NCBI GenBank assembly: GCA_022772085.1
Contig: JALFBN010000005.1
Coordinates: forward strand, 62,001 to 126,000
Reading direction: 5' to 3'
Length of the DNA: 64,000 nt
Origin: Porphyromonas sp.
Lineage (GTDB): Bacteria > Bacteroidota > Bacteroidia > Bacteroidales > Porphyromonadaceae
Part shown: positions 1-64,000 of the stretch, in pieces
How the letters are laid out: each line of letters starts with the position of its first letter
Position numbering within the stretch: the stretch's first letter is position 1
The notes under the pieces: generated by a model
What the model saw: only the letters and a program-made list of their open reading frames with translations
Databases searched by the model: none
What the model was told of the DNA's origin: nothing
Program-made: the position numbers and the translations under genes

Positions 1-644
1 AGGTTAAGATTCAAGTCCTGACGCAAAAGCCACATGCCCGGATTCCACCATGCAAGGGCGAGAGACAGCTCGGCGAGAAGGATATCTATATAGTGTTTGT
101 CACGGGCATGTTGCCGCTCGTGGGCGTACATGGCGAGCCACTCAGCGGTCTCTTCGGAGGGAGGGAGGTATATGCGTCCGAAAGCACTAAAGGCACTATG
201 TCCGTGTGGTAAGATCTCTATTGGACTGCCATCGGCCAGTATTTGAGTCGTGCAATGGCGTCTGAGCCGAAGGAGTTGCAGGAGAGCACTAACAATCCGT
301 ATCACCCGAATGAGGAATCCTACAGCCCATATGCAACAGAGGAGAATGGGGAGGAGAAGTTGCCACCAAAGGGGAGAGACTTTCTCTGCAACGGCAGAGG
401 ATAGTTCTAGAGGGAAGAGGGGAAGAGCCATTGTCTCTTGGTTTGGGGCAAAGAACTCTGTCCAATCGATATAGGGAATAACGATGCCAACAAGGGGGAC
501 TATCCACGCTGAAAGTAGGATAATAAGGTAATAGGCACGTGTTGCCTTGTGCCACGTAAGCGGGAGGAATAGCCATCGTCCAAGCAAAGCTCCGAGGGCT
601 AGAGTTGCTCCACTGACAAGTAGGTAATACAGTAATACTTCCAT
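1..644 (-). CDS. M56 family metallopeptidase (BlaR1/MecR1-like sensor), N-terminal part, cut by window edge
   Basis: Translation of the minus strand from the ATG at 642-644 stays open for 214 codons and runs off the left edge. It begins MEVLLYYLLVSGATL and shows hydrophobic membrane segments at about residues 1-25, 35-55 and 85-105. A zinc-protease motif HERQH (HExxH) lies at about residue 175, followed by another hydrophobic stretch with WWNP. This is the layout of the M56 membrane peptidases that act as antirepressors for BlaI/MecI: a signal triggers cleavage of the repressor. It starts 20 bp after the blaI-like stop, so the pair is very likely one operon. The C-terminal sensor is outside the window, so the ligand (beta-lactam or something else; many Bacteroidota versions carry TonB or other domains) cannot be told. 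Confidence 0.85.
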   Translation of the reverse strand, partial: MEVLLYYLLVSGATLALGALLGRWLFLPLTWHKATRAYYLIILLSAWIVPLVGIVIPYIDWTEFFAPNQETMALPLFPLELSSAVAEKVSPLWWQLLLPILLCCIWAVGFLIRVIRIVSALLQLLRLRRHCTTQILADGSPIEILPHGHSAFSAFGRIYLPPSEETAEWLAMYAHERQHARDKHYIDILLAELSLALAWWNPGMWLLRQDLNLN

Positions 645-664
645 AGGGATTATCGGGGGTGGAG

Positions 665-1042
665 CTACTTTTCTTTTTCGATGAGGTCAATGATCTCTTG
701 AAGATCCTGAGAGGATAAACTCTCTTTGCTGGCAAAAAACTGAACCACACGCCTATAATCTCCACCAAAGAAAGTCCGCACGATGTGTTGTAGGGAGCTT
801 GCCGAGTACCGCTCCTCGCTAATAGAGATGTGATAGAGTAGGGTCTTTCCTTTTTTTTCAGGGTGGATGTACTCCTTGGCTTGTAGGTTCTTAATAATGC
901 TGGCTAGGGTAGTGTAGGGAGGTCGGGGAGAGGGCAACTTCTCCAGCACTTGGCGTACGGTGATGCCGTTGCCAAGTTCCCAAATCATTTTCATAACACT
1001 CTCTTCTTGAGGGGTTAATGGGAGTATTTTTGTTTTGCTCAT
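665..1042 (-). CDS. BlaI/MecI/CopY family transcriptional repressor
   Basis: 125 residues, the usual size for the family. The N-terminal two thirds is a winged helix: LTPQEESVMKMIWELGNG is the classic first helix, followed by a recognition region around YTTLASIIKNLQAKEYI. The C-terminal part (about residues 80-125) is the dimerisation and cleavage region. Members repress their own operon and are inactivated by the partner M56 peptidase, whose gene follows 20 bp downstream. Palindromes sit directly upstream (1073-1087, 1096-1108, 1153-1176) where autoregulatory operators would be expected. In Bacteroidota such pairs often control genes other than beta-lactamases; no beta-lactamase is seen here, so the target is unknown. 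Confidence 0.92.
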   Translation of the reverse strand: MSKTKILPLTPQEESVMKMIWELGNGITVRQVLEKLPSPRPPYTTLASIIKNLQAKEYIHPEKKGKTLLYHISISEERYSASSLQHIVRTFFGGDYRRVVQFFASKESLSSQDLQEIIDLIEKEK

Positions 1043-1072
1043 AGATGCTTCTGTCTCTTATCGAGCGCAATG

Positions 1073-1176
1073 TACGAACTTTTCGTAGATAATCAACGAT
1101 TTTTTCGTAGATGGGCGTTGTTTTTTTGTTGCTTGCTGAGCAACTCTCCCTTTGATCGAACTTTTCTTGTCGATCA
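1073..1176. promoter_or_regulatory. blaI upstream region with three inverted repeats (candidate operators)
   Basis: Reading outward from the blaI start there are three palindromes: TACGAA-CTT-TTCGTA at 1073-1087, ACGA-TTTTT-TCGT at 1096-1108 and TGATCGA-N10-TCGATCA at 1153-1176. The first two share the ACGA/TCGT half site and are centred about 22 bp apart, two helical turns. A possible minus-strand -7 box (TACATTGC) overlaps the first palindrome, which would fit repression by a dimeric BlaI-like protein. That it is the operator is inference. Confidence 0.4.
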
Positions 1177-1439
1177 GGACAAGTAAAATTATTGCGGGGT
1201 AAGGGGGGGATAATTGCAGCCCACGAAGCTGAAAAGTACAGCCCAAGAGTTTGGAAAGTCTTGGGCTCCGGATTTTTAGCTCCTGGGCAGTGTGGTTGGG
1301 GAAGTCTTCGGATTCGTTGGTGGAATGGATTTCGGATGAGAGACAGAGGAGGAGTCTGTCGGGGACGTTTTCTCTTTCAGAAAAATCCGGAAAAGGTTCT
1401 TATCCCTGCGTTAATTTGCCTTTGAGTTTGCTTTTAGGG

Positions 1440-1469
1440 TTGCATTATGTCGAATATAATGTATCTTTG
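1440..1469 (+). promoter_or_regulatory. Bacteroidota-type promoter
   Basis: TTG at 1440-1442 and TATCTTTG at 1462-1469, 22 nt start to start. This matches the -33 TTTG / -7 TAnnTTTG consensus of Bacteroidota primary sigma factors. Transcription would begin near 1475, giving a leader of about 300 nt to the start codon at 1773, or a separate small RNA. Confidence 0.7.
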
Positions 1470-1474
1470 CGAAG

Positions 1475-1769
1475 CTTTTGCTGCAAATAAAGGACTTCCC
1501 ACAAACAAAAGACTCCCTATAATGGTAATGGGGAGTCGCGTTATCGTCTTCTCTCTCTAGTGGTGGGTCGCCGAGACCCCGGTCGTAACCATAACCGTGA
1601 GAAGTGGGAACGGGAATCCTTCAGGAAGGAGAAAGCCGGGGAATTTTTTCGTATGGGATTAATGGCAGTATCGTTAGGATTTGCCATAAGCGCGAAACGT
1701 GGTTTTAATCGGGCTAGACCTCGTCCTCTCGTGCTCAGAATAATTTTTTAAAGATAGCCCCATATTGTT
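1475..1769 (+). ncRNA. Structured leader RNA or small RNA upstream of the T9SS protein at 1773 (candidate)
   Basis: No credible gene lies here, but pairing potential is high. AAGGA/TCCTT (1490-1494 with 1617-1621) and TTCCCAC/GTGGGAA (1496-1502 with 1604-1610) make a closing stem. Inside it lie hairpins GACTCCC/GGGAGTC (1511-1537) and GGGTC/GACCC (1565-1579). CCCCGG (1577-1582) can instead pair with CCGGGG (1636-1641), which is followed by six T (1644-1649), a terminator-like alternative that excludes the 1565-1579 hairpin. A second domain follows: GATTAA/TTAATC (1657-1662 with 1705-1710) enclosing ATGGCA/TGCCAT (1662-1667 with 1682-1687). It may be an attenuator or riboswitch; I do not recognise a known class. 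Confidence 0.4.
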
Positions 1770-1772
1770 TTG

Positions 1773-3611
1773 ATGAAACAGTTTCGTCTTGTTTTTTGTT
1801 GGACCTCTGTGGTGCTGTGTGCTATGGGGGTCTTTTCATTGCCTATGCTGGCACAATCCCCATCTTCTCGTCCGGATCTTCCCATAGACTATGTGACGAA
1901 CTTCAATCTTGCGGAGGATGGTACCTCTTTCATCTCAGCGGAAAATCCATCGCAGAGTGGTTATTTTTCCTATGCAGATGCTAATGCCAAGTTTGCACAC
2001 TGTACGATTGCGGGCGAAGCCTATCACCTCCCATCTTCTGCAGAGTGGAATGGATTGCTCTCAGCCTATTATGAGTATGGAGTGAACTTCATTAAGGAGG
2101 GATTGATTCAAAAGGAGATTGAAACGATCAGCTTCGGTGACGTGAAGCAGAGCTTTACGAGTGATTACTACAACTGTGGTAACGGGGTGAGCTATGCCCT
2201 GCGTCTCTGTAAGTCGGACGAATCGTTTGTGGAAGAGTTCCCCGCAGCTCCTAACAATAAATATCGATGTGCTTACAGATACGAGCGTGTGGGTGTGATG
2301 CAAACAGAGCAGGAGCCTCCTCTTGATGCCTACATTAAGATATCGGTGTGCTATCTTGGTGAAGATTTCACAGGCTCTATATCCGACATCTCCAATGAAG
2401 AGTGGTGGAAGCAACACCGAGGTAGGGTACAGGAATGTATTATCCCTATCTTGGGTCTCAAAGTAGCGGGTAAGCTCTACAACTATGCTTCGAGCGGATT
2501 TTATTGGGCTACGGATAAAGCCCACTACACGACTATATTTTACAGCGGTATCTCAACGAGTCAATTCCCCGATAAATCCAACCTCTGCAGTGTGCGCCTC
2601 TTCAGAGATAAGAAAGGGGGAGCGGTGCCTCAAGAGCCTACCCTTACGGTAACCCCCAACGTCTTCCGTATTAAAGTCGGACAGGAGCTTGTCTTGGGCA
2701 AAGACTATCATGTAGATATCACTCCTGCCGAATATGCGAACAAATATACGGTAGTTTCGGACGCCCCCTCGGTGGTAAAGGTTGAGGAGGGTACGAATAA
2801 ATTGATCGCGCTCTCCGTGGGAGAGACTTTGGTAACCTTTAAGATAAACGATACCGAGGTGAAGAAGCAAATCAGCATCAGCGTCGTTCCCAAAAACGAG
2901 GCAGTGGAAATCGTGCATGCTCCTCTTCCCAATGTCAAAGATTTTCCCGATTTGTCCCTGCTTACGGGTACGGTCAATACGGACAAGATCAGAGAGTATG
3001 AAACCTCTTTGGGGCTTCGTCTTTATGAGGCTACACGATGGGAAGCTAACGCTCACCTCTATGTGACCCCAAAAGACAAACTCGCCCAAACCAATATTTA
3101 TCGGGTGAACTACTACTACAATCCTCAGGATGGTGGTGCTCCATACATTACGGCACAGATAAACTGTGTCGGTTCTTTGGAGGAGGCTCAGCATTCAAAG
3201 AATTTTGCCGAGTGGCTCAAAACAAACGGCTTTGGGGAGCCCTTGAAGTCAATCGCTTTGAATGATGGTTCAAAGGCTCTTAGCACAACAAATCAAGATC
3301 TTTCGCTGAAATGTTGGATTGAGAAGAAGGTCTTTTTTATGATCATAGAGCCCATTCAGAAAGGGAATGGTATCGCAACGATGACTCCTAAGTCTTATCG
3401 CATTAGTCCCATTCCGGCGAATGATGTTCTTCACATCTCAGGCATGGAGATTGCTGCTCCTATATCCGTTTATACATTAGATGGCGTTTTAGTTTATCAA
3501 ACGGTCGGAAATGCGGGTGATGAACTGACGATCCCCGTCGGAGATCTTGCGGAAGGTGTGTACCTTTTGATGATCGCAGGAGAACCCCATCGTATCATGA
3601 TTGCTCGATAA
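1773..3611 (+). CDS. T9SS-secreted surface protein with Ig-like (Big_2-type) domain
   Basis: 612 residues from the ATG at 1773; a TTG just before it (1770) is a poorer start. A Sec signal peptide (MKQFRLVFCW to about residue 27, ending PMLAQ) opens the protein. Residues about 30-290 resemble no family I can name but contain repeated WATDK/SSAEWN-like elements. An immunoglobulin-like segment follows (LTVTPNVFRIKVGQELVLG to about residue 370, with VVKVEEGTNKLIALSVGETL typical of Big_2). The last ~70 residues (YRISPIPANDVLHISG ... EGVYLLMIAGEPHRIMIAR) are a type A T9SS C-terminal domain, so the protein should cross the outer membrane by T9SS and be anchored or released. It has its own promoter and a strong terminator at 3631-3671. 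Function otherwise unknown. Confidence 0.85.
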   Translation: MKQFRLVFCWTSVVLCAMGVFSLPMLAQSPSSRPDLPIDYVTNFNLAEDGTSFISAENPSQSGYFSYADANAKFAHCTIAGEAYHLPSSAEWNGLLSAYYEYGVNFIKEGLIQKEIETISFGDVKQSFTSDYYNCGNGVSYALRLCKSDESFVEEFPAAPNNKYRCAYRYERVGVMQTEQEPPLDAYIKISVCYLGEDFTGSISDISNEEWWKQHRGRVQECIIPILGLKVAGKLYNYASSGFYWATDKAHYTTIFYSGISTSQFPDKSNLCSVRLFRDKKGGAVPQEPTLTVTPNVFRIKVGQELVLGKDYHVDITPAEYANKYTVVSDAPSVVKVEEGTNKLIALSVGETLVTFKINDTEVKKQISISVVPKNEAVEIVHAPLPNVKDFPDLSLLTGTVNTDKIREYETSLGLRLYEATRWEANAHLYVTPKDKLAQTNIYRVNYYYNPQDGGAPYITAQINCVGSLEEAQHSKNFAEWLKTNGFGEPLKSIALNDGSKALSTTNQDLSLKCWIEKKVFFMIIEPIQKGNGIATMTPKSYRISPIPANDVLHISGMEIAAPISVYTLDGVLVYQTVGNAGDELTIPVGDLAEGVYLLMIAGEPHRIMIAR

Positions 3612-3630
3612 GGCTGCTTTTTAGATCCTG

Positions 3631-3671
3631 AGAGGCTGAGGTGAAACTTTATTGCACCTCAGCCTCTTTTT
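3631..3671 (+). terminator. Intrinsic terminator after the 1773-3611 gene
   Basis: AGAGGCTGAGGTG (3631-3643) pairs perfectly with CACCTCAGCCTCT across an 11-nt loop and is followed by TTTTT. Strong rho-independent terminator 20 nt after the stop codon. Confidence 0.92.
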
Positions 3672-3751
3672 CGTTCTCGGAGGCGAGTCCATTCAAAGAG
3701 GGGTTTCATGTTGGTTTCATCTGATGATGCGAAAATGTTTTTAGAATGAGC

Positions 3752-3781
3752 TTGTGATATTTATTATATTTACTATCTTTG
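3752..3781 (+). promoter_or_regulatory. Bacteroidota-type promoter
   Basis: TTG at 3752-3754 and TATCTTTG at 3774-3781, with the same 22-nt start-to-start spacing as the promoter at 1440. Transcription would start near 3787, over 400 nt before the next gene (4214), so it makes either a long leader or a separate small RNA. Confidence 0.65.
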
Positions 3782-3786
3782 CCTTC

Positions 3787-3975
3787 GAGTCATGATATTT
3801 TGATCGGATATGAGGCTTGTTTTGGGCGAATTGTCTAGGAATTGTCTCTTTTGAGGGTTCAAATGAATCTCTTATTTCTTCAAATGTCGCACAATGTCTC
3901 GGCGGGGATGAATAGAAGGTAGCTATATTGTGCAATAGATGCTCTGGAGTATACTTCTCCTTTCTTCCTCTTTAT
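3787..3975 (+). ncRNA. Candidate small RNA or leader segment
   Basis: Between the promoter at 3752-3781 and a second -7 box at 4043 there is no supported gene. The stretch has GCACAAT/ATTGTGC (3889-3895 with 3927-3933), direct repeats TTCAAATG at 3858 and 3879 (21 bp apart), and hairpin GGAG/CTCC (3946-3960) followed by a T-rich run, which could end a ~180-nt transcript. Whether it is a separate RNA or the start of the 4214 leader cannot be decided from sequence. Confidence 0.25.
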
Positions 3976-4042
3976 CGATTTTGGAGTGTAGTGGAATTGT
4001 TCTAAAATGCCATTTAAATAGAGCATAATTTGCGATTTTCTC

Positions 4043-4140
4043 TATCTTTGCTGCTGATGGATCCGTTTTAATTGGCATTTGCTATCAGATCGCTATTTGC
4101 TCCGGAGAGGGCGGTGCCCGAGCGAAGCACTCTCCCTCCG
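4043..4140 (+). promoter_or_regulatory. Second -7 box and hairpin leader of the Omp28-like gene
   Basis: TATCTTTG at 4043-4050 is a perfect -7 element, though no good TTG lies 19-23 nt upstream. The resulting ~155-nt leader contains GGAGAG (4104-4109) pairing with CTCTCC (4130-4135) over a GC-rich loop that can also form GGGC/GCCC (4109-4119). This suggests post-transcriptional control of the downstream cluster. Confidence 0.4.
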
Positions 4141-4213
4141 AGAAGGGTCCGATGAGAGGGACTCATTCAGAAGAATATGTGGAATATAAACTGAAATTTT
4201 TATACATACGAAA

Positions 4214-5497
4214 ATGAAAAGATTTAGCAGTATTTGCCTTTTGCTTACCACCCTGCTCCTCGTAGGATGCAATGGAAGTCAAAAGCCTAAAACTCAGCTC
4301 ACGCTCAGCGCAAGCAGTTTGACCATGGTCGCCAATGGTGAAGACAAGGTTACCTTTACCGTTAAGGATCAAGTGGGACAGGATTATACCACCAAAGCCA
4401 CCTTCAAGGTAAATGATCAAAAGATCGACAAGCCTGAGTGGACGACGTCTACGCCCGGGGAATATACCGTTGTGGCTTTCTTTGGAGACAACAAGTCTAA
4501 TGAAATCAAGATTGTTGCTCGTGAAGCCGGTGCTAAGATAACGGCCATTGTTCTCAAGGTGGATAAAACGATTGTTCTGGCCGATGGTGTGGATAAGATT
4601 ACCCTCAAAGCCCATGATGCTGCCAATCCCGAGGGAGAGGCTCTCAGCAATGTGATCTTCTTTGCCGATGGCAAGAAGTTGGATGGCAATACCTTCTCAA
4701 CCAAAACGGTAGGGAAGGTGAAGCTCAAGGCTCAGTACAAGGAGTTGGTTTCTCCGGAAGTTGCGGTGAGTGCTGTGACGGATGATGGCTTTACTCCCAC
4801 GGCACACGTCCTCTTGGAAGACTGGACCGGTACGTGGTGTCCCTATTGCCCTCGAGCTCATGTTGTAATTGAAGATGCGATTAAAGATCCGGAAGGCAAG
4901 TTCATCTCACTGGCCTATCACGTTAGTTATAGTTCAACTCAAGGAATTGATCCTTTTGATGTTGTTCGATTGATCGCTCCTCTGTATCGGAAAGAAGGTA
5001 TTGGTGGGTTCCCTACGATCAGAGCGAATAGAACCTATAATGCCGTACAAGATTATGCAAAACTCAAGGGGCAGTTCAAGGATCTAAAAGCAGAACTTGG
5101 TATCACCCTCTCTGTTAAGCTGGACAACGGTAAGGTTGTTGCAGACTATAGTGTTCGTCGTAAAAATACCTTTGCTCCCTCAGGAGAACTCAAGGTGGCT
5201 GTTGCTCTTTACGAAAACGATCTTCATGCCGATCAGGCCAATGCAGTATTCCCCGAGAAGGGTAATCCGATCCGTAATCTCCAGTTCGACCGTATACTTC
5301 GAGCTTACAAAAACGACAATCCTCTAGGAGATGCATTCAAGTTCGGTGGCGAGCATATCTATACTGCACAGCATGCTTTCTCAATGGATTCCTCTTGGAC
5401 TTTGAATAATTGTGGTGTTGCCGTGATTGTGTTGGACGATAAGGGACGAGTTCTCAATGCTCAGAGTGCTAACGTAGGCGAAAGCAAAGGTTACTAA
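4214..5497 (+). CDS. Omp28-related surface lipoprotein with thioredoxin-like CPYC site
   Basis: 427 residues. A lipoprotein signal ends in the lipobox LLVGC (Cys19). Residues about 25-190 look like two Ig-like or invasin-like beta modules (SLTMVANGEDKVTFTV and KTIVLADGVDKITLKA are parallel openings). From about residue 195 the Omp28 fold starts: VLLEDWTGTWCPYCPRA gives a redox CxxC (WCPYC), then GGFPTIRANR has the cis-Pro segment expected in thioredoxin folds. Omp28 proteins are outer membrane proteins of Porphyromonas and relatives. The next gene, a TlpA-like thioredoxin, starts 18 bp downstream, so a shared extracytoplasmic redox task is likely. The substrate is unknown. Confidence 0.85.
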   Translation: MKRFSSICLLLTTLLLVGCNGSQKPKTQLTLSASSLTMVANGEDKVTFTVKDQVGQDYTTKATFKVNDQKIDKPEWTTSTPGEYTVVAFFGDNKSNEIKIVAREAGAKITAIVLKVDKTIVLADGVDKITLKAHDAANPEGEALSNVIFFADGKKLDGNTFSTKTVGKVKLKAQYKELVSPEVAVSAVTDDGFTPTAHVLLEDWTGTWCPYCPRAHVVIEDAIKDPEGKFISLAYHVSYSSTQGIDPFDVVRLIAPLYRKEGIGGFPTIRANRTYNAVQDYAKLKGQFKDLKAELGITLSVKLDNGKVVADYSVRRKNTFAPSGELKVAVALYENDLHADQANAVFPEKGNPIRNLQFDRILRAYKNDNPLGDAFKFGGEHIYTAQHAFSMDSSWTLNNCGVAVIVLDDKGRVLNAQSANVGESKGY

Positions 5498-5515
5498 TAG
5501 CCCCGTTGTACTGAA

Positions 5516-5989
5516 ATGAAAAAGTTAGTTTTCACGCTCAGCCTCCTCTTTATGGGCATCGCTATGGCATGGGCGCAAGATATTAAGGTCGAGAGTTTGG
5601 AGGGAGAGCAAAAGGCCTTTTCTCAAGTGATCGAGGGTGATGCGCCCGTGATCGTTTCCTTCTGGGCCACTTGGTGTAAGCCCTGTCTCAAGGAGATGGA
5701 GGCAATCAAAGAGTTGCAGGAGGAGTGGCAAGATAAGGTACGCGTAGTCTCTATCTCTATTGACGATGCCCGCTCCAAAGCCAAAGTTCCTGCCTTTGTT
5801 AAGAGCAAGGAGCTCCCCTTTGAGATCTTTATGGATAGCAATCAAGAGCTATTCAAGTCTCTAGGTGGCAGTACCGTTCCTTTTGTATTTATCTATCATA
5901 AGGGGAAGCCTGTCTACAAGCACAGTGGCTATACCCCGGGAGATGAGGAGTTCCTCCTCGAAGAAGCCCTCAAGTACATAGAGAAGTAA
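5516..5989 (+). CDS. TlpA-like periplasmic thioredoxin
   Basis: 157 residues with a cleavable signal peptide (MKKLVFTLSLLFMGIAMAWAQ). A thioredoxin fold follows with the active site FWATWCKPCLKEM (CxxC at about residues 53-56) and the cis-Pro loop GGSTVPFVFIYHKGK. TlpA/ResA-type proteins reduce disulfides in secreted proteins or in cytochrome c maturation. It lies 18 bp after the Omp28-like gene and its stop overlaps the next start (TAATG), so the three genes form an operon. The likely partner is the Omp28-like protein with its own CxxC, but that is inference. Confidence 0.88.
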   Translation: MKKLVFTLSLLFMGIAMAWAQDIKVESLEGEQKAFSQVIEGDAPVIVSFWATWCKPCLKEMEAIKELQEEWQDKVRVVSISIDDARSKAKVPAFVKSKELPFEIFMDSNQELFKSLGGSTVPFVFIYHKGKPVYKHSGYTPGDEEFLLEEALKYIEK

Positions 5990-7620
5990 TGGAGAATAGA
6001 TCTGTAAAGCGAGCCTTTGCTCCCACTTTTGTGGGGTTGGGGCTCGCCCTTTTTACGACAACCCTTTGGGCCCAGCAGCCCGACAACGACAAGCCTTATC
6101 TTGGTAAGGTCAAGGGAGCTGTGGAGAGCAATATGGGGTTTTATCATGCGGATGAGGGACAACCCGATCTCAGTCGCTTTGGCACGAATACCTTCCTCAA
6201 TGTCGGGTATGAGTACAAGAGCCTCAGTGCCGGGTTACAGTATGAGATTTTCGAGCCTCCGATGCGGGGCTTTGATGCTGACCTCAAGGGCAACGCCCTT
6301 ACGCAGTACTTCGTGCAGTATTCGGGCAAGAAATTACAGGTGCGTCTTGGGAGTTTTTATGAGCAATACGGAAGTGGTTTGGCTTTTCGGGCTTACGAGG
6401 AGCGTACTCTCGGGGCCAATAACTCACTACGGGGTATTAACGTAAAGTACACACCGACGGAGTGGCTCAGCCTTAAGGCTATGGCCGGGCAACCACGGCG
6501 TTATATCACCTATGCCGATGCCTTGATGTGGGGTGGCGATGCCTCTTTGTCATTGCTTAAATTGATCAATAAGGAGAGCCAAAGCGACCTTTCGCTGGGT
6601 GCTTCGTGGGTCTCTCGCTACAACACTAAAGAGGTCACGGAGGCAAATGGCTTCCCCATCCCTTTGGAAGAACAAGATCCACGTCTGGTTAATCTGTATA
6701 GTCTACGTAGTGACTTTACTTCGGGAGACTTCGGTATTGGGTTGGAGTATACGAAAAAGGGTGCGAGTCAATCCTACTTCCCTGGTACGGGAGGCTACCT
6801 TATCCAAGATGGCGATGCCCTCTTGCTGACGGTCGATTACACTCCGGGAGATTTTGGTATTTCAGGACAGTTCCGTCGTGTGGAGCGGATGGACTTCCGT
6901 GAAGATAATAAGCGTAAGGAGAGCTATGTGGTGATGAATTACATCCCGGCCCTCACCAAGCAACACAAGTATGCCTTGCCGGCTCTGTATCCCCATGCGA
7001 CAAATATCGGAGGGGAAATTGGTGGCGAGATAGACCTCTACTACAATTGGCACGCCGATTGGCTGGGTCGTTATCCCCTCAAGGCTACACTGAATCTTGC
7101 GCATTACTCCTCTCTCGGGCTCAATGCAATTGATAAAGCCCCCTTCCTGGGTAATGGAGGGGCTCCTCTATACACAGAGGGATCGCTGGAGTTGAGTAAA
7201 AAGTTCAGCCGCAAGGTCGAGGCTACTGTTGGAGCTTACTATCAGATCGATGCCCATACAGGTACGGCTATGAAGAGCTTCTCGCAGGTGGCTGATGTCC
7301 TTTGGCGGATCAGTCGCAAGGTATCTCTTCGTGGAGAACTGCAGCATATGATGACCGAGCAGGCGGATAAGAAATGGATCTATGGACTATTTGAATTGGG
7401 TTTTGCTCCCTATCTGTCTGTGTATGGTAGCGATATGTACAGCTATGGCGCCGATACACCCGAAAATTATTACACCATAGGAACAGCATTTTCGTACCAC
7501 GGATTGCGCCTTTCTGCCAACTATGGGCGAAGCCGTGCCGGAATCCAATGTGTTGGAGGTATCTGTCGATTTGTGCCCGAATACCAAGGGTTTACCACGA
7601 CACTAACCTATGCATTCTAA
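5989..7620 (+). CDS. DUF6029 family outer membrane beta-barrel protein
   Basis: 543 residues with a signal peptide (about 1-28, ending LWAQ). The rest alternates short aromatic-rich amphipathic strands typical of an outer membrane barrel (for example GYEYKSLSAGLQYEIF, NLAHYSSLG) and ends in aromatic Phe (TTLTYAF), as barrel substrates of the BAM complex do. The pattern matches the Bacteroidota DUF6029 family, which I recall next to thioredoxin and Omp28 genes. The start overlaps the upstream stop by one base, showing translational coupling. The role is not established; it may be a surface partner or anchor for the redox lipoprotein. Confidence 0.75.
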   Translation: MENRSVKRAFAPTFVGLGLALFTTTLWAQQPDNDKPYLGKVKGAVESNMGFYHADEGQPDLSRFGTNTFLNVGYEYKSLSAGLQYEIFEPPMRGFDADLKGNALTQYFVQYSGKKLQVRLGSFYEQYGSGLAFRAYEERTLGANNSLRGINVKYTPTEWLSLKAMAGQPRRYITYADALMWGGDASLSLLKLINKESQSDLSLGASWVSRYNTKEVTEANGFPIPLEEQDPRLVNLYSLRSDFTSGDFGIGLEYTKKGASQSYFPGTGGYLIQDGDALLLTVDYTPGDFGISGQFRRVERMDFREDNKRKESYVVMNYIPALTKQHKYALPALYPHATNIGGEIGGEIDLYYNWHADWLGRYPLKATLNLAHYSSLGLNAIDKAPFLGNGGAPLYTEGSLELSKKFSRKVEATVGAYYQIDAHTGTAMKSFSQVADVLWRISRKVSLRGELQHMMTEQADKKWIYGLFELGFAPYLSVYGSDMYSYGADTPENYYTIGTAFSYHGLRLSANYGRSRAGIQCVGGICRFVPEYQGFTTTLTYAF

Positions 7621-7740
7621 GAGGTAGGTCAGAGAGAGTATAGGCATTAGCTGTTCGTTGTTAGCGAAGACTATTCTTCTTTGCGTATAGGATATTGTCT
7701 CTCTATTGGTCAGAAGAATTGACGGGCTACTGCAAAAAGA

Positions 7741-7782
7741 ATATCCTCTAGACTCCGACAAATCGGATCTAGAGGATATTTG
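7741..7782. terminator. Hairpin terminator between convergent genes
   Basis: ATATCCTCTAGACTCCGA (7741-7758) pairs with TCGGATCTAGAGGATAT (7763-7779) with one bulge and a 4-nt loop. It sits between the ends of the plus-strand DUF6029 gene and the minus-strand LRR gene and can serve both. Confidence 0.8.
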
Positions 7783-7839
7783 TTTGCTCTTTCGAGGAGA
7801 GGCAGGCAAGGAGAGAATCCTTGCTTGTCGGGGGGACGT

Positions 7840-10452
7840 TTAGCGGGCAGGTATGACTACTTTGTAGCTTTCTGCATCAATTTGTAGGAGGTAAACGCCG
7901 ACTCCTTGTGTGCAGAGAGTCTGTGTTTCTCCCGTTGCACGGCATTGACCGAGTAGCATCCCTTCGAGAGTATATAGGCGGATCAAACTATCCGTGGAAA
8001 GCCCTTGTATGGTTATCGTCTCCTCACTGACTGCAATTTGCAGGCTAGAGGGAGATAGGGTGTGTTCTACTCCGACTAACTTCTCTGCAATCTTTACGTT
8101 ATCAAGGCGGTAGATGGTCATTTTTTTATCTGCTTCCCCGAGATATTCAAAGGCAAGGAATTGTATACCGTGGAGGTTAAAGTCTGCCAATTTGAAGGAC
8201 AGGTTCTTCCATTCGTGATCGCTGTTTTCAGTGAGATTTTGTAGTGTTGTGATCTTCCCTTGAGGGGTGATGTGCACGAGGTGTAGCTCTGCTCCATCGG
8301 CTTTGACGGTGGCTAGATCGAAGGCGAGTTTGCTCTTTTGAACTTCGGGGCTGTCAAAATTGATTGCCGGGAGTACCAATAGGGCATGAGCTTTGCCTAT
8401 GGTCTGTTCCCGAGCATCGATAGCAGGGTAGCGATTGCCTTGGACGCCTGTGGTGCGCATAACCCAAGTACGAGTGCCTTCGAGAGCGATATTACTCCAG
8501 CCTTTAGGGATACGAGCTTCGGCATTGAAGTCTTCGTCTAGTTCGGTAATAGGCTCGGTGGTGTCTAGATTCAATGGATTATTAGGATCTTCCACTGTGG
8601 CACGCAGGGGGATGTATAGGACGTTTACTTTGTCGTAATCGACTTGAATATATCCCGAGAATGTCCCCACTTTGTCCGTATTGAGCATGAGCGTAATGGT
8701 ACCCGTGCCATTGTCATATTCACTATCCACAACGAAAGCTTTGGCGATAGAGGGGATCACGCGTACCTTTGGGGCATGAGTAAGGTTTTCACCGCTGAAA
8801 CGGATGATCCGATCTGCTACGTCGCTGTTTTGTGCCACACGACCAAAGTCAACGGCTTCTGTATCTACCCGATATGCGGGATGGGGCTGTGCTGTTTGAT
8901 ATACCTTGATTTCGTCCAAAATGGCGATGCGAGCCTTTTCGCTTGTTGAGATCCTAAGGCGACACTCTTTCAGGCCACCGATCATCTCAAAGTCGTAGGT
9001 GCGTAGGTCTTGCCCCATATTGGGCTTGGGGATGGTGAGATACTTCTCAGAAAGTACACGCTCTTCCTTGTCGAGTAGCTCTACCAAAAATGAGGAGTGG
9101 AGGTCGTTCCAACCATCTGCCATAAGCCGAATACGGAAACTTCCTCGGTTGGCACTGAGATCAAGTAGCTTGGTTTTGACAACACCGAAATCCTCGTTGT
9201 CGCCCAAGCGCAGTACTTGGTTGTCTCCATCTTGGCGGATATAGGTGCCTCGCACGGGCATCCATTTGTCATTTCCTTCCCATTCCTTCATGTCGGGGGT
9301 ATAGCTATCGAAGTCATCTTCGAGCAGTACCTTCTCCTCAAGAGGAGAATCCTCCAGAGCACGTAGCGTCATTTGCTTCCAAGGCTCTTGACTCTGATAA
9401 GTTGCGAGTACCTCACGAGGAGCGTAGACCGTCAGCTGGGGGATGCAGGCTTTGCTGAAAGCGTCGGTAGCCATTACGGGGTTAGTACTGTGTAGGATAA
9501 TCCGTTGCAGCTTAGGACAATTCCAAAAGCTATATCCTTGTAGGTAGGTAAAGGATTCCGAGAGTTCGATAGAGCGCAGGGATACGCAGTCCGCAAAATG
9601 ATCTTGAGGGATTACGTTGGTGCCATCAGCCAGATATACTTCTTCGAGAGCCGTGCATCCGTGGAAGGTCCCCGTGGGAAGCATTGCCATACTACTTTCC
9701 ATACGTGCGTATTTCAGTTGCTTGCAGTCTTTGAAGATCTGGTTACCGAGGTTATCTGCCTCCGCATGGAGTATAATGTAGCGCAGTCCACTTTTTTCAA
9801 AAGAGTTACTTCCGATATCCTTGGTTGATGTGGGTATGTTAAAGCTTGTCAGTGCCGTACACCCTGAGAATGCGAATCCACGAATGCGGATGAGGGACTT
9901 CCCGAATGAGATGTTTGACAGAGCGGTACAGTTTTGGAAGGCTGCCCACTCGACGACCGTGATGTTTTGGGTATTGCGTACCTCCCTTAGTGCCGTGCTT
10001 CCTTGGAATGCAGACTCGTCAATGAGGGTCACCGTCTTGGGTAGTACAATGGTTTGGAGCGAGAGGCACCGGGCAAACATAGATTTGCCAATGCGATCGG
10101 GATTGGGATAGGCATCGTCGAGGAAATTATATTTCTCGAGATCACGGACAAAAGTTGCTTCCTTCAGATCAAGATAGGTAAGCGTACCGGATTGCTCCGT
10201 TTGTTGGTACAGATCAAACGATCCTCCCGAGAGGGTGCGTAGGTAGGCAATGTCTTTGCCATTGATTTCCCCTTTGATCTGGAGGGCGGTGACGGGTTGT
10301 TGGGTTGTCGCAAGGATGGTTTCCTCCAGCGCACCTACGCGAGGTACGGTTATTTTTAGAGGGTTTTGTGCATAGCCTACGAAGCTAAGGCAGAGCGTTG
10401 TTACGCAAGCTATGCGAATGACAACGAAATGGAGTAAAGATCTTTCTCTCAT
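7840..10452 (-). CDS. BspA-like leucine-rich repeat protein with T9SS sorting domain
   Basis: 870 residues. A signal peptide (MRERSLLHFVV to about residue 28, ending VGYAQ) precedes LRR_5/BspA-type repeats at about residues 95-340 (units such as FQNCTALSNISFGKSLIRI and FSGCTALTSFNIP). A beta region follows. A choice-of-anchor J-like domain lies at about 630-785 (DEDFNAEARIPKGWSN, HALLVLPAINF). The last ~70 residues form a T9SS C-terminal domain (SLIRLYTLEGMLLGQ ... VGVYLLQIDAESYKVVIPAR). BspA-type proteins bind host matrix proteins and other bacteria; this is a likely surface adhesin. A minus-strand -7 box TACATTTG lies at 10526-10533. Confidence 0.9.
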   Translation of the reverse strand: MRERSLLHFVVIRIACVTTLCLSFVGYAQNPLKITVPRVGALEETILATTQQPVTALQIKGEINGKDIAYLRTLSGGSFDLYQQTEQSGTLTYLDLKEATFVRDLEKYNFLDDAYPNPDRIGKSMFARCLSLQTIVLPKTVTLIDESAFQGSTALREVRNTQNITVVEWAAFQNCTALSNISFGKSLIRIRGFAFSGCTALTSFNIPTSTKDIGSNSFEKSGLRYIILHAEADNLGNQIFKDCKQLKYARMESSMAMLPTGTFHGCTALEEVYLADGTNVIPQDHFADCVSLRSIELSESFTYLQGYSFWNCPKLQRIILHSTNPVMATDAFSKACIPQLTVYAPREVLATYQSQEPWKQMTLRALEDSPLEEKVLLEDDFDSYTPDMKEWEGNDKWMPVRGTYIRQDGDNQVLRLGDNEDFGVVKTKLLDLSANRGSFRIRLMADGWNDLHSSFLVELLDKEERVLSEKYLTIPKPNMGQDLRTYDFEMIGGLKECRLRISTSEKARIAILDEIKVYQTAQPHPAYRVDTEAVDFGRVAQNSDVADRIIRFSGENLTHAPKVRVIPSIAKAFVVDSEYDNGTGTITLMLNTDKVGTFSGYIQVDYDKVNVLYIPLRATVEDPNNPLNLDTTEPITELDEDFNAEARIPKGWSNIALEGTRTWVMRTTGVQGNRYPAIDAREQTIGKAHALLVLPAINFDSPEVQKSKLAFDLATVKADGAELHLVHITPQGKITTLQNLTENSDHEWKNLSFKLADFNLHGIQFLAFEYLGEADKKMTIYRLDNVKIAEKLVGVEHTLSPSSLQIAVSEETITIQGLSTDSLIRLYTLEGMLLGQCRATGETQTLCTQGVGVYLLQIDAESYKVVIPAR

Positions 10453-10525
10453 AATATTTTAAAGATAAATGCAAAATCTCTCTAGTAGGGTCTTTGTATG
10501 CGTGTACCTCTACTGCGATACGTTG

Positions 10526-10533
10526 CAAATGTA
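10526..10533 (-). promoter_or_regulatory. -7 box of the LRR protein gene
   Basis: TACATTTG on the minus strand, about 75 nt before the start codon at 10452. It fits TAnnTTTG, but the -33 element is not clear. The surrounding 10453-10690 interval is AT-rich and otherwise empty. Confidence 0.5.
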
Positions 10534-10661
10534 CGATATATTTCAATATTAGTTCGCTCTATTTATTAAATAGTATTTGAAGAGATTTAAGGGGTGTGGA
10601 AGACCCTTTTTCTGTTTGTATTTTTATCTCTTACTATGTCGGATAGTTGATAAGAAAAATG

Positions 10662-10669
10662 TACCTTTG
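10662..10669 (+). promoter_or_regulatory. -7 box for tRNA-Arg
   Basis: TACCTTTG ending 22 nt before the tRNA, the same distance as at the other two tRNA genes in this window. The -33 element is weak. Confidence 0.55.
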
Positions 10670-10691
10670 TCCCTCAGAGTAGAGTTTTCTT

Positions 10692-10765
10692 GGCTCGGTA
10701 GCTTAGCTGAATAGAGCGTCAGATTCCGGTTCTGAAGGTCGTGGGTTTGAATCCCACCCGGGTCA
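10692..10765 (+). tRNA. tRNA-Arg (anticodon CCG)
   Basis: Complete cloverleaf: acceptor GGCTCGG/CCGGGTC with two G-U pairs; anticodon stem TCAGA/TCTGA around loop TTCCGGT; T arm GTGGG-TTTGAAT-CCCAC; discriminator A. The anticodon CCG reads CGG arginine codons. CCA is not encoded. Confidence 0.95.
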
Positions 10766-10843
10766 CACCCCTCTCTGTTTTTGTAAGGGATATTGTGGTT
10801 GTGTACTCTCTGCTTTATCAAAAAAAGTAGCCAAGGGAGGGTA

Positions 10844-10870
10844 TTGGTTTGAGAATAATTTGTACCTTTG
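10844..10870 (+). promoter_or_regulatory. Promoter of tRNA-Pro
   Basis: TTG at 10844-10846 and TACCTTTG at 10863-10870, ending 20 nt before the tRNA. Confidence 0.6.
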
Positions 10871-10890
10871 CACCGACTAAGGGTTTTTAT

Positions 10891-10968
10891 CGGGGTGTAG
10901 CGCAGTCCGGTTAGCGCACCTGCTTTGGGAGCAGGGGGTCCTGCGTTCGAATCGCAGTACCCCGACCA
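10891..10968 (+). tRNA. tRNA-Pro (anticodon TGG), CCA encoded
   Basis: Acceptor CGGGGTG/TACCCCG; anticodon stem CCTGC/GCAGG around TTTGGGA gives anticodon TGG; T arm CTGCG-TTCGAAT-CGCAG; the 3' ACCA (10965-10968) is encoded in the DNA, unlike the other two tRNAs here. Confidence 0.96.
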
Positions 10969-10978
10969 AGAGAAAAAA

Positions 10979-11028
10979 AGAGCTGTATCGCCTTCCTCTT
11001 TCTGAGGAGAGATGCGGTTCTTTTTTTT
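10979..11028 (+). terminator. Intrinsic terminator after tRNA-Pro
   Basis: AGAGCTGTATC (10979-10989) pairs in full, with three G-U pairs, to GATGCGGTTCT (11011-11021). An inner CCTC/GAGG hairpin and a run of eight T (11021-11028) complete the terminator. Confidence 0.8.
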
Positions 11029-11113
11029 GTTCCGATTTTGCTTCTTGTGGCGCATCTCTCTTCTCTCTTTAGCCTTCTATACAGTCTGCTTAAGGTTATT
11101 TGCTTCAGATGCC

Positions 11114-11144
11114 TTTGTTGGTATGGGTGCATTTCGTACCTTTG
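11114..11144 (+). promoter_or_regulatory. porX promoter
   Basis: TTTG at 11114-11117 and TACCTTTG at 11137-11144, with standard spacing. The expected start point (about 5-6 nt after the box) lies only 1-3 nt before the porX ATG at 11151, so the mRNA would be nearly leaderless. Confidence 0.7.
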
Positions 11145-11150
11145 TAATAT

Positions 11151-12704
11151 ATGTCCACAGCAGTAAGACAATACAAAATACTTTGGGTGGATGATGAGAT
11201 CGACCTGCTCAAACCCCATATCCTTTTCCTTGAAAAGAAAGGGTACGAGGTCGTTGCAGCTTTGAGTGGTAGTGATGCTTTGGAGATGCTGATGCACGAA
11301 CCCTATGACCTCGTTTTCCTAGATGAAAATATGCCGGGGCTTTCGGGGCTCGAAACGCTGGAGCAATTACGCTCGCAATACCCCCATCTCCCCGTTGTGA
11401 TGGTGACCAAAAGCGATGAAGAGCAGCTCATGAATCAAGCCATTGCAGGTAAAACCGTCGATTTTTTGATCAAGCCCGTCAATCCCAGTCAACTCCTCCT
11501 TACTCTGAAAAAGATCTTACAACGCAATGATCTTATCGGGGAGGCCACCGTGGCTGATTATCAAAAAGCCTTCAGAGAAACCTCCATGCAACTGATGCAA
11601 CAGATGGGACTGGAGGAATGGAAGTCGCTTTATAAAAGTTTGGCAGAGCGGAGCCTTCTCCTAGAGGAGCACCCCGAACTGGCCGAGATGCATACCTTGC
11701 AGTGTCGGGAGGCTCAGCTTCAATTCGGGCGATTTGTACGAGATCATTACAAGGGATGGATCACAAGTCCTAAGGAGCGACCCATGATGAGTCCCGACCT
11801 CTTCGCAAAACGGGTCCTTCCTATGCTGGATGCGGGTGAAAAAGTCTTCTTTGTCTTGATTGATAATTTTCGCTACGATCAATGGCTTGCTGTGAAGGAT
11901 CTCCTCGGAGATCTCTACTATTTTGATGAAGATCTCTATGTATCCATCCTGCCCACAGCTACGCAATACGCACGTAATGCCATATTTTCGGGCTTGATGC
12001 CCGCTGATATTGCCAAAAACTTCCCCGATTTGTGGGTTGACGAAGAGAGTGAAGAGGGGAAAAATGTTAATGAAGCTCCTCTCATCAAGAGCCTTTTAGA
12101 TCGCTTTCGCAAGCCTTACACTTTCTCTTACAATAAGGTTTATGATACCCGCTATGGGGAGAAGCTGCTTAACTCTATGGACAATTTGGCGCACTATCCG
12201 CTCAATGTCGTGGTCCTTAACTTCGTCGATATGCTTTCGCATGCACGTACCGAGAGTAAGATGATCCGTGAACTCGCTGTGGATGAGGCGGCATACCGAT
12301 CCCTTACACGCAGTTGGTTTAAGCACTCCACGACCTATCGTCTCTTTCGTAAGATGGCAGAAATGGGATACAAGGTGCTTCTTACAACCGATCATGGCAC
12401 AATTCGAGTACAAAATCCTGTGAAGGTAGTAGGCGATCGTAATACCAGTACCAACCTGCGCTATAAGCTCGGGAAACATCTTTCGTACAATGCAAAGGAG
12501 GTTTTTGCCATGACACGCCCTCGTGATTTTGGATTGCCCGAGAACTCCATTACCGATAATTTTATCTTTTGCTATGAGGATAAGTTCTTTGCTTATCCCA
12601 ATAATTATAATTATTACGTGAGTTATTACCGAGATACCTTTCAGCATGGAGGGATCTCCATGGAAGAGATGCTAATTCCTTTTATTGCATTACAACCCAA
12701 ATGA
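11151..12704 (+). CDS. porX: PorX, response regulator with PglZ domain controlling type IX secretion
   Basis: 517 residues, essentially the length of Porphyromonas gingivalis PorX. The N-terminal receiver domain (about 8-125) has the acidic pair D14/D15, the phospho-acceptor D58 in FLDENMPG, T at VMVTKSD and K in FLIKP. Instead of a DNA-binding domain, residues about 200-517 form a PglZ/alkaline-phosphatase-like domain: FVLIDNFRYDQW, TATQYARNAIFSG with the nucleophile Thr at about 271, VVLNFVDMLSH and LLTTDHGT as metal ligands. PorX with its kinase PorY regulates T9SS genes, and the PglZ domain is reported to hydrolyse oligonucleotides. The stop overlaps tsaE (ATGA), so it heads an operon. 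Four T9SS cargo genes lie in this window. Confidence 0.97.
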   Translation: MSTAVRQYKILWVDDEIDLLKPHILFLEKKGYEVVAALSGSDALEMLMHEPYDLVFLDENMPGLSGLETLEQLRSQYPHLPVVMVTKSDEEQLMNQAIAGKTVDFLIKPVNPSQLLLTLKKILQRNDLIGEATVADYQKAFRETSMQLMQQMGLEEWKSLYKSLAERSLLLEEHPELAEMHTLQCREAQLQFGRFVRDHYKGWITSPKERPMMSPDLFAKRVLPMLDAGEKVFFVLIDNFRYDQWLAVKDLLGDLYYFDEDLYVSILPTATQYARNAIFSGLMPADIAKNFPDLWVDEESEEGKNVNEAPLIKSLLDRFRKPYTFSYNKVYDTRYGEKLLNSMDNLAHYPLNVVVLNFVDMLSHARTESKMIRELAVDEAAYRSLTRSWFKHSTTYRLFRKMAEMGYKVLLTTDHGTIRVQNPVKVVGDRNTSTNLRYKLGKHLSYNAKEVFAMTRPRDFGLPENSITDNFIFCYEDKFFAYPNNYNYYVSYYRDTFQHGGISMEEMLIPFIALQPK

Positions 12705-13123
12705 TTACGCTTACAATAACTTCTCTAGAAGATCTTAGAAATACGGCTCGTACCCTGCTGGACTTGGCGGAGGAGCACCGTGTTTTTGCCTTTCATGCCC
12801 CTATGGGTACGGGTAAAACCACCTTTATAACGGCTCTTTGTGAGGAGTTGGGCGTGGGCGATCCTATAAATAGCCCTACCTTTGCTATCGTTAATGAATA
12901 CGAGATTCCCGATAAACAGGAGGTAATATACCATATGGATTGTTATCGTTTGGAGCGGATGGAAGATGCGTTTAACGTGGGCTTTCAAGACTATCTCTCC
13001 AGCGGATCGTACTGCTTCATTGAGTGGCCTGAGGTTATTGAAAGCCTATTGCCCGATGATGTGGTGCGAATTGAGATGTGCGAACGAGAAGATGGAGCCC
13101 GTCTTCTCTCCTGTGATTTATAG
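12701..13123 (+). CDS. tsaE: TsaE, tRNA t6A37 biosynthesis ATPase
   Basis: 140 residues, normal for the family. The Walker A motif is GTGKTTF (about residues 37-43), with conserved [11 protein letters not shown] and the Walker B-like MDCYRL and FIEWPE segments typical of TsaE. It acts with TsaB, TsaC and TsaD to make N6-threonylcarbamoyladenosine on ANN-decoding tRNAs in the cytoplasm. The start overlaps the porX stop by four bases (ATGA), so it is translationally coupled to porX. Confidence 0.95.
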
Positions 13124-13130
13124 CAATCAT

Positions 13131-13718
13131 ATGGAAGCAATTGATATTGAACACCTCCGGGTGGGAGCACTGCATCGAGGGTCCATCGAGGTAATCTGTG
13201 GATCTATGTTTAGTGGAAAAACGGAGGAGTTGATGCGTCGTCTTCGGCGTGCCGTTATTGCCAAGATGAAGGTAGAGGTCTACAAACCGGCTACCGATGT
13301 GCGCTACGACGAGTCCAAAGTCGTGTCTCATGATGCCCACGCAATTGATTCCATCCCACTAGAGAATGCTCAAATGATCCTCATATATGCCTCGGATGCC
13401 GATGTCGTAGGGATCGATGAAGCTCAATTCTTTGATAATGTGCTGATTGATGTCGTTCATGAATTGGCAGATAGTGGCAAGCGTGTGATCATTGCCGGAT
13501 TGGATATGGATTTCCGTCGCAATCCGTTTGGACCTATGCCTCAACTCATGGCACTGGCGGACTCCGTAACCAAGGTGCATGCCGTTTGCGTGGATTGCGG
13601 TAAGCCGGCTAATTACTCCTACCGCCTTTCAGATGACGATCGGCAGGTACTTCTCGGAGAGTTGGACGAGTATCGCCCCCTCTGTCGGGAGTGTTTCCTC
13701 CATCGGCAGCATAAATAA
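13131..13718 (+). CDS. tdk: Thymidine kinase
   Basis: 195 residues from the ATG at 13131, 7 bp after the tsaE stop; an in-frame ATG at 13092 would overlap tsaE and is less likely. The P-loop is [11 protein letters not shown], with the DEAQFF Walker B/catalytic element and the lid and zinc-ribbon cysteines [13 protein letters not shown] ... CREC. This is the type II (TK1-like) thymidine kinase that phosphorylates thymidine for salvage. It lies in the porX run. Confidence 0.95.
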
Positions 13719-13733
13719 TTAGATACAGATGAT

Positions 13734-14069
13734 ATGAATGATAGAAGAATCAGTAAAATAGCCCGATTGATCCAGAAGTCTCTAGGAGAGTTGTTTCGCA
13801 AACAGACGCAGATGTCTCCCGGGGTGCTTATCAGCGTTACGCGAGTGGTGCCGAGTCCCGACCTCTCCTTTTGTAAAGTTTATTTGAGTATTTTCCCCTC
13901 AGAGAAGGCCGGCGAGGTGCATGAACAGATCCGGCGAGCTACGGCTCAGATCCGTTATGCCTTGGGTGTGGATTTGGGTTCGCAATTGCGTGTTATCCCC
14001 GAGTTGGTCTTTATTGTTGATGATACTTTGGATTATTTGGACAATATAGATCGCCTCTTGGCAAAGTGA
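13734..14069 (+). CDS. rbfA: Ribosome-binding factor A
   Basis: 111 residues, the normal length. RRISKIARLIQKSLGELF is the N-terminal helix and the KH-like core contains SPDLSFCKVYLSIFP; LRVIPELVFIVDDTLDY is the conserved C-terminal strand and helix of RbfA (PELxFxxDxSxxY). It helps mature the 30S subunit at the 16S 5' end. It starts 15 bp after tdk and is followed by the permease gene after 42 bp. Confidence 0.95.
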   Translation: MNDRRISKIARLIQKSLGELFRKQTQMSPGVLISVTRVVPSPDLSFCKVYLSIFPSEKAGEVHEQIRRATAQIRYALGVDLGSQLRVIPELVFIVDDTLDYLDNIDRLLAK

Positions 14070-14111
14070 ATTGCCTAAAGAGAGAACGGCTCTCGTTTTC
14101 TTTAAGTTCCC

Positions 14112-15320
14112 ATGTCTTTAGCCTACTTCATTGCACAACGATACTTCTTGCGTCGCAAGCGATTTCATGCGGTGCAGGTGGTTTCTGCGGTTAGTTCCAT
14201 AGCTGTCGGAGTTGTAGTAATGGCTGTTGTGGTAATTCTTTCCATCTACAATGGTTATGAGGAGATCTTGCTTCGTTCGGCAAGTTGCTTTGATGCTCCG
14301 TTGCGTATAGAGCGATCGGATGGAGCGGCCTTCGATGTGACAGCTCCCGTAATAGAGCAGGTTCGCCGGCATCCTAAGGTATTTGCTTCGTCCCGATTGG
14401 TACGAGGAGAAGGGATTTTCGGTAGTGCCTCAGGGCATATTGCGGCCCACCTCTTAGGGGTGGAGGCATCTTATCCCGAGTTTATGCACCTTGACACATT
14501 ATTTTTGGAGGGCGATTTCTCGGCTATGCCTCATCAATACGCACTAGGTGCAGGTCTATACAAAACTTTGGGGACGGGTCAAATTCGAGATTCCCTTACC
14601 CTATACATTCCCAAAAGAAGGGGATATATCAATCCTCTGTTGCCCCATACGGCCTTTCAATATTCGTCAGGGACTTTGACAGCGGTGCTCACGGCAGAGG
14701 AGGAGCGATATGATAGAACGGCTTTCCTTTCCGCGGATGAGCTGGCTTCACTTCTTGAGCTCTCCGAAAGTGCAGCCCATGCTTTGGCGATCATGCCCAC
14801 TTCGGAGGCTTCAATTCCAGACCTGAAAAAATCGTTACAAGAGGCTTTGGGGGCTGATTGGTGCGTCTTGGATCGCAAAGAGCAACAGCCCGATCTTCTT
14901 CGTTTGGTCGCAATAGAAAAGTGGCTGACCTTTTTGATTTTGTTCTTTGTCCTCTTGCTTGCGGCATTCAATGTCATTTGTTCCTCCTCCATGCTGATCA
15001 TTGAGAAGCGGCATGATGTGGCGATATATACGGCTTTAGGAGCTCGATTTCAGATGATTCGTTCGATCTTTTTGTGGCAAGGATTCCTCGTTACTCTAGT
15101 TGGAGCTGTCGGTGGATTTTTGTTCGGACTCCTATTGGTTTTCTTGCAATCCCACTTCGGATGGATCTCCTTTGGGGAGGGGATTTACCGATTGCCCTAC
15201 CCTGTTGTGGTGCAGTGGGGCGATCTGCTCTCTCTTGTTGTGGTGGTCATTCTGATTGGTTACCTTTCTGCTTTTTATCCGGTACTTCGGCTTCTTCGGA
15301 GTACTCGTTTCGATCAATAA
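14112..15320 (+). CDS. FtsX-like ABC permease (LolC/LolE type)
   Basis: 402 residues. The arrangement is one N-terminal membrane helix (about 20-45, AVSSIAVGVVVMAVVVILSIYNG), a periplasmic region (about 50-265) and three C-terminal helices (about 270-400), the MacB/LolCE topology. NVICSSSMLIIEKRHDVAIYTALGA is the conserved cytoplasmic coupling segment. It probably works with a LolD-type ATPase encoded elsewhere to release lipoproteins from the inner membrane. It follows rbfA by 42 bp, and a DUF4924 gene follows after 10 bp. Confidence 0.85.
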   Translation: MSLAYFIAQRYFLRRKRFHAVQVVSAVSSIAVGVVVMAVVVILSIYNGYEEILLRSASCFDAPLRIERSDGAAFDVTAPVIEQVRRHPKVFASSRLVRGEGIFGSASGHIAAHLLGVEASYPEFMHLDTLFLEGDFSAMPHQYALGAGLYKTLGTGQIRDSLTLYIPKRRGYINPLLPHTAFQYSSGTLTAVLTAEEERYDRTAFLSADELASLLELSESAAHALAIMPTSEASIPDLKKSLQEALGADWCVLDRKEQQPDLLRLVAIEKWLTFLILFFVLLLAAFNVICSSSMLIIEKRHDVAIYTALGARFQMIRSIFLWQGFLVTLVGAVGGFLFGLLLVFLQSHFGWISFGEGIYRLPYPVVVQWGDLLSLVVVVILIGYLSAFYPVLRLLRSTRFDQ

Positions 15321-15330
15321 TTCTTTTGAT

Positions 15331-15861
15331 ATGGCGCAAGTCCTTTCATTGGCTCAGATGTCGGAACAAAATCCGGCTGAGTATCTTATTTATATGTGGT
15401 ATCTTGAATCCATGGTTCGTGGATTGCCCGAAGATGTAGACTTTGAACGATTTTTGGCGCAAGCTCCTGATGAGTTGCCCGTACTTGGTTCTCTGAAAGA
15501 GCTACTCCCTCCCCTCCGAAAGGCGATGCAAGAAGAGGAGATTATGAATGCGCCCGAGAAGCACACGGCTCCGCTATCGGCACTTCTAGAGAAGCTGGAG
15601 ACCTTACACAAATCTCTGCTTACCAATGAGCAAGAGCAGGTTTATGAGGGAGTCTATATGCCCCTCTTGCCTGCTATCGTGGAGATCCGTAAACGGAGTG
15701 GAGGGCATACCCTTGGGGAGGTTGAGGCAGCTTTGGTGGCATTGTATGGCTACACATTCCTCAAGCAGCAGCACCAAGAAACTAATCCTGCAACTCAAGA
15801 GATTATGAAAAAGATCTGTTTGTGGCTCAAGGTGTTGGGTGAAAAGTATATGCAGAGTTGA
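15331..15861 (+). CDS. DUF4924 family protein
   Basis: 176 residues from the ATG at 15331, 10 bp after the permease stop; upstream in-frame codons overlap that gene and are rejected. The protein has no signal peptide or membrane helix and is largely helical and acidic (SEQNPAEYLIYMWYLESMVRG near the N-terminus). The sequence and the position behind an FtsX-like permease match the DUF4924 family of Bacteroidota. Function unknown. It overlaps the next reading frame's upstream codons, with the RmlD-like ATG 2 bp after its stop. Confidence 0.7.
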   Translation: MAQVLSLAQMSEQNPAEYLIYMWYLESMVRGLPEDVDFERFLAQAPDELPVLGSLKELLPPLRKAMQEEEIMNAPEKHTAPLSALLEKLETLHKSLLTNEQEQVYEGVYMPLLPAIVEIRKRSGGHTLGEVEAALVALYGYTFLKQQHQETNPATQEIMKKICLWLKVLGEKYMQS

Positions 15862-15863
15862 GG

Positions 15864-16970
15864 ATGAGGGAGTTCGACGAAATACGATTGGCTCAAGAGC
15901 GGGAGCTCTACCTCCTCTCGGGAGCTACGGGACAATTAGGGCTTTCCATACTACGGCATTGGCCTCGAAAGGAGTGTACGATTATGCCGCTTCCTCGGGA
16001 AGCGTTTGATTTGAGCCGTCCCGATTGTTTGGCTCCCATTTTGGAACATTATGCCAGAGGGGCGCAAGAGTACAAACGAATCACGCTGATCCATGCCGCA
16101 GCCTACACCAATGTAGAGCTAGCTGAGCAATATCCCGAAGAGGTTCGTGTGATCAATACGCAAGCTGTGGAGGTACTTGCTAAAACCTGTGCCCGATTAG
16201 GTATTCGGATGATCCAAATCAGTACGGATTATGTTTTCGACGGAACGTATGATCGCCCCTATCCCGTGGATTACCCATGCCATCCGATTTCCGTTTATGG
16301 TACAACGAAATGGTTGGCCGAGGAGGCTGTGAAGCGAGAAATGGAGCGAGGAAGCTATTCGATCGTTCGTACATCATGGCTGTATAGCTGTTATATCCCC
16401 AATAACTTCCTCATGAAGCTCGTGATGACTGTTCCCCAAAAGAGGGTATGGGGTATCGTTGAAGATCAGATTGGAGCACCTACCTCCACGATCTCTCTTG
16501 CTCGTAGTCTCTATCAATTGGTTCAAAAAGAGGAACTGCCACCCATCGTTCATTTGACCAATCGAGGAGAAACCTCTTGGTATGGATTTGCTAAAGCTAT
16601 TTTTGAAAGGATCTCCGTAGGTTATCCCATAGAGGTCTCTCCCATTCGGACGGGGGACTTTCCGACACGAGCCCAACGCCCTCTAAACTCCCGTTTGGAG
16701 TTGACGGATTTAGATCCTCTGCACCCGATCTCTACATGGAAGGAGGGGGTGGACGAAGTCTTCGAGGAACTATATCCGATTTGGCGATTGGCTCAGAATC
16801 TTTCTGCTCGGTATCCGACCTTAGAATCTCCCTTCGATCCATGTCTTAACCTTAGGCCTACATTTTCTAATTCGTTGCCCAACGAGGAGGTACTATACAG
16901 GCGAGCACTTTCTAAACTGCAGGCCTGTAATTCTTTTTGGGATCTGCTCAAAGTGATACTCAAAGACTGA
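15864..16970 (+). CDS. RmlD-like sugar-nucleotide reductase
   Basis: 368 residues from the ATG at 15864. The NAD(P)-binding motif GATGQLG lies at about 18-24, the STDYVFDG motif at about 115 and the catalytic YxxxK as YGTTK at about 139, as in dTDP-4-dehydrorhamnose reductase (SDR family). A genuine RmlD is about 290 residues; this protein has an extra ~70-residue C-terminal segment (after about residue 300) of unknown role. No rmlA, rmlB or rmlC is nearby, so the substrate is uncertain. It may act in cell-surface sugar synthesis or another SDR reaction. Confidence 0.75.
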   Translation: MREFDEIRLAQERELYLLSGATGQLGLSILRHWPRKECTIMPLPREAFDLSRPDCLAPILEHYARGAQEYKRITLIHAAAYTNVELAEQYPEEVRVINTQAVEVLAKTCARLGIRMIQISTDYVFDGTYDRPYPVDYPCHPISVYGTTKWLAEEAVKREMERGSYSIVRTSWLYSCYIPNNFLMKLVMTVPQKRVWGIVEDQIGAPTSTISLARSLYQLVQKEELPPIVHLTNRGETSWYGFAKAIFERISVGYPIEVSPIRTGDFPTRAQRPLNSRLELTDLDPLHPISTWKEGVDEVFEELYPIWRLAQNLSARYPTLESPFDPCLNLRPTFSNSLPNEEVLYRRALSKLQACNSFWDLLKVILKD

Positions 16971-17002
16971 TAGACGTGCGATTGAGATCCCCTTCCCTTT
17001 TG

Positions 17003-18316
17003 ATGCGACGGAGGATTATCCGTTTGGCTATCCCTAATATCGTTTCTAATATCACCGTACCCCTGCTCGCTCTTGTAGATGTCGGGTTGGCCGGTCATAC
17101 TGCAACGGGAGGAACCTCTATTGGGGCTGTTGCTGTTGCTTCGGGTGCTGTGAGTACGTTGTATTGGCTGTTTGGATTTCTGCGGATGGGTACGACGGGA
17201 TTTGTTGCTCAGTGCTTTGGTGCGAAAGAGTGGCGAAAGGTTAATCGCCATCTAGCGCAAGGGATTACAATGGCCCTCCTCTCAGGACTGTTGCTCTTGC
17301 TCATGATGCCTTTGGTTTTGCTCTTTGTTCGATTTATGGCGCAACGAGAATTGGTTCTGGGAAGTGCTGCTGTTGAATATGCACGCTTGGCTCTGTGCGG
17401 GGCTCCGGCTGCAATGCTTCTTTACGTTTTCAATGGCTGGTTTATTGGGATGCAGAATACCCGAGTGCCGATGTTGGGAGCAATTACGATCAATCTGCTT
17501 AACATCAGTTTGAGCTACCTCTTCGTCCATGTTTTCAAGATGGGTGTCCGTGGATTGGCTTTGGGTACAATTATTGCTCAGTATTCAGGGGTGATCTTCT
17601 TTTCTGTCATGGCACGATACCGCTATTGGGAAGTACTTTGTCGGTTTCGGGTGGCGGATCTTTGGCATTTGAGTGGAGGTCGTTCATATTTCACTACACA
17701 TCGGGATCTCTTTGTGCGATCAGCTCTTTTGAGTGCCGTGACACTCTTCTTCACCTATGCTTCCACGAGTTATGGAGAGGAGATCGTGGCTGCTAATACG
17801 TTACTGCTACAACTCTTCAATCTATTTTCCTACTTCATGGATGGCTTTGCTTATGCAGGGGAAGCCCTCACGGGGCGATACCTTGGTATGCGACGAAAGG
17901 AGGCTTTGCAAATGCTTGTTCGGCAACTCTTTTCTGTGACCGTCCCACTGACACTTGGAGCCACCCTCTTGTATTTTCTCTTTCCTGAGCCTTTCCTCTC
18001 CTTTTTGAGCGACAGTCCTCAAGTGGTGGAGACGGCCTTACGCTGGAGTCCATTCGTGGCATTCGTTCCTCTCGTCGGTTTTGCTGCTTTTTTGTGGGAC
18101 GGCATCTTTGTGGGTGCTACTTATGCCAAAGGCCTTTTGTGGAGTATGCTACTCGCATCAGCCTGCTTCTTTTCTATCTATTGGGGTACCCGCTCGCTTT
18201 GGGGAGTTGCCTCTCTTTGGCTTGCTTTTGATGTCTATTTGGCTGTTCGAGGGCTTGTTCAATGGCTCTTGTGGCATCGTCATTTTGCTACGCTACTTCA
18301 AGAGTCTAATTTATAG
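17003..18316 (+). CDS. MATE family efflux transporter
   Basis: 437 residues from the ATG at 17003, 32 bp after the upstream stop; a GTG a few codons upstream is possible. Twelve hydrophobic segments occur in two halves. IRLAIPNIVSNITVPLLALVDVGLAG is the typical MATE/DinF opening, and MGTTGFVAQCFG gives the conserved segment. These antiporters export drugs or lipid-linked compounds using Na+ or H+. It ends the porX run and faces the convergent DUF5686 gene; the hairpin TTCGTCTC/GAGACGAA (18325-18350) lies at the junction. Confidence 0.9.
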   Translation: MRRRIIRLAIPNIVSNITVPLLALVDVGLAGHTATGGTSIGAVAVASGAVSTLYWLFGFLRMGTTGFVAQCFGAKEWRKVNRHLAQGITMALLSGLLLLLMMPLVLLFVRFMAQRELVLGSAAVEYARLALCGAPAAMLLYVFNGWFIGMQNTRVPMLGAITINLLNISLSYLFVHVFKMGVRGLALGTIIAQYSGVIFFSVMARYRYWEVLCRFRVADLWHLSGGRSYFTTHRDLFVRSALLSAVTLFFTYASTSYGEEIVAANTLLLQLFNLFSYFMDGFAYAGEALTGRYLGMRRKEALQMLVRQLFSVTVPLTLGATLLYFLFPEPFLSFLSDSPQVVETALRWSPFVAFVPLVGFAAFLWDGIFVGATYAKGLLWSMLLASACFFSIYWGTRSLWGVASLWLAFDVYLAVRGLVQWLLWHRHFATLLQESNL

Positions 18317-18324
18317 TACGCCTC

Positions 18325-18350
18325 TTCGTCTCTGTTTAGAAGGAGACGAA
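18325..18350. terminator. Hairpin between convergent MATE and DUF5686 genes
   Basis: TTCGTCTC (18325-18332) pairs with GAGACGAA (18343-18350) over a 10-nt loop. It covers the last codons of the minus-strand gene; no clear T tract, so a weak terminator. Confidence 0.4.
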
Positions 18351-20966
18351 CATTCCGATTTTCACCATCCATTTGGGAGCATCTGTGATGTGACTTGGTG
18401 TAAAGCGTCTGAAATACTGAATGGCGAAGACGTTCAGGATATTTTCGATCCCGACACAACCCTCCAGGTAGAGGTGATTGTTCATGGGTGTGACCACCTC
18501 GGGATAAACATACTCCCCGACGCGCCTTGTTCGTCTCGAGGGTGAGACATCTCCCCAATAGCCTCTTATAGAGAGCAGTTCGCGCCAACCTGTTAGTCGA
18601 AGTATTGGTAAGCGATTAAAAATTAGCCCTTTGAGGTGGTAATTGAGGACGAAGTGAAGGTATTTGTCTGAGACGTATTCGAGGGGTTGCATCAGCTCAA
18701 ATGTACTTTGCCTTGCAACCAGACTGTTGTTGACCGATGGGGTGAAGAACCGCGTTTCGTCCGTTCGCCCGAGGGCAATTCCCCCCCGAATGTAGGTGTC
18801 CATAAAGCCGAAGAGGGAGAGGTAAACACGGGCATTGAGCCCTGCCGTGAGCTGTGCACTGGTGGCTTCGTTGCCCGGTAACCCTTTGGGTTGAAGCGAC
18901 AATCCCAAATTCAGGATGGGATAACGACGGCTCTCTTTCTCCACACTTACGGGACGTCGTCCGTTGCGAGGGATGCGTCCCAGCTTAAAAAAGACTTCTG
19001 CATCCAGGCTTGTTTTGGCGATAAACGGAGCTTCCGAGAGCGATCCATCGGGAGCAATTTTGTAATAGTGGAGATCGCCTGTTGCCTCTTTGCGGTTGTA
19101 AGAGAGGGAGAGGTTGCTATGAAATTCAGGACTCCAGTCCGCACTAAAACCGGCCGAGTAGCAGGTGCTGTAAAAACGATTACGAAGTTTCATTGTGCCG
19201 ACGAGTGTGCCTAGCCCATCTTTGTACATGGCGTCTTCGCTGTAACCGGGGACAAATAAATCGTGATGAGCCAAGAGGAAAAAGTTTCGTTGTGGATATT
19301 CCTCCTCGTGTCCCTCTTTGGCGAGGGGTGAATAAGTCAGTTTGCCGTAATACTTCCAGCGTTTGTCACCCAAGCCATAGGCTACATAGCCTTGACCGAA
19401 GAGGTGCTTATTGAGTTTGGCGTTGGTCACGCCACCAACTCGGAAGCGTGCCCCTTCGAGTACATTCCAAGCAAAAAGGGTCTCCACAGGGCCCAGTTCG
19501 GCAAAGTACTCCTCTCGTTTGAGTTTGCTCAGAGGTACTCCAAGAAAACCTCTTCCGAATACCTGCCCCATCTTGGCTAGAAATATATAACTCGGACGGT
19601 GGTGCAGATAATCCATCATCGCCACCGTACCCTCCCCCTGTCGAGGGAGCGGTTGAGGTCGTTCTACGATCCCATAATTACTTAATGTTGGCTTGTCAAT
19701 CAGTGCTCGCTGCTCCGGACTGAGTGCCAGTCTGGGGTCCAGGGCTAACGAATCGCAAGCTTCCGCCCCAATTCGATATTGGCTGTATATGTAGGCTATA
19801 TTAACTTCACAACTGTATGGAATGAGCTCGGTAGGGGTTAAGAAGGCATGGGTCTCCTGCATTTTTGGGAGCCAAATTGTATCATTTCCAAGGGGGGTAG
19901 GGGTATAGCTAAAGTCCATCGACCAGTGTGAGACCCAGTCCAAATTGGCCTGCTTGGGAACCTCTAAATGTGCTTTGGCCAAGGAGTAGGAGGTGGTATC
20001 GATCCAGAGTTTCCCCGATAATCCTACACTGTATTTCGAGAAGGGAACAACCCCTATTTCATAGGCAGGACGCCCCTCTATCGCTACCGTGTCAAGTAAG
20101 AAATACTTATAAAAAGAGGTAGAGAAGAATTTGCTCATAGGCCCCGGGAAGCGGTTTTTGAGTATCTCCAAATCACTTGCATAGAGATCAATTTCGGGGT
20201 ATAGCTCGTCCATATTGGCATCCGTACCCGAAGATTCGACAGCCTCCTCGAGCCCCGCAAAGCGACGACCAATGATCAATTCATTGCGTTGTACTCCCCC
20301 TTGAGCTGAACGTACAGACTCTCTCTCCCGTAACGAAAAGGGGCGAACCATCATCCCGGAACGACTTGAACTGTCGCTCCATTGCCTCCATTTCTCCTCG
20401 GGAATGCCAAAATACCATCCGCCTGCGCTGTCTGCAGGAGTTGCGAATCCCATCATTTGCCTACGGTAGAAGCGGTAGGAGTAGTCGGGATAGCGAGCTA
20501 TTCGATTTTCCTCTTTTCGGGCAATTGCTTTGTCTATAATTGCCACGGCAGGGTTGCCCTTTTTACTGTATTTTTTGTTGGGTTTGACGACGACAGTTTC
20601 GAGTTGTGTCCCACGAAGTTTGATCTCCCAGTAATTGTTCTTTAGCTCCCTGATTTGGGCAATTGTTTTGGTTTGACTATCATAACCCACCATACTGGCG
20701 GAGAGTGTTGTATTTCGTCGGGTTGCAATGTCCTTGGGAAGCGTAAGAGTAAAGTTGCCATCCAGATCAGCACGTGTGCCGATGTGCCGATGTTGCGTTA
20801 CATAGATCATTGCACTGACAAGCGGCTCGCCTGTTATCGAGTCGGTTACTCGCCCTTTTATGGAGATTTGCCCCCAAAGGGCGGTGGTGCTCATGAGTAG
20901 GAGTGTGGCGAAGACGAGATACCCGAATCCTTTTATTAGAGGAGTGAATAAGTTCATCTGTTTCAT
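18336..20966 (-). CDS. DUF5686 / carboxypeptidase-regulatory-like outer membrane protein
   Basis: 876 residues. A signal peptide (about 1-32, TALWGQ) is followed by a carboxypeptidase-D regulatory-like domain (ISIKGRVTDSITGEPLVSA, about 34-115) and then the DUF5686 region, ending in a C-terminal beta barrel with a terminal Phe (MVKIGMFVSF). The same N-terminal domain is found on SusC/TonB-dependent transporters, but no plug motif is seen. The family is common in Bacteroidota and has no fixed role that I know; an outer membrane position is likely. It begins 35 bp after the rpoN stop, so it may be co-transcribed with rpoN and murF. Confidence 0.85.
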   Translation of the reverse strand: MKQMNLFTPLIKGFGYLVFATLLLMSTTALWGQISIKGRVTDSITGEPLVSAMIYVTQHRHIGTRADLDGNFTLTLPKDIATRRNTTLSASMVGYDSQTKTIAQIRELKNNYWEIKLRGTQLETVVVKPNKKYSKKGNPAVAIIDKAIARKEENRIARYPDYSYRFYRRQMMGFATPADSAGGWYFGIPEEKWRQWSDSSSRSGMMVRPFSLRERESVRSAQGGVQRNELIIGRRFAGLEEAVESSGTDANMDELYPEIDLYASDLEILKNRFPGPMSKFFSTSFYKYFLLDTVAIEGRPAYEIGVVPFSKYSVGLSGKLWIDTTSYSLAKAHLEVPKQANLDWVSHWSMDFSYTPTPLGNDTIWLPKMQETHAFLTPTELIPYSCEVNIAYIYSQYRIGAEACDSLALDPRLALSPEQRALIDKPTLSNYGIVERPQPLPRQGEGTVAMMDYLHHRPSYIFLAKMGQVFGRGFLGVPLSKLKREEYFAELGPVETLFAWNVLEGARFRVGGVTNAKLNKHLFGQGYVAYGLGDKRWKYYGKLTYSPLAKEGHEEEYPQRNFFLLAHHDLFVPGYSEDAMYKDGLGTLVGTMKLRNRFYSTCYSAGFSADWSPEFHSNLSLSYNRKEATGDLHYYKIAPDGSLSEAPFIAKTSLDAEVFFKLGRIPRNGRRPVSVEKESRRYPILNLGLSLQPKGLPGNEATSAQLTAGLNARVYLSLFGFMDTYIRGGIALGRTDETRFFTPSVNNSLVARQSTFELMQPLEYVSDKYLHFVLNYHLKGLIFNRLPILRLTGWRELLSIRGYWGDVSPSRRTRRVGEYVYPEVVTPMNNHLYLEGCVGIENILNVFAIQYFRRFTPSHITDAPKWMVKIGMFVSF

Positions 20967-21001
20967 TGTATTGTGTTGTATTGAGTTTGTTTGCAGTCTG
21001 T

Positions 21002-22468
21002 TTAGAGTTCCTTTCTAAGTCTTGCTATGGGGATTCCGAGTTGCTCTCGGTATTTGGCAACGGTTCTTCGAGCGATCGGGACGCCCTCTTTACTGAGCAG
21101 CTCCCCAAGGATGGTATCGGATAACGGATTGCGTTTATCCTCCTTTTCTATCAATTTTCGGAGTTTATCTTTGGTACTTCGGGAGGAGATACTTTCTCCA
21201 TCTTGCCCTTGTACGCCTTCACTAAAGAGGAATTTGAGAGGGTATATGCCGTAGTCGCTTTGGATGTATTTGCGCTGGGTGATGCGACTGATGGAGCTGA
21301 TATCGAGGTTTACGATCTCGGAAATCTCTCTGAGCACGAGTGGACGCAATTGCTGGATGTCTCCCGATCGGAAAAATTCGGATTGAGCTTGGACGATGGC
21401 ACCAACGACGTGAAGCAGCGTTTGCCTCCGACGCTTGAGGGCATCAATAAAGCGACGAGCCTCTGTAATGCGCGAGGAGGCAAATTCTCGAGAAACCTTT
21501 TCGGTTTCGTTTTTTATGGGGCTTTGGCTGATGGTCAGATAGGCCGGAGAGATTCCGAGGTTGGGTAGGTTAGGAGCGTCATTGAGCCACAGTTGTAATT
21601 CCCCTTCATGTAGATGCACGGTAAAATCGGGGACAATACGTGAAATAGCTGCTTCCATCGAGGTCCCATAACCGTTTGCGGGGCGAGGATTGAGCCGTTT
21701 GATTGCCTGTTGTGCAGAGGAGAATTGCGCTTCGCTGATGTCTAACCCTTTGATAATGCGTTCATAGCGATGCCCTGCCAAATCCTCAAAATAGTTTTGT
21801 ACGATGGCGTACATAATTTCGGAGACGTCGCTCTTTGCGAGTCGTCCGATCTGTTCCAAAAGGGATTCTTGAAGGTTTTCTGTTGCAACGCCTGCGGGAT
21901 CAAGTTGTCGGATCTTGGCAATCATGGACAAAATCTCCTCGTCCGCAACCTCCATGTTTTCGTTGAAAAGGATGGCATTGCTGATCTCAAATAGGGAGGC
22001 TTTGAGGTAGCCGTCGTCGTTGAGGTTGCCAATGATGTACTCGGCAATCGTGCGTTCACGGTCCGATAGAGGCAGGGTGATCAACTGCTCCCAGAGGTCG
22101 TCTGCCAAAGTGGGGGCCTCGTTGGGTTGTATAAAGTTGTATTCTTCATCTTCACTTTGTGCCTCTTTTAGAGGAAGTTCTCGTTGCGAATCTTCACGTA
22201 CATCGTCAGCTGTATAGTCGTCGATGGAGAGCTCCTCGGCAGGTTCCCCCTGCTCTTCTGTTGAAGTGTCAATGTCAGGCTCTCTGAAATCGGCGTCCGC
22301 ATCTTCCTCTTCGCCGTCTTGTACAATCTCTAGAGCAGGGTTGTTTGATAGCTCCTCACGGATGCGATCCGCAAGTTCTTCACCAGAGACTTCAAGCAAT
22401 TTGATCTGTTGGATCTGTTGAACATCTATGGCCAGCTTTTGTCGTTGCTCTAGATTTTGTTTCAGCAT
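21002..22468 (-). CDS. rpoN: RNA polymerase sigma-54 factor
   Basis: 488 residues. The N-terminal activator-interacting region is LKQNLEQRQKLAIDVQQI (Gln/Leu-rich), followed by an acidic stretch (about 45-110) and the core-binding region. Near the C-terminus come a helix-turn-helix and the RpoN box, RRTVAKYRE at about residues 468-476. Sigma-54 directs transcription from -24/-12 promoters and needs an enhancer-binding ATPase. Its start overlaps the murF stop by 7 bp, suggesting coupling to murF. Confidence 0.97.
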   Translation of the reverse strand: MLKQNLEQRQKLAIDVQQIQQIKLLEVSGEELADRIREELSNNPALEIVQDGEEEDADADFREPDIDTSTEEQGEPAEELSIDDYTADDVREDSQRELPLKEAQSEDEEYNFIQPNEAPTLADDLWEQLITLPLSDRERTIAEYIIGNLNDDGYLKASLFEISNAILFNENMEVADEEILSMIAKIRQLDPAGVATENLQESLLEQIGRLAKSDVSEIMYAIVQNYFEDLAGHRYERIIKGLDISEAQFSSAQQAIKRLNPRPANGYGTSMEAAISRIVPDFTVHLHEGELQLWLNDAPNLPNLGISPAYLTISQSPIKNETEKVSREFASSRITEARRFIDALKRRRQTLLHVVGAIVQAQSEFFRSGDIQQLRPLVLREISEIVNLDISSISRITQRKYIQSDYGIYPLKFLFSEGVQGQDGESISSRSTKDKLRKLIEKEDKRNPLSDTILGELLSKEGVPIARRTVAKYREQLGIPIARLRKEL

Positions 22469-23784
22469 AGGTCTACCAGCGAATTGAAATGCATTCCATT
22501 GGAGGCTTTGATGAGGATGAGTGCATGGTCAATGGGCTTTTTACGAAGTCGTTCCTCCAGGGCTTCGGTGGAGACAAAGTAGTGTAGGTGAGAGGTTGGG
22601 AACATCCCTTGGAGGGTGTAAAACTCGCTTCCGACAAGGTAACAGGTCACATCGGAAGAGAGTGCTGCGAGACGTTGTACAATGGCTTTATGTTCAGCGA
22701 GAGAAGCCTCTCCCAGCTCAAACATATCACCCAATAGGAGGTACTTCGGGCGTTCGCTTTTGATCGAAAGGAAGTTCTCTATCGCCGTACTCATACTCGA
22801 TGGGTTGGCATTGTATGCATCTACGATAAGGGCATTTTCTCGAGAGGTGCTTGCCACATATTGCGAGCGGCTATTGGTGGGTGTGTATTCCTCCAGCGCG
22901 CGGACTATGTCGGGCGGAGCAACGCCGAGTCGAAGCCCCACAGCTACAGCTCCTGCAACGTTGGGGAAATTGTACTTTCCGACTAATTGGGTGTGGACCT
23001 GATAGCGACAACCTTGCCAATGGAAGGCGATGGCTAAAAAGCAGTCCAAAGGATGTTCAATGATTTCTGCACGGAAAAAGGCCTCTTGGGATTGCCCATA
23101 CGTGGTGTAGGTGAGCCCTTTGGCACACTCTAGGAGTAAGGGATCTTCGGCGTGAACCCAAGCCTCTCCGTTATGATCTCGAAGCCATTCGTAGAGTTCA
23201 CTTTTCGCACGGATTACCCCTTCGTAAGAGCCAAACCCTGCAAGATGTGCCCTGCCGATATTAGTGATTAACCCAAAGTCCGGTTCGGCTATATCGGTGA
23301 GTTGGGCAATATCCCCGATATGGGAGGCTCCCATCTCCACTACTCCATATTGCATCTCGGGGGAGAAGGAGAGGAGGGTGAGCGGTACCCCTATTTGATT
23401 GTTGAGGTTACCAACGGTGGCTCCAATGGTATAGGTGCTTCCCAATACGGCAGAGATCAGCTCCTTGGTTGTGGTCTTGCCATTGGTCCCTGTGATTCCT
23501 ATGATTGGAAGTGCGAGTTTTCGACGATGCATTCTGCCCAGGTCGCAAAGCGTTGTAAAAGAGTCCTCGACGAGTAGACAGCGTGTATCCTCAGCAGCTA
23601 TCTTGGGATCATCCACAATCGCATAGGTACACCCATTGGTCAATGCATCAAGGGCAAACCGATTGCCGTCGAATCGTTCGCCTCGCAGTGCGATAAACAT
23701 AGCCCCTTTTCGACGGGATCGGCTATCAGTTGTGACCCCATCGCATTGCAAAAAGTGGGCATAAAGATCTTCCAGACTAATCAT
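22462..23784 (-). CDS. murF: UDP-N-acetylmuramoyl-tripeptide--D-alanyl-D-alanine ligase
   Basis: 440 residues, normal MurF size. The Mur-ligase ATP site is GITGTNGKTTTKELI (about 95-109), with SxxNxNNxxGVP as VGNLNNQIGVPLTLL, the DAYNANP element at about 313 and the ADP/C-terminal region LLLGDMFELG. It adds D-Ala-D-Ala to UDP-MurNAc-tripeptide in the cytoplasm. It sits away from the main cell-wall cluster and reads straight into rpoN (7-bp overlap). Confidence 0.97.
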   Translation of the reverse strand: MISLEDLYAHFLQCDGVTTDSRSRRKGAMFIALRGERFDGNRFALDALTNGCTYAIVDDPKIAAEDTRCLLVEDSFTTLCDLGRMHRRKLALPIIGITGTNGKTTTKELISAVLGSTYTIGATVGNLNNQIGVPLTLLSFSPEMQYGVVEMGASHIGDIAQLTDIAEPDFGLITNIGRAHLAGFGSYEGVIRAKSELYEWLRDHNGEAWVHAEDPLLLECAKGLTYTTYGQSQEAFFRAEIIEHPLDCFLAIAFHWQGCRYQVHTQLVGKYNFPNVAGAVAVGLRLGVAPPDIVRALEEYTPTNSRSQYVASTSRENALIVDAYNANPSSMSTAIENFLSIKSERPKYLLLGDMFELGEASLAEHKAIVQRLAALSSDVTCYLVGSEFYTLQGMFPTSHLHYFVSTEALEERLRKKPIDHALILIKASNGMHFNSLVDLC

Positions 23785-23811
23785 TGGTCGATTTATTATA
23801 CAAGAAGACGT

Positions 23812-23844
23812 GGGAAAATCCTACCTCCGGGATTTTCCCTTTTT
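23812..23844. terminator. Hairpin between the GYF/CD225 gene and murF
   Basis: GGGAAAATCC (23812-23821) pairs with GGATTTTCCC (23830-23839) and a T run follows only on the plus strand. On the minus strand, where the genes run, it has an A tract before and a weak T content after, so it may be an imperfect terminator for the gene at 23885. Confidence 0.5.
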
Positions 23845-23884
23845 ATTAGATGACCTTATCTCGAAATAGGTACAAGGGGTAGCG

Positions 23885-24403
23885 TTAATACGACTCTGCG
23901 ATACCGAGAATAAACTTGAACACCACAAAACAAATGCCGAAGAGAGCTCCTAATATTGCGCTTGCAATACTCCAGCTTTTGGCGGCTTTACTATGCTTTT
24001 CGGCGGCGAGAAAATCTCCACGCATGTGCGCTTTTTCTACTTTGCTTGCATTGATGATGGCAGGGATACCCAACGGCCAGCAGCAGATTAGTGTTACTAT
24101 GATGCTCCAAGCTAGGTAAGTAGGAGGGCATGGGCGGTAGGCTGCGTTGGGATCGACCCCCGGGAAAAATCCCCCACCATAGAGAGGTGTTTGAAATCCG
24201 TTGTAGGGAGGTACCTGCTCCTGTGAGGACTGATTTTGCCACAGGAAGTCCAACTCGGGCAGGAGGCGAGCCTCTTTCCAATCCTCTAGACCTTGACGCC
24301 AAACCATCGTTTGAGGTGTAATATTTTCTTGAGAGAGCTGTTCTGCTTCAAAAGGGCCTACCTGTTGTCCATTGCGGATGTAATAAAATTTTTCGGTGGT
24401 CAT
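23885..24403 (-). CDS. GYF_2 and CD225/dispanin domain membrane protein
   Basis: 172 residues. The N-terminal GYF_2 domain is at about 3-55 (EKFYYIRNGQQVGPFEAEQL, MVWRQGLEDWKEA). A short Pro/Gly/Tyr linker and a CD225-type region with two membrane helices follow at about 95-172 (SIIVTLICCWPLGIPAIINA, AILGALFGICFVVF). The combination is common in bacterial membrane proteins, where GYF_2 may bind proline-rich partners. Function not established. It is a single gene between murF and aroE. Confidence 0.85.
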   Translation of the reverse strand: MTTEKFYYIRNGQQVGPFEAEQLSQENITPQTMVWRQGLEDWKEARLLPELDFLWQNQSSQEQVPPYNGFQTPLYGGGFFPGVDPNAAYRPCPPTYLAWSIIVTLICCWPLGIPAIINASKVEKAHMRGDFLAAEKHSKAAKSWSIASAILGALFGICFVVFKFILGIAESY

Positions 24404-24466
24404 CTGTAATGCTATTATTTATATCGTTTGTCTTGTTATCTCTTCCCTTGCGAAAGTAATGTTTTT

Positions 24467-25240
24467 CTATTGAATAGTTGAGTTTTCGTGCTCTCGGGCC
24501 GACCAAATCTTCCAGTTTTCATGTGCTTGGAGAAGGAGCATATCCAATCCGTTTTTGGTGGTAGCTCCTTGGGCTTGAGCCTGCTGTAAAAATCGTGTTT
24601 GGTTGGGAGAGTAGATAAGGTCGTAGCAGAGGTGTCGCTCCGTGAGGCAGTTGTAAGGGATCGGAGGGTACTCTTGGATGTTGGGAGTCATGCCTACGGG
24701 GGTACAATTAACTACCACGAGGTATTCGTCCAATACTTGTGCCGACAAGTCGTTGTATCCTATACCCTGATTTTTTTGAGGATCCCGACTGACTGTAAGG
24801 GTGGCTATGCTGAGTTTTTTGAATGCACGTTGCACGGCCAGTGAAGCTCCTCCTGTTCCGAGGACGAGTGCTTGGCGGTGATGTGATCGGAGGAGTGGTG
24901 CTATGGATAGTCGGAAGCCTTCTATGTCCGTATTGTACCCAATGAGTCTGCGTTTGCCCCAGCGAGCGTTAAGTACGACCACGGTATTGACTGCACCAAG
25001 AAGCGAGGCCTCGGGATCGAGTTCCGTCAAGTAGGGCAGTATTGCCTGCTTGTAGGGACTGGTTACATTGAATCCTCGGAGTTGGGGATGGGCCTGTAAA
25101 AAGCCTTTGAGTTCCTTGAGGTCGGCGAGATCTGCCGTAATGTAGCAGGCGTCAATCCCTTCGGTACGGAATTTCTCGTTGAAAAACTCCTCTGATTTGG
25201 AGTGTCCTATGGGGTGTCCGATCAGTGCGTATTCTTTCAT
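24467..25240 (-). CDS. aroE: Shikimate dehydrogenase
   Basis: 257 residues. The substrate-binding N-terminal half has IGHPIGHSKSEEFFN and FNVTSPYKQAILPYL (Lys-Asp type catalytic region), and the NADPH-binding glycine-rich loop is VLGTGGASLAV. NCTPVGMTPN is the conserved C-terminal motif. It reduces 3-dehydroshikimate to shikimate. The start overlaps the menG stop (ATGA), the last gene of the phoH-purC-menG-aroE block. Confidence 0.96.
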   Translation of the reverse strand: MKEYALIGHPIGHSKSEEFFNEKFRTEGIDACYITADLADLKELKGFLQAHPQLRGFNVTSPYKQAILPYLTELDPEASLLGAVNTVVVLNARWGKRRLIGYNTDIEGFRLSIAPLLRSHHRQALVLGTGGASLAVQRAFKKLSIATLTVSRDPQKNQGIGYNDLSAQVLDEYLVVVNCTPVGMTPNIQEYPPIPYNCLTERHLCYDLIYSPNQTRFLQQAQAQGATTKNGLDMLLLQAHENWKIWSAREHENSTIQ

Positions 25241-25953
25241 TTCTCGGCATAATATAGTGTTGCGATGCCTCCGGAGAGTTTTTTGTAACCCACGTTTCGG
25301 TAGCCTACCATCTCCAGGAGAATTGTAAATTGTTCATATTGGGGCACTTTCCGAACGGACTGAGGGAGATAGTTGTAGGCAGTTCGGTCTCGAGCAACGA
25401 GGAATCCAACGAAAGGAATGAACGTGTGCGTCCATATATTGTATCCAAGGCGCAGTAGGGGATGCTGGGGAACACTCAGCTCCAATACGGCAATAAGACC
25501 TTTGGGACGAGTTACCCGATACATTTCGCTGAGTCCTTGGGTGAGATGCTCGAAATTGCGAATGCCAAAAGCACACATGACGGTATCGAACATTTCTGTC
25601 TCATAGGGTAATGCCTCGCAGTTGGCAACCTCCAGTTTGATGCCGTCAGCTCCTGACCGAGCAACCTTCTCTTCTCCCTTTTTGAGCATTCCTTCGGAGA
25701 TGTCAATCCCGATGATTTGCTCTACCTCGGGGCACTGTCGTCTAAGTTCGATACTCAGATCGGCAGTGCCTACGGCAACGTCTAAAATCTTCTTTGGAGA
25801 GTGGCTTGCCACCTTGCGTACCGTTGTTTTGCGCCAGATGCGGTCGATCCCCAAAGTCATCAGTTTATTGACAACGTCGTAACGCAGGGCAATGCCGTTG
25901 AACATCGTCCTGATGCGTTCCGTTTTCCCTTGAGGAGCGGTAGGTGTCGCCAT
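25237..25953 (-). CDS. menG: Demethylmenaquinone methyltransferase
   Basis: 238 residues from the ATG at 25951-25953; an upstream extension is open but overlaps purC and lacks family similarity. SAM-dependent methyltransferase of the UbiE/MenG family: motif I is ILDVAVGTADLS, and FDTVMCAFGIRNFEH and GLIAVLELSVP are the UbiE/MenG signatures. It makes menaquinone from demethylmenaquinone, the quinone expected in an anaerobic Bacteroidota. Gap to purC 26 bp; overlaps aroE by 4 bp. Confidence 0.95.
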   Translation of the reverse strand: MATPTAPQGKTERIRTMFNGIALRYDVVNKLMTLGIDRIWRKTTVRKVASHSPKKILDVAVGTADLSIELRRQCPEVEQIIGIDISEGMLKKGEEKVARSGADGIKLEVANCEALPYETEMFDTVMCAFGIRNFEHLTQGLSEMYRVTRPKGLIAVLELSVPQHPLLRLGYNIWTHTFIPFVGFLVARDRTAYNYLPQSVRKVPQYEQFTILLEMVGYRNVGYKKLSGGIATLYYAEK

Positions 25954-25979
25954 GATCGAAAAAGAATAAAAGGGCTTGA

Positions 25980-26927
25980 TTACTTGTTGAGGAAGTTGAG
26001 GATATTCCGTTCGATACGATCCGCAAGATTTGTGAGATCCGCACGTTGGAATGTTTCGCCCGTAACGTGTTCGTAGAGTTCGATGTAGCGTTCGGCAACG
26101 CTCATGCAATACTCTTCGGACATGGGAGGAACCTCTTGACCCTCTTTGCCCATGAATCCTTGTTCGGTGAGCCATTTGCGCACAAACTCTTTGGATAGTT
26201 GCTTTTGAGGCTCGCCTTTGGCAAAGCGTTCTTCGAAGCCATCGGCGTAAAAGTAGCGGGAACTGTCGGGAGTGTGGATCTCGTCAATCAAGTAGATTTT
26301 GCCGTCTTTTTTTCCAAATTCGTACTTGGTATCGACGAGGATCAGCCCCTTCTCTTTTGCAATTTCTGAGCCGCGGGCAAAAAGGGCTTGGGTATATTCC
26401 TCGAGTAGGGTGTAGTCCTCTTCGCTTACGAGCCCCGTGCGGATAATCTCTTCTCGGGAGATATTTTCATCATGTCCTTCATCGGCTTTTGTGGTGGGGG
26501 TGATGATGGGGTGATCGAAGCGTTGATTCTCTTTGAGTCCATCGGCAAGGGGGATGCCACAGATTGAGCGTTCGCCCTGCTCATAAGCGCGCCATGCGCT
26601 GCCGGTGATGTAGCCACGGATAACCATTTCCACCTTAAAGGGTTCGCATTTATGCCCAATTGTAACCATGGGGTCGGGAGTCGCGATCTTCCAGTTGGGC
26701 ACAATATCCGTCGTGGCATCCAACTGTTTAGCGGCAATTTGGTTGAGTACTTGTCCTTTGTAGGGGATTCCGGCGGGGAGCACCACATCAAAAGCACTGA
26801 TGCGGTCGGTGGCAATCATAGCCACGAGGTCGCCCTCAAGGAAGTAGACATCCCGCACTTTTCCATGATATACGCTTTGCTGTCCCGGTAATTTGTAGTC
26901 GGTGCGAAGAAGTGTTTCGATCTTCAT
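25980..26927 (-). CDS. purC: Phosphoribosylaminoimidazole-succinocarboxamide synthase
   Basis: 315 residues, the long form usual in Bacteroidota. [29 protein letters not shown] is the conserved ATP-binding opening (residues about 23-51), and ITGSAWRAY and DTKYEFG are the SAICAR synthetase signatures. It joins CAIR with aspartate in purine synthesis. It starts 11 bp after the phoH stop and precedes menG in a tight block. Confidence 0.97.
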
Positions 26928-26938
26928 AAACTCTCTAT

Positions 26939-27928
26939 TTATATCTCTTTTGTGTTCTGTTTTTCCGAATGCTGGGAGGTTTCATCGGCACGGCTGCGTG
27001 CGTCATAGGCCTCTACGATCTGTTGCACGAGCGGATGACGTACAATGTCGCCCTTCTCAAAAGTAACGCGTCCGATGGAGGGAATGCCCTCAAGGATATC
27101 CAGTGCATTTTTTAGTCCTGATCGCACGCCATAGGGGAGGTCGATCTGTGTTATGTCGCCCGTGATGATCATTTTTGAGTAATACCCCATGCGGGTGAGA
27201 AACATTTTCATCTGATGCGTGGTGGTATTTTGTGCTTCGTCTAAGATGATCACGGCATCGTTGAGCGTACGTCCACGCATGTAGGCCAGAGGGGCGATCT
27301 GTATGGTGCCCATTTCCATGTACTCCTTGAGCCGTTGAGGAGGGATCATCTCTTCGAGAGCATCGTATAGCGGTTGCAGATAGGGATCTAGTTTGTCTTT
27401 CATCTCTCCGGGGAGAAATCCTAATTTTTCGCCGGCTTCTACGGCCGGACGAGATAGTATGATACGACGTACATATCGCTCTTTAAGAGCTTTCACTGCC
27501 AGAGCTATGGCGATAAAGGTCTTTCCCGTACCTGCAGGCCCCACGGCAAAGAGGAGATCTTTTTCTTCAAAAAGGCGTACCATGCGTTGTTGTCCCTCTC
27601 CTCGTGCGGCAATGCTTCGTCCTCGAGCCCCATAGACAATATGATGCTGAGGCTCGGGAGTGGAGGCATCTTCCCCTCGAGCAATCCGTCGGATAGTCTC
27701 TTCGCTCAGGCTATTATAGCGTCTGATGTGTGCAACGAGGTGATCGAGTATGGTTACAAAGGCGTCTATTTGCGAGGCTTCTCCTAAGATTTTCAAAATG
27801 CCGTCGCCCGCTTTTAGACGCAACTTCGGGTAGAGGTTTTTTAGTAGGATCAGATTCTCCCTATTAACCCCAAATAGAATCCCGGCATCCGCATCATCGG
27901 GAGCATAGAGTCGTTCGGTTATTAACAC
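26939..27928 (-). CDS. PhoH-like ATPase
   Basis: 329 residues from a GTG at 27926-27928 (reads [10 protein letters not shown]). The N-terminal KH-like region precedes the PhoH core: P-loop [14 protein letters not shown] (about 128-141), [17 protein letters not shown], Walker [12 protein letters not shown], and GDITQIDLP. This is the YbeZ/PhoH family often linked to rRNA processing and YbeY. First gene of the phoH-purC-menG-aroE block; the -7 box TACTTTTG (27961-27968, minus strand) gives it a leader of about 26 nt. Confidence 0.93.
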
Positions 27929-27960
27929 GGTCTACGTATGTTAGGTACACATTCTCCCCA

Positions 27961-27968
27961 CAAAAGTA
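27961..27968 (-). promoter_or_regulatory. -7 box of the phoH-purC-menG-aroE block
   Basis: TACTTTTG on the minus strand, 33 nt before the GTG start. Matches TAnnTTTG; the -33 element is not clear. Confidence 0.55.
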
Positions 27969-28013
27969 CCAACAATTTTTCGCCTAAAGATCTTTTGACT
28001 TATTTTGCCACAA

Positions 28014-29414
28014 TCAGGGAGTTTGATGGGATAGACTTTGGGCTTTGACTCGATGCCTGAGGTAGGGTAAAAAGCCTATTGATGATAGCCCTTTGGCTAT
28101 CATAGAGAGGGCAATCGCCCACCAAATGCCCTCCAACCCCCAATGGAGGGAGGTGAAAAGGAATACAAGCGGGATGCGGATACTGTTTCCTATGATGCTG
28201 ATGAGGGCCGGTTGCAAACTTCTTCCTGTACCGTAAAAAAGACCTTGGATCACAATCTCCGCCATCATAAAGAGCTGAAAACAGCCCACGATACGCAGGT
28301 AGCGTCCGCCTTCGATATAGGCCTCCACCTCGGGTACAATGAGTGCGAAAAAGGGTGTTCCCAAGAAAATATAGATCAGCGAAGCAATGAGTCCGAAAAT
28401 CGAGGTGATGGAAATACTGATCTTGAAGGCAGAGAAGATACGATCGGCTTTACCTTGGGCATAATTTTGGGCTACAAAGGTGGCAAGTGCTGTACTGAAT
28501 CCCTGTGAGGTATTCCACGTAATTGCTTCGAGTTGTCCTCCTGTGTTAATCGTTGCTACGCCGATGTGTCCTCCCGTACGAGCTGTAAGCGTACCCATTA
28601 TGAAGGTAATGAATACGAATAGAGTGTTAAGTGCCACAATGGGAACTCCCAGTTTTGCAATCTTGAGAGTCTCCATGCGATGCAGTCTTCCCACGAGATG
28701 CCAACCTCCAAAGAGGTGATCTTGTCCGTAGATACGGTATAAAAAAAGTAGCGCCACAAGCCATTGAGAGACAACGGTGGCAAGAGCAGCTCCCGCAATA
28801 CCCCAACGAAATACAAAGATGAAAAGAGGATCGAGCAGCATATTGGCGATCAGCCCGATACTGTTGATGCGGAAGGGGATTTTGCTCCGTCCCGTGGCAT
28901 TGTAGATTCCGCTGCACGCCAGTCCTAGGAAGAAGGCGGGCAGCCCGAGGAGGATGAGGCGGAGGTAGATATGTGCCATGTGGCTAATCTCTTCGTCCAA
29001 ATGGTAAAAGCGAATAAACGTATCACCCCCGACGAAAAGGAGAGCCATGAGCCCTAAGGCGATGTATAGTGCCAGAGTTGTCGTATGCTGGGCGTAGCTG
29101 CGTGCCAAGCTTCGATTTTGAGCTCCGAGGCTGTGGGCTACGAGTACTTCTGCTCCCGACTTGACGAGCGTCCCGATGGAGGCTGCAAGCCAGGTGAGTA
29201 CAGCAATGACCCCGAGGGCGGCGATCTCTCTACTTCCGAGATGTCCTACCCAAGCCATGTCCGTGAAGGAGTAGGCCACTTGCACAAACGAAGTGCCGAT
29301 GATGGGGAGTGCTAGGGATACGATCTGACGGCTGATGCGTCCTTGGGTTAGATCGTGTACTTCACTAGGAGCTTTTTGTTCGGGTGTCACGTTGAGCGTT
29401 TGTCGTTCTTTCAA
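28014..29414 (-). CDS. MATE family efflux transporter
   Basis: 466 residues with twelve hydrophobic helices in two repeats. LPIIGTSFVQVAYSFTDMAWVGHLGSRE is the characteristic MATE opening (the second half repeats it at about 240-280), and ISRQIVSLALPI precedes it. It exports drugs or metabolites by Na+ or H+ antiport. It is last in the mutY-amidase-MCE-lipoprotein run (gap 28 bp) and is not close in sequence to the MATE at 17003, whose N-terminal signature differs. Confidence 0.93.
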   Translation of the reverse strand: MKERQTLNVTPEQKAPSEVHDLTQGRISRQIVSLALPIIGTSFVQVAYSFTDMAWVGHLGSREIAALGVIAVLTWLAASIGTLVKSGAEVLVAHSLGAQNRSLARSYAQHTTTLALYIALGLMALLFVGGDTFIRFYHLDEEISHMAHIYLRLILLGLPAFFLGLACSGIYNATGRSKIPFRINSIGLIANMLLDPLFIFVFRWGIAGAALATVVSQWLVALLFLYRIYGQDHLFGGWHLVGRLHRMETLKIAKLGVPIVALNTLFVFITFIMGTLTARTGGHIGVATINTGGQLEAITWNTSQGFSTALATFVAQNYAQGKADRIFSAFKISISITSIFGLIASLIYIFLGTPFFALIVPEVEAYIEGGRYLRIVGCFQLFMMAEIVIQGLFYGTGRSLQPALISIIGNSIRIPLVFLFTSLHWGLEGIWWAIALSMIAKGLSSIGFLPYLRHRVKAQSLSHQTP

Positions 29415-29442
29415 GGGAGAGAAAATGGATCTCCGGATGAAT

Positions 29443-30288
29443 TTAGGGACGTTGTTTGAGGAGAGCTTGATTGCGTTCCCCTCTTGTGCGGATTGCCTCT
29501 CGCTCTTGGAGAAGATGGGCTAAGCGTGCCGTTTTGAAGTGCGCCTCCTGAGTGCCCTTGGGGAGAGGGTAGGAGGCTACGACCATACCATTTTGCAAAA
29601 GCTCCACCTGAGGCGTAATTTGGAGGGAGTCTGCTCGATATAGTAACGCTCCGATCTCTTTGGCAGCGTGTGGAGGGAGTTGCAGGGTCTCGTGGTGGAG
29701 TCCTCCGCTCGCAAAATGGGCGTAATGCGCTCCATCTTCGGAGAGAGGGGTTGCCGAGGAGCGTGTGCCATCAGAGAGGATCAGGGTAAGAGCAGAACCA
29801 TATAGCCGCTTGGTCCCTATATAGTAATGGGTCACCTCAAACCATCCTTCCGGACTTGTGGAGGTGATGAGGGTGAGTCCGGGGGCTGTGGGAGGGGTAG
29901 GCATTGCACGATGGCGGTAGTGTCGTCCTGTCTCTAAGGCTTCAGTGGATCCCTCGGGCGTGAGGGTAAAGTCCGATGTGAGTTGTGCTATGGCTTGGGT
30001 AAGCTCCTTGTACTTTGTTTGGAGTGTTGTGCGAAGAAGTTCTCGCTCCTGCCACCGCACGCTATCGCGGAGGAGCTGTGCTTCTCGTCTAGCCTCCAGG
30101 TCGGTGGGAAAAAGGAGTGCAATGCTATCCAAATAGGCTGCTGCTCGCTCTAGATCCCCAGCCCCGATGGACTCTTTGGCTTCAGCTAAATAGTTTTCTG
30201 CCGAGTTTTTTTCCACGCTACACGATACCCCTAAGCAGAGAAGGAGTAACCCTCCGAGGAGGGGGATGGCATACCACCGATTTCGCAT
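29443..30288 (-). CDS. Lipoprotein of unknown function, TPR-like
   Basis: 281 residues. The lipobox is LGVSC (Cys at about 23), followed by a helical region ENYLAEAKESIGAGDLERAAAYLDSIALLFP that looks like one TPR-type hairpin pair, then a coiled stretch (about 85-120) and a beta-rich C-terminal half without recognisable motif. It starts 3 bp after the MCE gene stop, so it is coupled with it; it might be a periplasmic or outer membrane partner of the lipid-transfer protein. No function can be assigned. Confidence 0.75.
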   Translation of the reverse strand: MRNRWYAIPLLGGLLLLCLGVSCSVEKNSAENYLAEAKESIGAGDLERAAAYLDSIALLFPTDLEARREAQLLRDSVRWQERELLRTTLQTKYKELTQAIAQLTSDFTLTPEGSTEALETGRHYRHRAMPTPPTAPGLTLITSTSPEGWFEVTHYYIGTKRLYGSALTLILSDGTRSSATPLSEDGAHYAHFASGGLHHETLQLPPHAAKEIGALLYRADSLQITPQVELLQNGMVVASYPLPKGTQEAHFKTARLAHLLQEREAIRTRGERNQALLKQRP

Positions 30289-30291
30289 GGT

Positions 30292-31200
30292 TTAGAATAT
30301 AGAGAATTTGATGTATTTGCGCGGATTGGCTTTGAAATCTCCGACAAGCGAATCCGTCTTTGTCAGTAGAGACTGGAGATCCCGGTAGAGTTGTTCGTCG
30401 TTGATCACTTTGCCAAATGTTCCCTCTTTGCTATTGAGTTGTTGGGTGAGGGTACGCAGTTCGTTGGAGGTGCTCTCGAGGTTCTGTGCAATTTGCTTGA
30501 TATTGATACTATCGAGCTGTTGCGAGAAGTTGTCTACATGAGCCATGGAGTTGTTGGCTTTGGCAAGGAGAGGCGGCAAATCATGCGATGCATAACCCTG
30601 TATTTGCCCTATGAGGCTTTCGATTCGTTGCATGGAAGAACGGGCTGCGAGGAGGGTGGAGTGTGCCTCGTGGATGGCTTGCCGAAGCTTAGGGTCGGCT
30701 ACAAGTTGTTGTGTAGAAGCCAAGATGGAGTCTACTCGAGGCACCATCCGTACCACCTTGGGCATGAGATCTTCGGAGAGCATGGTCATGAGGTCTCCGT
30801 GGCTTTCGTTGGATTTGAAGTAATCGCCCTCTGCAAGGTATTGCGTTGTGGAGGCGAGACGGAGATCAATCTGCGCCCCTCCGAAGAGCGATGCTTTGAT
30901 CGACGCCACTGAGCCTTGGGGGATCTTGTATTTTTTGTCAATGTTGATCCGCACAAGCGTGGAGGCCTGTCCCTGTGGGTCGATCTCAAAGTCGAGCCCC
31001 TGCACGGTACCTACTTTATAGCCGTTGATCTTGACGGGAGAGGCTATGGCAAGCCCCTCTACGTGAGTAAATCGGGCGTAATAACTATATTCTCTGCTGA
31101 ATACCGCAAGTCCCTTGAGGTAGTTGAGTCCAAAGTAGACTAACGCCGAGGCGAGGAGCACGAAAAATCCAATTTTAACGAGGTCTGATGGTCGCTTCAT
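30292..31200 (-). CDS. MlaD-like MCE domain protein
   Basis: 302 residues. The N-terminal membrane helix (about 8-25) anchors an MCE domain (about 35-115: EGLAIASPVKINGYKVGTVQ, LFGGAQIDL), and a helical C-terminal part (about 130-300) has Gln/Ser-rich coils. MCE proteins form hexamers that carry phospholipids between membranes. No matching MlaE permease or MlaF ATPase lies next to it here, unlike many Mla operons. The amidase gene precedes it and a small lipoprotein follows. Confidence 0.9.
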   Translation of the reverse strand: MKRPSDLVKIGFFVLLASALVYFGLNYLKGLAVFSREYSYYARFTHVEGLAIASPVKINGYKVGTVQGLDFEIDPQGQASTLVRINIDKKYKIPQGSVASIKASLFGGAQIDLRLASTTQYLAEGDYFKSNESHGDLMTMLSEDLMPKVVRMVPRVDSILASTQQLVADPKLRQAIHEAHSTLLAARSSMQRIESLIGQIQGYASHDLPPLLAKANNSMAHVDNFSQQLDSINIKQIAQNLESTSNELRTLTQQLNSKEGTFGKVINDEQLYRDLQSLLTKTDSLVGDFKANPRKYIKFSIF

Positions 31201-31270
31201 AAGTTCGCAAAATAATCAATGTTGTATGGGTGTGGTTGTGGAGAAGTGTACTGTGTTACCGCTTGGTATT

Positions 31271-31298
31271 CTCCGACGAGGGTTCTCTGTTGTCGGAG
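31271..31298 (-). other. Intergenic hairpin between amidase and MCE gene
   Basis: CTCCGAC (31271-31277) pairs with GTCGGAG (31292-31298) with a 14-nt loop inside the 137-nt gap. No T tract on the coding strand, so it may be a weak attenuator or mRNA end-stabiliser. Confidence 0.3.
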
Positions 31299-31337
31299 AG
31301 AGAGAACGTCCTCCTGTTTGTTGTTTAAAAAGCTTCT

Positions 31338-32186
31338 TTATTGGTTTTGGTCCTTTATATAGGCTTCGTAGTAATTGGAGAAGCCGTCTACAATCGCTTT
31401 TGCAATTCGCTCTTGTCCCTGGGTGGAGAGGAGGAATTCCGCCTCCTGTCTGTTAGAAATAAACCCTAATTCGATAAGAATGCTCGGCATGGCAGTCTCT
31501 CGGATTACGAGGAAGCCCGCTTGGCGCACACCTCTATTTGGGCTGGGCAGTTGGGCTAGTTTGCTCTGTATGGATTGGGCTATGCGGATGCTCTTGTCCA
31601 AATGGGCATTTTGCATCATCTCAAACATGATATAACTCTCGCTAGAGGATGGGTCGAAGCCCTGATAGGTGCGTTCGTAATTATCCTCCAGCAGGATGGA
31701 CTCATTCTCCTTCATTGCCACACGCAAGTTGTCTTCGTTGCGCCAAAGTCCCAATACATAGGTCTCCGTACCCGAAGCACTCGTGGATTTAGCCGAATTG
31801 GTGTGGATGCTTATAAAAAGGTTGGCCTTGTTACGATTGGCAAAGGTCGCCCGCTGTTGTAAGCCGATAAAGGTATCGTTATTACGGGTGTAAAGCACCT
31901 TTACATTGGGGAATTGGCTTTGGATCAGTTCACCGGCACGAAGAGCCACTTTGAGGTTTATATCCTTTTCCCTACCCCCATTGCCTACGGCGCCTGTGTC
32001 TTTACCGCCATGTCCCGGATCGAGTACCAATACAAAGGTGTTGTCTTTGGTTTTCCTTTTGTTGCTCTTTTGGGCAAAGGCTTGGAATGTACAATAGGTG
32101 AGGGTCAGACTTACCAATAGGAGAAGTCTGAGGGTCGTGCTGCGAAATCCCCATCCGGAGTGCTTGATACGTTGGGTCAGGTCCAT
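31338..32186 (-). CDS. N-acetylmuramoyl-L-alanine amidase (AmiC-type, Amidase_3)
   Basis: 282 residues with a signal peptide (to about 38, ending QAFAQ). The zinc amidase domain has LVLDPGHGGKDTGAVGNGGREKD (metal His and Glu), FISIHTNSAKS (His) and the C-terminal ILIELGFISNRQEAEFLL (catalytic Glu). It cleaves the amide between MurNAc and L-Ala in peptidoglycan. No extra binding domain is seen. It sits between mutY (120 bp upstream) and the MCE gene. Confidence 0.93.
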   Translation of the reverse strand: MDLTQRIKHSGWGFRSTTLRLLLLVSLTLTYCTFQAFAQKSNKRKTKDNTFVLVLDPGHGGKDTGAVGNGGREKDINLKVALRAGELIQSQFPNVKVLYTRNNDTFIGLQQRATFANRNKANLFISIHTNSAKSTSASGTETYVLGLWRNEDNLRVAMKENESILLEDNYERTYQGFDPSSSESYIMFEMMQNAHLDKSIRIAQSIQSKLAQLPSPNRGVRQAGFLVIRETAMPSILIELGFISNRQEAEFLLSTQGQERIAKAIVDGFSNYYEAYIKDQNQ

Positions 32187-32306
32187 ATTGTGTATAGGAG
32201 TGCCTATCTCTATTATTCTTCAATCGAGGACGCACCTCTAGGGTGTTCCACGCTGCAAAGCTACTGATTTTATTGCAGTTGTAGTCCCTTTTTGATCTGA
32301 ACCTCA

Positions 32307-33383
32307 TCACATGCCTCTATCTTCTAAAAATCGCTTGAGGGGTATCGGGAAGGCGTAGTGCTCTAGCTCGGAGCTTGCTACCCATTGCAATGCCTTCGGT
32401 AGGGGGTGTGGAGGGGCAAGTAGTTCGGTTTGGTAGATGGTAATGAACAATTGCTGATGTGAGAGTTTGTGCCGTTGATTTTGGGGGCTGCGTAGGGAGG
32501 GCGTCTCAGAGAGATGGAGGAGTGCTTGGAGCTGCTCTGCGATCTCCTCCCGATGAATAGGAACTTCACTCTCGATGAGAGGGAGCTGGTACAGACCACG
32601 CCAGATGTCGTTACGATCACGCTTGCCGATGAGGATTTGCCTCTCGTACTCACAGCAGACGAAGTTTAGATATCGGGTACGGATCTTGAGTTTGCCCCTT
32701 TTTAGCGGTAGTTCTGTCGCACGGGGAAGCCCTGCCACTTGGCATTGTGCTTGGATGGGGCATTGGTCGCATTGTGGAGATTTGGGTGTGCAGATGAGTG
32801 CCCCTAGTTCGATGAGAGCTTGCCCAAGAATTCGAGGCGAGAGTTTGCTCTCCAGGAGCTCCTCCACGGCTTGGGTGCAAAGCTTTTGACCCGCAGGGGT
32901 ATCTATGGGTAAGTCGCTGGCAAGTAGGCGGCTAATCACCCGAAGGACATTGCCATCCACGGCAGGATAGGGCTGGTCGAAGGCAAAAGAGGCGATGGCT
33001 CCTGCTGTGTAGGCTCCGATGCCGGGGAGAGATTGGATCGTTTTATAGTCTGAGGGAAATTGTCCGTGGTGCTTTTGCTCGATGATCTGTGCCGCTTTGT
33101 GCAGGTGATAGGCACGGCTGTAATAGCCTAACCCTTGCCAAAGGCGTAGCACTTCATCCTCGGATGCACGAGCCAAATCTGTGACTGTGGGGAATCGCTC
33201 CAAAAAACGAAGATAGTATTGCAGACCCTGATCTACACGGGTCTGTTGCAGAATGATCTCGGAGAGCCAAATGGCATAAGGATCGCATCCCTCTCGCCAC
33301 GGCAACTCTCGGGCATGGAGAGCGAACCACGAAACGAGGGACTGGGCTATGGGGTAAGGGAGGGCTATGACTTTTTGATCCAT
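32307..33383 (-). CDS. mutY: A/G-specific adenine glycosylase
   Basis: 358 residues. The glycosylase core has LPWREGCDPYAIWLSEIILQQTRV, the helix-hairpin-helix LPGIGAYTAGAIA with catalytic Asp in AVDGNVLRVISR, and an iron-sulfur loop C-x6-C-x2-C-x5-C (CTPKSPQCDQCPIQAQC). The C-terminal NUDIX-like domain starts at about 235 and recognises 8-oxoG. It removes adenine opposite 8-oxoguanine. The -7 box TATCTTTG ends only 7 nt before the ATG, giving a nearly leaderless mRNA. Confidence 0.97.
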   Translation of the reverse strand: MDQKVIALPYPIAQSLVSWFALHARELPWREGCDPYAIWLSEIILQQTRVDQGLQYYLRFLERFPTVTDLARASEDEVLRLWQGLGYYSRAYHLHKAAQIIEQKHHGQFPSDYKTIQSLPGIGAYTAGAIASFAFDQPYPAVDGNVLRVISRLLASDLPIDTPAGQKLCTQAVEELLESKLSPRILGQALIELGALICTPKSPQCDQCPIQAQCQVAGLPRATELPLKRGKLKIRTRYLNFVCCEYERQILIGKRDRNDIWRGLYQLPLIESEVPIHREEIAEQLQALLHLSETPSLRSPQNQRHKLSHQQLFITIYQTELLAPPHPLPKALQWVASSELEHYAFPIPLKRFLEDRGM

Positions 33384-33390
33384 CGTGGGA

Positions 33391-33398
33391 CAAAGATA
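33391..33398 (-). promoter_or_regulatory. mutY -7 box
   Basis: TATCTTTG on the minus strand, 7 nt before the start codon at 33383. A weak -33 element lies about 22 nt further upstream. Predicted transcription start within a few nt of the ATG. Confidence 0.55.
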
Positions 33399-33540
33399 CT
33401 GCTTTCCGAAGGGGGAACTTGTTTTGCATCTGTGAAACCTCTCTAAATTGCTGCCCTATATGTTTTTTCGTGCAGGGCTCTGCTTTTTTGTTTCACGGGC
33501 AGCAGATTCTTTTTTGTAGCCCTAAATATCTCAGAAGGTT

Positions 33541-33571
33541 TTGGTCAACTCGAAAAGATTGTCTACCTTTG
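33541..33571 (+). promoter_or_regulatory. Promoter of initiator tRNA-Met
   Basis: TTG at 33541-33543 and TACCTTTG at 33564-33571, ending 19 nt before the tRNA. Confidence 0.65.
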
Positions 33572-33590
33572 CAATGCAAATGCGATATAT

Positions 33591-33662
<72 letters not shown>

Positions 33663-33686
33663 CTTCATATTCATACAATTCTTTTT

Positions 33687-33731
33687 AGGAAGGAAGTATC
33701 AAGCCTTAGGGTTCGGTACTTCTTTCTTGTT
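33687..33731 (+). terminator. Terminator after initiator tRNA
   Basis: AGGAAGGAAGTA (33687-33698) pairs, with two G-U pairs, to TACTTCTTTCTT (33717-33728); the 3' arm is itself T-rich. Confidence 0.65.
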
Positions 33732-33779
33732 ATTGGATCTCACGACCTTGCCGTAATCCACCTACCACGGCTTTTTCAT

Positions 33780-33787
33780 TACCTTTG
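33780..33787 (+). promoter_or_regulatory. typA -7 box
   Basis: TACCTTTG, 23 nt before the typA ATG at 33811. The -33 element is not evident. Confidence 0.5.
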
Positions 33788-33810
33788 TACCCGACTATTA
33801 GTAGAGTTAT

Positions 33811-35619
33811 ATGCAAGAAATACGCAATATTGCGATTATCGCCCATGTAGACCACGGCAAGACCACTCTCGTCGACAAGATGCTACTGGCGGGCAAACTA
33901 TTCAGAGACGATAAGGCTACAGAGGTAGATACTTATCTGGACAACAATGCAATCGAACGTGAACGCGGGATCACGATTGTAAGTAAAAACGTGAGTATCC
34001 GCTATCGTGGCGTTAAAATCAATATCATTGATACTCCGGGGCACGCTGACTTTGGAGGCGAGGTAGAGCGTGTGCTTAACATGGCAGATGGTTGTCTCCT
34101 CCTCGTCGATGCCTTTGAGGGGCCTATGCCTCAAACCCGTTTTGTCCTCCAAAAAGCTCTTAGTTTAGGACTAAAACCCATTGTCGTGATCAACAAGGTG
34201 GATAAACCCAACTGCCGACCCAGTGAAGTACAGGATATGGTCTTTGACCTGATGGCCAGCCTTGACGCTAACGATGACCAGTTGGACTTCCCTACACTCT
34301 TCGGCTCTGCCAAGCAGGGATGGATGAGTTTGGATTACGAGCAGCCAACCGATACGATTACTCCCCTCTTGGATGCTATCGTTGACCATATCCCCCCTCC
34401 CCCCGTTCTGGAGGGACCTGCTCAGATGCTGATTACCTCTCTTGACTTTTCCTCTTACGTCGGACGTATTGCCGTGGGGCGTGTGCATCGAGGTACGATC
34501 CGTGAGAATAGCGATATTGTACTCTGTCGCCGCGATGGAACGCAAGTGCGACAAAAGATAAAAGAACTCAATACTTTCGAGGGGCTTGGGCGTGCCAAGG
34601 CAGAAGCCGTCTCTTCGGGAGATATTTGTGCCATCATAGGTCTTGATACCTTTGAGATCGGCGAGACGGTGGCTGATGCCAGTGCTCCGGAGGCTCTAAC
34701 CAGTATTCGGGTCGATGAGCCGACGATGAGTATGCTCTTTACCATCAATAATTCACCCTTCTTTGGTAAAGATGGGAAGTTTGTTACGAGTCGTCATATT
34801 TACGATCGCCTTACCAAAGAGTTGGACAAAAACCTCGCCCTTCGGGTGGAACCCACCGATTCTGCTGATTCGTGGCTCGTCTACGGGCGTGGCATTCTGC
34901 ACTTGAGTGTACTTATTGAAACGATGCGTCGCGAGGGGTACGAACTGCAAGTGGGACAACCTCAGGTGATTATCAAAGAGATCGATGGTGTAAAGTGTGA
35001 GCCCATTGAGCAGCTGACTGTCAATCTGCCGGAGGAGTATTCAAGCCGTGTTATCGACCTCATCACACGACGTCGTGGCGAGATGACCTCCATGGAGAGC
35101 AAGGGAGACCGCATTATGCTGGAGTTCACCATTCCCTCCAGAGGGATCATTGGACTGAATAATTCCGTCCTTACAGCTTCTGCCGGTGAGGCCGTGATGG
35201 CGCACCGCTTCATTGAGTTTGCTCCGTGGCGTGGAGAGATCCAACGACGTCTTAACGGATCCATTATAGCCATGGAGGGAGGGACTGCCTTTGCCTATGC
35301 GCTTAATAACTTGCAGAGTAGAGGACGCTTTTTTATTGCACCACAGGATGAGGTATATGCAGGGCAGGTGATCGGTGAGCATACGAAGGACAACGACCTC
35401 GTTGTCAATGTGTGCAAGAGCAAAAAACTGACCAATATGCGCGCCTCAGGCAGTGACGATAAAGTGGCACTCGCTCCCCCTGTGATCTTCAGTTTGGAGG
35501 ATGCCCTCGAATATATCAAAGCCGATGAATATGTAGAGGTGACGCCCAATAGCATGCGTATGCGTAAGATCATATTGGACGAATTGGAGCGCAAGCGTCG
35601 CTCTCGAAGTGAGGATTGA
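33811..35619 (+). CDS. typA: Ribosome-associated GTPase TypA/BipA
   Basis: 602 residues, the full length of TypA. The translational GTPase motifs are present: [34 protein letters not shown] and NKVDKPN. Domains II, III and V follow, and the C-terminal TypA-specific domain begins at about residue 480. It binds ribosomes and affects assembly and stress adaptation. It stands alone, with a -7 box upstream and a hairpin ending in TTTT downstream (35648-35720). Confidence 0.97.
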
Positions 35620-35647
35620 TTTTCCATCTTGTTGAGAATGAATGGAG

Positions 35648-35720
35648 AGCGTTGCACCCTTGTCTTATCCGATCCTCCTACCGTATTGAGAGGTCAATAG
35701 AGACCGGGGTGCAACGCTTT
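35648..35720 (+). terminator. Terminator after typA
   Basis: AGCGTTGCACCC (35648-35659) pairs exactly with GGGTGCAACGCT (35707-35718), followed by TTT. The 47-nt loop is unusually long for a simple terminator and might hold extra structure. Confidence 0.6.
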
Positions 35721-35747
35721 TCGTATACGAGCAACAAACTATAACCT

Positions 35748-36239
35748 ATGATGAACCCGAAACGACTCATTCTTACTCTCGCTCTAGGTGTATGTACTTT
35801 GCTTATTCCCCTGCATCGAGTTCATGCCCAATCCGCCTTTCATAAAGGATCGCATACCACCGGACTTGCGTTGAGTTTGTCTGTGGGACCTATCCCTTTT
35901 TGGACAGCAGTGCTTCCATTTGTAGGCGTTTCCTATGAATATGGAGTGCTGGATGGCATATTCTCGAATACCAAAGGGAGTCTTGGCGTTGGTGTCCATG
36001 GAGAACTCGCTGCGAGAATGGGTGTTCTATCCAACGAACTGATTTTTTGTGATGATTATATCTTCCTGGGAGGTCTTACGTCGTTTCATTATGAGTTCCT
36101 TCCCGGGCTCGATACCTATGTTTCTCCAAGTTTGGGGATTTCGTTTATCAATGGATCTCCTGACTTTAATTGGAACGTAATTACGGGGACTCGATACTAT
36201 TTTACCTCGCATTTTGCAGCGGGATTGGAGTACTCTTGA
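35748..36239 (+). pseudogene. Small outer membrane barrel protein, first copy, truncated by an in-frame TGA
   Basis: 163 residues to the TGA at 36237-36239. A signal peptide (about 1-28, HAQ) precedes a short beta barrel. It is a tandem paralog of the next gene (36354). The reading stops after GLEYS, but beyond the TGA the same frame continues TWTSVRLGFTYQF and stops at TAA (36279-36281), matching the paralog's WALPSLRLGLTYKF. The TGA sits where the paralog has TGG (Trp). The product therefore lacks its last 13 residues after the lost Trp position, including the terminal Phe strand that BAM recognises. It may be inactive or still partly functional; recoding of TGA is possible but unsupported. 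Confidence 0.7.
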
Positions 36240-36296
36240 ACATGGACTTCGGTGAGATTGGGCTTCACCTATCAATTCTAACCGAGCGAACTTCAT

Positions 36297-36322
36297 GGAG
36301 AGGAGGTTCTCTCCGCTTTTTT
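36297..36322 (+). terminator. Terminator after the first barrel paralog
   Basis: GGAGAG (36297-36302) pairs with CTCTCC (36309-36314) and is followed by GCTTTTTT. Lies 15 nt after the second (TAA) stop codon. Confidence 0.7.
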
Positions 36323-36353
36323 CAGATATGAACGTATAACAAACACTTAACTT

Positions 36354-36884
36354 ATGATGAAGCTAAAACATCTTTTCTTTACCCTCGTTTTGGGCGCATG
36401 TGCTTTGATTCCCCTGCAACGGGCTCATGCACAATCCACCTTCCGCAAAGGATCGCAGACGTTGGGACTTTCTTTGAGTTTGACAATGGGGCATCGCCCC
36501 TTTTGGGTTGCATCTGTTCCTCCCATCGGTCTCTCTTATGAATATGGTGTGCTGAGCAGAGTCTTCAGCAACGGTAAAGGGAGTCTCGGGATCGGTGCTC
36601 ATGGTGAGTATGCCATGCTTCGATCTGCTAAACACAATAGGGTGATCTTTTATGATAGCTATCTCTTCCTAGGTGGGTTTGCCTCGTTACACTATGAATT
36701 TGTCCCTAAATTGGACTCTTATATTTCTCCCGGGTTGGGTGTGTATACTTCCTCGGATAGAGCTCACTTTCATTGGCACCTTATTACGGGGACGCGTTAC
36801 TATGTTGCCCCGCAATTTGCAATAGGATTGGAGTATTCTTGGGCATTGCCCTCTTTGAGGTTGGGACTGACTTATAAGTTCTGA
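36354..36884 (+). CDS. Small outer membrane beta-barrel protein, second paralog
   Basis: 176 residues with a signal peptide (about 1-27, AHAQ) and alternating strands. Its C-terminus GLEYSWALPSLRLGLTYKF ends in Phe as expected for a barrel folded by BAM. It is closely similar in order and content to the gene at 35748 (FRKGSQTLGLSLSL against FHKGSHTTGLALSL; ISPGLGVYTSSDRAHFHW against VSPSLGISFINGSPDFNW), so the two arose by tandem duplication. Size fits an eight-stranded OmpA/OmpX-like barrel. Function unknown. Confidence 0.8.
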   Translation: MMKLKHLFFTLVLGACALIPLQRAHAQSTFRKGSQTLGLSLSLTMGHRPFWVASVPPIGLSYEYGVLSRVFSNGKGSLGIGAHGEYAMLRSAKHNRVIFYDSYLFLGGFASLHYEFVPKLDSYISPGLGVYTSSDRAHFHWHLITGTRYYVAPQFAIGLEYSWALPSLRLGLTYKF

Positions 36885-36950
36885 TCCGATTCCACCTTGT
36901 GGAAGAGGGGAAAGCTGAGTTTTCTCGCAGAGTAGATTTTATGTAATTGT

Positions 36951-36976
36951 AGGGCAGGATTCTGAAAAATCCTGCC
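36951..36976 (+). terminator. Hairpin after the second paralog
   Basis: GGGCAGGATT (36951-36960) pairs with AATCCTGCCC (36967-36976), 6-nt loop. A short T-rich stretch follows. Likely terminator 67 nt after the stop. Confidence 0.65.
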
Positions 36977-37115
36977 CTGTCGATTTTGTGCTGTTGGACT
37001 ACGTGAAATCCCTGTTTAGTGCAAAATAGAGGTCGGTCAATACGATATCCTCTCGACAAGATTCCCATTATTGCCATTTTTGATCCCGATTTTGGGAGGT
37101 ATTTTGTTAGATTAA

Positions 37116-37149
37116 GGTCGCTCCATATGAACTTGGGGCGACCTTTTTT
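37116..37149 (+). terminator. Strong intrinsic terminator in the non-coding stretch
   Basis: GGTCGCTCC (37116-37124) pairs with GGGGCGACC (37135-37143), then TTTTTT. A second hairpin GCCCC/GGGGC (37150-37165) follows directly. There is no gene just upstream, so either it ends read-through from 36884 or it closes an unseen small transcript. Confidence 0.75.
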
Positions 37150-37310
37150 GCCCCAAAAGAGGGGCATGGTATCGCTACTTTGGAAGAAATAGGGGCTGTT
37201 CGTACCTATAACTAATCATATTTATTCTTAATAATCCTGATCTGAATAAAATTCTTTTCATTGCTGATGAGCGATTTGCCTAAACTTCTAACTTTTTCAT
37301 TTTCAGGTTG

Positions 37311-37353
37311 TTTTTTTTTTTTTTTTTTGAGACAAATTCTCATTTCATTTGTC
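37311..37353 (+). repeat. 18-T homopolymer followed by inverted repeats
   Basis: Eighteen T at 37311-37328, then GAGACAAAT and an inverted repeat GACAAAT-N9-ATTTGTC (37331-37353). Overlapping small repeats GAGA/TCTC and CATTTC/GAAATG share the same bases. The T run is about 67 bp upstream of the fimbrial -33 element. Such tracts are prone to slipped-strand length change. Confidence 0.85.
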
Positions 37354-37395
37354 GAAATGGGGTTCTATGATACGCTTTTGGTTCGTATTCGGGTG

Positions 37396-37426
37396 TTGTA
37401 GGACTGATTTTTATTTTCCACCTTTG
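37396..37426 (+). promoter_or_regulatory. Promoter of the fimbrial operon
   Basis: TTG at 37396-37398 and CACCTTTG at 37419-37426 (one base off TAnnTTTG). Predicted leader of about 200 nt to the mfa1-like start, with hairpin CTCAT/ATGAG at 37517-37531. Confidence 0.6.
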
Positions 37427-37631
37427 CCGAAGATCTAAAGCGAACGGCGGTTTGCCTCTCACCATGTTGTAGGGATTTGAAACACAAAGAGTTTTCTTTC
37501 CCGAACATTACTCCGTCTCATTCTTGATGAGGAGAGGTTTCTCGATAAAATCAATCTCTGAACAAGTAGTAGGCAACAAATTTAGTTCGCTAGAGACTCA
37601 AAATCAGTGTATCAAATCAATAGTTTTTCTG

Positions 37632-39209
37632 ATGATGAAAATCAAGACAATGGCAGGCTTACTGCTTGCAACCCTTAGCCTCTTTGCTTCGTGTGCAAAG
37701 TCAACCAAGGAGGTGAAAGACCCTGCCCTCCGAGAGGGCAATACGTTCGTGGGCATCACACTCAATATGGGTGGTTCGCTCCGTGCAGGTGGTGAAGATG
37801 AAAATTTCAACCACAAAGGAAAATGGAACGGTAAGGACCTTATCGAAACCATTGACGTGTATATTGTGGATGGTGCTACCGTTTCCACCGGACAGTTCAA
37901 CAAAAACAATTTTACGATCAAGCAAGAGGTTGGTGGTGATGGGATCAACATTGTTCCTAACACAGCGATCCGCACAACCCCCGGTGTGAAGAAGGTTTAC
38001 GCTCTTATCAATGCCCCTGCTTCTATTACACAGGATTTAGCTACAGCCAGTGCTGCAGAGTTTGAGCGCGTATTTAACGACACAAAGAAAAAGATTGCGA
38101 TCTCAGAAGTGGCAAGTAACAACGGTACTGCAGACAAGATCATGGCGGCTAACTACAAGGAATGCTCGGTCAATGTGCAGCCCGGTGTGACTGAAGAGGA
38201 AGCAAAAAATCCTATGAATCCCAAGAACCGTGCCAAGGTAGAGATGAAGCGTGTTGTAGCTCGTGTCCTTGTAACTTCTACCCAAGCGACTTATGATGTA
38301 TTCTATAACGATAAGACAACTAAGATGGGGGTGGTTAGTGATATTACCTATGCCGGAGCACAGGGTGAACACAGCTTCTATATTCGTCAAAAGTTCAATG
38401 GAATGAGCCTTGTGGTATCTCCGGGATATGACTGGGTTGCCACAAACGATAACTTTATCGCAGAAGCCAATAATTACTACGATTACAGCGATTTGAAGAC
38501 GATGAATCGTAAGGCTACTGTTGCCGCTGATGGGTTGCCTGATGTTGCTAAAATTGGTGAGGCCTCACTCAAGAGTAGTCTTTTCATGTTTGAGGCCACT
38601 CATGCTTACCAACAAGATGCAAGCAATCGTGATGTAGCCTCTTATGATGGCAACTTCCGTCGTGGTAATACCGCCTATGTGCTTGTACGTGCTATCTTTA
38701 CGCCTGACAAAAATGCCTTTGCTGATGGTGGCGGAGCCTCTTATACAAAGGGAACAGACTTCTATCTTGGTGCTAACAACAGGTTCTATATCTCCAAGGA
38801 GAATACGCAAGATCCCGCTAAGGGTGGTGTGAAGGGACAACAATATCGTCACTACGTAAAGGGTAAAGTGCTTTACTATGCCTTTGTGAATCCTGATAAT
38901 GTAGAAAAGACGCTCGATGCTCCCGTACTTCGTAACAATATCTACCACATTAGTGTGAATGGATTTAGTACCATCGGAACCAACTGGAATCCCATCTATC
39001 CCGAGGATCCTGATACTACGGATCCGAAGAATCCGGACCCCAAGCCCAGTGATGATCCTAAGAAGGATGATGATCCAGATACGCCTGATCCCAACCCTAA
39101 TCCTATCGATCCCGGAGATCCAGACTCTCCTGCCAATACGTGGATGAGCGTAGAAATGACAGTTGTTCCCTGGGCTGTTCATAGTTACAGCATTACTCTA
39201 GGTCTTTAA
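37632..39209 (+). CDS. Mfa1-like major fimbrial subunit (fimbrillin)
   Basis: 525 residues from ATG ATG at 37632. A lipoprotein signal ends LFASC. The protein shows the FimA/Mfa1 plan: two beta domains, a core with VKKVYALINAPA, a long middle region with NNRFYISKEN, and a Asp/Pro-rich linker (PEDPDTTDPKNPDPKPS and on) before the C-terminal strand VVPWAVHSYSITLGL. The order NNIYHISVNGFSTIGTNWNP, then Pro/Asp linker, then TVVPW matches the P. gingivalis Mfa1 C-terminus as I recall it. The lipid is probably removed with an N-terminal strand during gingipain-like maturation before donor-strand polymerisation. It heads the operon with the anchor and accessory genes. Confidence 0.9.
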   Translation: MMKIKTMAGLLLATLSLFASCAKSTKEVKDPALREGNTFVGITLNMGGSLRAGGEDENFNHKGKWNGKDLIETIDVYIVDGATVSTGQFNKNNFTIKQEVGGDGINIVPNTAIRTTPGVKKVYALINAPASITQDLATASAAEFERVFNDTKKKIAISEVASNNGTADKIMAANYKECSVNVQPGVTEEEAKNPMNPKNRAKVEMKRVVARVLVTSTQATYDVFYNDKTTKMGVVSDITYAGAQGEHSFYIRQKFNGMSLVVSPGYDWVATNDNFIAEANNYYDYSDLKTMNRKATVAADGLPDVAKIGEASLKSSLFMFEATHAYQQDASNRDVASYDGNFRRGNTAYVLVRAIFTPDKNAFADGGGASYTKGTDFYLGANNRFYISKENTQDPAKGGVKGQQYRHYVKGKVLYYAFVNPDNVEKTLDAPVLRNNIYHISVNGFSTIGTNWNPIYPEDPDTTDPKNPDPKPSDDPKKDDDPDTPDPNPNPIDPGDPDSPANTWMSVEMTVVPWAVHSYSITLGL

Positions 39210-39237
39210 TCCATCGACAAACCGAGATCTGTTGTGT

Positions 39238-39285
39238 GAGAGGCTCTCTACCTCCGACTTCAAGAGAATGAGGTAGGGAGCTCTC
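39238..39285 (+). other. Intercistronic hairpin between shaft and anchor genes
   Basis: GAGAGGCTCTCTACCTC (39238-39254) pairs over nearly all positions with GAGGTAGGGAGCTCTC (39270-39285), 15-nt loop. A pyrimidine-rich run follows. It could stop most transcripts after the major subunit or protect the mfa1 mRNA 3' end, giving more shaft than anchor. Confidence 0.6.
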
Positions 39286-39348
39286 CTCTTCTTCTCTCAT
39301 CAGAGATCTTCTCTATATTCCTTATAAATAACTTCTTTTGTTAGAACG

Positions 39349-40281
39349 ATGAAGTTCGTACAGCGACTAATCCCCTTACTACTGCTGGCACTTGTTGCAA
39401 CAAGTTGCGACAGTTTGATTTATGAGCGTGGTGACGATTGCCCTACTTTGCTCCGTTTTGCTCCCTATGTACAGACTCCTTGTATGGAGGATCCTGATTA
39501 CCCTCAAGGGGTAGATGTGGTGACGATCGCTGTATATTCTCCCAAAGGACAGCTTCTTACCTACAAGACGTTTGACGGGGTGCAGCTCTCGCCCGAGACC
39601 GTGCTGGAAGTGTCCGTTGCGGAGCGATGTGATAGCTACCGTTGCTACCTATGGGCCGGTGCTCTCAATGCTGATTATGCCTTGAAGCCCGATCTCTCTT
39701 CCCTTCCTGCTGCCGATGGTGCAATACTTTCTCTTATCCCTACAAGCCCCGGGCGTATGGATGATAAGTGTCCTCACAGACTTTTTCATGCTTCCGTGGA
39801 TCTACCCAACGTGAAAGTGCATAGAGCTGGCATCTCCACGGTGCTGACATCCACTCCCTTACTTACCGAGTACACCAATGATTTTATCGTGCGTACCCAG
39901 GGGCTAAACCCGAAGATGCCCGCTCGTATAGAGATACGCGACCATAATGCGCGCTACGATCTGACCGGTACTATTGCAGAGCCTCGTGAGCTCTTTACCT
40001 ATGCTGCCAGCCTAGATGCCGGGGCAAGTGAGCGAGAGGCTATGTTACGTACTCTCCGCCTTGACGATATAACGACCCATCCTAAACTTGTGCTTGTAAG
40101 ACCCGATACGGGTGAGGAACTCATGAATTTTGACCTCAAAAAAGATCTTCTTGCCAAGTTGCCTCATTTTAAACCCGAGTGCGATCACCTCTATACGGTT
40201 GACCTTCGTTTCTCCCCCTCGATGTCTGTGGAGATTTCGATCAATGGTTGGGTTGTACACTCTTACTCTATCACACTTTGA
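39349..40281 (+). CDS. FimB/Mfa2-like fimbrial anchor lipoprotein
   Basis: 310 residues. The lipobox is LVATSC (Cys20). Two transthyretin-like beta domains are expected in the FimB/Mfa2 family. CPTLLRFAPYVQTPC near the N-terminus and a C-terminal strand INGWVVHSYSITL are typical. Anchors stop shaft growth at the outer membrane surface. Its C-terminus is almost the same as that of the Mfa1-like protein (VHSYSITL in both). It begins 139 bp after mfa1, past the hairpin. Confidence 0.88.
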   Translation: MKFVQRLIPLLLLALVATSCDSLIYERGDDCPTLLRFAPYVQTPCMEDPDYPQGVDVVTIAVYSPKGQLLTYKTFDGVQLSPETVLEVSVAERCDSYRCYLWAGALNADYALKPDLSSLPAADGAILSLIPTSPGRMDDKCPHRLFHASVDLPNVKVHRAGISTVLTSTPLLTEYTNDFIVRTQGLNPKMPARIEIRDHNARYDLTGTIAEPRELFTYAASLDAGASEREAMLRTLRLDDITTHPKLVLVRPDTGEELMNFDLKKDLLAKLPHFKPECDHLYTVDLRFSPSMSVEISINGWVVHSYSITL

Positions 40282-40303
40282 TATACGCCTTGCGATATTG
40301 TTT

Positions 40304-41581
40304 ATGATGCCTAATTTGAAATCCTTCCGCAGTGCTCCTTGGGTGCTCGTAACCTTGCTCTCACTTGCCTTTGGGGGCGTTGGTTGTCGGCGAGGAGGTG
40401 ATCCTTATACCCACTCCGGACGTGCCGAAGGACCCACTTATATCACATTTGACTTGGGACTCCGCTCCCAGGCTGATGGCACCTATTCGATCAATCAAGA
40501 TGCAACTGATCGAGAGGATGAGGTGCGTGAGGTACGCATTCTGCTCTTTCAGCAGGGTGCTATACGAGCCAATCTCTATTACAGCAAGTCGAATCCCGCA
40601 CAAAATAGCCTTGCCTATACCGAGTCCCCTTCGGGTGCTACGGCTACGTTTCGAATAGAGAATCCCGGAATCTACGATATGGTTGTGATCGCCAATGAAT
40701 CGTTGTCATTCAATAATGACGTGGTGACCCGGCTTCGTAGTATTGCCACCCGAGAGCAACTCAATACATTGCCTCGCATTCGCTTTTTTGATCCCGCCTC
40801 TATGCCAATAGGAGGTATCGATCGTCCTACACTTCCTTCGGGATTACCTCGCCTTTTATGCCCCCTGACTGCCGAATATCATGGCGTAAATATGTCCATT
40901 GCTGCAACGCAAGCCAACCCTCATCGAGTGTTTTTGCCTACCTCTACCGGTAAGGTTGAATTGTTGCGTGCAGTGGCTAAGGTAGAGCTTATCATCAAGG
41001 ATATTGTCCATAAAAAGGGCTCCGGTTATGAATGGATTGCCCCCGACACCTTTGGACGTATTCTCAAAATAGGGGGAGTGGCTTTGGCAAAAACATATCC
41101 TCTAATGCCCCTCAATGCCTATACTCCTAGAGAGGTTATCCCTCTTCCCACTACGGAAAATCCTGTCGGACTCCTTACGGGGATTGCTTTTCCTGAGACG
41201 CCCGATGCCAAGTTCGTTGTACAGAAACAACAATCGAAGGATTGGAGTATCGGAGGTCTTCAACCGCTGGACTACAAGATCTTCTTTTACATCCCTGAAA
41301 CTCTTATCCCGGAGGGTCATACCCCGAGTGAGCAACCCCGACTTCTGTTTAGTTACAGCAATATGGAAGGGGATTGGTGGGCTCCTTCGAAGAGTACCCC
41401 TATTGATACAGAGCGTGATATCACAAATAATAACCCCAAGGCATCGGATTACTTGAGAGAAGTCGCACGTCTTACCTCCGTCCCGATGAAATCTTACGGA
41501 GCGCATAGCGTTTATCGCAATAGTTGCTACCGTATAACCGTCTCTTTTGACGCCAATTATTCCAATCCTGAGAGACCTTAG
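40304..41581 (+). CDS. Fimbrillin-fold accessory lipoprotein (Mfa3-like position)
   Basis: 425 residues from ATG ATG at 40304 (an upstream extension overlaps the anchor gene and is rejected). The lipobox is FGGVGC (Cys at about 28). The N-terminal strand region TYITFDLGLRS and EDEVREVRILLFQQG are typical of the fimbrillin superfamily, and ELLRAVAKVELIIKDI is the second shared element. In the P. gingivalis mfa locus the gene after mfa2 encodes the tip-side accessory protein Mfa3, so a tip or adaptor role is likely here, though sequence identity to Mfa3 was not checked. Confidence 0.75.
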   Translation: MMPNLKSFRSAPWVLVTLLSLAFGGVGCRRGGDPYTHSGRAEGPTYITFDLGLRSQADGTYSINQDATDREDEVREVRILLFQQGAIRANLYYSKSNPAQNSLAYTESPSGATATFRIENPGIYDMVVIANESLSFNNDVVTRLRSIATREQLNTLPRIRFFDPASMPIGGIDRPTLPSGLPRLLCPLTAEYHGVNMSIAATQANPHRVFLPTSTGKVELLRAVAKVELIIKDIVHKKGSGYEWIAPDTFGRILKIGGVALAKTYPLMPLNAYTPREVIPLPTTENPVGLLTGIAFPETPDAKFVVQKQQSKDWSIGGLQPLDYKIFFYIPETLIPEGHTPSEQPRLLFSYSNMEGDWWAPSKSTPIDTERDITNNNPKASDYLREVARLTSVPMKSYGAHSVYRNSCYRITVSFDANYSNPERP

Positions 41582-41609
41582 AGTTTATACCTATATCTTG
41601 CTGTATAAG

Positions 41610-44600
41610 ATGTTTAGAATCAAATTTTTAAGAGGGTTTTGTGCCCTCATGTTTCTTTTGGCATTTTTGCCTTTATCGTTTGAGGTGCATGCACAACAAC
41701 CCTCCGATATTAGGATCGTACCTAAGGTTACAAATGCTACTTGTGAAAGTAACGGAGAGATCACAGCAGAGGTGACTTCCATAAATAATTTATACACGAT
41801 CAAAAGTGTCGTATATACTTATGAAAATGAAGCAACGCACAGCCTTGTCTCAAGTAAAGACACCTCTCAACCAATGGTTACAGGGTTGCCTGCCGGGAGC
41901 TATACACTTCGGGTCGGAGTGCTTTTCAATAATGGCAATCGGGTTAATGCGACTTACACGGGCATTAAGGTAACCTCCTCTTATAGGATGCCTGTGATCT
42001 CTATTAAGGAACAGCGCCCCACCCTCAAGGGCTACAATGAACCTACGGGTATGATCGGCTTGCGTGCGGCCAATGGTAGTGCTCGTAATTATACGGCAAG
42101 GCTTCTCAAAACTCCTGTTGGCTATACAGGTTACAAGGAATTTACCTATTCGGCAACAAGTGATTGGAAGTATTTCTATAATCTCCCCGCCGGTAAGTAT
42201 CAAGTGCAAGTTTCAGACGAGTGTGTTTCCTATCCTGCCGTAGAGGTCGAGGTTACGACCTCCTCAACAAGTTTATATGGTTCCATTGGAGACAACGACC
42301 TTGTGCCCATACGTGATCATTGCGGATGGTATCGGGTTTGGTCTCCAACCAATAGCAACTTCCCCTACTATACCTCCTTGGATACGATCGCCAAGTACTA
42401 TGATTTTACGTTTGTTAGTCAAGAGGTACAGGAAAAGAATCCTTCATCTATTGTATGGTATGATATGAATACAATCTCCCGTACCTTGGATAATGGTAAT
42501 GTAGTCGCCTATTATTCAGGGCCGTATTCGCCTCTTTGCTTCAAGCTCCCTGATGGGCTCTCTTGGTATAAGATGGCACGTAAGCCGAGTCGAGAGAGAC
42601 CTCGTCTTGTTTACCGTTTGAAGGGTACGGATTTACAAAGTTCCTATGAACTAGATTATTTTAAGGAAAGTAGTTGGATTCTACATGTAGTTGACGAATC
42701 TGATGGCCCTTGTGCAGATTATAAACGAAAACTCTATTTGTATGACTCTTATCGCGTTGACTTTTGCCCTCCTATTACAGTGACTGTGGCAGAGGCGACT
42801 GCTCCTAATGTGATTTTAGAGCAGATCCAGTTAGGATTGGAGAACAAGAGTAGTGATAAAGCTATTCTTCTTAATACCCCTTTTTCTCGGGAGAAGTCAT
42901 ACATCTTTACTTATAGAGACGGCAATGGTGATGAGATCAAAAATACCTATCCCGGACTTATTCCTCAAGTCTTCACAAATTCATATGCTAGTTATGACAA
43001 TTGTATGGGGATTGTGAAGAACTCTGTTCATATATATTCTCAAGTCAATATGGGATCTAGCGTGCAAAACGTTGCACTGGATGGCTATACCATTTGTTTG
43101 AAAAGTGCCCCTGCGGGGTATGAGCCTCCCTTTGAACATTCCCTGCAGGTGGGGAAGCCTTATAAAGTTCCTGCTGGATTTAGTACAGGGAATTTCTTTC
43201 CTTTCTCGAGTGACGTCTTATCCAATCCAAATTACCCTCATAAAAACGGTAAGAGTGTTTTGCTCCCTAAAGGTAATTACATCTTTACAGTGACAGATCC
43301 TTGCGGACGTACGAAGGAGCTCATAGAAACCCTCCATGACGCGACAGATCGATATTCAATAGGAACAAAAGAGCTGAAGCCCATGGTTGTCGTTAAGGAA
43401 TGTGGGCGTATGCGTATCTATCCATTTGCCGGAGGTCATACGGATATTATTCTTAAAAATGGTACTTCATACGATACTCCCTATGCCTACATAACGAGCT
43501 ATCCTAATGGATTGAATTCGAGTGATGTACGTGTATTTAATGGATCTTCTTACTCCAATTCTTTCTATGTGCGGGCTCCCGAAAGTAGTTCTTCGGTTAA
43601 GCCTAAAGATATTTACTTTGATATGCCCTTGGTACAAGGGAGCTTGAAAATAATGACTACCTTCACGAATTCACATTATTCGTGTATGCCGACGGTTACG
43701 GTCAATCTTGAGAATGCCAATCTTTCGTATGACCGAGATAGTTATGTGGGGTATAAATGTCCATCGGGTACATATGCCTACTTTTTTATTCAGCCGAAGA
43801 ATTACGTGGGACATTTGGATATCGAGATTCGTCCGGTAAAAGGGGGAGAGCCGATTTACAAGGCTCATGATGTAGATGTATCCAAAGGGGTAGAGGTGCA
43901 CATTAATCGTACCACTTCAAATCCGATTCAGGATGATGCTTATATGCTCTATCTCAAAGACCTTAAGTGTCTTAACGATAATAAGAATGGTACACCTATT
44001 TCTCTTTATGATTTGAGCTCGACGAGCATCGTGCGTACAACACGTGTCAAGACGAAGTATTGCGAAGGAGAGCCGATCACACTGGAGTGTGTGTCGTTAG
44101 GCGGTAAGGTGATCTATAAGTGGCGTTTCCCTGATGGCACAGAACAAGACGGGCGCGTAGTGACTATCCCTTCCTCCGAAGCCAAGAAGCATTCGGGTAA
44201 ATATACTTTGACAGCAACCAATGTTATTTGCGAGGGATCGCCTACGAGCATCACAATCGATTTTGAGCTCTCAGTGGCACCTCCGATTCTTTGGTGGAAT
44301 TCCAAGGCGAAAAATGCCAATTGGTTTGATAGGAATAACTGGCTGAATAAGGAGGGCGTATCGGTTAATGCGATTCCGGCAGCTTGTACAACGGTGCATA
44401 TCCCTTCAGAGGTGGACCACTACTATCCCGACCTTGATCCCACAATTTCGATACAGGGGACCTATGGTGCTGCGGAGTGTAACGATGTTTACTTCCACTA
44501 CGGTAGTCAGTTGGGCCGTCCTCAGTTACTACGTTATAGTCGTGCTTATGTCGATTACAACTTCGGCAAGATGCAGACGGGTGGTACTGTTGTGGCTCAT

Positions 44601-46139
44601 GCCGAACCCCACTTCCCTCAAAGCGATAAGCAACTGATGGCGCGTGACCGATGGTACATGCTTGCTACACCGCTGAAAAATATCCTCTCGGGAGACTTTG
44701 GTTTGGCAGGCTATCCTATGACCTATCAGCGTCACTTTAAATCAGGAATCGCTACAACTTCGGGACTCTCTGAGGCCTCTTTCGAGAAACCTGTGAACAG
44801 TTTGATCGAAAACATGAGTTCGTTCAATCACGCTATTGCCCTCAAGGTAGCAGGCCAGAGTGCCAAAGTGGGGTATAACGACCACAAAAACCTCAATGGC
44901 CTCAACGGAATTATCCGTATTCCCTATTATCTCAATGATGCGGTGGGAGCCTACTATCCGCTTCATAAGTATATCCCCGAAACGAATACCTCGGCATTCC
45001 GCTACTACAATATGGAGACCCTCGCTCCCATGAGCAAGGTCAATCGCTTCACTCGCAAGCCCGAAGAGGATTTCCGCTTCGTCTTCGAGACGGGTGGCAA
45101 AAAGGCGATCGGTGCTATTTCAGTGGCCGGCACTTCCGTAGAGGGTTATGCATTCCAACTTACGGGAGACACCAATTCGGAGTTACGCATGGTGGGCAAT
45201 CCCTTTATGAGTGCCATTGACTTTGATCGTCTCAAAGAGGTAAATAGTACGCTTATTGAGCCCTACTACTACATATTTACCGATAATACGTGGAAGGTCT
45301 ACTACTCGGGCGTTACCTCTCCCTCCGGCACCTTACAAAAAGAGATTGCTCCGCTTCAAGCAATTGTGATCAAGAAAAAAGCGACAGGTGCCCTGCTTTT
45401 CCCAACGGCAGGAGAGAAGAATGTACTCCTTGCGCCCAATAAGCAGTTGAGTGTAAAGAGCCATTCCATGACCGAGCCATCCGATGGGATCCGTCGTGTG
45501 TCTGTTATCCCCAGCAACAGTGCAGGGCACGGAGCTGAGTCCGTATTGCTCCCGGATACCGATCTTGCACCCGCTCCTGCACTATTTTATCCCGCTATTG
45601 ACGAGGTACCCACCGTTTATTTTGTCGATACTGAAACTGGTACGCCTAACGTGATTCAGTCGGGGGCTTATCGCAGTGTTGTACCTATGGGAGTACACAG
45701 TTCTGTCGTTGGCACTGTTCATTTGGACTTTTCTTCCCTGACGCAAGGTCTCTTCACCCGAGTTGTTCTCTATGATAGAGAGACATGCCGAGAGCAAGAT
45801 CTCCTTGCAAATCCGTATTATTTATATCAAAATAGAGCGAATGAGGGTACGCGCTTCGAGCTCCGTATGGAGTATCCCGGTGTGAAGTCTGTGGATACGC
45901 CCCTCGCTGATGGAGATTTGCTTCGAGTGAGTCCGACAGAGGCCGGTTATAGAGTGGAAAGTGCTGTTGCCCTGAAAGGTTTTTCTTTGTGGGCAGTAGA
46001 TGGAAAACTTTTGGGTAAAAGTTTTGGAATTGATGCCCTCGAATTTTTCGTGGATCGAGCCTACTGTCAGTCGGTTGTTATCCTCAAGGTTCATTTGGCT
46101 GACGGTTCTACGCTAACACGCAAGCTCCCAAAACTTTAA
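41610..46139 (+). CDS. Large T9SS-type surface protein in the fimbrial operon, candidate tip adhesin
   Basis: 1509 residues from the ATG at 41610, 28 bp after the previous stop. A signal peptide (to about 31, VHAQQ) is followed by many beta modules: TNATCESNGEITAEV at about 40 resembles gliding-motility/SprB-like repeats, and an Ig-like domain lies at about 815-895 (YCEGEPITLECVSLGGKVIY). The ~1000-1430 region resembles cargo of PorV-dependent secretion (NPFMSAIDF). The last ~75 residues look like a degenerate T9SS C-terminal domain (FSLWAVDGKLLGK, ending LTRKLPKL). The analogous P. gingivalis gene mfa5 has a VWA domain; I see no MIDAS motif here, so this is a different adhesin. A strong terminator follows. 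Confidence 0.75.
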   Translation: MFRIKFLRGFCALMFLLAFLPLSFEVHAQQPSDIRIVPKVTNATCESNGEITAEVTSINNLYTIKSVVYTYENEATHSLVSSKDTSQPMVTGLPAGSYTLRVGVLFNNGNRVNATYTGIKVTSSYRMPVISIKEQRPTLKGYNEPTGMIGLRAANGSARNYTARLLKTPVGYTGYKEFTYSATSDWKYFYNLPAGKYQVQVSDECVSYPAVEVEVTTSSTSLYGSIGDNDLVPIRDHCGWYRVWSPTNSNFPYYTSLDTIAKYYDFTFVSQEVQEKNPSSIVWYDMNTISRTLDNGNVVAYYSGPYSPLCFKLPDGLSWYKMARKPSRERPRLVYRLKGTDLQSSYELDYFKESSWILHVVDESDGPCADYKRKLYLYDSYRVDFCPPITVTVAEATAPNVILEQIQLGLENKSSDKAILLNTPFSREKSYIFTYRDGNGDEIKNTYPGLIPQVFTNSYASYDNCMGIVKNSVHIYSQVNMGSSVQNVALDGYTICLKSAPAGYEPPFEHSLQVGKPYKVPAGFSTGNFFPFSSDVLSNPNYPHKNGKSVLLPKGNYIFTVTDPCGRTKELIETLHDATDRYSIGTKELKPMVVVKECGRMRIYPFAGGHTDIILKNGTSYDTPYAYITSYPNGLNSSDVRVFNGSSYSNSFYVRAPESSSSVKPKDIYFDMPLVQGSLKIMTTFTNSHYSCMPTVTVNLENANLSYDRDSYVGYKCPSGTYAYFFIQPKNYVGHLDIEIRPVKGGEPIYKAHDVDVSKGVEVHINRTTSNPIQDDAYMLYLKDLKCLNDNKNGTPISLYDLSSTSIVRTTRVKTKYCEGEPITLECVSLGGKVIYKWRFPDGTEQDGRVVTIPSSEAKKHSGKYTLTATNVICEGSPTSITIDFELSVAPPILWWNSKAKNANWFDRNNWLNKEGVSVNAIPAACTTVHIPSEVDHYYPDLDPTISIQGTYGAAECNDVYFHYGSQLGRPQLLRYSRAYVDYNFGKMQTGGTVVAHAEPHFPQSDKQLMARDRWYMLATPLKNILSGDFGLAGYPMTYQRHFKSGIATTSGLSEASFEKPVNSLIENMSSFNHAIALKVAGQSAKVGYNDHKNLNGLNGIIRIPYYLNDAVGAYYPLHKYIPETNTSAFRYYNMETLAPMSKVNRFTRKPEEDFRFVFETGGKKAIGAISVAGTSVEGYAFQLTGDTNSELRMVGNPFMSAIDFDRLKEVNSTLIEPYYYIFTDNTWKVYYSGVTSPSGTLQKEIAPLQAIVIKKKATGALLFPTAGEKNVLLAPNKQLSVKSHSMTEPSDGIRRVSVIPSNSAGHGAESVLLPDTDLAPAPALFYPAIDEVPTVYFVDTETGTPNVIQSGAYRSVVPMGVHSSVVGTVHLDFSSLTQGLFTRVVLYDRETCREQDLLANPYYLYQNRANEGTRFELRMEYPGVKSVDTPLADGDLLRVSPTEAGYRVESAVALKGFSLWAVDGKLLGKSFGIDALEFFVDRAYCQSVVILKVHLADGSTLTRKLPKL

Positions 46140-46180
46140 AGTAGAGAGAGCGATCCTCATCCATTGATCTGATTATGGCT

Positions 46181-46224
46181 CCGCTACCTTCGCTCTTTAG
46201 GGCATGGAGGTAGCGGATTTTTTT
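46181..46224 (+). terminator. Terminator of the fimbrial operon
   Basis: CCGCTACCT (46181-46189) pairs with AGGTAGCGG (46208-46216), then ATTTTTTT. Confidence 0.92.
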
Positions 46225-46304
46225 GTATGATGTCGTGGGGCTGTTTATCGTCTATTCTGCTAGAAACTCGTAACTTTACCGACTAGTAGCAAAGAATTTG
46301 CCTC

Positions 46305-47798
46305 ATGAATAAAGATGATATAAAGTATATAGGATCAGCCCGCATAGATGCCAAAGGGTGCAAGGGATGCGATAGGCAACCCCTGAGCAGTTACGATTGG
46401 CTGGTGGGCTACTCCGATGATATACACCATAATAAATATGTGGAAGTTCAATTCAAAAATACCCGTAAGGTTGTGTTTACCAACCCTCTAGGGCTGGAAT
46501 TGCACAAAGACGATCTCGTTGCCGTGGAGGGATCTCCGGGAGTCGATATCGGCAGGGTTGTTCTTACAGGCACATTGGCAGCACTTCGCTTTAAGCGACA
46601 AGAGGCTTACAGTCGGGAGCCTGTGCGTCAGGTGTTTCGCTTGGCTACTCCGAACGATTTGGATCGTTGTGCCGAAGCTAAACGGCGAGAGCATGGCACG
46701 ATGATCGAAGCGCGCCAGATTGCCGAAGATCTGGGTCTTGAAATGAAAATCGGAGATGTGGAGTATCAAGGAGACGGCAGTAAGGCTATTTTCTACTATA
46801 TCGCTGATGGTCGAGTGGACTTCCGTCGCTTGATCCGTGTGCTGGCAGAGACTTTCCATGTGCGTATTGAGATGAAGCAGATCGGGGCTCGTCAGGAGGC
46901 GGGACGGATCGGTGGGATCGGTCCATGCGGTCGTCCCTTGTGTTGTGCACAGTGGATGACCAACTTCAAAAGTGTGAATACCGCAGCGGCGCGCTATCAA
47001 GAACTTACACTTAACCCCGAAAAACTCACAGGGCAGTGTGCTAAGCTTAAGTGTTGCACCAACTTTGAGGTAAATACTTACGTGGAGGCGCAGAAGCGAA
47101 TGCCCTCTCGAGATGTCGTCTTGGAGACGGAGGAGGGGAGTTTCTTTTTCTTTAAATGGGATCTCCTCAAGGGTGAAGTCTCCTATACACCCGAGAAAAA
47201 TAAGACTGCCGATATGCGCACCATCTCCACGCGACGTGTGCGAGAGATCATTGAGATGAACCACCGAGGTGAGAAGCCTGCCACCCTTTTGGAAGAGCGC
47301 TATGTCCAAAAGAGTGTCTCCAAGGATATTCTGGACGAAAATGTTTTGACTCGCTTTGATGATCGGGGACGCAAGAGACGTAAAGGTAATGCTTCCAAGG
47401 GGCGTAAAACCGATGCGAACAGACCTAAAAACTCATCCGAAGAGGAGGGGCGTCAGGCCCCAATGGCACAAGCATCTGCCGAAGAACCTCAAAAAGCAGA
47501 GGGAGGCAATGGCAATAGACGACGCCCGGGTAACGATCGTCGCAACACTCCCCGAAATGGACAACGAGGGGGACAGGCTCCGCGGGAGCAAGGGGGCACA
47601 TCATCCGCTACTACTGATACCAATCGTAGAGAGATGCGTCCACAACGTCGAAATGCCGATCCCGAAGCAACGGACTCTGCCTCTATCCAGCCCCGTAATG
47701 TTCGGCGAGATCGTCGTTCTCCAAGGGAAGGAAACAGACCTCAGGGAGAGGGGAAAGGTCCGAAGCAAACACCAACTTCGTCTGATCCCATAGCCTAA
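46305..47798 (+). CDS. ricT: RicT/PSP1-domain protein with basic C-terminal tail
   Basis: 497 residues. The PSP1/RicT core spans about 1-330. Conserved cysteines (CKGCD near 20; CGRPLCCAQW at about 209; CAKLKCCTNF at about 247) fit the Fe-S cluster-binding Cys pattern of RicT/YaaT. RicT works with RicA and RicF on RNase Y in Bacillus; in Bacteroidota the role is not settled. After about residue 345 comes a disordered Arg/Asn/Gly/Pro/Gln-rich tail (about 150 residues) that may bind RNA. GldH follows after 58 bp, as in relatives. Confidence 0.85.
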   Translation: MNKDDIKYIGSARIDAKGCKGCDRQPLSSYDWLVGYSDDIHHNKYVEVQFKNTRKVVFTNPLGLELHKDDLVAVEGSPGVDIGRVVLTGTLAALRFKRQEAYSREPVRQVFRLATPNDLDRCAEAKRREHGTMIEARQIAEDLGLEMKIGDVEYQGDGSKAIFYYIADGRVDFRRLIRVLAETFHVRIEMKQIGARQEAGRIGGIGPCGRPLCCAQWMTNFKSVNTAAARYQELTLNPEKLTGQCAKLKCCTNFEVNTYVEAQKRMPSRDVVLETEEGSFFFFKWDLLKGEVSYTPEKNKTADMRTISTRRVREIIEMNHRGEKPATLLEERYVQKSVSKDILDENVLTRFDDRGRKRRKGNASKGRKTDANRPKNSSEEEGRQAPMAQASAEEPQKAEGGNGNRRRPGNDRRNTPRNGQRGGQAPREQGGTSSATTDTNRREMRPQRRNADPEATDSASIQPRNVRRDRRSPREGNRPQGEGKGPKQTPTSSDPIA

Positions 47799-47856
47799 AA
47801 AAGAGAAGAAATCCTTTCGTAAAATCTTCTTTTGGATCCGTAAAATACAATATAGG

Positions 47857-48393
47857 ATGACTGTACAAACCAAAAGCAAGCTCCTTACGCACTCCCTACA
47901 TCGAGGTATGGGGTTGAGGGGGCTTGCTTTTTTTCTTTTTTCTCTCTTCTTAGGGAGTGTTTGGAGCTGTCGTCCAACACAAGATGCCGTGATCCAATAC
48001 CAGCAGATCCCCGAGGCAAAGTGGGATCGTGGACAGGAGATTCAATTCCGATTCCTCATTACAGAGACCCACCGTCCCTACTATTTCGATCTGCTGTTGC
48101 GTCACAATAACAATGTGGAATACGCTGATTTTGACATCCTGGCCACTCTTTCCAACGGACTGAATTATGAGCGAAAAGATACGCTTCATTTACTGCTCTC
48201 AAATGGAGATCACGAGTGGCGAGGAATTGGAGTGGCACTTACGGAGCTATCTTTTACTTATCTGCCCGGGATTGCTTTCCCTTCAACGGGTATCTATACG
48301 CTTACTCTGGCACCCTGCAGTCTGCGTCCCTCGATTGGAGGAATTGAAAATGTGGGAGTGGTGCTTCGGGAGGATCCTGAGGTAGCGTGGTAA
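47857..48393 (+). CDS. gldH: Gliding motility lipoprotein GldH
   Basis: 178 residues (start may instead be the ATG 17 codons in). The lipobox is SVWSC at about residue 38. The GldH core has VIQYQQIPEAKWDRGQ, YYFDLLLRHNNNVEYADFDI and GDHEWRGIGVALTE. GldH is a cell-envelope lipoprotein needed for gliding in Flavobacterium and kept in non-gliding T9SS-bearing Porphyromonas. It sits directly downstream of the RicT/PSP1 gene. Confidence 0.88.
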   Translation: MTVQTKSKLLTHSLHRGMGLRGLAFFLFSLFLGSVWSCRPTQDAVIQYQQIPEAKWDRGQEIQFRFLITETHRPYYFDLLLRHNNNVEYADFDILATLSNGLNYERKDTLHLLLSNGDHEWRGIGVALTELSFTYLPGIAFPSTGIYTLTLAPCSLRPSIGGIENVGVVLREDPEVAW

Positions 48394-48518
48394 GTATCTT
48401 CACATAGATTTACTGAAAAAGTCTTTTCCTTGGGGCTTTTTTTCTAAAAGTGCTGCCATGTGGGATCGGGAGATCCTGCAAACTTATGGATGCGTATGGT
48501 ACACTTTTGCTAAAAACA

Positions 48519-48549
48519 TTGTTGTAAGTAAAAAATATTCTTACCTTTG
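48519..48549 (+). promoter_or_regulatory. Promoter of the repeat protein gene, followed by a ~310-nt leader
   Basis: TTG at 48519-48521 (and again at 48522-48524) with TACCTTTG at 48542-48549, giving 20-23 nt spacing. The leader to 48866 contains small hairpins (GAGC/GCTC, AGAGG/CTCT) and no supported gene. Confidence 0.6.
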
Positions 48550-48866
48550 CTTTTGTTGAACTTTTGAGTGTTATATCCGTAGCCCTGTCGTAGTGTATCC
48601 GTTACGTAAGAGGTTGAAGCAGAGGTCTACAAATGAACCTTAATCTATCGATGAGAGGTCCTCTTGTTGTATAGGGTTGGGTGTTGAAAATAGGACACTT
48701 GAGCTTGCTCATGGGCAGGTTGTTGGTTCGACCTATTGTAGAGAAACGCTTTCGAGATAAGGAATACAATAAAAGATTATAAACCGCTCCGTGCATTGCA
48801 CTCTTCCTATTCGCCGAGCAACCGTAAGGATATGTGCAGGGTATAGGGGCACAAACAACAAAGAAG

Positions 48867-51800
48867 ATGAAAGAAATTTACTTAAGACGATTACTTCTGT
48901 CTGCACTCTTTCTTTTGTCCGCCTTGGGAATCTCTTCCCGTAGTGCGCTGGCTCAAGGAGGAGCAACAGAGACTTTCCCGGTCTCTATCGTAATAGAACC
49001 CGCTACGGGTGCCGGTACCGTGGAGGTCTCTTCCGGGTATTGGCCCAAAAAGGTTTATACCGAAGAGGAGCTCAAGGCGATCCCCAGGGGGACTACGATT
49101 GATGTTACCCCCAAACCTGCTGCCGGGTACGCCATCGGGTTGATGTCCCTCGGAGGAAAGAAACAAGAGGGGCGTAGCTTTTCCACAACGGTTCGTTCTG
49201 CCATCGAAGTGACCATTACCTTCGTGAAGGGATACAAGGTTACTGTAGATCCTACGGGTATTACAGGCTTTCGTGCCTATGCCCAGGGGACTTATGGCTT
49301 CTCTCCATTGAATGAACTCAAGGAAGCCGACTTGGTAAGTATTGCACCTCTCTCCGAGACTTTCTTTGTCTTCACTCCCGTAGCCGGTAAGAAGGTGACC
49401 AAAGCGGAGGCGGTGCTCTCCACGGGCGAGACGGTTGCTCTAACACCCAGGAATGGATACTCTCTTGGTCAAGGTTTTGTCTATACGGGCAAAGAGGCTG
49501 ATGCCACGATTAAAGTTACCATTGCCGACGATGTAGTGGGCAAAATTACGGTGGATCAATCGAATATCACCGGTTATCACGCCTATGTCAAGAGTTCTTC
49601 TTTTTATAACAAAGAACTGAAAGCAGAGGATTTGGGAGCCGTATCCGTCGGTACAAAGGTTTTCTTTAAAATTGATGCCCCCGAAGGGAAGAAAGTTTCT
49701 AAGGTAGAGGCTGTGATCGGATCTAAGACCATTGCCCTGACTCCTTATGATGATTATATGATGGGTGCCGGCTTCCTCTATACCGTAGAGGAGGGCGATG
49801 CTACAATCAAGGCTACTGTAGAAGAGCATAAAACCTATAAACTTACAATCGATAAGCAGAATATAACGGAGGTAAAGATCTATAAGAAGGGAGGATACTT
49901 CTACAATTCGGAGGTGGCAGAGGCTGATCTGAATGCCGTTGATGCCGATGCCGAGCTGTTTTTTGTGTTTACCATTGCCACTGATAAGGCGATCAAAGGG
50001 GTAGATGCCGTACTTGCATCGGGAGAAAAGGTTGCTCTCAAGCCCCACTCCGATGGGCTCAAAGGAAATGGTTTTATCTACAAGGTACAAGCAAGCGATG
50101 CTACCATTACACCCAATGTTGTGGATAACAAACCCTGCTCCATTACGCTTAAAGCCCCCGAAGGTGCCCCGGCCGTTCGTATCGAAAAGACGACATCCAG
50201 TTTTTATTGGACAGGGACCGAGATTACCGATCTCACCCGTATCGAATTGGGTACTAAGATCCGTATCTACCTCCCCATGGAGTCAAAAGATTGGGTTCTT
50301 GACCAAATCTTGGTAGATGGAAATGCTGATCTTTCGGTTCTCTCCGACTACTCGGGAAGGTATATTGAGTACGTTATGGAAAAAAGTTTTGAGATTGAGA
50401 CTCGATTTGTCAAGGGTGTTGCTCTAAACTTCCTTATCAAGCCTGCTATGGTCGATGGTGAAAAATACTTTGAATCACTATGGATACAGGATGCAGCCAC
50501 TGGTAAAGAACTCAATAACAAGGCTCTTCGTAAGAATACCAAATTACACCTCTGCTATATCGCCAGCGAAGCATATAAGCTGACCAAAGTTGTTCCCGTA
50601 TTGGATCTTGAAGAGCAAGAACCGTTAGAGGCTAAGGATGGAAGTTATGATGCCGGAGATGGTACGAAGGTTAACTACAAGTACTATGAAATCCAAGTTG
50701 CCGAAACAGATGCTCTCGTACACCTCTATTTTGCAAAAGCGGGTTCCGATGAAGAAGAAAATTTCGATGTGAAAATCGAAGATATCGAGGATGAAGCTGC
50801 CGAAGCCGGTTGCGGTATCGAACTTGCTCCTGAGGCTGAAGACGAAGGCGTATATGCCAAAGGTACTAAGGTTACTATCAAAGTAAAATTGGGTACGGGG
50901 TATACACTTAAATCTATCAAGGCCGTCAATGATGAAGAGCAAGAGGTTGCTCTGACGAAAGTTTCGGATCTGGAATACAACTTTATGATCCAAAGCAACG
51001 TAACGATTACGCCTGTGTTTGAAAAGAGTAGCTCACCTGCTGTATGTAGAGCAACGGTAGAGAAGACTCCTACAACGGCTCCTGACTTTACTTTCGAGGT
51101 GAATACGACTCCCGATGATGGGGTTTGGACGGGTAAGGTAGTCGATGCCGATAAGATCCCTACCGGTAGTCTGATACGCATCATTATCCCGAAAGAGACG
51201 AAAGAGTGGACGCTCTATTCCATGGAAATTGACGGACAAAAGCCAACCATTGAATATGACCATCGCAAAGAAGGTACGAGCTCCGTTCCCCAAAAGTACT
51301 TCTATGTAGAGAAGACTGTCACAGCAGACTTTACCATTAAGGCGACTTTTGGTAAACCTCTGCACATCACGGCTGAGTTTACCGAAGAGTCTGATAGCAA
51401 TAATATCAGTATCTATGATGAAACAGGTACAGATGAAATCCGCGAACCTCTCCATACGAATACAACCTATCGTGCATATATCAATGCAGCAACGGGTTAT
51501 AAGATCGATCGCGTTGTAGAACTCAAGGGTACGACAGAGTCTCCCCTGACTCTCGAAAAGGAAGTGGACGGAGAAAGTATTTATTACTACGTTGTATGTA
51601 AACTCCAAGAGTCTGATATGGAACTCAAGGTTTACCTTTCTCCCGAAAATGCTCCGATTACAGAAACTCGTAAGATTGCGGTTGTGATCAATCCTGCCGA
51701 AGCCAAGGCTGCCGGTTGTGCAATCGAACTCTCCAATGCCAACGAAGATGGCTCATTCAATGTAGGTCAAAAGGTTGTTGTCATGGTGACCGAAAAGGGT

Positions 51801-52421
51801 GGTTACAAGTTGAAGAGCCTCATGTTAGGTACGATGGGGATCAAGCGAGATGCTTCAGGAGTCTTTAGCTTCCAAGTAACGGAAAATGAAACACTCACGG
51901 CTACTTTTGTTCGTGACGTGAAGACGTTCAAAGTCAATGTAGAGGGTATTGATGCAGCAGCTAAGGCTGCCGGTTGCAAAGTGACCCTGTCTCCTGCGGC
52001 TGCTTCTTATATGTACGAAGAAGGTGCTACCGTAACGGCTATGATTACCCTTGGCAAGGGATATAAGAGCGCAACGCTGACAGCGAATAATGGTATTACG
52101 CTTACGAAGAAGAGTGATCTCGAATATACCTTTAAGGTGACAGGTCCGGTAACGCTTACCGCTACCTTTACTAAGGATCTTGCTATGGATGAAGTGGCTT
52201 CTACGATGGCTAAGGTTTATCCTAATCCTGCTCGTGAATACGTAGTTGTAGAGGGTGTCACTCCTTGGGCAGTCGTTGAAGTGTATGCGCTCGATGGTGT
52301 TGTCGTTCTTCGCAAGCAGGCTGATGCTGCCGGCGTTGTTCGTTTGGAACTCGCAGGCATAACCGCCGGAGAGTACATCATACGCGCCGGAGCAATGGTT
52401 GAACGTATCCTGATTCAATAA
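48867..52421 (+). CDS. Large InlB-like repeat surface protein with T9SS domain
   Basis: 1184 residues from the ATG at 48867. A signal peptide (about 1-30, SALAQ) precedes roughly ten tandem beta modules of about 80-105 residues. Three of them begin VDPTGITG, VDQSNITG and IDKQNITE and share AxAVLxSGEKVAL-type cores and an SDATIxxxV-type ending. They resemble the divergent InlB B-repeat (Listeria-repeat) type. The last ~75 residues (MAKVYPNPAREYVVVEGVTPW ... YIIRAGAMVERILIQ) form a clear T9SS C-terminal domain. Probably a rod-like surface adhesin. Codon usage is like its neighbours. A strong terminator follows (52485-52531). Confidence 0.85.
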   Translation: MKEIYLRRLLLSALFLLSALGISSRSALAQGGATETFPVSIVIEPATGAGTVEVSSGYWPKKVYTEEELKAIPRGTTIDVTPKPAAGYAIGLMSLGGKKQEGRSFSTTVRSAIEVTITFVKGYKVTVDPTGITGFRAYAQGTYGFSPLNELKEADLVSIAPLSETFFVFTPVAGKKVTKAEAVLSTGETVALTPRNGYSLGQGFVYTGKEADATIKVTIADDVVGKITVDQSNITGYHAYVKSSSFYNKELKAEDLGAVSVGTKVFFKIDAPEGKKVSKVEAVIGSKTIALTPYDDYMMGAGFLYTVEEGDATIKATVEEHKTYKLTIDKQNITEVKIYKKGGYFYNSEVAEADLNAVDADAELFFVFTIATDKAIKGVDAVLASGEKVALKPHSDGLKGNGFIYKVQASDATITPNVVDNKPCSITLKAPEGAPAVRIEKTTSSFYWTGTEITDLTRIELGTKIRIYLPMESKDWVLDQILVDGNADLSVLSDYSGRYIEYVMEKSFEIETRFVKGVALNFLIKPAMVDGEKYFESLWIQDAATGKELNNKALRKNTKLHLCYIASEAYKLTKVVPVLDLEEQEPLEAKDGSYDAGDGTKVNYKYYEIQVAETDALVHLYFAKAGSDEEENFDVKIEDIEDEAAEAGCGIELAPEAEDEGVYAKGTKVTIKVKLGTGYTLKSIKAVNDEEQEVALTKVSDLEYNFMIQSNVTITPVFEKSSSPAVCRATVEKTPTTAPDFTFEVNTTPDDGVWTGKVVDADKIPTGSLIRIIIPKETKEWTLYSMEIDGQKPTIEYDHRKEGTSSVPQKYFYVEKTVTADFTIKATFGKPLHITAEFTEESDSNNISIYDETGTDEIREPLHTNTTYRAYINAATGYKIDRVVELKGTTESPLTLEKEVDGESIYYYVVCKLQESDMELKVYLSPENAPITETRKIAVVINPAEAKAAGCAIELSNANEDGSFNVGQKVVVMVTEKGGYKLKSLMLGTMGIKRDASGVFSFQVTENETLTATFVRDVKTFKVNVEGIDAAAKAAGCKVTLSPAAASYMYEEGATVTAMITLGKGYKSATLTANNGITLTKKSDLEYTFKVTGPVTLTATFTKDLAMDEVASTMAKVYPNPAREYVVVEGVTPWAVVEVYALDGVVVLRKQADAAGVVRLELAGITAGEYIIRAGAMVERILIQ

Positions 52422-52484
52422 ATGATAATCGGCGGAGGGTGATTCGACTTTCGTTCGGATCCGCCCTCTGCTTCTCCTTTATGT

Positions 52485-52531
52485 GGAGCGTTATTCCTTT
52501 CGGATCAGAGGGGATAACGCTCCTCTTTTTT
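52485..52531 (+). terminator. Terminator after the InlB-like gene
   Basis: GGAGCGTTAT (52485-52494) pairs with ATAACGCTCC (52514-52523), then TCTTTTTT. The rest of the 52422-53055 gap holds no gene I can support, only a stem at 52992-53043. Confidence 0.9.
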
Positions 52532-52991
52532 ATCTGTGCTCAGCTAGGAAGAGACTTCTTTGCCATATACCTTGAATGTTGCATCTCTTCGGCATTTTAC
52601 TTTGGACTCCATAAAGGGAATTGTTTCGAGGACAGAAAGAGAAAAATTCCGGCCTTGTTAGATTGAAAAGTCTGGGGCAGAATTTTTTGTCTTTAAGAGA
52701 TAGGGACAAAACAAGAGAGAGGAGTTCTTCTTTTCGAGGAGAGGGTGGTCGTGTTTATGCTTTGCAGATGGTTCTGTATTGTGTGGAAGTGCAGGTTCTC
52801 CCTGCCTCCTTTTCCTTAGAGTGGGGCTCTATTTCAAAAAAAACTTTGTGAGGTATTTGAGAAGATGGAATGTGGCGGTTTACTCGGGTTGATGTCCTCT
52901 GTCGGGGAGACTTCTCCCGGTCGTTAGGGAACAAGAGAGGGGTAATAGATGGAGAGGTATGGGAACCTTCTCGCTCTACTGCCCCATTGAA

Positions 52992-53043
52992 GAGGATCAT
53001 CTCTCCACCTTCCTATCTATACAAAAGATGGAGAGGAGACCTC
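52992..53043 (-). other. Hairpin just past the S46 peptidase stop
   Basis: CTCTCCA (53001-53007) pairs with TGGAGAG (53029-53035), extended by GAGG/CCTC (52992-52995 with 53040-53043). No T tract on the minus strand, so termination activity is doubtful. Confidence 0.3.
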
Positions 53044-53055
53044 AAGTTCTTCAGA

Positions 53056-55572
53056 TTATTTCTTTGTCGTTTTAGAGGCTTTTTTTCCTGTTTTGCAGCA
53101 GGTTTTGCCAGACTTAGCGCAATCCTTATCGTTTGTGCAAGGCTTGCCATCTTTCATTGTATCGCAGCAGTTGGCTTTCTTATTGGCAGCCGCTTTTTTC
53201 TCACAGCACTCCTTTTTGCCATCTTTGCATGCTTTGGATCCCTTTTTGTCCTTGCAGCAATCCTTCTTTGTGGCTCCCTTATCACATTGGCTTTGCTTTT
53301 TGTCACAAGTTTTTGCGCCTTCTTTGCTGCATTCCTTCTTTACGGCACCCTTATCGCATTGGTCCTGTTTCTTATCACAGGTCTTTGCTTCTGTCTTACA
53401 GCAAGCTTTCTTGCCTGCGTGCATAAGGTCACGTTGCTCTCCTTTTACGAGGTTTAGCTCCTTGATGATATGAGGCATCTTGGCCCACTTGTCAATCATG
53501 AAGAGGACGTAACGGATATCTACACTGATGGTACGTTGGAGGTCGGGTTCAAACTCAATGTCCCCACTCATGGCTTCCCAGTTACCATCGAAGGCAAGAC
53601 CGATAAGTTCTCCATTGCCATTGAACACAGGGCTACCGGAGTTCCCCCCGGTGATGTCGTTGTCAGAGAGGAAACAGAGACGGAGATGATCGCCTACACC
53701 GTATTGGCCGAAGTCTTTGCTACGAAGGAGAGAGAGTATTTCGGGTTGTACGGCAAATTCACTGCTCGTAGGGTCTTGTTTTTCGAAGACTCCTTGTTCG
53801 GTCGTATAGTAATTGTACCAAGCACCATCTTTGGGAGCATAACCCTTGATAGAGCCATAGCTCATACGCATGGTGAAGTTGGCATCCGAAGGCATCTGGC
53901 GGTTGGGATCCATAATGCGAGAGGCAGCGAAGTATTCACGCTTACCCTTTTCTATGTTTGCCATCACGTCACCCGCACTTGTTTGAGCCTTGATGATCGT
54001 GGGGAGTACGCTGTTCACGAGTTCGATTGCAGGATCCTTTTCGAGCATTTTCTTCTGCTTGTCGCTGGAGAGTGAGAGGAAGTCCATTACCTTATCTTCG
54101 TAAGGAACGATACTTTTTTGGAATACGTATTCAGCATATTTAGCGGTGCTGCCTTTGAACTTCTTGTCAATAACCTTGAAGATGTCAGGTTGGTTTTCCG
54201 CACTTACACGTTGACGTACAATATCGAGCATGGCAGGAAGTACCTTTGCATCAAGAGTTGGGAGGTAATCTTTGTAAGCATTTTGGAGATAAGTCTTGAA
54301 CTCTGCCATCGCTTCAGGTTGTACGCGACCAATCGAATTGATGTTGCGAGCGAGACGGATGATCTCCGTACCACCCCAAAGAGTTTCGAATAGATAGGTG
54401 AGATCCTTGGTGATAGCGGCACTTTGTGCATAGTCTGCCTTGAGCCCTGGGAGGATATGTCCGTAGGTTTCTTGAGTGTTGTTTTTGGCAATCCATGCTT
54501 CGAAGGCTTGTTCTTCGGCACGCTTGCGGTTTACAACGTCAAGGTTCTTAAGACCACGGTTCATGCCGATAGAGTTTTTCCAATAATTCGCACTTTGAGC
54601 ATACTTACTGGCATACTTGATACGGGTTGCTTGGTCGGCTTCCATAGCCTCTTTCCAGATGGCTTGCTTAGCACCACGCACTTCGATGCGAGGAGAGTTT
54701 TCGTTGTTTATTACATCTTCTACACCCCAAGAGGTCAGATAGCGGTTTGTGCTGCCGGGGAAGCCGATCGTCATGGCGTAGTCTCCTTCACGGTACCCAT
54801 TGAGAGATACGGGGGCATACGAAATGGGCTTGTAGGGCTTATTGTTTTTGTTGTAGAGTGCTGGCTTGTTGTCAGCATCTGCATATACACGGAATACGCT
54901 GAAGTCTCCTGTATGACGTGTCCACATCCAGTTGTCGGTATCCCCACCAAATTTACCCACAGAGCTGGGGGGAGCCATTACCATACGCACGTCTTGGAAT
55001 ACATCGTAAACCACAACATAGTACTTATTTCCGGCGTAGTAAGGAGTTACTTCGCCTACAACAGTCGTACCCTTGGTGTACTCAGCGTTGATCTTGTCGC
55101 TAAGATCTTCGATGATTTGCATACGTTCCATTTCGTTCTTGGCATCCTTTACGGCAGCTTCGATACGAGGAGTTACGTCGATGATCTCACGGAGGTAGCG
55201 CACGCTAAGTCCCGGGATGGGAAGTTCCTCAGCTTGATTGTTGCAACGAAATCCGTCACGGAGGTAGTCATGATCCACGGTACTTTGGCTTTGGATAGAC
55301 TCAAAACCGCAGTGATGGTTGGTGAAGATAAGGCCTTCGTTGGATACCGTGATACCGGTACATCCACCTCCGAAGATCACAACCGCACTCGCAACGCTGG
55401 GCTGACCGAGGCTGTAAAGTTGCTCGGGAGAGAGTTTAAACCCGAGCTCTTTCATGCGCTCATAGTTCTGCTGATTGAGTTCGTTAAGTAGCCACATTCC
55501 TTTATCTGCCATGGCCGTAGAGCCAATACCGCAGAGAAGAGCTACAGAAAGAAGAATTCTTTTTAGCTTCAT
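53056..55572 (-). CDS. S46 family dipeptidyl-peptidase (DPP7-like) with Cys/Lys-rich tail
   Basis: 838 residues; the known S46 enzymes are about 710-720. After a signal peptide (to about 21) the catalytic core shows GGGCTGITVSNEGLIFTNHHCG (His) and ITGGNSGSPVFNGNG (Ser at about 645). The pocket residue is Gly in FDGNWE, as in DPP7 (broad, hydrophobic P1) rather than Arg as in DPP11. After about residue 712 a 125-residue tail follows with 18 Cys and very many Lys, containing two near-copies 24 residues apart (AKTCDKKQDQCDKGAVKKEC and AKTCDKKQSQCDKGATKKDC, starting at about 729 and 753). The frame is open throughout. No T9SS domain is seen. Expected location is the periplasm, where it removes dipeptides in peptide feeding. 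The tail's role is unknown. Confidence 0.92.
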   Translation of the reverse strand: MKLKRILLSVALLCGIGSTAMADKGMWLLNELNQQNYERMKELGFKLSPEQLYSLGQPSVASAVVIFGGGCTGITVSNEGLIFTNHHCGFESIQSQSTVDHDYLRDGFRCNNQAEELPIPGLSVRYLREIIDVTPRIEAAVKDAKNEMERMQIIEDLSDKINAEYTKGTTVVGEVTPYYAGNKYYVVVYDVFQDVRMVMAPPSSVGKFGGDTDNWMWTRHTGDFSVFRVYADADNKPALYNKNNKPYKPISYAPVSLNGYREGDYAMTIGFPGSTNRYLTSWGVEDVINNENSPRIEVRGAKQAIWKEAMEADQATRIKYASKYAQSANYWKNSIGMNRGLKNLDVVNRKRAEEQAFEAWIAKNNTQETYGHILPGLKADYAQSAAITKDLTYLFETLWGGTEIIRLARNINSIGRVQPEAMAEFKTYLQNAYKDYLPTLDAKVLPAMLDIVRQRVSAENQPDIFKVIDKKFKGSTAKYAEYVFQKSIVPYEDKVMDFLSLSSDKQKKMLEKDPAIELVNSVLPTIIKAQTSAGDVMANIEKGKREYFAASRIMDPNRQMPSDANFTMRMSYGSIKGYAPKDGAWYNYYTTEQGVFEKQDPTSSEFAVQPEILSLLRSKDFGQYGVGDHLRLCFLSDNDITGGNSGSPVFNGNGELIGLAFDGNWEAMSGDIEFEPDLQRTISVDIRYVLFMIDKWAKMPHIIKELNLVKGEQRDLMHAGKKACCKTEAKTCDKKQDQCDKGAVKKECSKEGAKTCDKKQSQCDKGATKKDCCKDKKGSKACKDGKKECCEKKAAANKKANCCDTMKDGKPCTNDKDCAKSGKTCCKTGKKASKTTKK

Positions 55573-55589
55573 AGATTTAATACTTATAA

Positions 55590-57011
55590 TTATTTGGGAT
55601 TATCCACAATGATGTCGACCGATTTGGCTCGGGTTCTTGTTATGAGCCAAGTGATCATTTTTTGTCGATCACTTGGGGAGGGAGGACCGCTTTGTCCGGG
55701 GCGTATTACTACGCTGAGCGTGCTATCGGCTCTTTGTTGTATAGGGTAGGCAAGGAATGCACTTCCCACAGAGGGGAATAAAGCCTTCATCTCATTGACT
55801 ACATCGTTTTCCAGTTCTTTGTATTGGTCATATTGGGCTATAATCTGCTTGAGGGAGTCGATCTCTGAACGTTGTCTTTGAATAATAGCATCGCTGTTTT
55901 CGTATAGGTCTTTGAGGACAGTACTACGCAGTTGGTTCAGATCCGTCTTATCTTCAAATCCTTGATGCACGAGGAGTTGCGTTCCCGTTAGTCCATACTC
56001 TTTGAGTCGAAACTGTAGACTATCTATTTTATCTCTATCGAGGTATTCCCCGAGTAGTACAACATCTAGTACGGGTACCCCGTCGATGCTTTCGAGGTTG
56101 TATTTCACTACTTGGGTGCTGGTTAGGGCAAATTCTTTTTCGATAAAGAGCTTGGCATTGCGTGTGCGAATGCTATCCTGTACCAATTGGACACTCAGAT
56201 ATAGCGCAGGGAGTATCGTGCAAATGGCAATGGTGATGAGTATACGGTGTACCTTTTGCCCTCGGGTCTTGTCGAGGAATACCTTTTTTGGGAAGCGTAA
56301 GAGTCGTATGACAATATAGGTCGCAAGAGCAATGAAGACCGAATTGATGAGGAAGAGGTAAAAAGCTCCAAAGAAGAAGTGCCACTGTGCCGTAGCAATT
56401 CCATATCCTGCTGTACAGAGCGGAGGCATCAAGGCAGTGGCAATGGCAACCCCCGGGAGTACTTGCCCTTTACTCTTGGTGCTGGCGGCAATCATTCCGG
56501 CTGCTCCACCGAAAAAGGCGATAAGGACATCGTAAATATTGGGTTGAGTGCGCCCGAGGAGTTCACTACCGGAGTCCGTAATGGGCGTAATGATGAAGTA
56601 TATTGTCGCTGTTAGTACACTAAAGAGGGTCGTTAGACCGAGGTTACGCAGGGACTTTTTGAGCAGTTCAAAGTCGTATATTCCCAAGGCGGTACCGAAT
56701 CCGATGATCGGACCCATTAAGGGAGATATGAGCATGGCACCGATAATCACTGCAGTGGAATTGGTGTTCAATCCCAAGGAGGCAACAAATATAGCGCAGA
56801 TGAGAATCCAAAGTTTAGTGCCTCTGAACTCCACGTCGGTGCGTACCATTTCCAACGTGGCGAAGTCATCCACTTTGTCGGGTCTGAAATCAAAAAGCCC
56901 TTTGATGTATTCTCTTAATTCTACACGGCGATCCTTGGGTTGGTTCTCCTCGTTGTCGGGGAAGAGATCGTCTATGTTTTCATTGAGTTGATCATCTACT
57001 TCGTTGTTCAT
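55590..57011 (-). CDS. DUF389 family membrane protein
   Basis: 473 residues from the ATG at 57009-57011 (the longer upstream frame overlaps the flippase). A hydrophilic N-terminus (about 1-65) is followed by about six membrane helices (about 70-290) with the DUF389 signature NTNSTAVIIGAMLISPLMGPI and GAAGMIAASTKSKGQVLPGVAIATALMPPLC. A coiled C-terminal region follows (about 310-473). The start overlaps the flippase stop (ATGA). The role of DUF389 proteins is not known; a channel or transporter is possible. Confidence 0.88.
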   Translation of the reverse strand: MNNEVDDQLNENIDDLFPDNEENQPKDRRVELREYIKGLFDFRPDKVDDFATLEMVRTDVEFRGTKLWILICAIFVASLGLNTNSTAVIIGAMLISPLMGPIIGFGTALGIYDFELLKKSLRNLGLTTLFSVLTATIYFIITPITDSGSELLGRTQPNIYDVLIAFFGGAAGMIAASTKSKGQVLPGVAIATALMPPLCTAGYGIATAQWHFFFGAFYLFLINSVFIALATYIVIRLLRFPKKVFLDKTRGQKVHRILITIAICTILPALYLSVQLVQDSIRTRNAKLFIEKEFALTSTQVVKYNLESIDGVPVLDVVLLGEYLDRDKIDSLQFRLKEYGLTGTQLLVHQGFEDKTDLNQLRSTVLKDLYENSDAIIQRQRSEIDSLKQIIAQYDQYKELENDVVNEMKALFPSVGSAFLAYPIQQRADSTLSVVIRPGQSGPPSPSDRQKMITWLITRTRAKSVDIIVDNPK

Positions 57012-58528
57012 TGCTGTCTCTTTATTCGTTGTAAAAGTGCCTTGAGGGGAAGATCTTTCTTTGCAATAATAAGAGCAAACCCTACAATAACAGAGAGGTT
57101 TACACTCCACTTGAGTGGGGTGGAGAGGGGTGCAATGTATTGTCCATTCATCCACAAAATCACGAGAGCTATCCCCGTAATGGTAAAATAGAAAAGGGCG
57201 TTCTTTAGTTCATACCGCACGGGGTAATAATGTTGTCCCAAGAAGTAACTCACGATGACCATGATCGTGTTACTGATTGCACTCGCCCAAGCACAAGCCA
57301 TGTAGCTATATCGGGGGAGTCCCCACCAAATGATGGCAACGGTTAATAGGCATCCAAGACTCGAAATAAGAGCTCCCCACCAGGTACGGTCAATCAGTTT
57401 GTACCAAAAGGATAGGTTGAAGCAAATTCCCATCATGAGTTCTCCACACAAAACAATTGGGATTACACGTAACCCTTCTCGATATTCAGCCCCCACGATA
57501 TACTGAAGAATATCCATGCTCGCCATTACACCTACCAACATGAAGAGGGCACAGATGATATAGTATTTCATTGCCATGGCATAGGATCGACGCTTCTCGG
57601 CCTCGTCTTCCTCTCTATCGTCCGCTTTCTTTTTGTTGAAAACAAAGGGTTCATAGGCGTATCGGAAGGCTTGAGTAAACATGACCATGATAACGGCTAT
57701 CTTAAAGCAGGCTGCATAGATGCCGAGTTGAGCCTCGGCTTCGGCGCGGTCGGGCAGCAGAATCGGAAAGAGGATCTTATCTGCCATTTGGTTGAAGATC
57801 CCTGCAATACTGAGGATCAGCAGAGGGAATGAGTAGGAGAGGATGCGACGCAGTAGAGGCAAGGAGAAGTGCCAACCCGCCTCTAGTACATGGGGCATTA
57901 GCATCAAGAAAATAACTCCATTACCAATGAGGTTGGATACGAAAATGTAGCCTACTCCGAAATTCGGGTCGTAGAACCATGAAATGGCTTCAGGAGCATT
58001 TCGATGCACCCAAGGGCAGAGCAGGAAGAAGAAAAGGTTAAGTCCGATAGACACCGCGATAAACGTGAGTCGAATTACTGCAAAACGCCAAGGTCTTTTC
58101 TTATAACGGAGGTAGGCATAAGGGATCGCCATGAAGGCATCGCTTGCGACAATCAGGATCATCATGACGAGGAATTCACTCCGATCTGTATAGCCTAGTA
58201 GAGTGCTGATGGGGCTAAGGAATAGAAGTGATAGTACCACGAATAGCATCGAGGTGGCACCTACCGATATTAGAGATGAGGAATAAACCTGTTGGGGCTT
58301 GGGCTCATTATTGACAAAACGGAAGAAGCCCGTTTCCATTCCATAGGTCAAGATGGCAAGAAGAAGAGCTGTCCAGGCATAAAGATTGGTCTGTACTCCA
58401 AACTCTCCCGTGGAGACGAGCACACGCGTATAGAGCGGTGTGAGTGCCCAATTGAGGAAGCGCCCTAAGATACTGGATAGCCCATATACTGCCGTGTCTT
58501 TCGCAAGACCTTTGAGAGAATTTGCCAC
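57008..58528 (-). CDS. Wzx-like polysaccharide flippase (MOP superfamily)
   Basis: 506 residues with about 14 hydrophobic helices. LAKDTAVYGLSSILGRFLNWALTPLYTRVL is the typical opening of oligosaccharide flippases. It would flip lipid-linked sugars across the inner membrane. No glycosyltransferase cluster surrounds it, so the glycan is unknown; LPS or surface polysaccharide assembly is likely. It overlaps DUF389 by four bases. Confidence 0.88.
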   Translation of the reverse strand: MANSLKGLAKDTAVYGLSSILGRFLNWALTPLYTRVLVSTGEFGVQTNLYAWTALLLAILTYGMETGFFRFVNNEPKPQQVYSSSLISVGATSMLFVVLSLLFLSPISTLLGYTDRSEFLVMMILIVASDAFMAIPYAYLRYKKRPWRFAVIRLTFIAVSIGLNLFFFLLCPWVHRNAPEAISWFYDPNFGVGYIFVSNLIGNGVIFLMLMPHVLEAGWHFSLPLLRRILSYSFPLLILSIAGIFNQMADKILFPILLPDRAEAEAQLGIYAACFKIAVIMVMFTQAFRYAYEPFVFNKKKADDREEDEAEKRRSYAMAMKYYIICALFMLVGVMASMDILQYIVGAEYREGLRVIPIVLCGELMMGICFNLSFWYKLIDRTWWGALISSLGCLLTVAIIWWGLPRYSYMACAWASAISNTIMVIVSYFLGQHYYPVRYELKNALFYFTITGIALVILWMNGQYIAPLSTPLKWSVNLSVIVGFALIIAKKDLPLKALLQRIKRQQ

Positions 58529-58561
58529 GATACTACTAGGGAGATGGGATTCCTTTTTTAT

Positions 58562-60319
58562 TTACTGATCTTCACCGAAGAGGTAACGCCTATCCGTTAC
58601 GATGGCAGTTTCTGCCCAATGCTCGGGGATGAACCTCCAGTTGGGATGGTAGACTGTGGGGGAGATGGAGCGACGCCTCTGGAGGATTTCGATCATATAG
58701 GTGCGAATATCTTTGGTCGTAGACCAGGTGATCCGCTGAGGTAGAGTTTCTTTGGCAATGCCTGCACCTTGGATCAACAATCCCCCTCCGCCATTGCCTC
58801 GATAACTATTGAGTGCCACCGAATAGGTTTCCGAGAGATCAAATGATTGACCCGAGGCGAGCTTTTGAATGGTGATACGCTGTCCAATTGGCATACTCAC
58901 ATCCACCGTATAGTCAATCCCATAGGCACTACTGAAGTTGAAAGTGGGGTATTTGGTTTTGAATCGAGCCGTAGAGTCCTGTGTATTGTCAAGGAGCAAG
59001 AGATGATCGTGTGCTGAGGTCATCTGATTGACCCACTTGCTATAAGAATACTCGAGGTAATCTTTGATTTCCTGCCCTGTGAGGTTCATCTTGTAGAGAT
59101 AGTTTTCATAGGGATAGAGGTCAAACATACGCCCCACAGTAAGTTCTCCACGAGGGAGGCTCATTGAGGTGGATAGAGGTGCGGCAAAGGAGATTTGGGC
59201 TCCCGTGATTTCGAGCTGAATGTCATGTACTAAACCTAGGTAACTGGAAAATCCAAACAGTGCATCTTGAGACCGTACTGCTGTCTCCAAATTGGCTACG
59301 GGGCGTTGGACGAATTTCTCCAACGCTTCGGTGTCGGATTTGAAGTGTCTCATAAACTCTTCATCAGGGTCGTAAGGTGATAGGTCTGTCAGTTGAGCCG
59401 AAATTTTTTTGTCGACGATCTTGCCATCTTTTTTCTGAATCGTAATAGTAATATCGCTAACACGCTCCAGATGGTTGGCCGGATTTACGACATAGATAGA
59501 GTCTCCTTGAGGATTGGTTCGTTGCTCTATGCGTTGTCGGTGATCGTGCCCGTAGAGGACGAGATCGATACCCGTGAGAGTCTCTGCCAGCTCAAAGGCA
59601 AAGTTCTCGTTATAATCGGGGTTTTCATTGACTGCTCCGGCATGAACCAGGGCAACGATGAGATCGGGATGTTCTTCCTTTTGAATAACAGGAATCCAAT
59701 GACGGGCAGTTTCGATTCCATCGGCAAAGTACATCCCTTTGTATAGATCGCCGGGTAACCACTGTGGTATGGCAGGTGTTGTTAATCCCAATACGGCAAT
59801 GCGTACGCCACTGCGCTCCACCATTGTATAGGGGGCAAAGTAAGTCGAGGATGGGTCTTTGGGATTGGTAAGGATATTGGCTGCAAGGAGAGGGCAGCTC
59901 GCCTCTTTTCGGAAGCGGTCGTATACGGCATGCCCGGTTTCTATGTCATGATTACCCACGGTCATGGCGTCGTATTGTAGGTAGTTGAGTATGCGAGCTG
60001 CAATGTGTTGAGTTACCGTATCTACATAGTTGTAGTAGTACGAGATCGGTTCTCCCTGAAGGAGGTCGCCTCCTTCGAGTAGGATAGGCATTTCTCCATC
60101 GTTGCGTAATGCTGTTACATAGGTCGAGAGGCGTGCCATGGAGCCGGTTGCCGGACGTTCCTTCACATAGTCAAAAGGTAGGAAGTTGCCATGGACATCC
60201 GTCGTATGCAGCAAATGTAGTGTAATAGTTTCCTCTCCTTTGGGTTGGCAAGCAGTAAGGAATAGAGAAAGTACCCCTAAAGGAATAAGACCTGAAATGA
60301 TTTTTTTGATAGCGTACAT
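58562..60319 (-). CDS. 5'-nucleotidase / 2',3'-cyclic phosphodiesterase-like lipoprotein
   Basis: 585 residues from the ATG at 60317-60319; the upstream ATG at 60346 lacks a better signal. The lipobox is LFLTAC. The metallophosphatase domain has LHTTDVHGNFLPFD, the metal motif GNHDIETG and GHDHRQ (about 30-300). The C-terminal 5'-nucleotidase domain runs to the end (AVRSQDALFG, NSYRGNGGGGLL). Such enzymes hydrolyse extracellular nucleotides or cyclic nucleotides to yield nucleosides and phosphate. It lies between the flippase and metG. Confidence 0.9.
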   Translation of the reverse strand: MYAIKKIISGLIPLGVLSLFLTACQPKGEETITLHLLHTTDVHGNFLPFDYVKERPATGSMARLSTYVTALRNDGEMPILLEGGDLLQGEPISYYYNYVDTVTQHIAARILNYLQYDAMTVGNHDIETGHAVYDRFRKEASCPLLAANILTNPKDPSSTYFAPYTMVERSGVRIAVLGLTTPAIPQWLPGDLYKGMYFADGIETARHWIPVIQKEEHPDLIVALVHAGAVNENPDYNENFAFELAETLTGIDLVLYGHDHRQRIEQRTNPQGDSIYVVNPANHLERVSDITITIQKKDGKIVDKKISAQLTDLSPYDPDEEFMRHFKSDTEALEKFVQRPVANLETAVRSQDALFGFSSYLGLVHDIQLEITGAQISFAAPLSTSMSLPRGELTVGRMFDLYPYENYLYKMNLTGQEIKDYLEYSYSKWVNQMTSAHDHLLLLDNTQDSTARFKTKYPTFNFSSAYGIDYTVDVSMPIGQRITIQKLASGQSFDLSETYSVALNSYRGNGGGGLLIQGAGIAKETLPQRITWSTTKDIRTYMIEILQRRRSISPTVYHPNWRFIPEHWAETAIVTDRRYLFGEDQ

Positions 60320-60354
60320 AGGATTACAAATGGCTACGAAGTCCAATAAATAAT

Positions 60355-62412
60355 TTAACCGAGTCGGCTTCCCGGTGCAATTTCGTCACTGACGATCATC
60401 ACCCGAAGTTGCTCCGTCTTATAATCTACGGCAGAGAGGATCATGCCTTGCGATTCGATACCCATGAGCTTGCGTGGGGGGAAGTTCGCGATGAATACAA
60501 CGTTTTTCCCCATGAGATCTTCAGGTTGATAGTATTTGGCAATCCCAGAAACGATTGTACGGCCTTCGAGTCCATCGTCCAAGCGGAAGCGGAGCAATTT
60601 GTCACTCTTCGGTACTTTGACGCACTCAAGGATACGTCCTACACGAAGATCCATTTTCATGAAATCGTCGAATGTCGTGTTTGCCAAGATTGGCTCAGCT
60701 CTGCGTTTGGCGGCTTCGTTGGCTGCTTTTGCATCTGCGAGCCGTTGCATTTGAGTGTCAATGGCAGCATCTTCGATTTTCTCAAAAAGCAGGATCGGCT
60801 CTGCGAGCTGATGCCCTGCTGGCAGGAGGTCGAAGCGACCAAGCGATTCCCATTCGAAGGGCGTCGTTTGGAGTAGACCGAGCAGGCGTTTTGTGCTGAA
60901 AGGGAGGAAGGGTGCAAAGGCCGTGGAGAGGTTGGCGGTAATTTGAAGTGCTACGTGCAGGATTGTACCCACACGATCGAGATCACTCTTCGCCACTTTC
61001 CAAGGTTCGGTGTCGGCAAGGTATTTATTCCCAATACGTGCGATCTGCATCGCATCACGCAGGGCATCACGAAAGTGGAACTCATCGAGTTTGCGCTCTA
61101 GATGTGGGATCAGATCAGCCACTTCCTTAAGAGTGCTTTGGTCATACTCGGTAAGAGTGCCTTGTGCCGGCACTTTCCCCTCAAAATACTTATGTGTGAG
61201 TACAAGGGCTCTATTGACAAAATTGCCGTAGATTGCCACCAATTCGTTGTTGTTACGCGCTTGGAAGTCACGCCAAGTAAAGTCATTGTCTTTTGTTTCG
61301 GGCGCATTGGCCGTGAGCACATAGCGTAGCACATCCTCTTTGCCGGGAAAGTCTTGTAGATATTCGTGCAACCAAACTGCCCAATTTCGGCTCGTAGAGA
61401 TCTTGTCCCCCTCAAGATTGAGAAATTCATTGGCGGGTACGTTGTCGGGTAGGATGTAGCTTCCCTCTGCCTTGAGCATCGTGGGGAACACAATGCAATG
61501 GAACACGATATTATCCTTTCCGATGAAGTGGATCAATCGAGTTTCGGGGTCTTTCCACCACCTCTCCCACGTGTCGGGGAGCAACTCTTTCGTGTTGCTG
61601 ATATAGCCGATAGGTGCATCGAACCAAACATAGAGTACCTTACCCTCGGCACCCTCTACGGGTACGGGGATTCCCCAATCGAGATCACGGCTTACGGCAC
61701 GGGGTTGCAAGCCCATATCAATCCAACTTTTGCATTGTCCGTAGACGTTGCTTTTCCACTCTTTATGCCCATCGAGTATCCACTCCTTTAGCCAATTTTC
61801 GTACTGATCGAGAGGTAGATACCAGTGTGTGGTTTCCCGAAGCTCGGGTTTTGCCCCACTGATGGCACTTTGTGGGTCAATGAGGTCGGTTGCATTGAGA
61901 GAGGTCCCGCAAGCCTCGCATTGATCGCCATAGGCTCCCGGTTTGTGGCAGTGTGGGCAGGTCCCTACGATATACCGATCAGCCAAGAAGGTCTCGGCTT
62001 TAGGGTCATAATACTGCTCACTGGTGCGTTCGATGAACTTCTGATTGTCATACAAAGTGCGGAAAAATTGCGAGGCTGTTTCCGCGTGGATTGCACTAGA
62101 GGTGCGCGAGTAAATATCAAATTGAATCCCAAACTTCTCAAACGACTCTTTAATGAGATTGTGATAGCGGTCGACTACCTGCTGGGGCGTGATGCCTTCT
62201 GCTTTGGCTTTGAGGGAGATGGGTACTCCGTGTTCGTCCGACCCCCCGATAAACAAAACTTCCTCTTTTTGCATTCGCTTGTAGCGTACATAGATATCTG
62301 CCGGTACATACACTCCGGCAAGATGCCCAATATGAACGGGGCCATTGGCATAGGGTAGCGCAGTGGTAACGAGGGTGCGTTTGAAACTTTTAGCGGGATT
62401 GTCGTTGTTCAT
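60355..62412 (-). CDS. metG: Methionyl-tRNA synthetase
   Basis: 685 residues from the ATG at 62410-62412. The HIGH motif is in [14 protein letters not shown], the zinc knuckle CPHC...CEAC lies at about 150-170, and the KMSKS equivalent is KISTS in [10 protein letters not shown]. The C-terminal EMAP/tRNA-binding domain starts at about 580 ([24 protein letters not shown]). It charges tRNA-Met including the initiator encoded at 33591. The -7 box TATTTTTG (62475-62482, minus strand) is upstream. Confidence 0.97.
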
Positions 62413-62474
62413 CTTTATCTCTTGTTGTACTATTGGATGGCTTACTAAAAAGAGGCTTCTACGCCTAGCTACTG

Positions 62475-62482
62475 CAAAAATA
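62475..62482 (-). promoter_or_regulatory. metG -7 box
   Basis: TATTTTTG on the minus strand, about 62 nt before the start codon; -33 not clear. Confidence 0.45.
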
Positions 62483-62601
62483 GTAATAACTCGGCACTTT
62501 ATAGTCTTTTGTTTTAAGTTTATTACAGGGCGTGGATTTCCCCCATTGCCTTGTCTCTCGTAATCCGACGGCATCTGTGATCCACCTATACATATAGTTA
62601 T

Positions 62602-62632
62602 CCCCTTGGCACTGCAGAGAGGTACCAAGGGG
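62602..62632. other. Hairpin between small lipoprotein and metG
   Basis: CCCCTTGG (62602-62609) pairs with CCAAGGGG (62625-62632). No T tract on either strand, so it is a poor terminator; it may stabilise the lipoprotein mRNA end. Confidence 0.45.
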
Positions 62633-62668
62633 GGGAGGTTTATGCAATCAGTCGTTTATCGGGGTTGA

Positions 62669-63241
62669 TTATTCTTCGTCGTAAATCAAATCGAAGAACC
62701 CCTTCTCGAGTGGAAGCGTGTGGGACGGTATGAGATAATGTCGCAAGATGCCGGAGAATCGTCCACAGAGTAGCTTCCTTTTGGGATCGTACCTGGTTAT
62801 CGTCACGGGGATCTCCATGTTTTGAAGGTAATCGATATGCAACTCACCCTTTAGCACATCACCCTTTTTGAGACTCCCCTCTACGGGAAGCGCTAGCCTC
62901 ATACTCAAACAGTGGGGATTGCATTTGTCGTCTCCCCTATCCGTCTGCACGATGAATAGATGTTGCTTTTTATTCCATAAGCATTTCCATCTCTCGGGGG
63001 TGATATGGAATGAGACACCTTCTCCTCCTTTTGGGAAGAGGTAGGGAGTCCCATTCACCTCAAAGGCAACGATATTGTACCCGCCCTCTGTGTATGGCGG
63101 CATCGTACAAAAGAGGAGCGTATCCTTTTTCATGCTATCTTGAGATTGCCATCTTAAATCCGCCCGGATGCACCCGGCTAGGACTTGTAAGAGCAGGAAT
63201 AGAACCGCTCCTAAGGCTATAAATAGGGTCTTGCGCATCAT
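62669..63241 (-). CDS. Small lipoprotein of a tandem paralog pair (left copy)
   Basis: 190 residues; lipobox LAGC at about residue 24 (Cys followed by IRADL). The mature part is beta-rich: FEVNGTPYLFPKGGEG, then NPHCLSMRLALPVEG, ITRYDPKRKLLCGRFSGIL and the C-terminus KGFFDLIYDEE. The right copy (63314) shares the same plan, so this is a local duplication. The pattern NGTPY...(G)xFSG...GFFDLxY resembles DUF6252-like secreted beta-sandwich proteins of Bacteroidota, but I do not fix a family. Location: outer membrane or periplasm. Function unknown. Confidence 0.6.
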   Translation of the reverse strand: MMRKTLFIALGAVLFLLLQVLAGCIRADLRWQSQDSMKKDTLLFCTMPPYTEGGYNIVAFEVNGTPYLFPKGGEGVSFHITPERWKCLWNKKQHLFIVQTDRGDDKCNPHCLSMRLALPVEGSLKKGDVLKGELHIDYLQNMEIPVTITRYDPKRKLLCGRFSGILRHYLIPSHTLPLEKGFFDLIYDEE

Positions 63242-63313
63242 TTTTTGTCGTTAACCTAATTGTTGGAGGGGGAGCTCCCTCATGCCATTATTCTGTATGA
63301 TTTCGTATTAAAA

Positions 63314-63967
63314 TCAGCGGATCAAACGATTTTTGTAATGCAGATCAAAAAATCCCTTTTTGATCTCTACCTCTTTGCATGTATCTGCAGTTTTGTGTTT
63401 GAAAGTCCCTGAAAATTCCCCGGAAATAAGATTTCTTTTGGGATTAAGTCGGGTTATTTTTACGGAAAGTTGCCAATCTTTGCAGTCCCATCGCTCTTGG
63501 AATCTGGAGCCATCTTCGGCTCTATGCTGTATCCCCAAAGAGAAAACGCCTTTCGTCTCTCCCAATTTTCCTTGAAACATACTATCAGGTATAATGATGT
63601 AGAATGCAGCCCAATGCGGATTATATTTCTTCTCTCTTCGGTCTGTATGCCATTCAATGAAGTATTCGACTCTATTTTGAAGGGTATCTGCCACCATCTG
63701 ACTTGTCCAGTTCCTCTCGTCATCCTTTAGTATAAAGTGCTTCCGTATCACACCCTCTCGGGGGAAAACGAAGGGGGTGCCATTGAGTTCAAGGGCAACT
63801 AGATCGGCACCAACTTCGGAGGGGGAGGGCATTGTCCTAAAAAAGATAGAATCTTTGTCAATATCGTATTTCGAAAAGTGTCCCAGCTCTATTCGGATGC
63901 AACTTGACAGGGCTTGTAGGAGTAAGAATACAACGACTCCCGAAGATGTAATTCGACTACTACGCAT
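63314..63967 (-). CDS. Small lipoprotein of a tandem paralog pair (right copy)
   Basis: 217 residues from the ATG at 63965-63967. The lipobox is ALSSC at about residue 22 followed by IRIEL. It parallels the left copy: LELNGTPFVFPREG, NPHWAAFYIIIP, ITRLNPKRNLISGEFSGTF and the end KKGFFDLHYKN. It has an extra segment between them. The window ends just upstream, so a third copy or a partner gene could lie beyond. Confidence 0.6.
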   Translation of the reverse strand: MRSSRITSSGVVVFLLLQALSSCIRIELGHFSKYDIDKDSIFFRTMPSPSEVGADLVALELNGTPFVFPREGVIRKHFILKDDERNWTSQMVADTLQNRVEYFIEWHTDRREKKYNPHWAAFYIIIPDSMFQGKLGETKGVFSLGIQHRAEDGSRFQERWDCKDWQLSVKITRLNPKRNLISGEFSGTFKHKTADTCKEVEIKKGFFDLHYKNRLIR

Positions 63968-64000
63968 AATGTGTTTCTTTATCAATGTGTTTGTCTGCGA

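Follow-up and report, generated by a model that had tools for sequence, protein, structure and literature searches.

Among S46 dipeptidyl-peptidases, a C-terminal tail has been described for DPP7 of Porphyromonas endodontalis (MER278904), which the portion of Nishimata et al. 2014 devoted to it presents as an 818-residue protein with a 109-residue tail holding 28 Lys and 13 Cys (PMC4262410). According to that same portion, the enzyme appears in cells as a 105-kDa band, a truncated form lacking the tail is active in vitro and cleaves Met-Leu-type substrates, the full-length recombinant protein could not be expressed, and H87, D223 and S645 are the positions of the catalytic triad (PMC4262410). 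Where that paper deals with the origin of the tail, its authors consider it unique and suggest that it arose through an accidental change from stop to Gly, given that codon 711 (GGA) could have come from TGA (PMC4262410). The P. gingivalis-type DPP7, as captured in NCBIfam model NF053519, has the whole catalytic core in common with the protein studied here, whereas the model ends at position 708 and has no tail; P. gingivalis DPPs are placed in the periplasm by the part of a further paper that treats their location (PMC8048996). A precedent in kind is offered by bufferins and other MNIO-modified metallophores, which the pertinent part of one paper describes as small, Sec-exported, Cys-bearing and periplasmic, with fusions to other domains also known (PMC12452194).

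We analyzed a 64,000-nucleotide stretch of a Porphyromonas sp. genome (hereafter the window), in which the following features make up a tailed DPP7.

53056..55572, minus strand: dpp7, S46 dipeptidyl-peptidase with C-terminal tail, an ATG to TAA frame of 838 residues
55507..55572, minus strand: signal-peptide-like N-terminus, about residues 1-22, by eye MKLKRILLSVALLCGIGSTAMA, followed by DKGMW
53452..55509, minus strand: S46 catalytic core, residues 22-707 (Pfam PF10459)
53059..53442, minus strand: Lys/Cys-rich tail, residues 711-838, with the stop codon at 53056-53058
53252..53388, minus strand: two tandem 24-residue units within the tail (TRF)
53092..53181, minus strand: most conserved segment of the tail, around residues 798-827, KKANCC.TMKDGKPCT.DKDCAKSGK.CC, from a gap-free pairwise alignment with the P. 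endodontalis-type tail

The enzyme is a DPP7 of peptidase family S46. Its frame matched Pfam PF10459 at 809.7 bits over residues 22-707 (cut-off 22) and the NCBIfam Dpp7 equivalog model NF053519 at 1248.6 bits (cut-off 1200; match ending at residue 709), which bears out the S46 identity given to it by a first-pass annotation made from the letters alone, and H87, D223 and S645 were invariant in an alignment of 27 rows. A second S46 protein from the same genome, 38% identical over residues 4-707, lacks a tail. We rejected the protein as a T9SS cargo, as no Pfam sorting-domain match was found over its 838 residues at E up to 1.

Because the core match ends at residue 707 (Pfam) or 709 (NCBIfam), we place the start of the tail near residue 711 (base 53442); the tail seen at first pass is present, and its earlier boundary at 53415 was slightly late. 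In frame with the core, as had been claimed, residues 716-838 (123 residues) contain 18 Cys and 38 Lys, as compared with 5 Cys in the preceding 715 residues. The near-identical repeat units reported 24 residues apart were recovered by TRF as a period of 72 bases (24 residues; 1.9 copies, 78% match, 53252-53388), with units KTCDKKQDQCDKGAVKKEC and KTCDKKQSQCDKGATKKDC differing by eye at 3 of 19 residues. A six-frame scan for 40-residue stretches with at least 4 Cys and at least 8 Lys returned 10 in the window, all inside the dpp7 tail. Taken alone, the tail matched nothing in Pfam or NCBIfam at E up to 1 and no PDB sequence at E up to 10, and it contains no aromatic residue, a single His, and no CxxC, CxC or CP pair. 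Its GC content (0.44, with 0.48 at third positions) is near that of the core (0.48 and 0.52), and this base composition gave no sign of horizontal gain.

Such a fusion was thought at first pass to be undescribed, a view that the 2014 paper refutes, since its account of P. endodontalis already puts a DPP7 tail of like kind in print for that one species (PMC4262410), and the window protein is a second, larger case of it. Locus L003, from a genome that we take to be P. endodontalis (G005), encodes 818 residues, with GGA at codon 711 and, from residue 710 on, 13 Cys and 28 Lys, and thus appears to match the published protein in length, Cys, Lys and junction. The L003 protein is 86% identical to the window protein, and the window protein, an orthologue, likewise carries its Lys/Cys-rich extension after residue 710 (Lys710-Gly711), while differing in its longer tail (838 residues in all), its 18 Cys and its tandem 24-residue units.

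Searching the genus revealed an S46 match in 25 of 26 genomes, and among the 25 DPP7 orthologues compared, five ended in Cys/Lys tails: the window (L001, 18 Cys), L003 (13), L004 (9), L005 (11) and L011 (7). One further orthologue (L018) had a short end with 2 Cys and the other 19 stopped at about residue 709-710. Tails of this kind, whose absence from every related strain had been raised as a possibility, were thus found on four other DPP7 genes, and the new observation is that they recur across several species, beyond the single published case. Farther afield, among the best 80 of at least 594 S46 matches, ten loci were listed with more than 25 residues past position 700, and none of them had Cys there. 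The best tree (25 rows) needs two changes for the tails, while a single tailed clade is not rejected (p-AU 0.33), so that the tree does not show one origin. Profile searches had limited reach: profile A1, built from the five tails, matched 4 of 26 genus genomes; it missed G016, whose tail is itself one of the A1 rows, as well as the stand-alone genes of G011, G013, G015 and G019 discussed below, and across 393 genomes of the order it matched the window only. Profile A4, run at E up to 0.5, failed to recover even the tail of the window, so its misses are uninformative. An L005-type tail used as query gave one weak match, L117, which has internal stops and of which the first 600 bases were examined. 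A sequencing frameshift adding the tail, likewise raised as a possibility at first pass, was not found. A sequencing artefact is very unlikely, because in-frame Cys/Lys tails end DPP7 in four other genomes and because one tailed relative agrees with the published protein seen near full size in cells.

The tails change quickly and are nonetheless constrained as proteins. Between the window and L003, pS was 0.65 and pN 0.06 in the core, and 0.80 and 0.26 in the tail (100 codons); for the L004 and L005 tails the values were 0.84 and 0.25 (58 codons). Non-synonymous change in the tails is therefore about 5 times faster than in the core, yet far below synonymous change. In the comparison of the window with L003, the synonymous sites of the tail approach saturation while its non-synonymous sites stay well short of it, as under constraint at the protein level. 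All 13 Cys of L003 aligned with Cys of the window tail, as was the case in 3 of 500 shuffles, while Cys agreement between L004 and L005 was no better than chance (128 of 500) and agreement across the two sub-clades was mostly not significant (19 to 256 of 500). Total alignment scores exceeded all 500 shuffles for window/L003, L004/L005 and window/L005, and were reached by 9 shuffles for L003/L005, 56 for L003/L004, 10 for window/L011 and 237 for L005/L011 (each of 500); with dipeptide-preserving shuffles, scores between tails of the two sub-clades were reached by about 61-181 of 2000.

Lys/Cys-rich sequences also occur outside S46 enzymes. Scanning 904,423 bases of loci for such stretches outside S46 frames revealed a 65-residue frame with a signal-like N-terminus in Saccharicrinis aurantiacus (L056), and this protein, as query against 393 Bacteroidales genomes, gave 29 matches in 27 genomes. 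On reading, 16 of the matches were small proteins that begin with a signal-like segment and have a Lys/Cys-rich body, and the other 13 were dropped as being of another kind. At the family level (38 genomes), stand-alone proteins were found in G015 and G033; profile A3 produced 43 rows in 25 of the 38 genomes, mostly over the signal-peptide part, and of the loci examined (L147, L148, L150 and L152) two were kept. The G015 protein as query gave 11 matches (5 kept, six dropped), adding G019, G011 and G013 for a family total of five genomes, and the window tail as query gave six, namely itself, L185 (kept) and four that were dropped. Four of these genomes (G011, G013, G015 and G019) are Porphyromonas with a tail-less DPP7. 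A stand-alone gene was detected in 4 of 20 tail-less genomes versus 0 of 5 tailed ones, which is consistent with replacement and is not significant (Fisher p 0.55; sensitivity is likely weak).

The stand-alone proteins tested matched no Pfam or NCBIfam family above cut-off. A model of a Cu/Zn efflux transporter (NF033936) recurred as a weak match, in 6 of 10 proteins of one set and 1 of 10 of another, far below its cut-off, and was disregarded. We found no literature on stand-alone Lys/Cys-rich exported proteins in open-licence papers. In the nine examined, the mature part had no aromatic residue, no CxxC and at least one CC pair. Like the window tail, the Bacteroidales proteins are dominated by Lys and Cys, with CC pairs and with Cys spaced 5-8 apart in many places, and the nine examined share its lack of aromatics and CxxC; unlike it, they have a signal-like N-terminus of their own, no enzyme and other gene neighbours. 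For those tested, these features point to a kind of small, presumably exported, Lys/Cys-rich protein that has no Pfam or NCBIfam model.

We compared tails and stand-alone proteins by local alignment score against 2000 dipeptide-preserving shuffles per pair, in 24 comparisons. For the window tail, the score was reached by 0 shuffles with L172 (G011), 1 with L185 (G405), 9 with L147, 21 with L173, 44 with L152 and 658 with L170, and the pairs with L172 and L185 stand out after allowing for 24 comparisons. The best partner of the L003 tail was L170 (4 of 2000), then L173 (23 of 2000), that of L005 was L170 (19 of 2000) and that of L004 was L172 (66 of 2000), while none of the six L011 pairs, compared separately, was convincing. 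Low-complexity sequences can converge. In the case of the window tail, common descent with the stand-alone proteins, presumably by gene fusion, is likely; in that of the other tails it is unproven. This link is the new part of the picture and is moderately supported.

The neighbours of the stand-alone genes were scanned at all of the 16 order-level loci but L122, L127 and L146, and they offer hints of stress sensing and redox. A sensor-kinase gene lies beside 7 of the 16 (L118, L119, L121, L123, L130, L131 and L139) and a flavodiiron-type gene beside 3 (L120, L125 and L126); in addition, L129 adjoins a tricorn-type protease and L134 a DUF5128 gene, and at L128 the single neighbour frame scanned belonged to no family. 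The Porphyromonas stand-alone genes have gyrase B (L172), a flavodoxin gene (L170), or sialidase-like and pyruvate:ferredoxin oxidoreductase genes (L169) nearby.

We tentatively read the tail as a fused module like the stand-alone Lys/Cys-rich Bacteroidales proteins, kept as a part of the enzyme and most likely serving as a periplasmic thiolate metal buffer, a reading to which we would give slightly less than an even chance. Metal binding, offered at first pass along with charge tethering and disulfide links, thus stays the favoured role. Once exported, the enzyme would expose to the periplasm a thiol-rich, aromatic-free polycation, long and probably disordered. Thiolate clusters there could bind metal ions of soft or borderline character (zinc, copper, iron), and lysines would offset the thiolate charge, by analogy with metallothioneins. 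What would result is a metal buffer tethered to an abundant periplasmic enzyme, such that a main peptidase of these amino-acid-fermenting oral bacteria would also handle periplasmic metal.

Metallothioneins resemble the tail in combining many Cys with many Lys at low complexity. They differ in that CxC is a hallmark of the classical ones, and the lack of CxC in the window tail counts against a role in metal binding; classical bacterial metallothioneins are also cytoplasmic. The tail is not a described metallothionein, since no profile of Pfam or NCBIfam matched it at E up to 1, nor a bufferin, as it matched no such profile and no MNIO gene was found in the 31 window frames scanned (out of 46 with 180 residues or more) or in the neighbours scanned around stand-alone genes (a weak match of L126 to BufA2 had E 0.42). 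No metal-handling gene was found beside the window dpp7 or among those scanned neighbours. A wider version of the metal-buffer reading, which we consider possible and rather doubtful, is that exported, aromatic-free Lys/Cys-rich peptides are widespread in Bacteroidales, buffer metals or thiols in the periplasm and are in some cases encoded next to sensor-kinase or flavodiiron genes, and that in one Porphyromonas lineage a peptide of this sort became fused to the dipeptide-producing peptidase; if true, the fusion would tie nutrient peptidolysis to metal or redox buffering.

The same composition could serve other ends. It is unlikely that the tail acts chiefly by charge, binding the peptidase to an anionic partner (LPS, surface glycan or peptidoglycan) while its Cys cross-link: although the five tails carry net charges of +10 to +20 (+20, +17, +12, +17 and +10) and Lys is the commonest residue of the window tail, a pure tether needs no 7 to 18 Cys, the Cys of the window tail are conserved in its nearest relative, and stand-alone proteins of like kind have no enzyme to tether.

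A thiol or disulfide role, with the tail as an oxidant sink or as a source of mixed or intermolecular disulfides through which the enzyme would be cross-linked or stabilised, strikes us as improbable as well. Its many Cys favour such a role, as do the flavodiiron-type and sensor-kinase genes beside 3 and 7 of the 16 order-level stand-alone genes, the flavodoxin gene near L170 and the pyruvate:ferredoxin oxidoreductase gene near L169; this neighbourhood evidence is indirect, however, and the scanned neighbours of the window dpp7 are not redox genes. A thioredoxin-like site is disfavoured because the window tail has no CxxC (as is the case for aromatic residues, CxxC is absent from four of the five tails), which leaves the thiol exchange proposed at first pass, with an Omp28/TlpA redox group as supplier, without support in this form. 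Of that group, an Omp28 gene is present (4214-5497, PF11551), about 48 kb from dpp7 and with no link to the tail found, while no TlpA-type domain was detected by Pfam in the 31 frames scanned out of the 46 that reach 180 residues. Odd Cys numbers in four of the five tails (13, 9, 11 and 7) also suggest that a tail alone is not fully disulfide-paired.

Cys-Pro motifs are linked with haem binding, and the L004 and L005 tails have six Cys-Pro pairs each, so that these bacteria, being haem-dependent, might bind haem taken up by them through the tail. The window, L003 and L011 tails have none, and because three of five tails thus lack CP pairs, haem as a general ligand is disfavoured; with no aromatic residue and a single His in the window tail in addition, we regard haem binding as very improbable.

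Least probable is the published suggestion that DPP7 merely lost its stop codon and gained a meaningless tail (PMC4262410, in its account of the P. endodontalis enzyme), which fits the activity of the truncated enzyme in vitro, the possible derivation of GGA from TGA and the GGA at codon 711 in both the window and L003, and which is contradicted by tails in five genomes, constraint at the protein level, the stop codons of the 20 tail-less relatives (TAA in 16, TAG in 4, TGA in none), the three downstream frames of those 20 genes (each with at most 8 Cys and at most 15 Lys over a maximum of 120 codons, or over fewer at three short flanks) and L011, tailed yet without the Gly711 of L001, L003, L004 and L005. 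Recurrence, constraint and the lack of anything similar downstream in tail-less relatives therefore make an accident unlikely, and the tail appears to be a real, kept protein part and not accidental read-through, which would overturn the published guess for P. endodontalis DPP7.

Some minor observations concern gene arrangement. Six of the seven sensor histidine kinase genes (those at L118, L119, L121, L123, L130, L131 and L139) are divergent to the small gene, and the small genes of L120, L125 and L126 sit between phospholipid-synthesis genes and the flavodiiron-type gene. At L128, the Lys/Cys-rich gene directly adjoins another small frame (1807-2175, minus strand), which has a signal-like start and no Pfam match. 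Within the window, a 1530-residue frame with a TTG start at 41547-46139, for which Pfam gave no match at E up to 1e-4, adjoins Mfa-type fimbrial genes, and next to dpp7 on the opposite strand, 48834-52421 encodes a 1195-residue protein that has InlB-B-type repeats and, below cut-off, a weak match to a type IX sorting domain.
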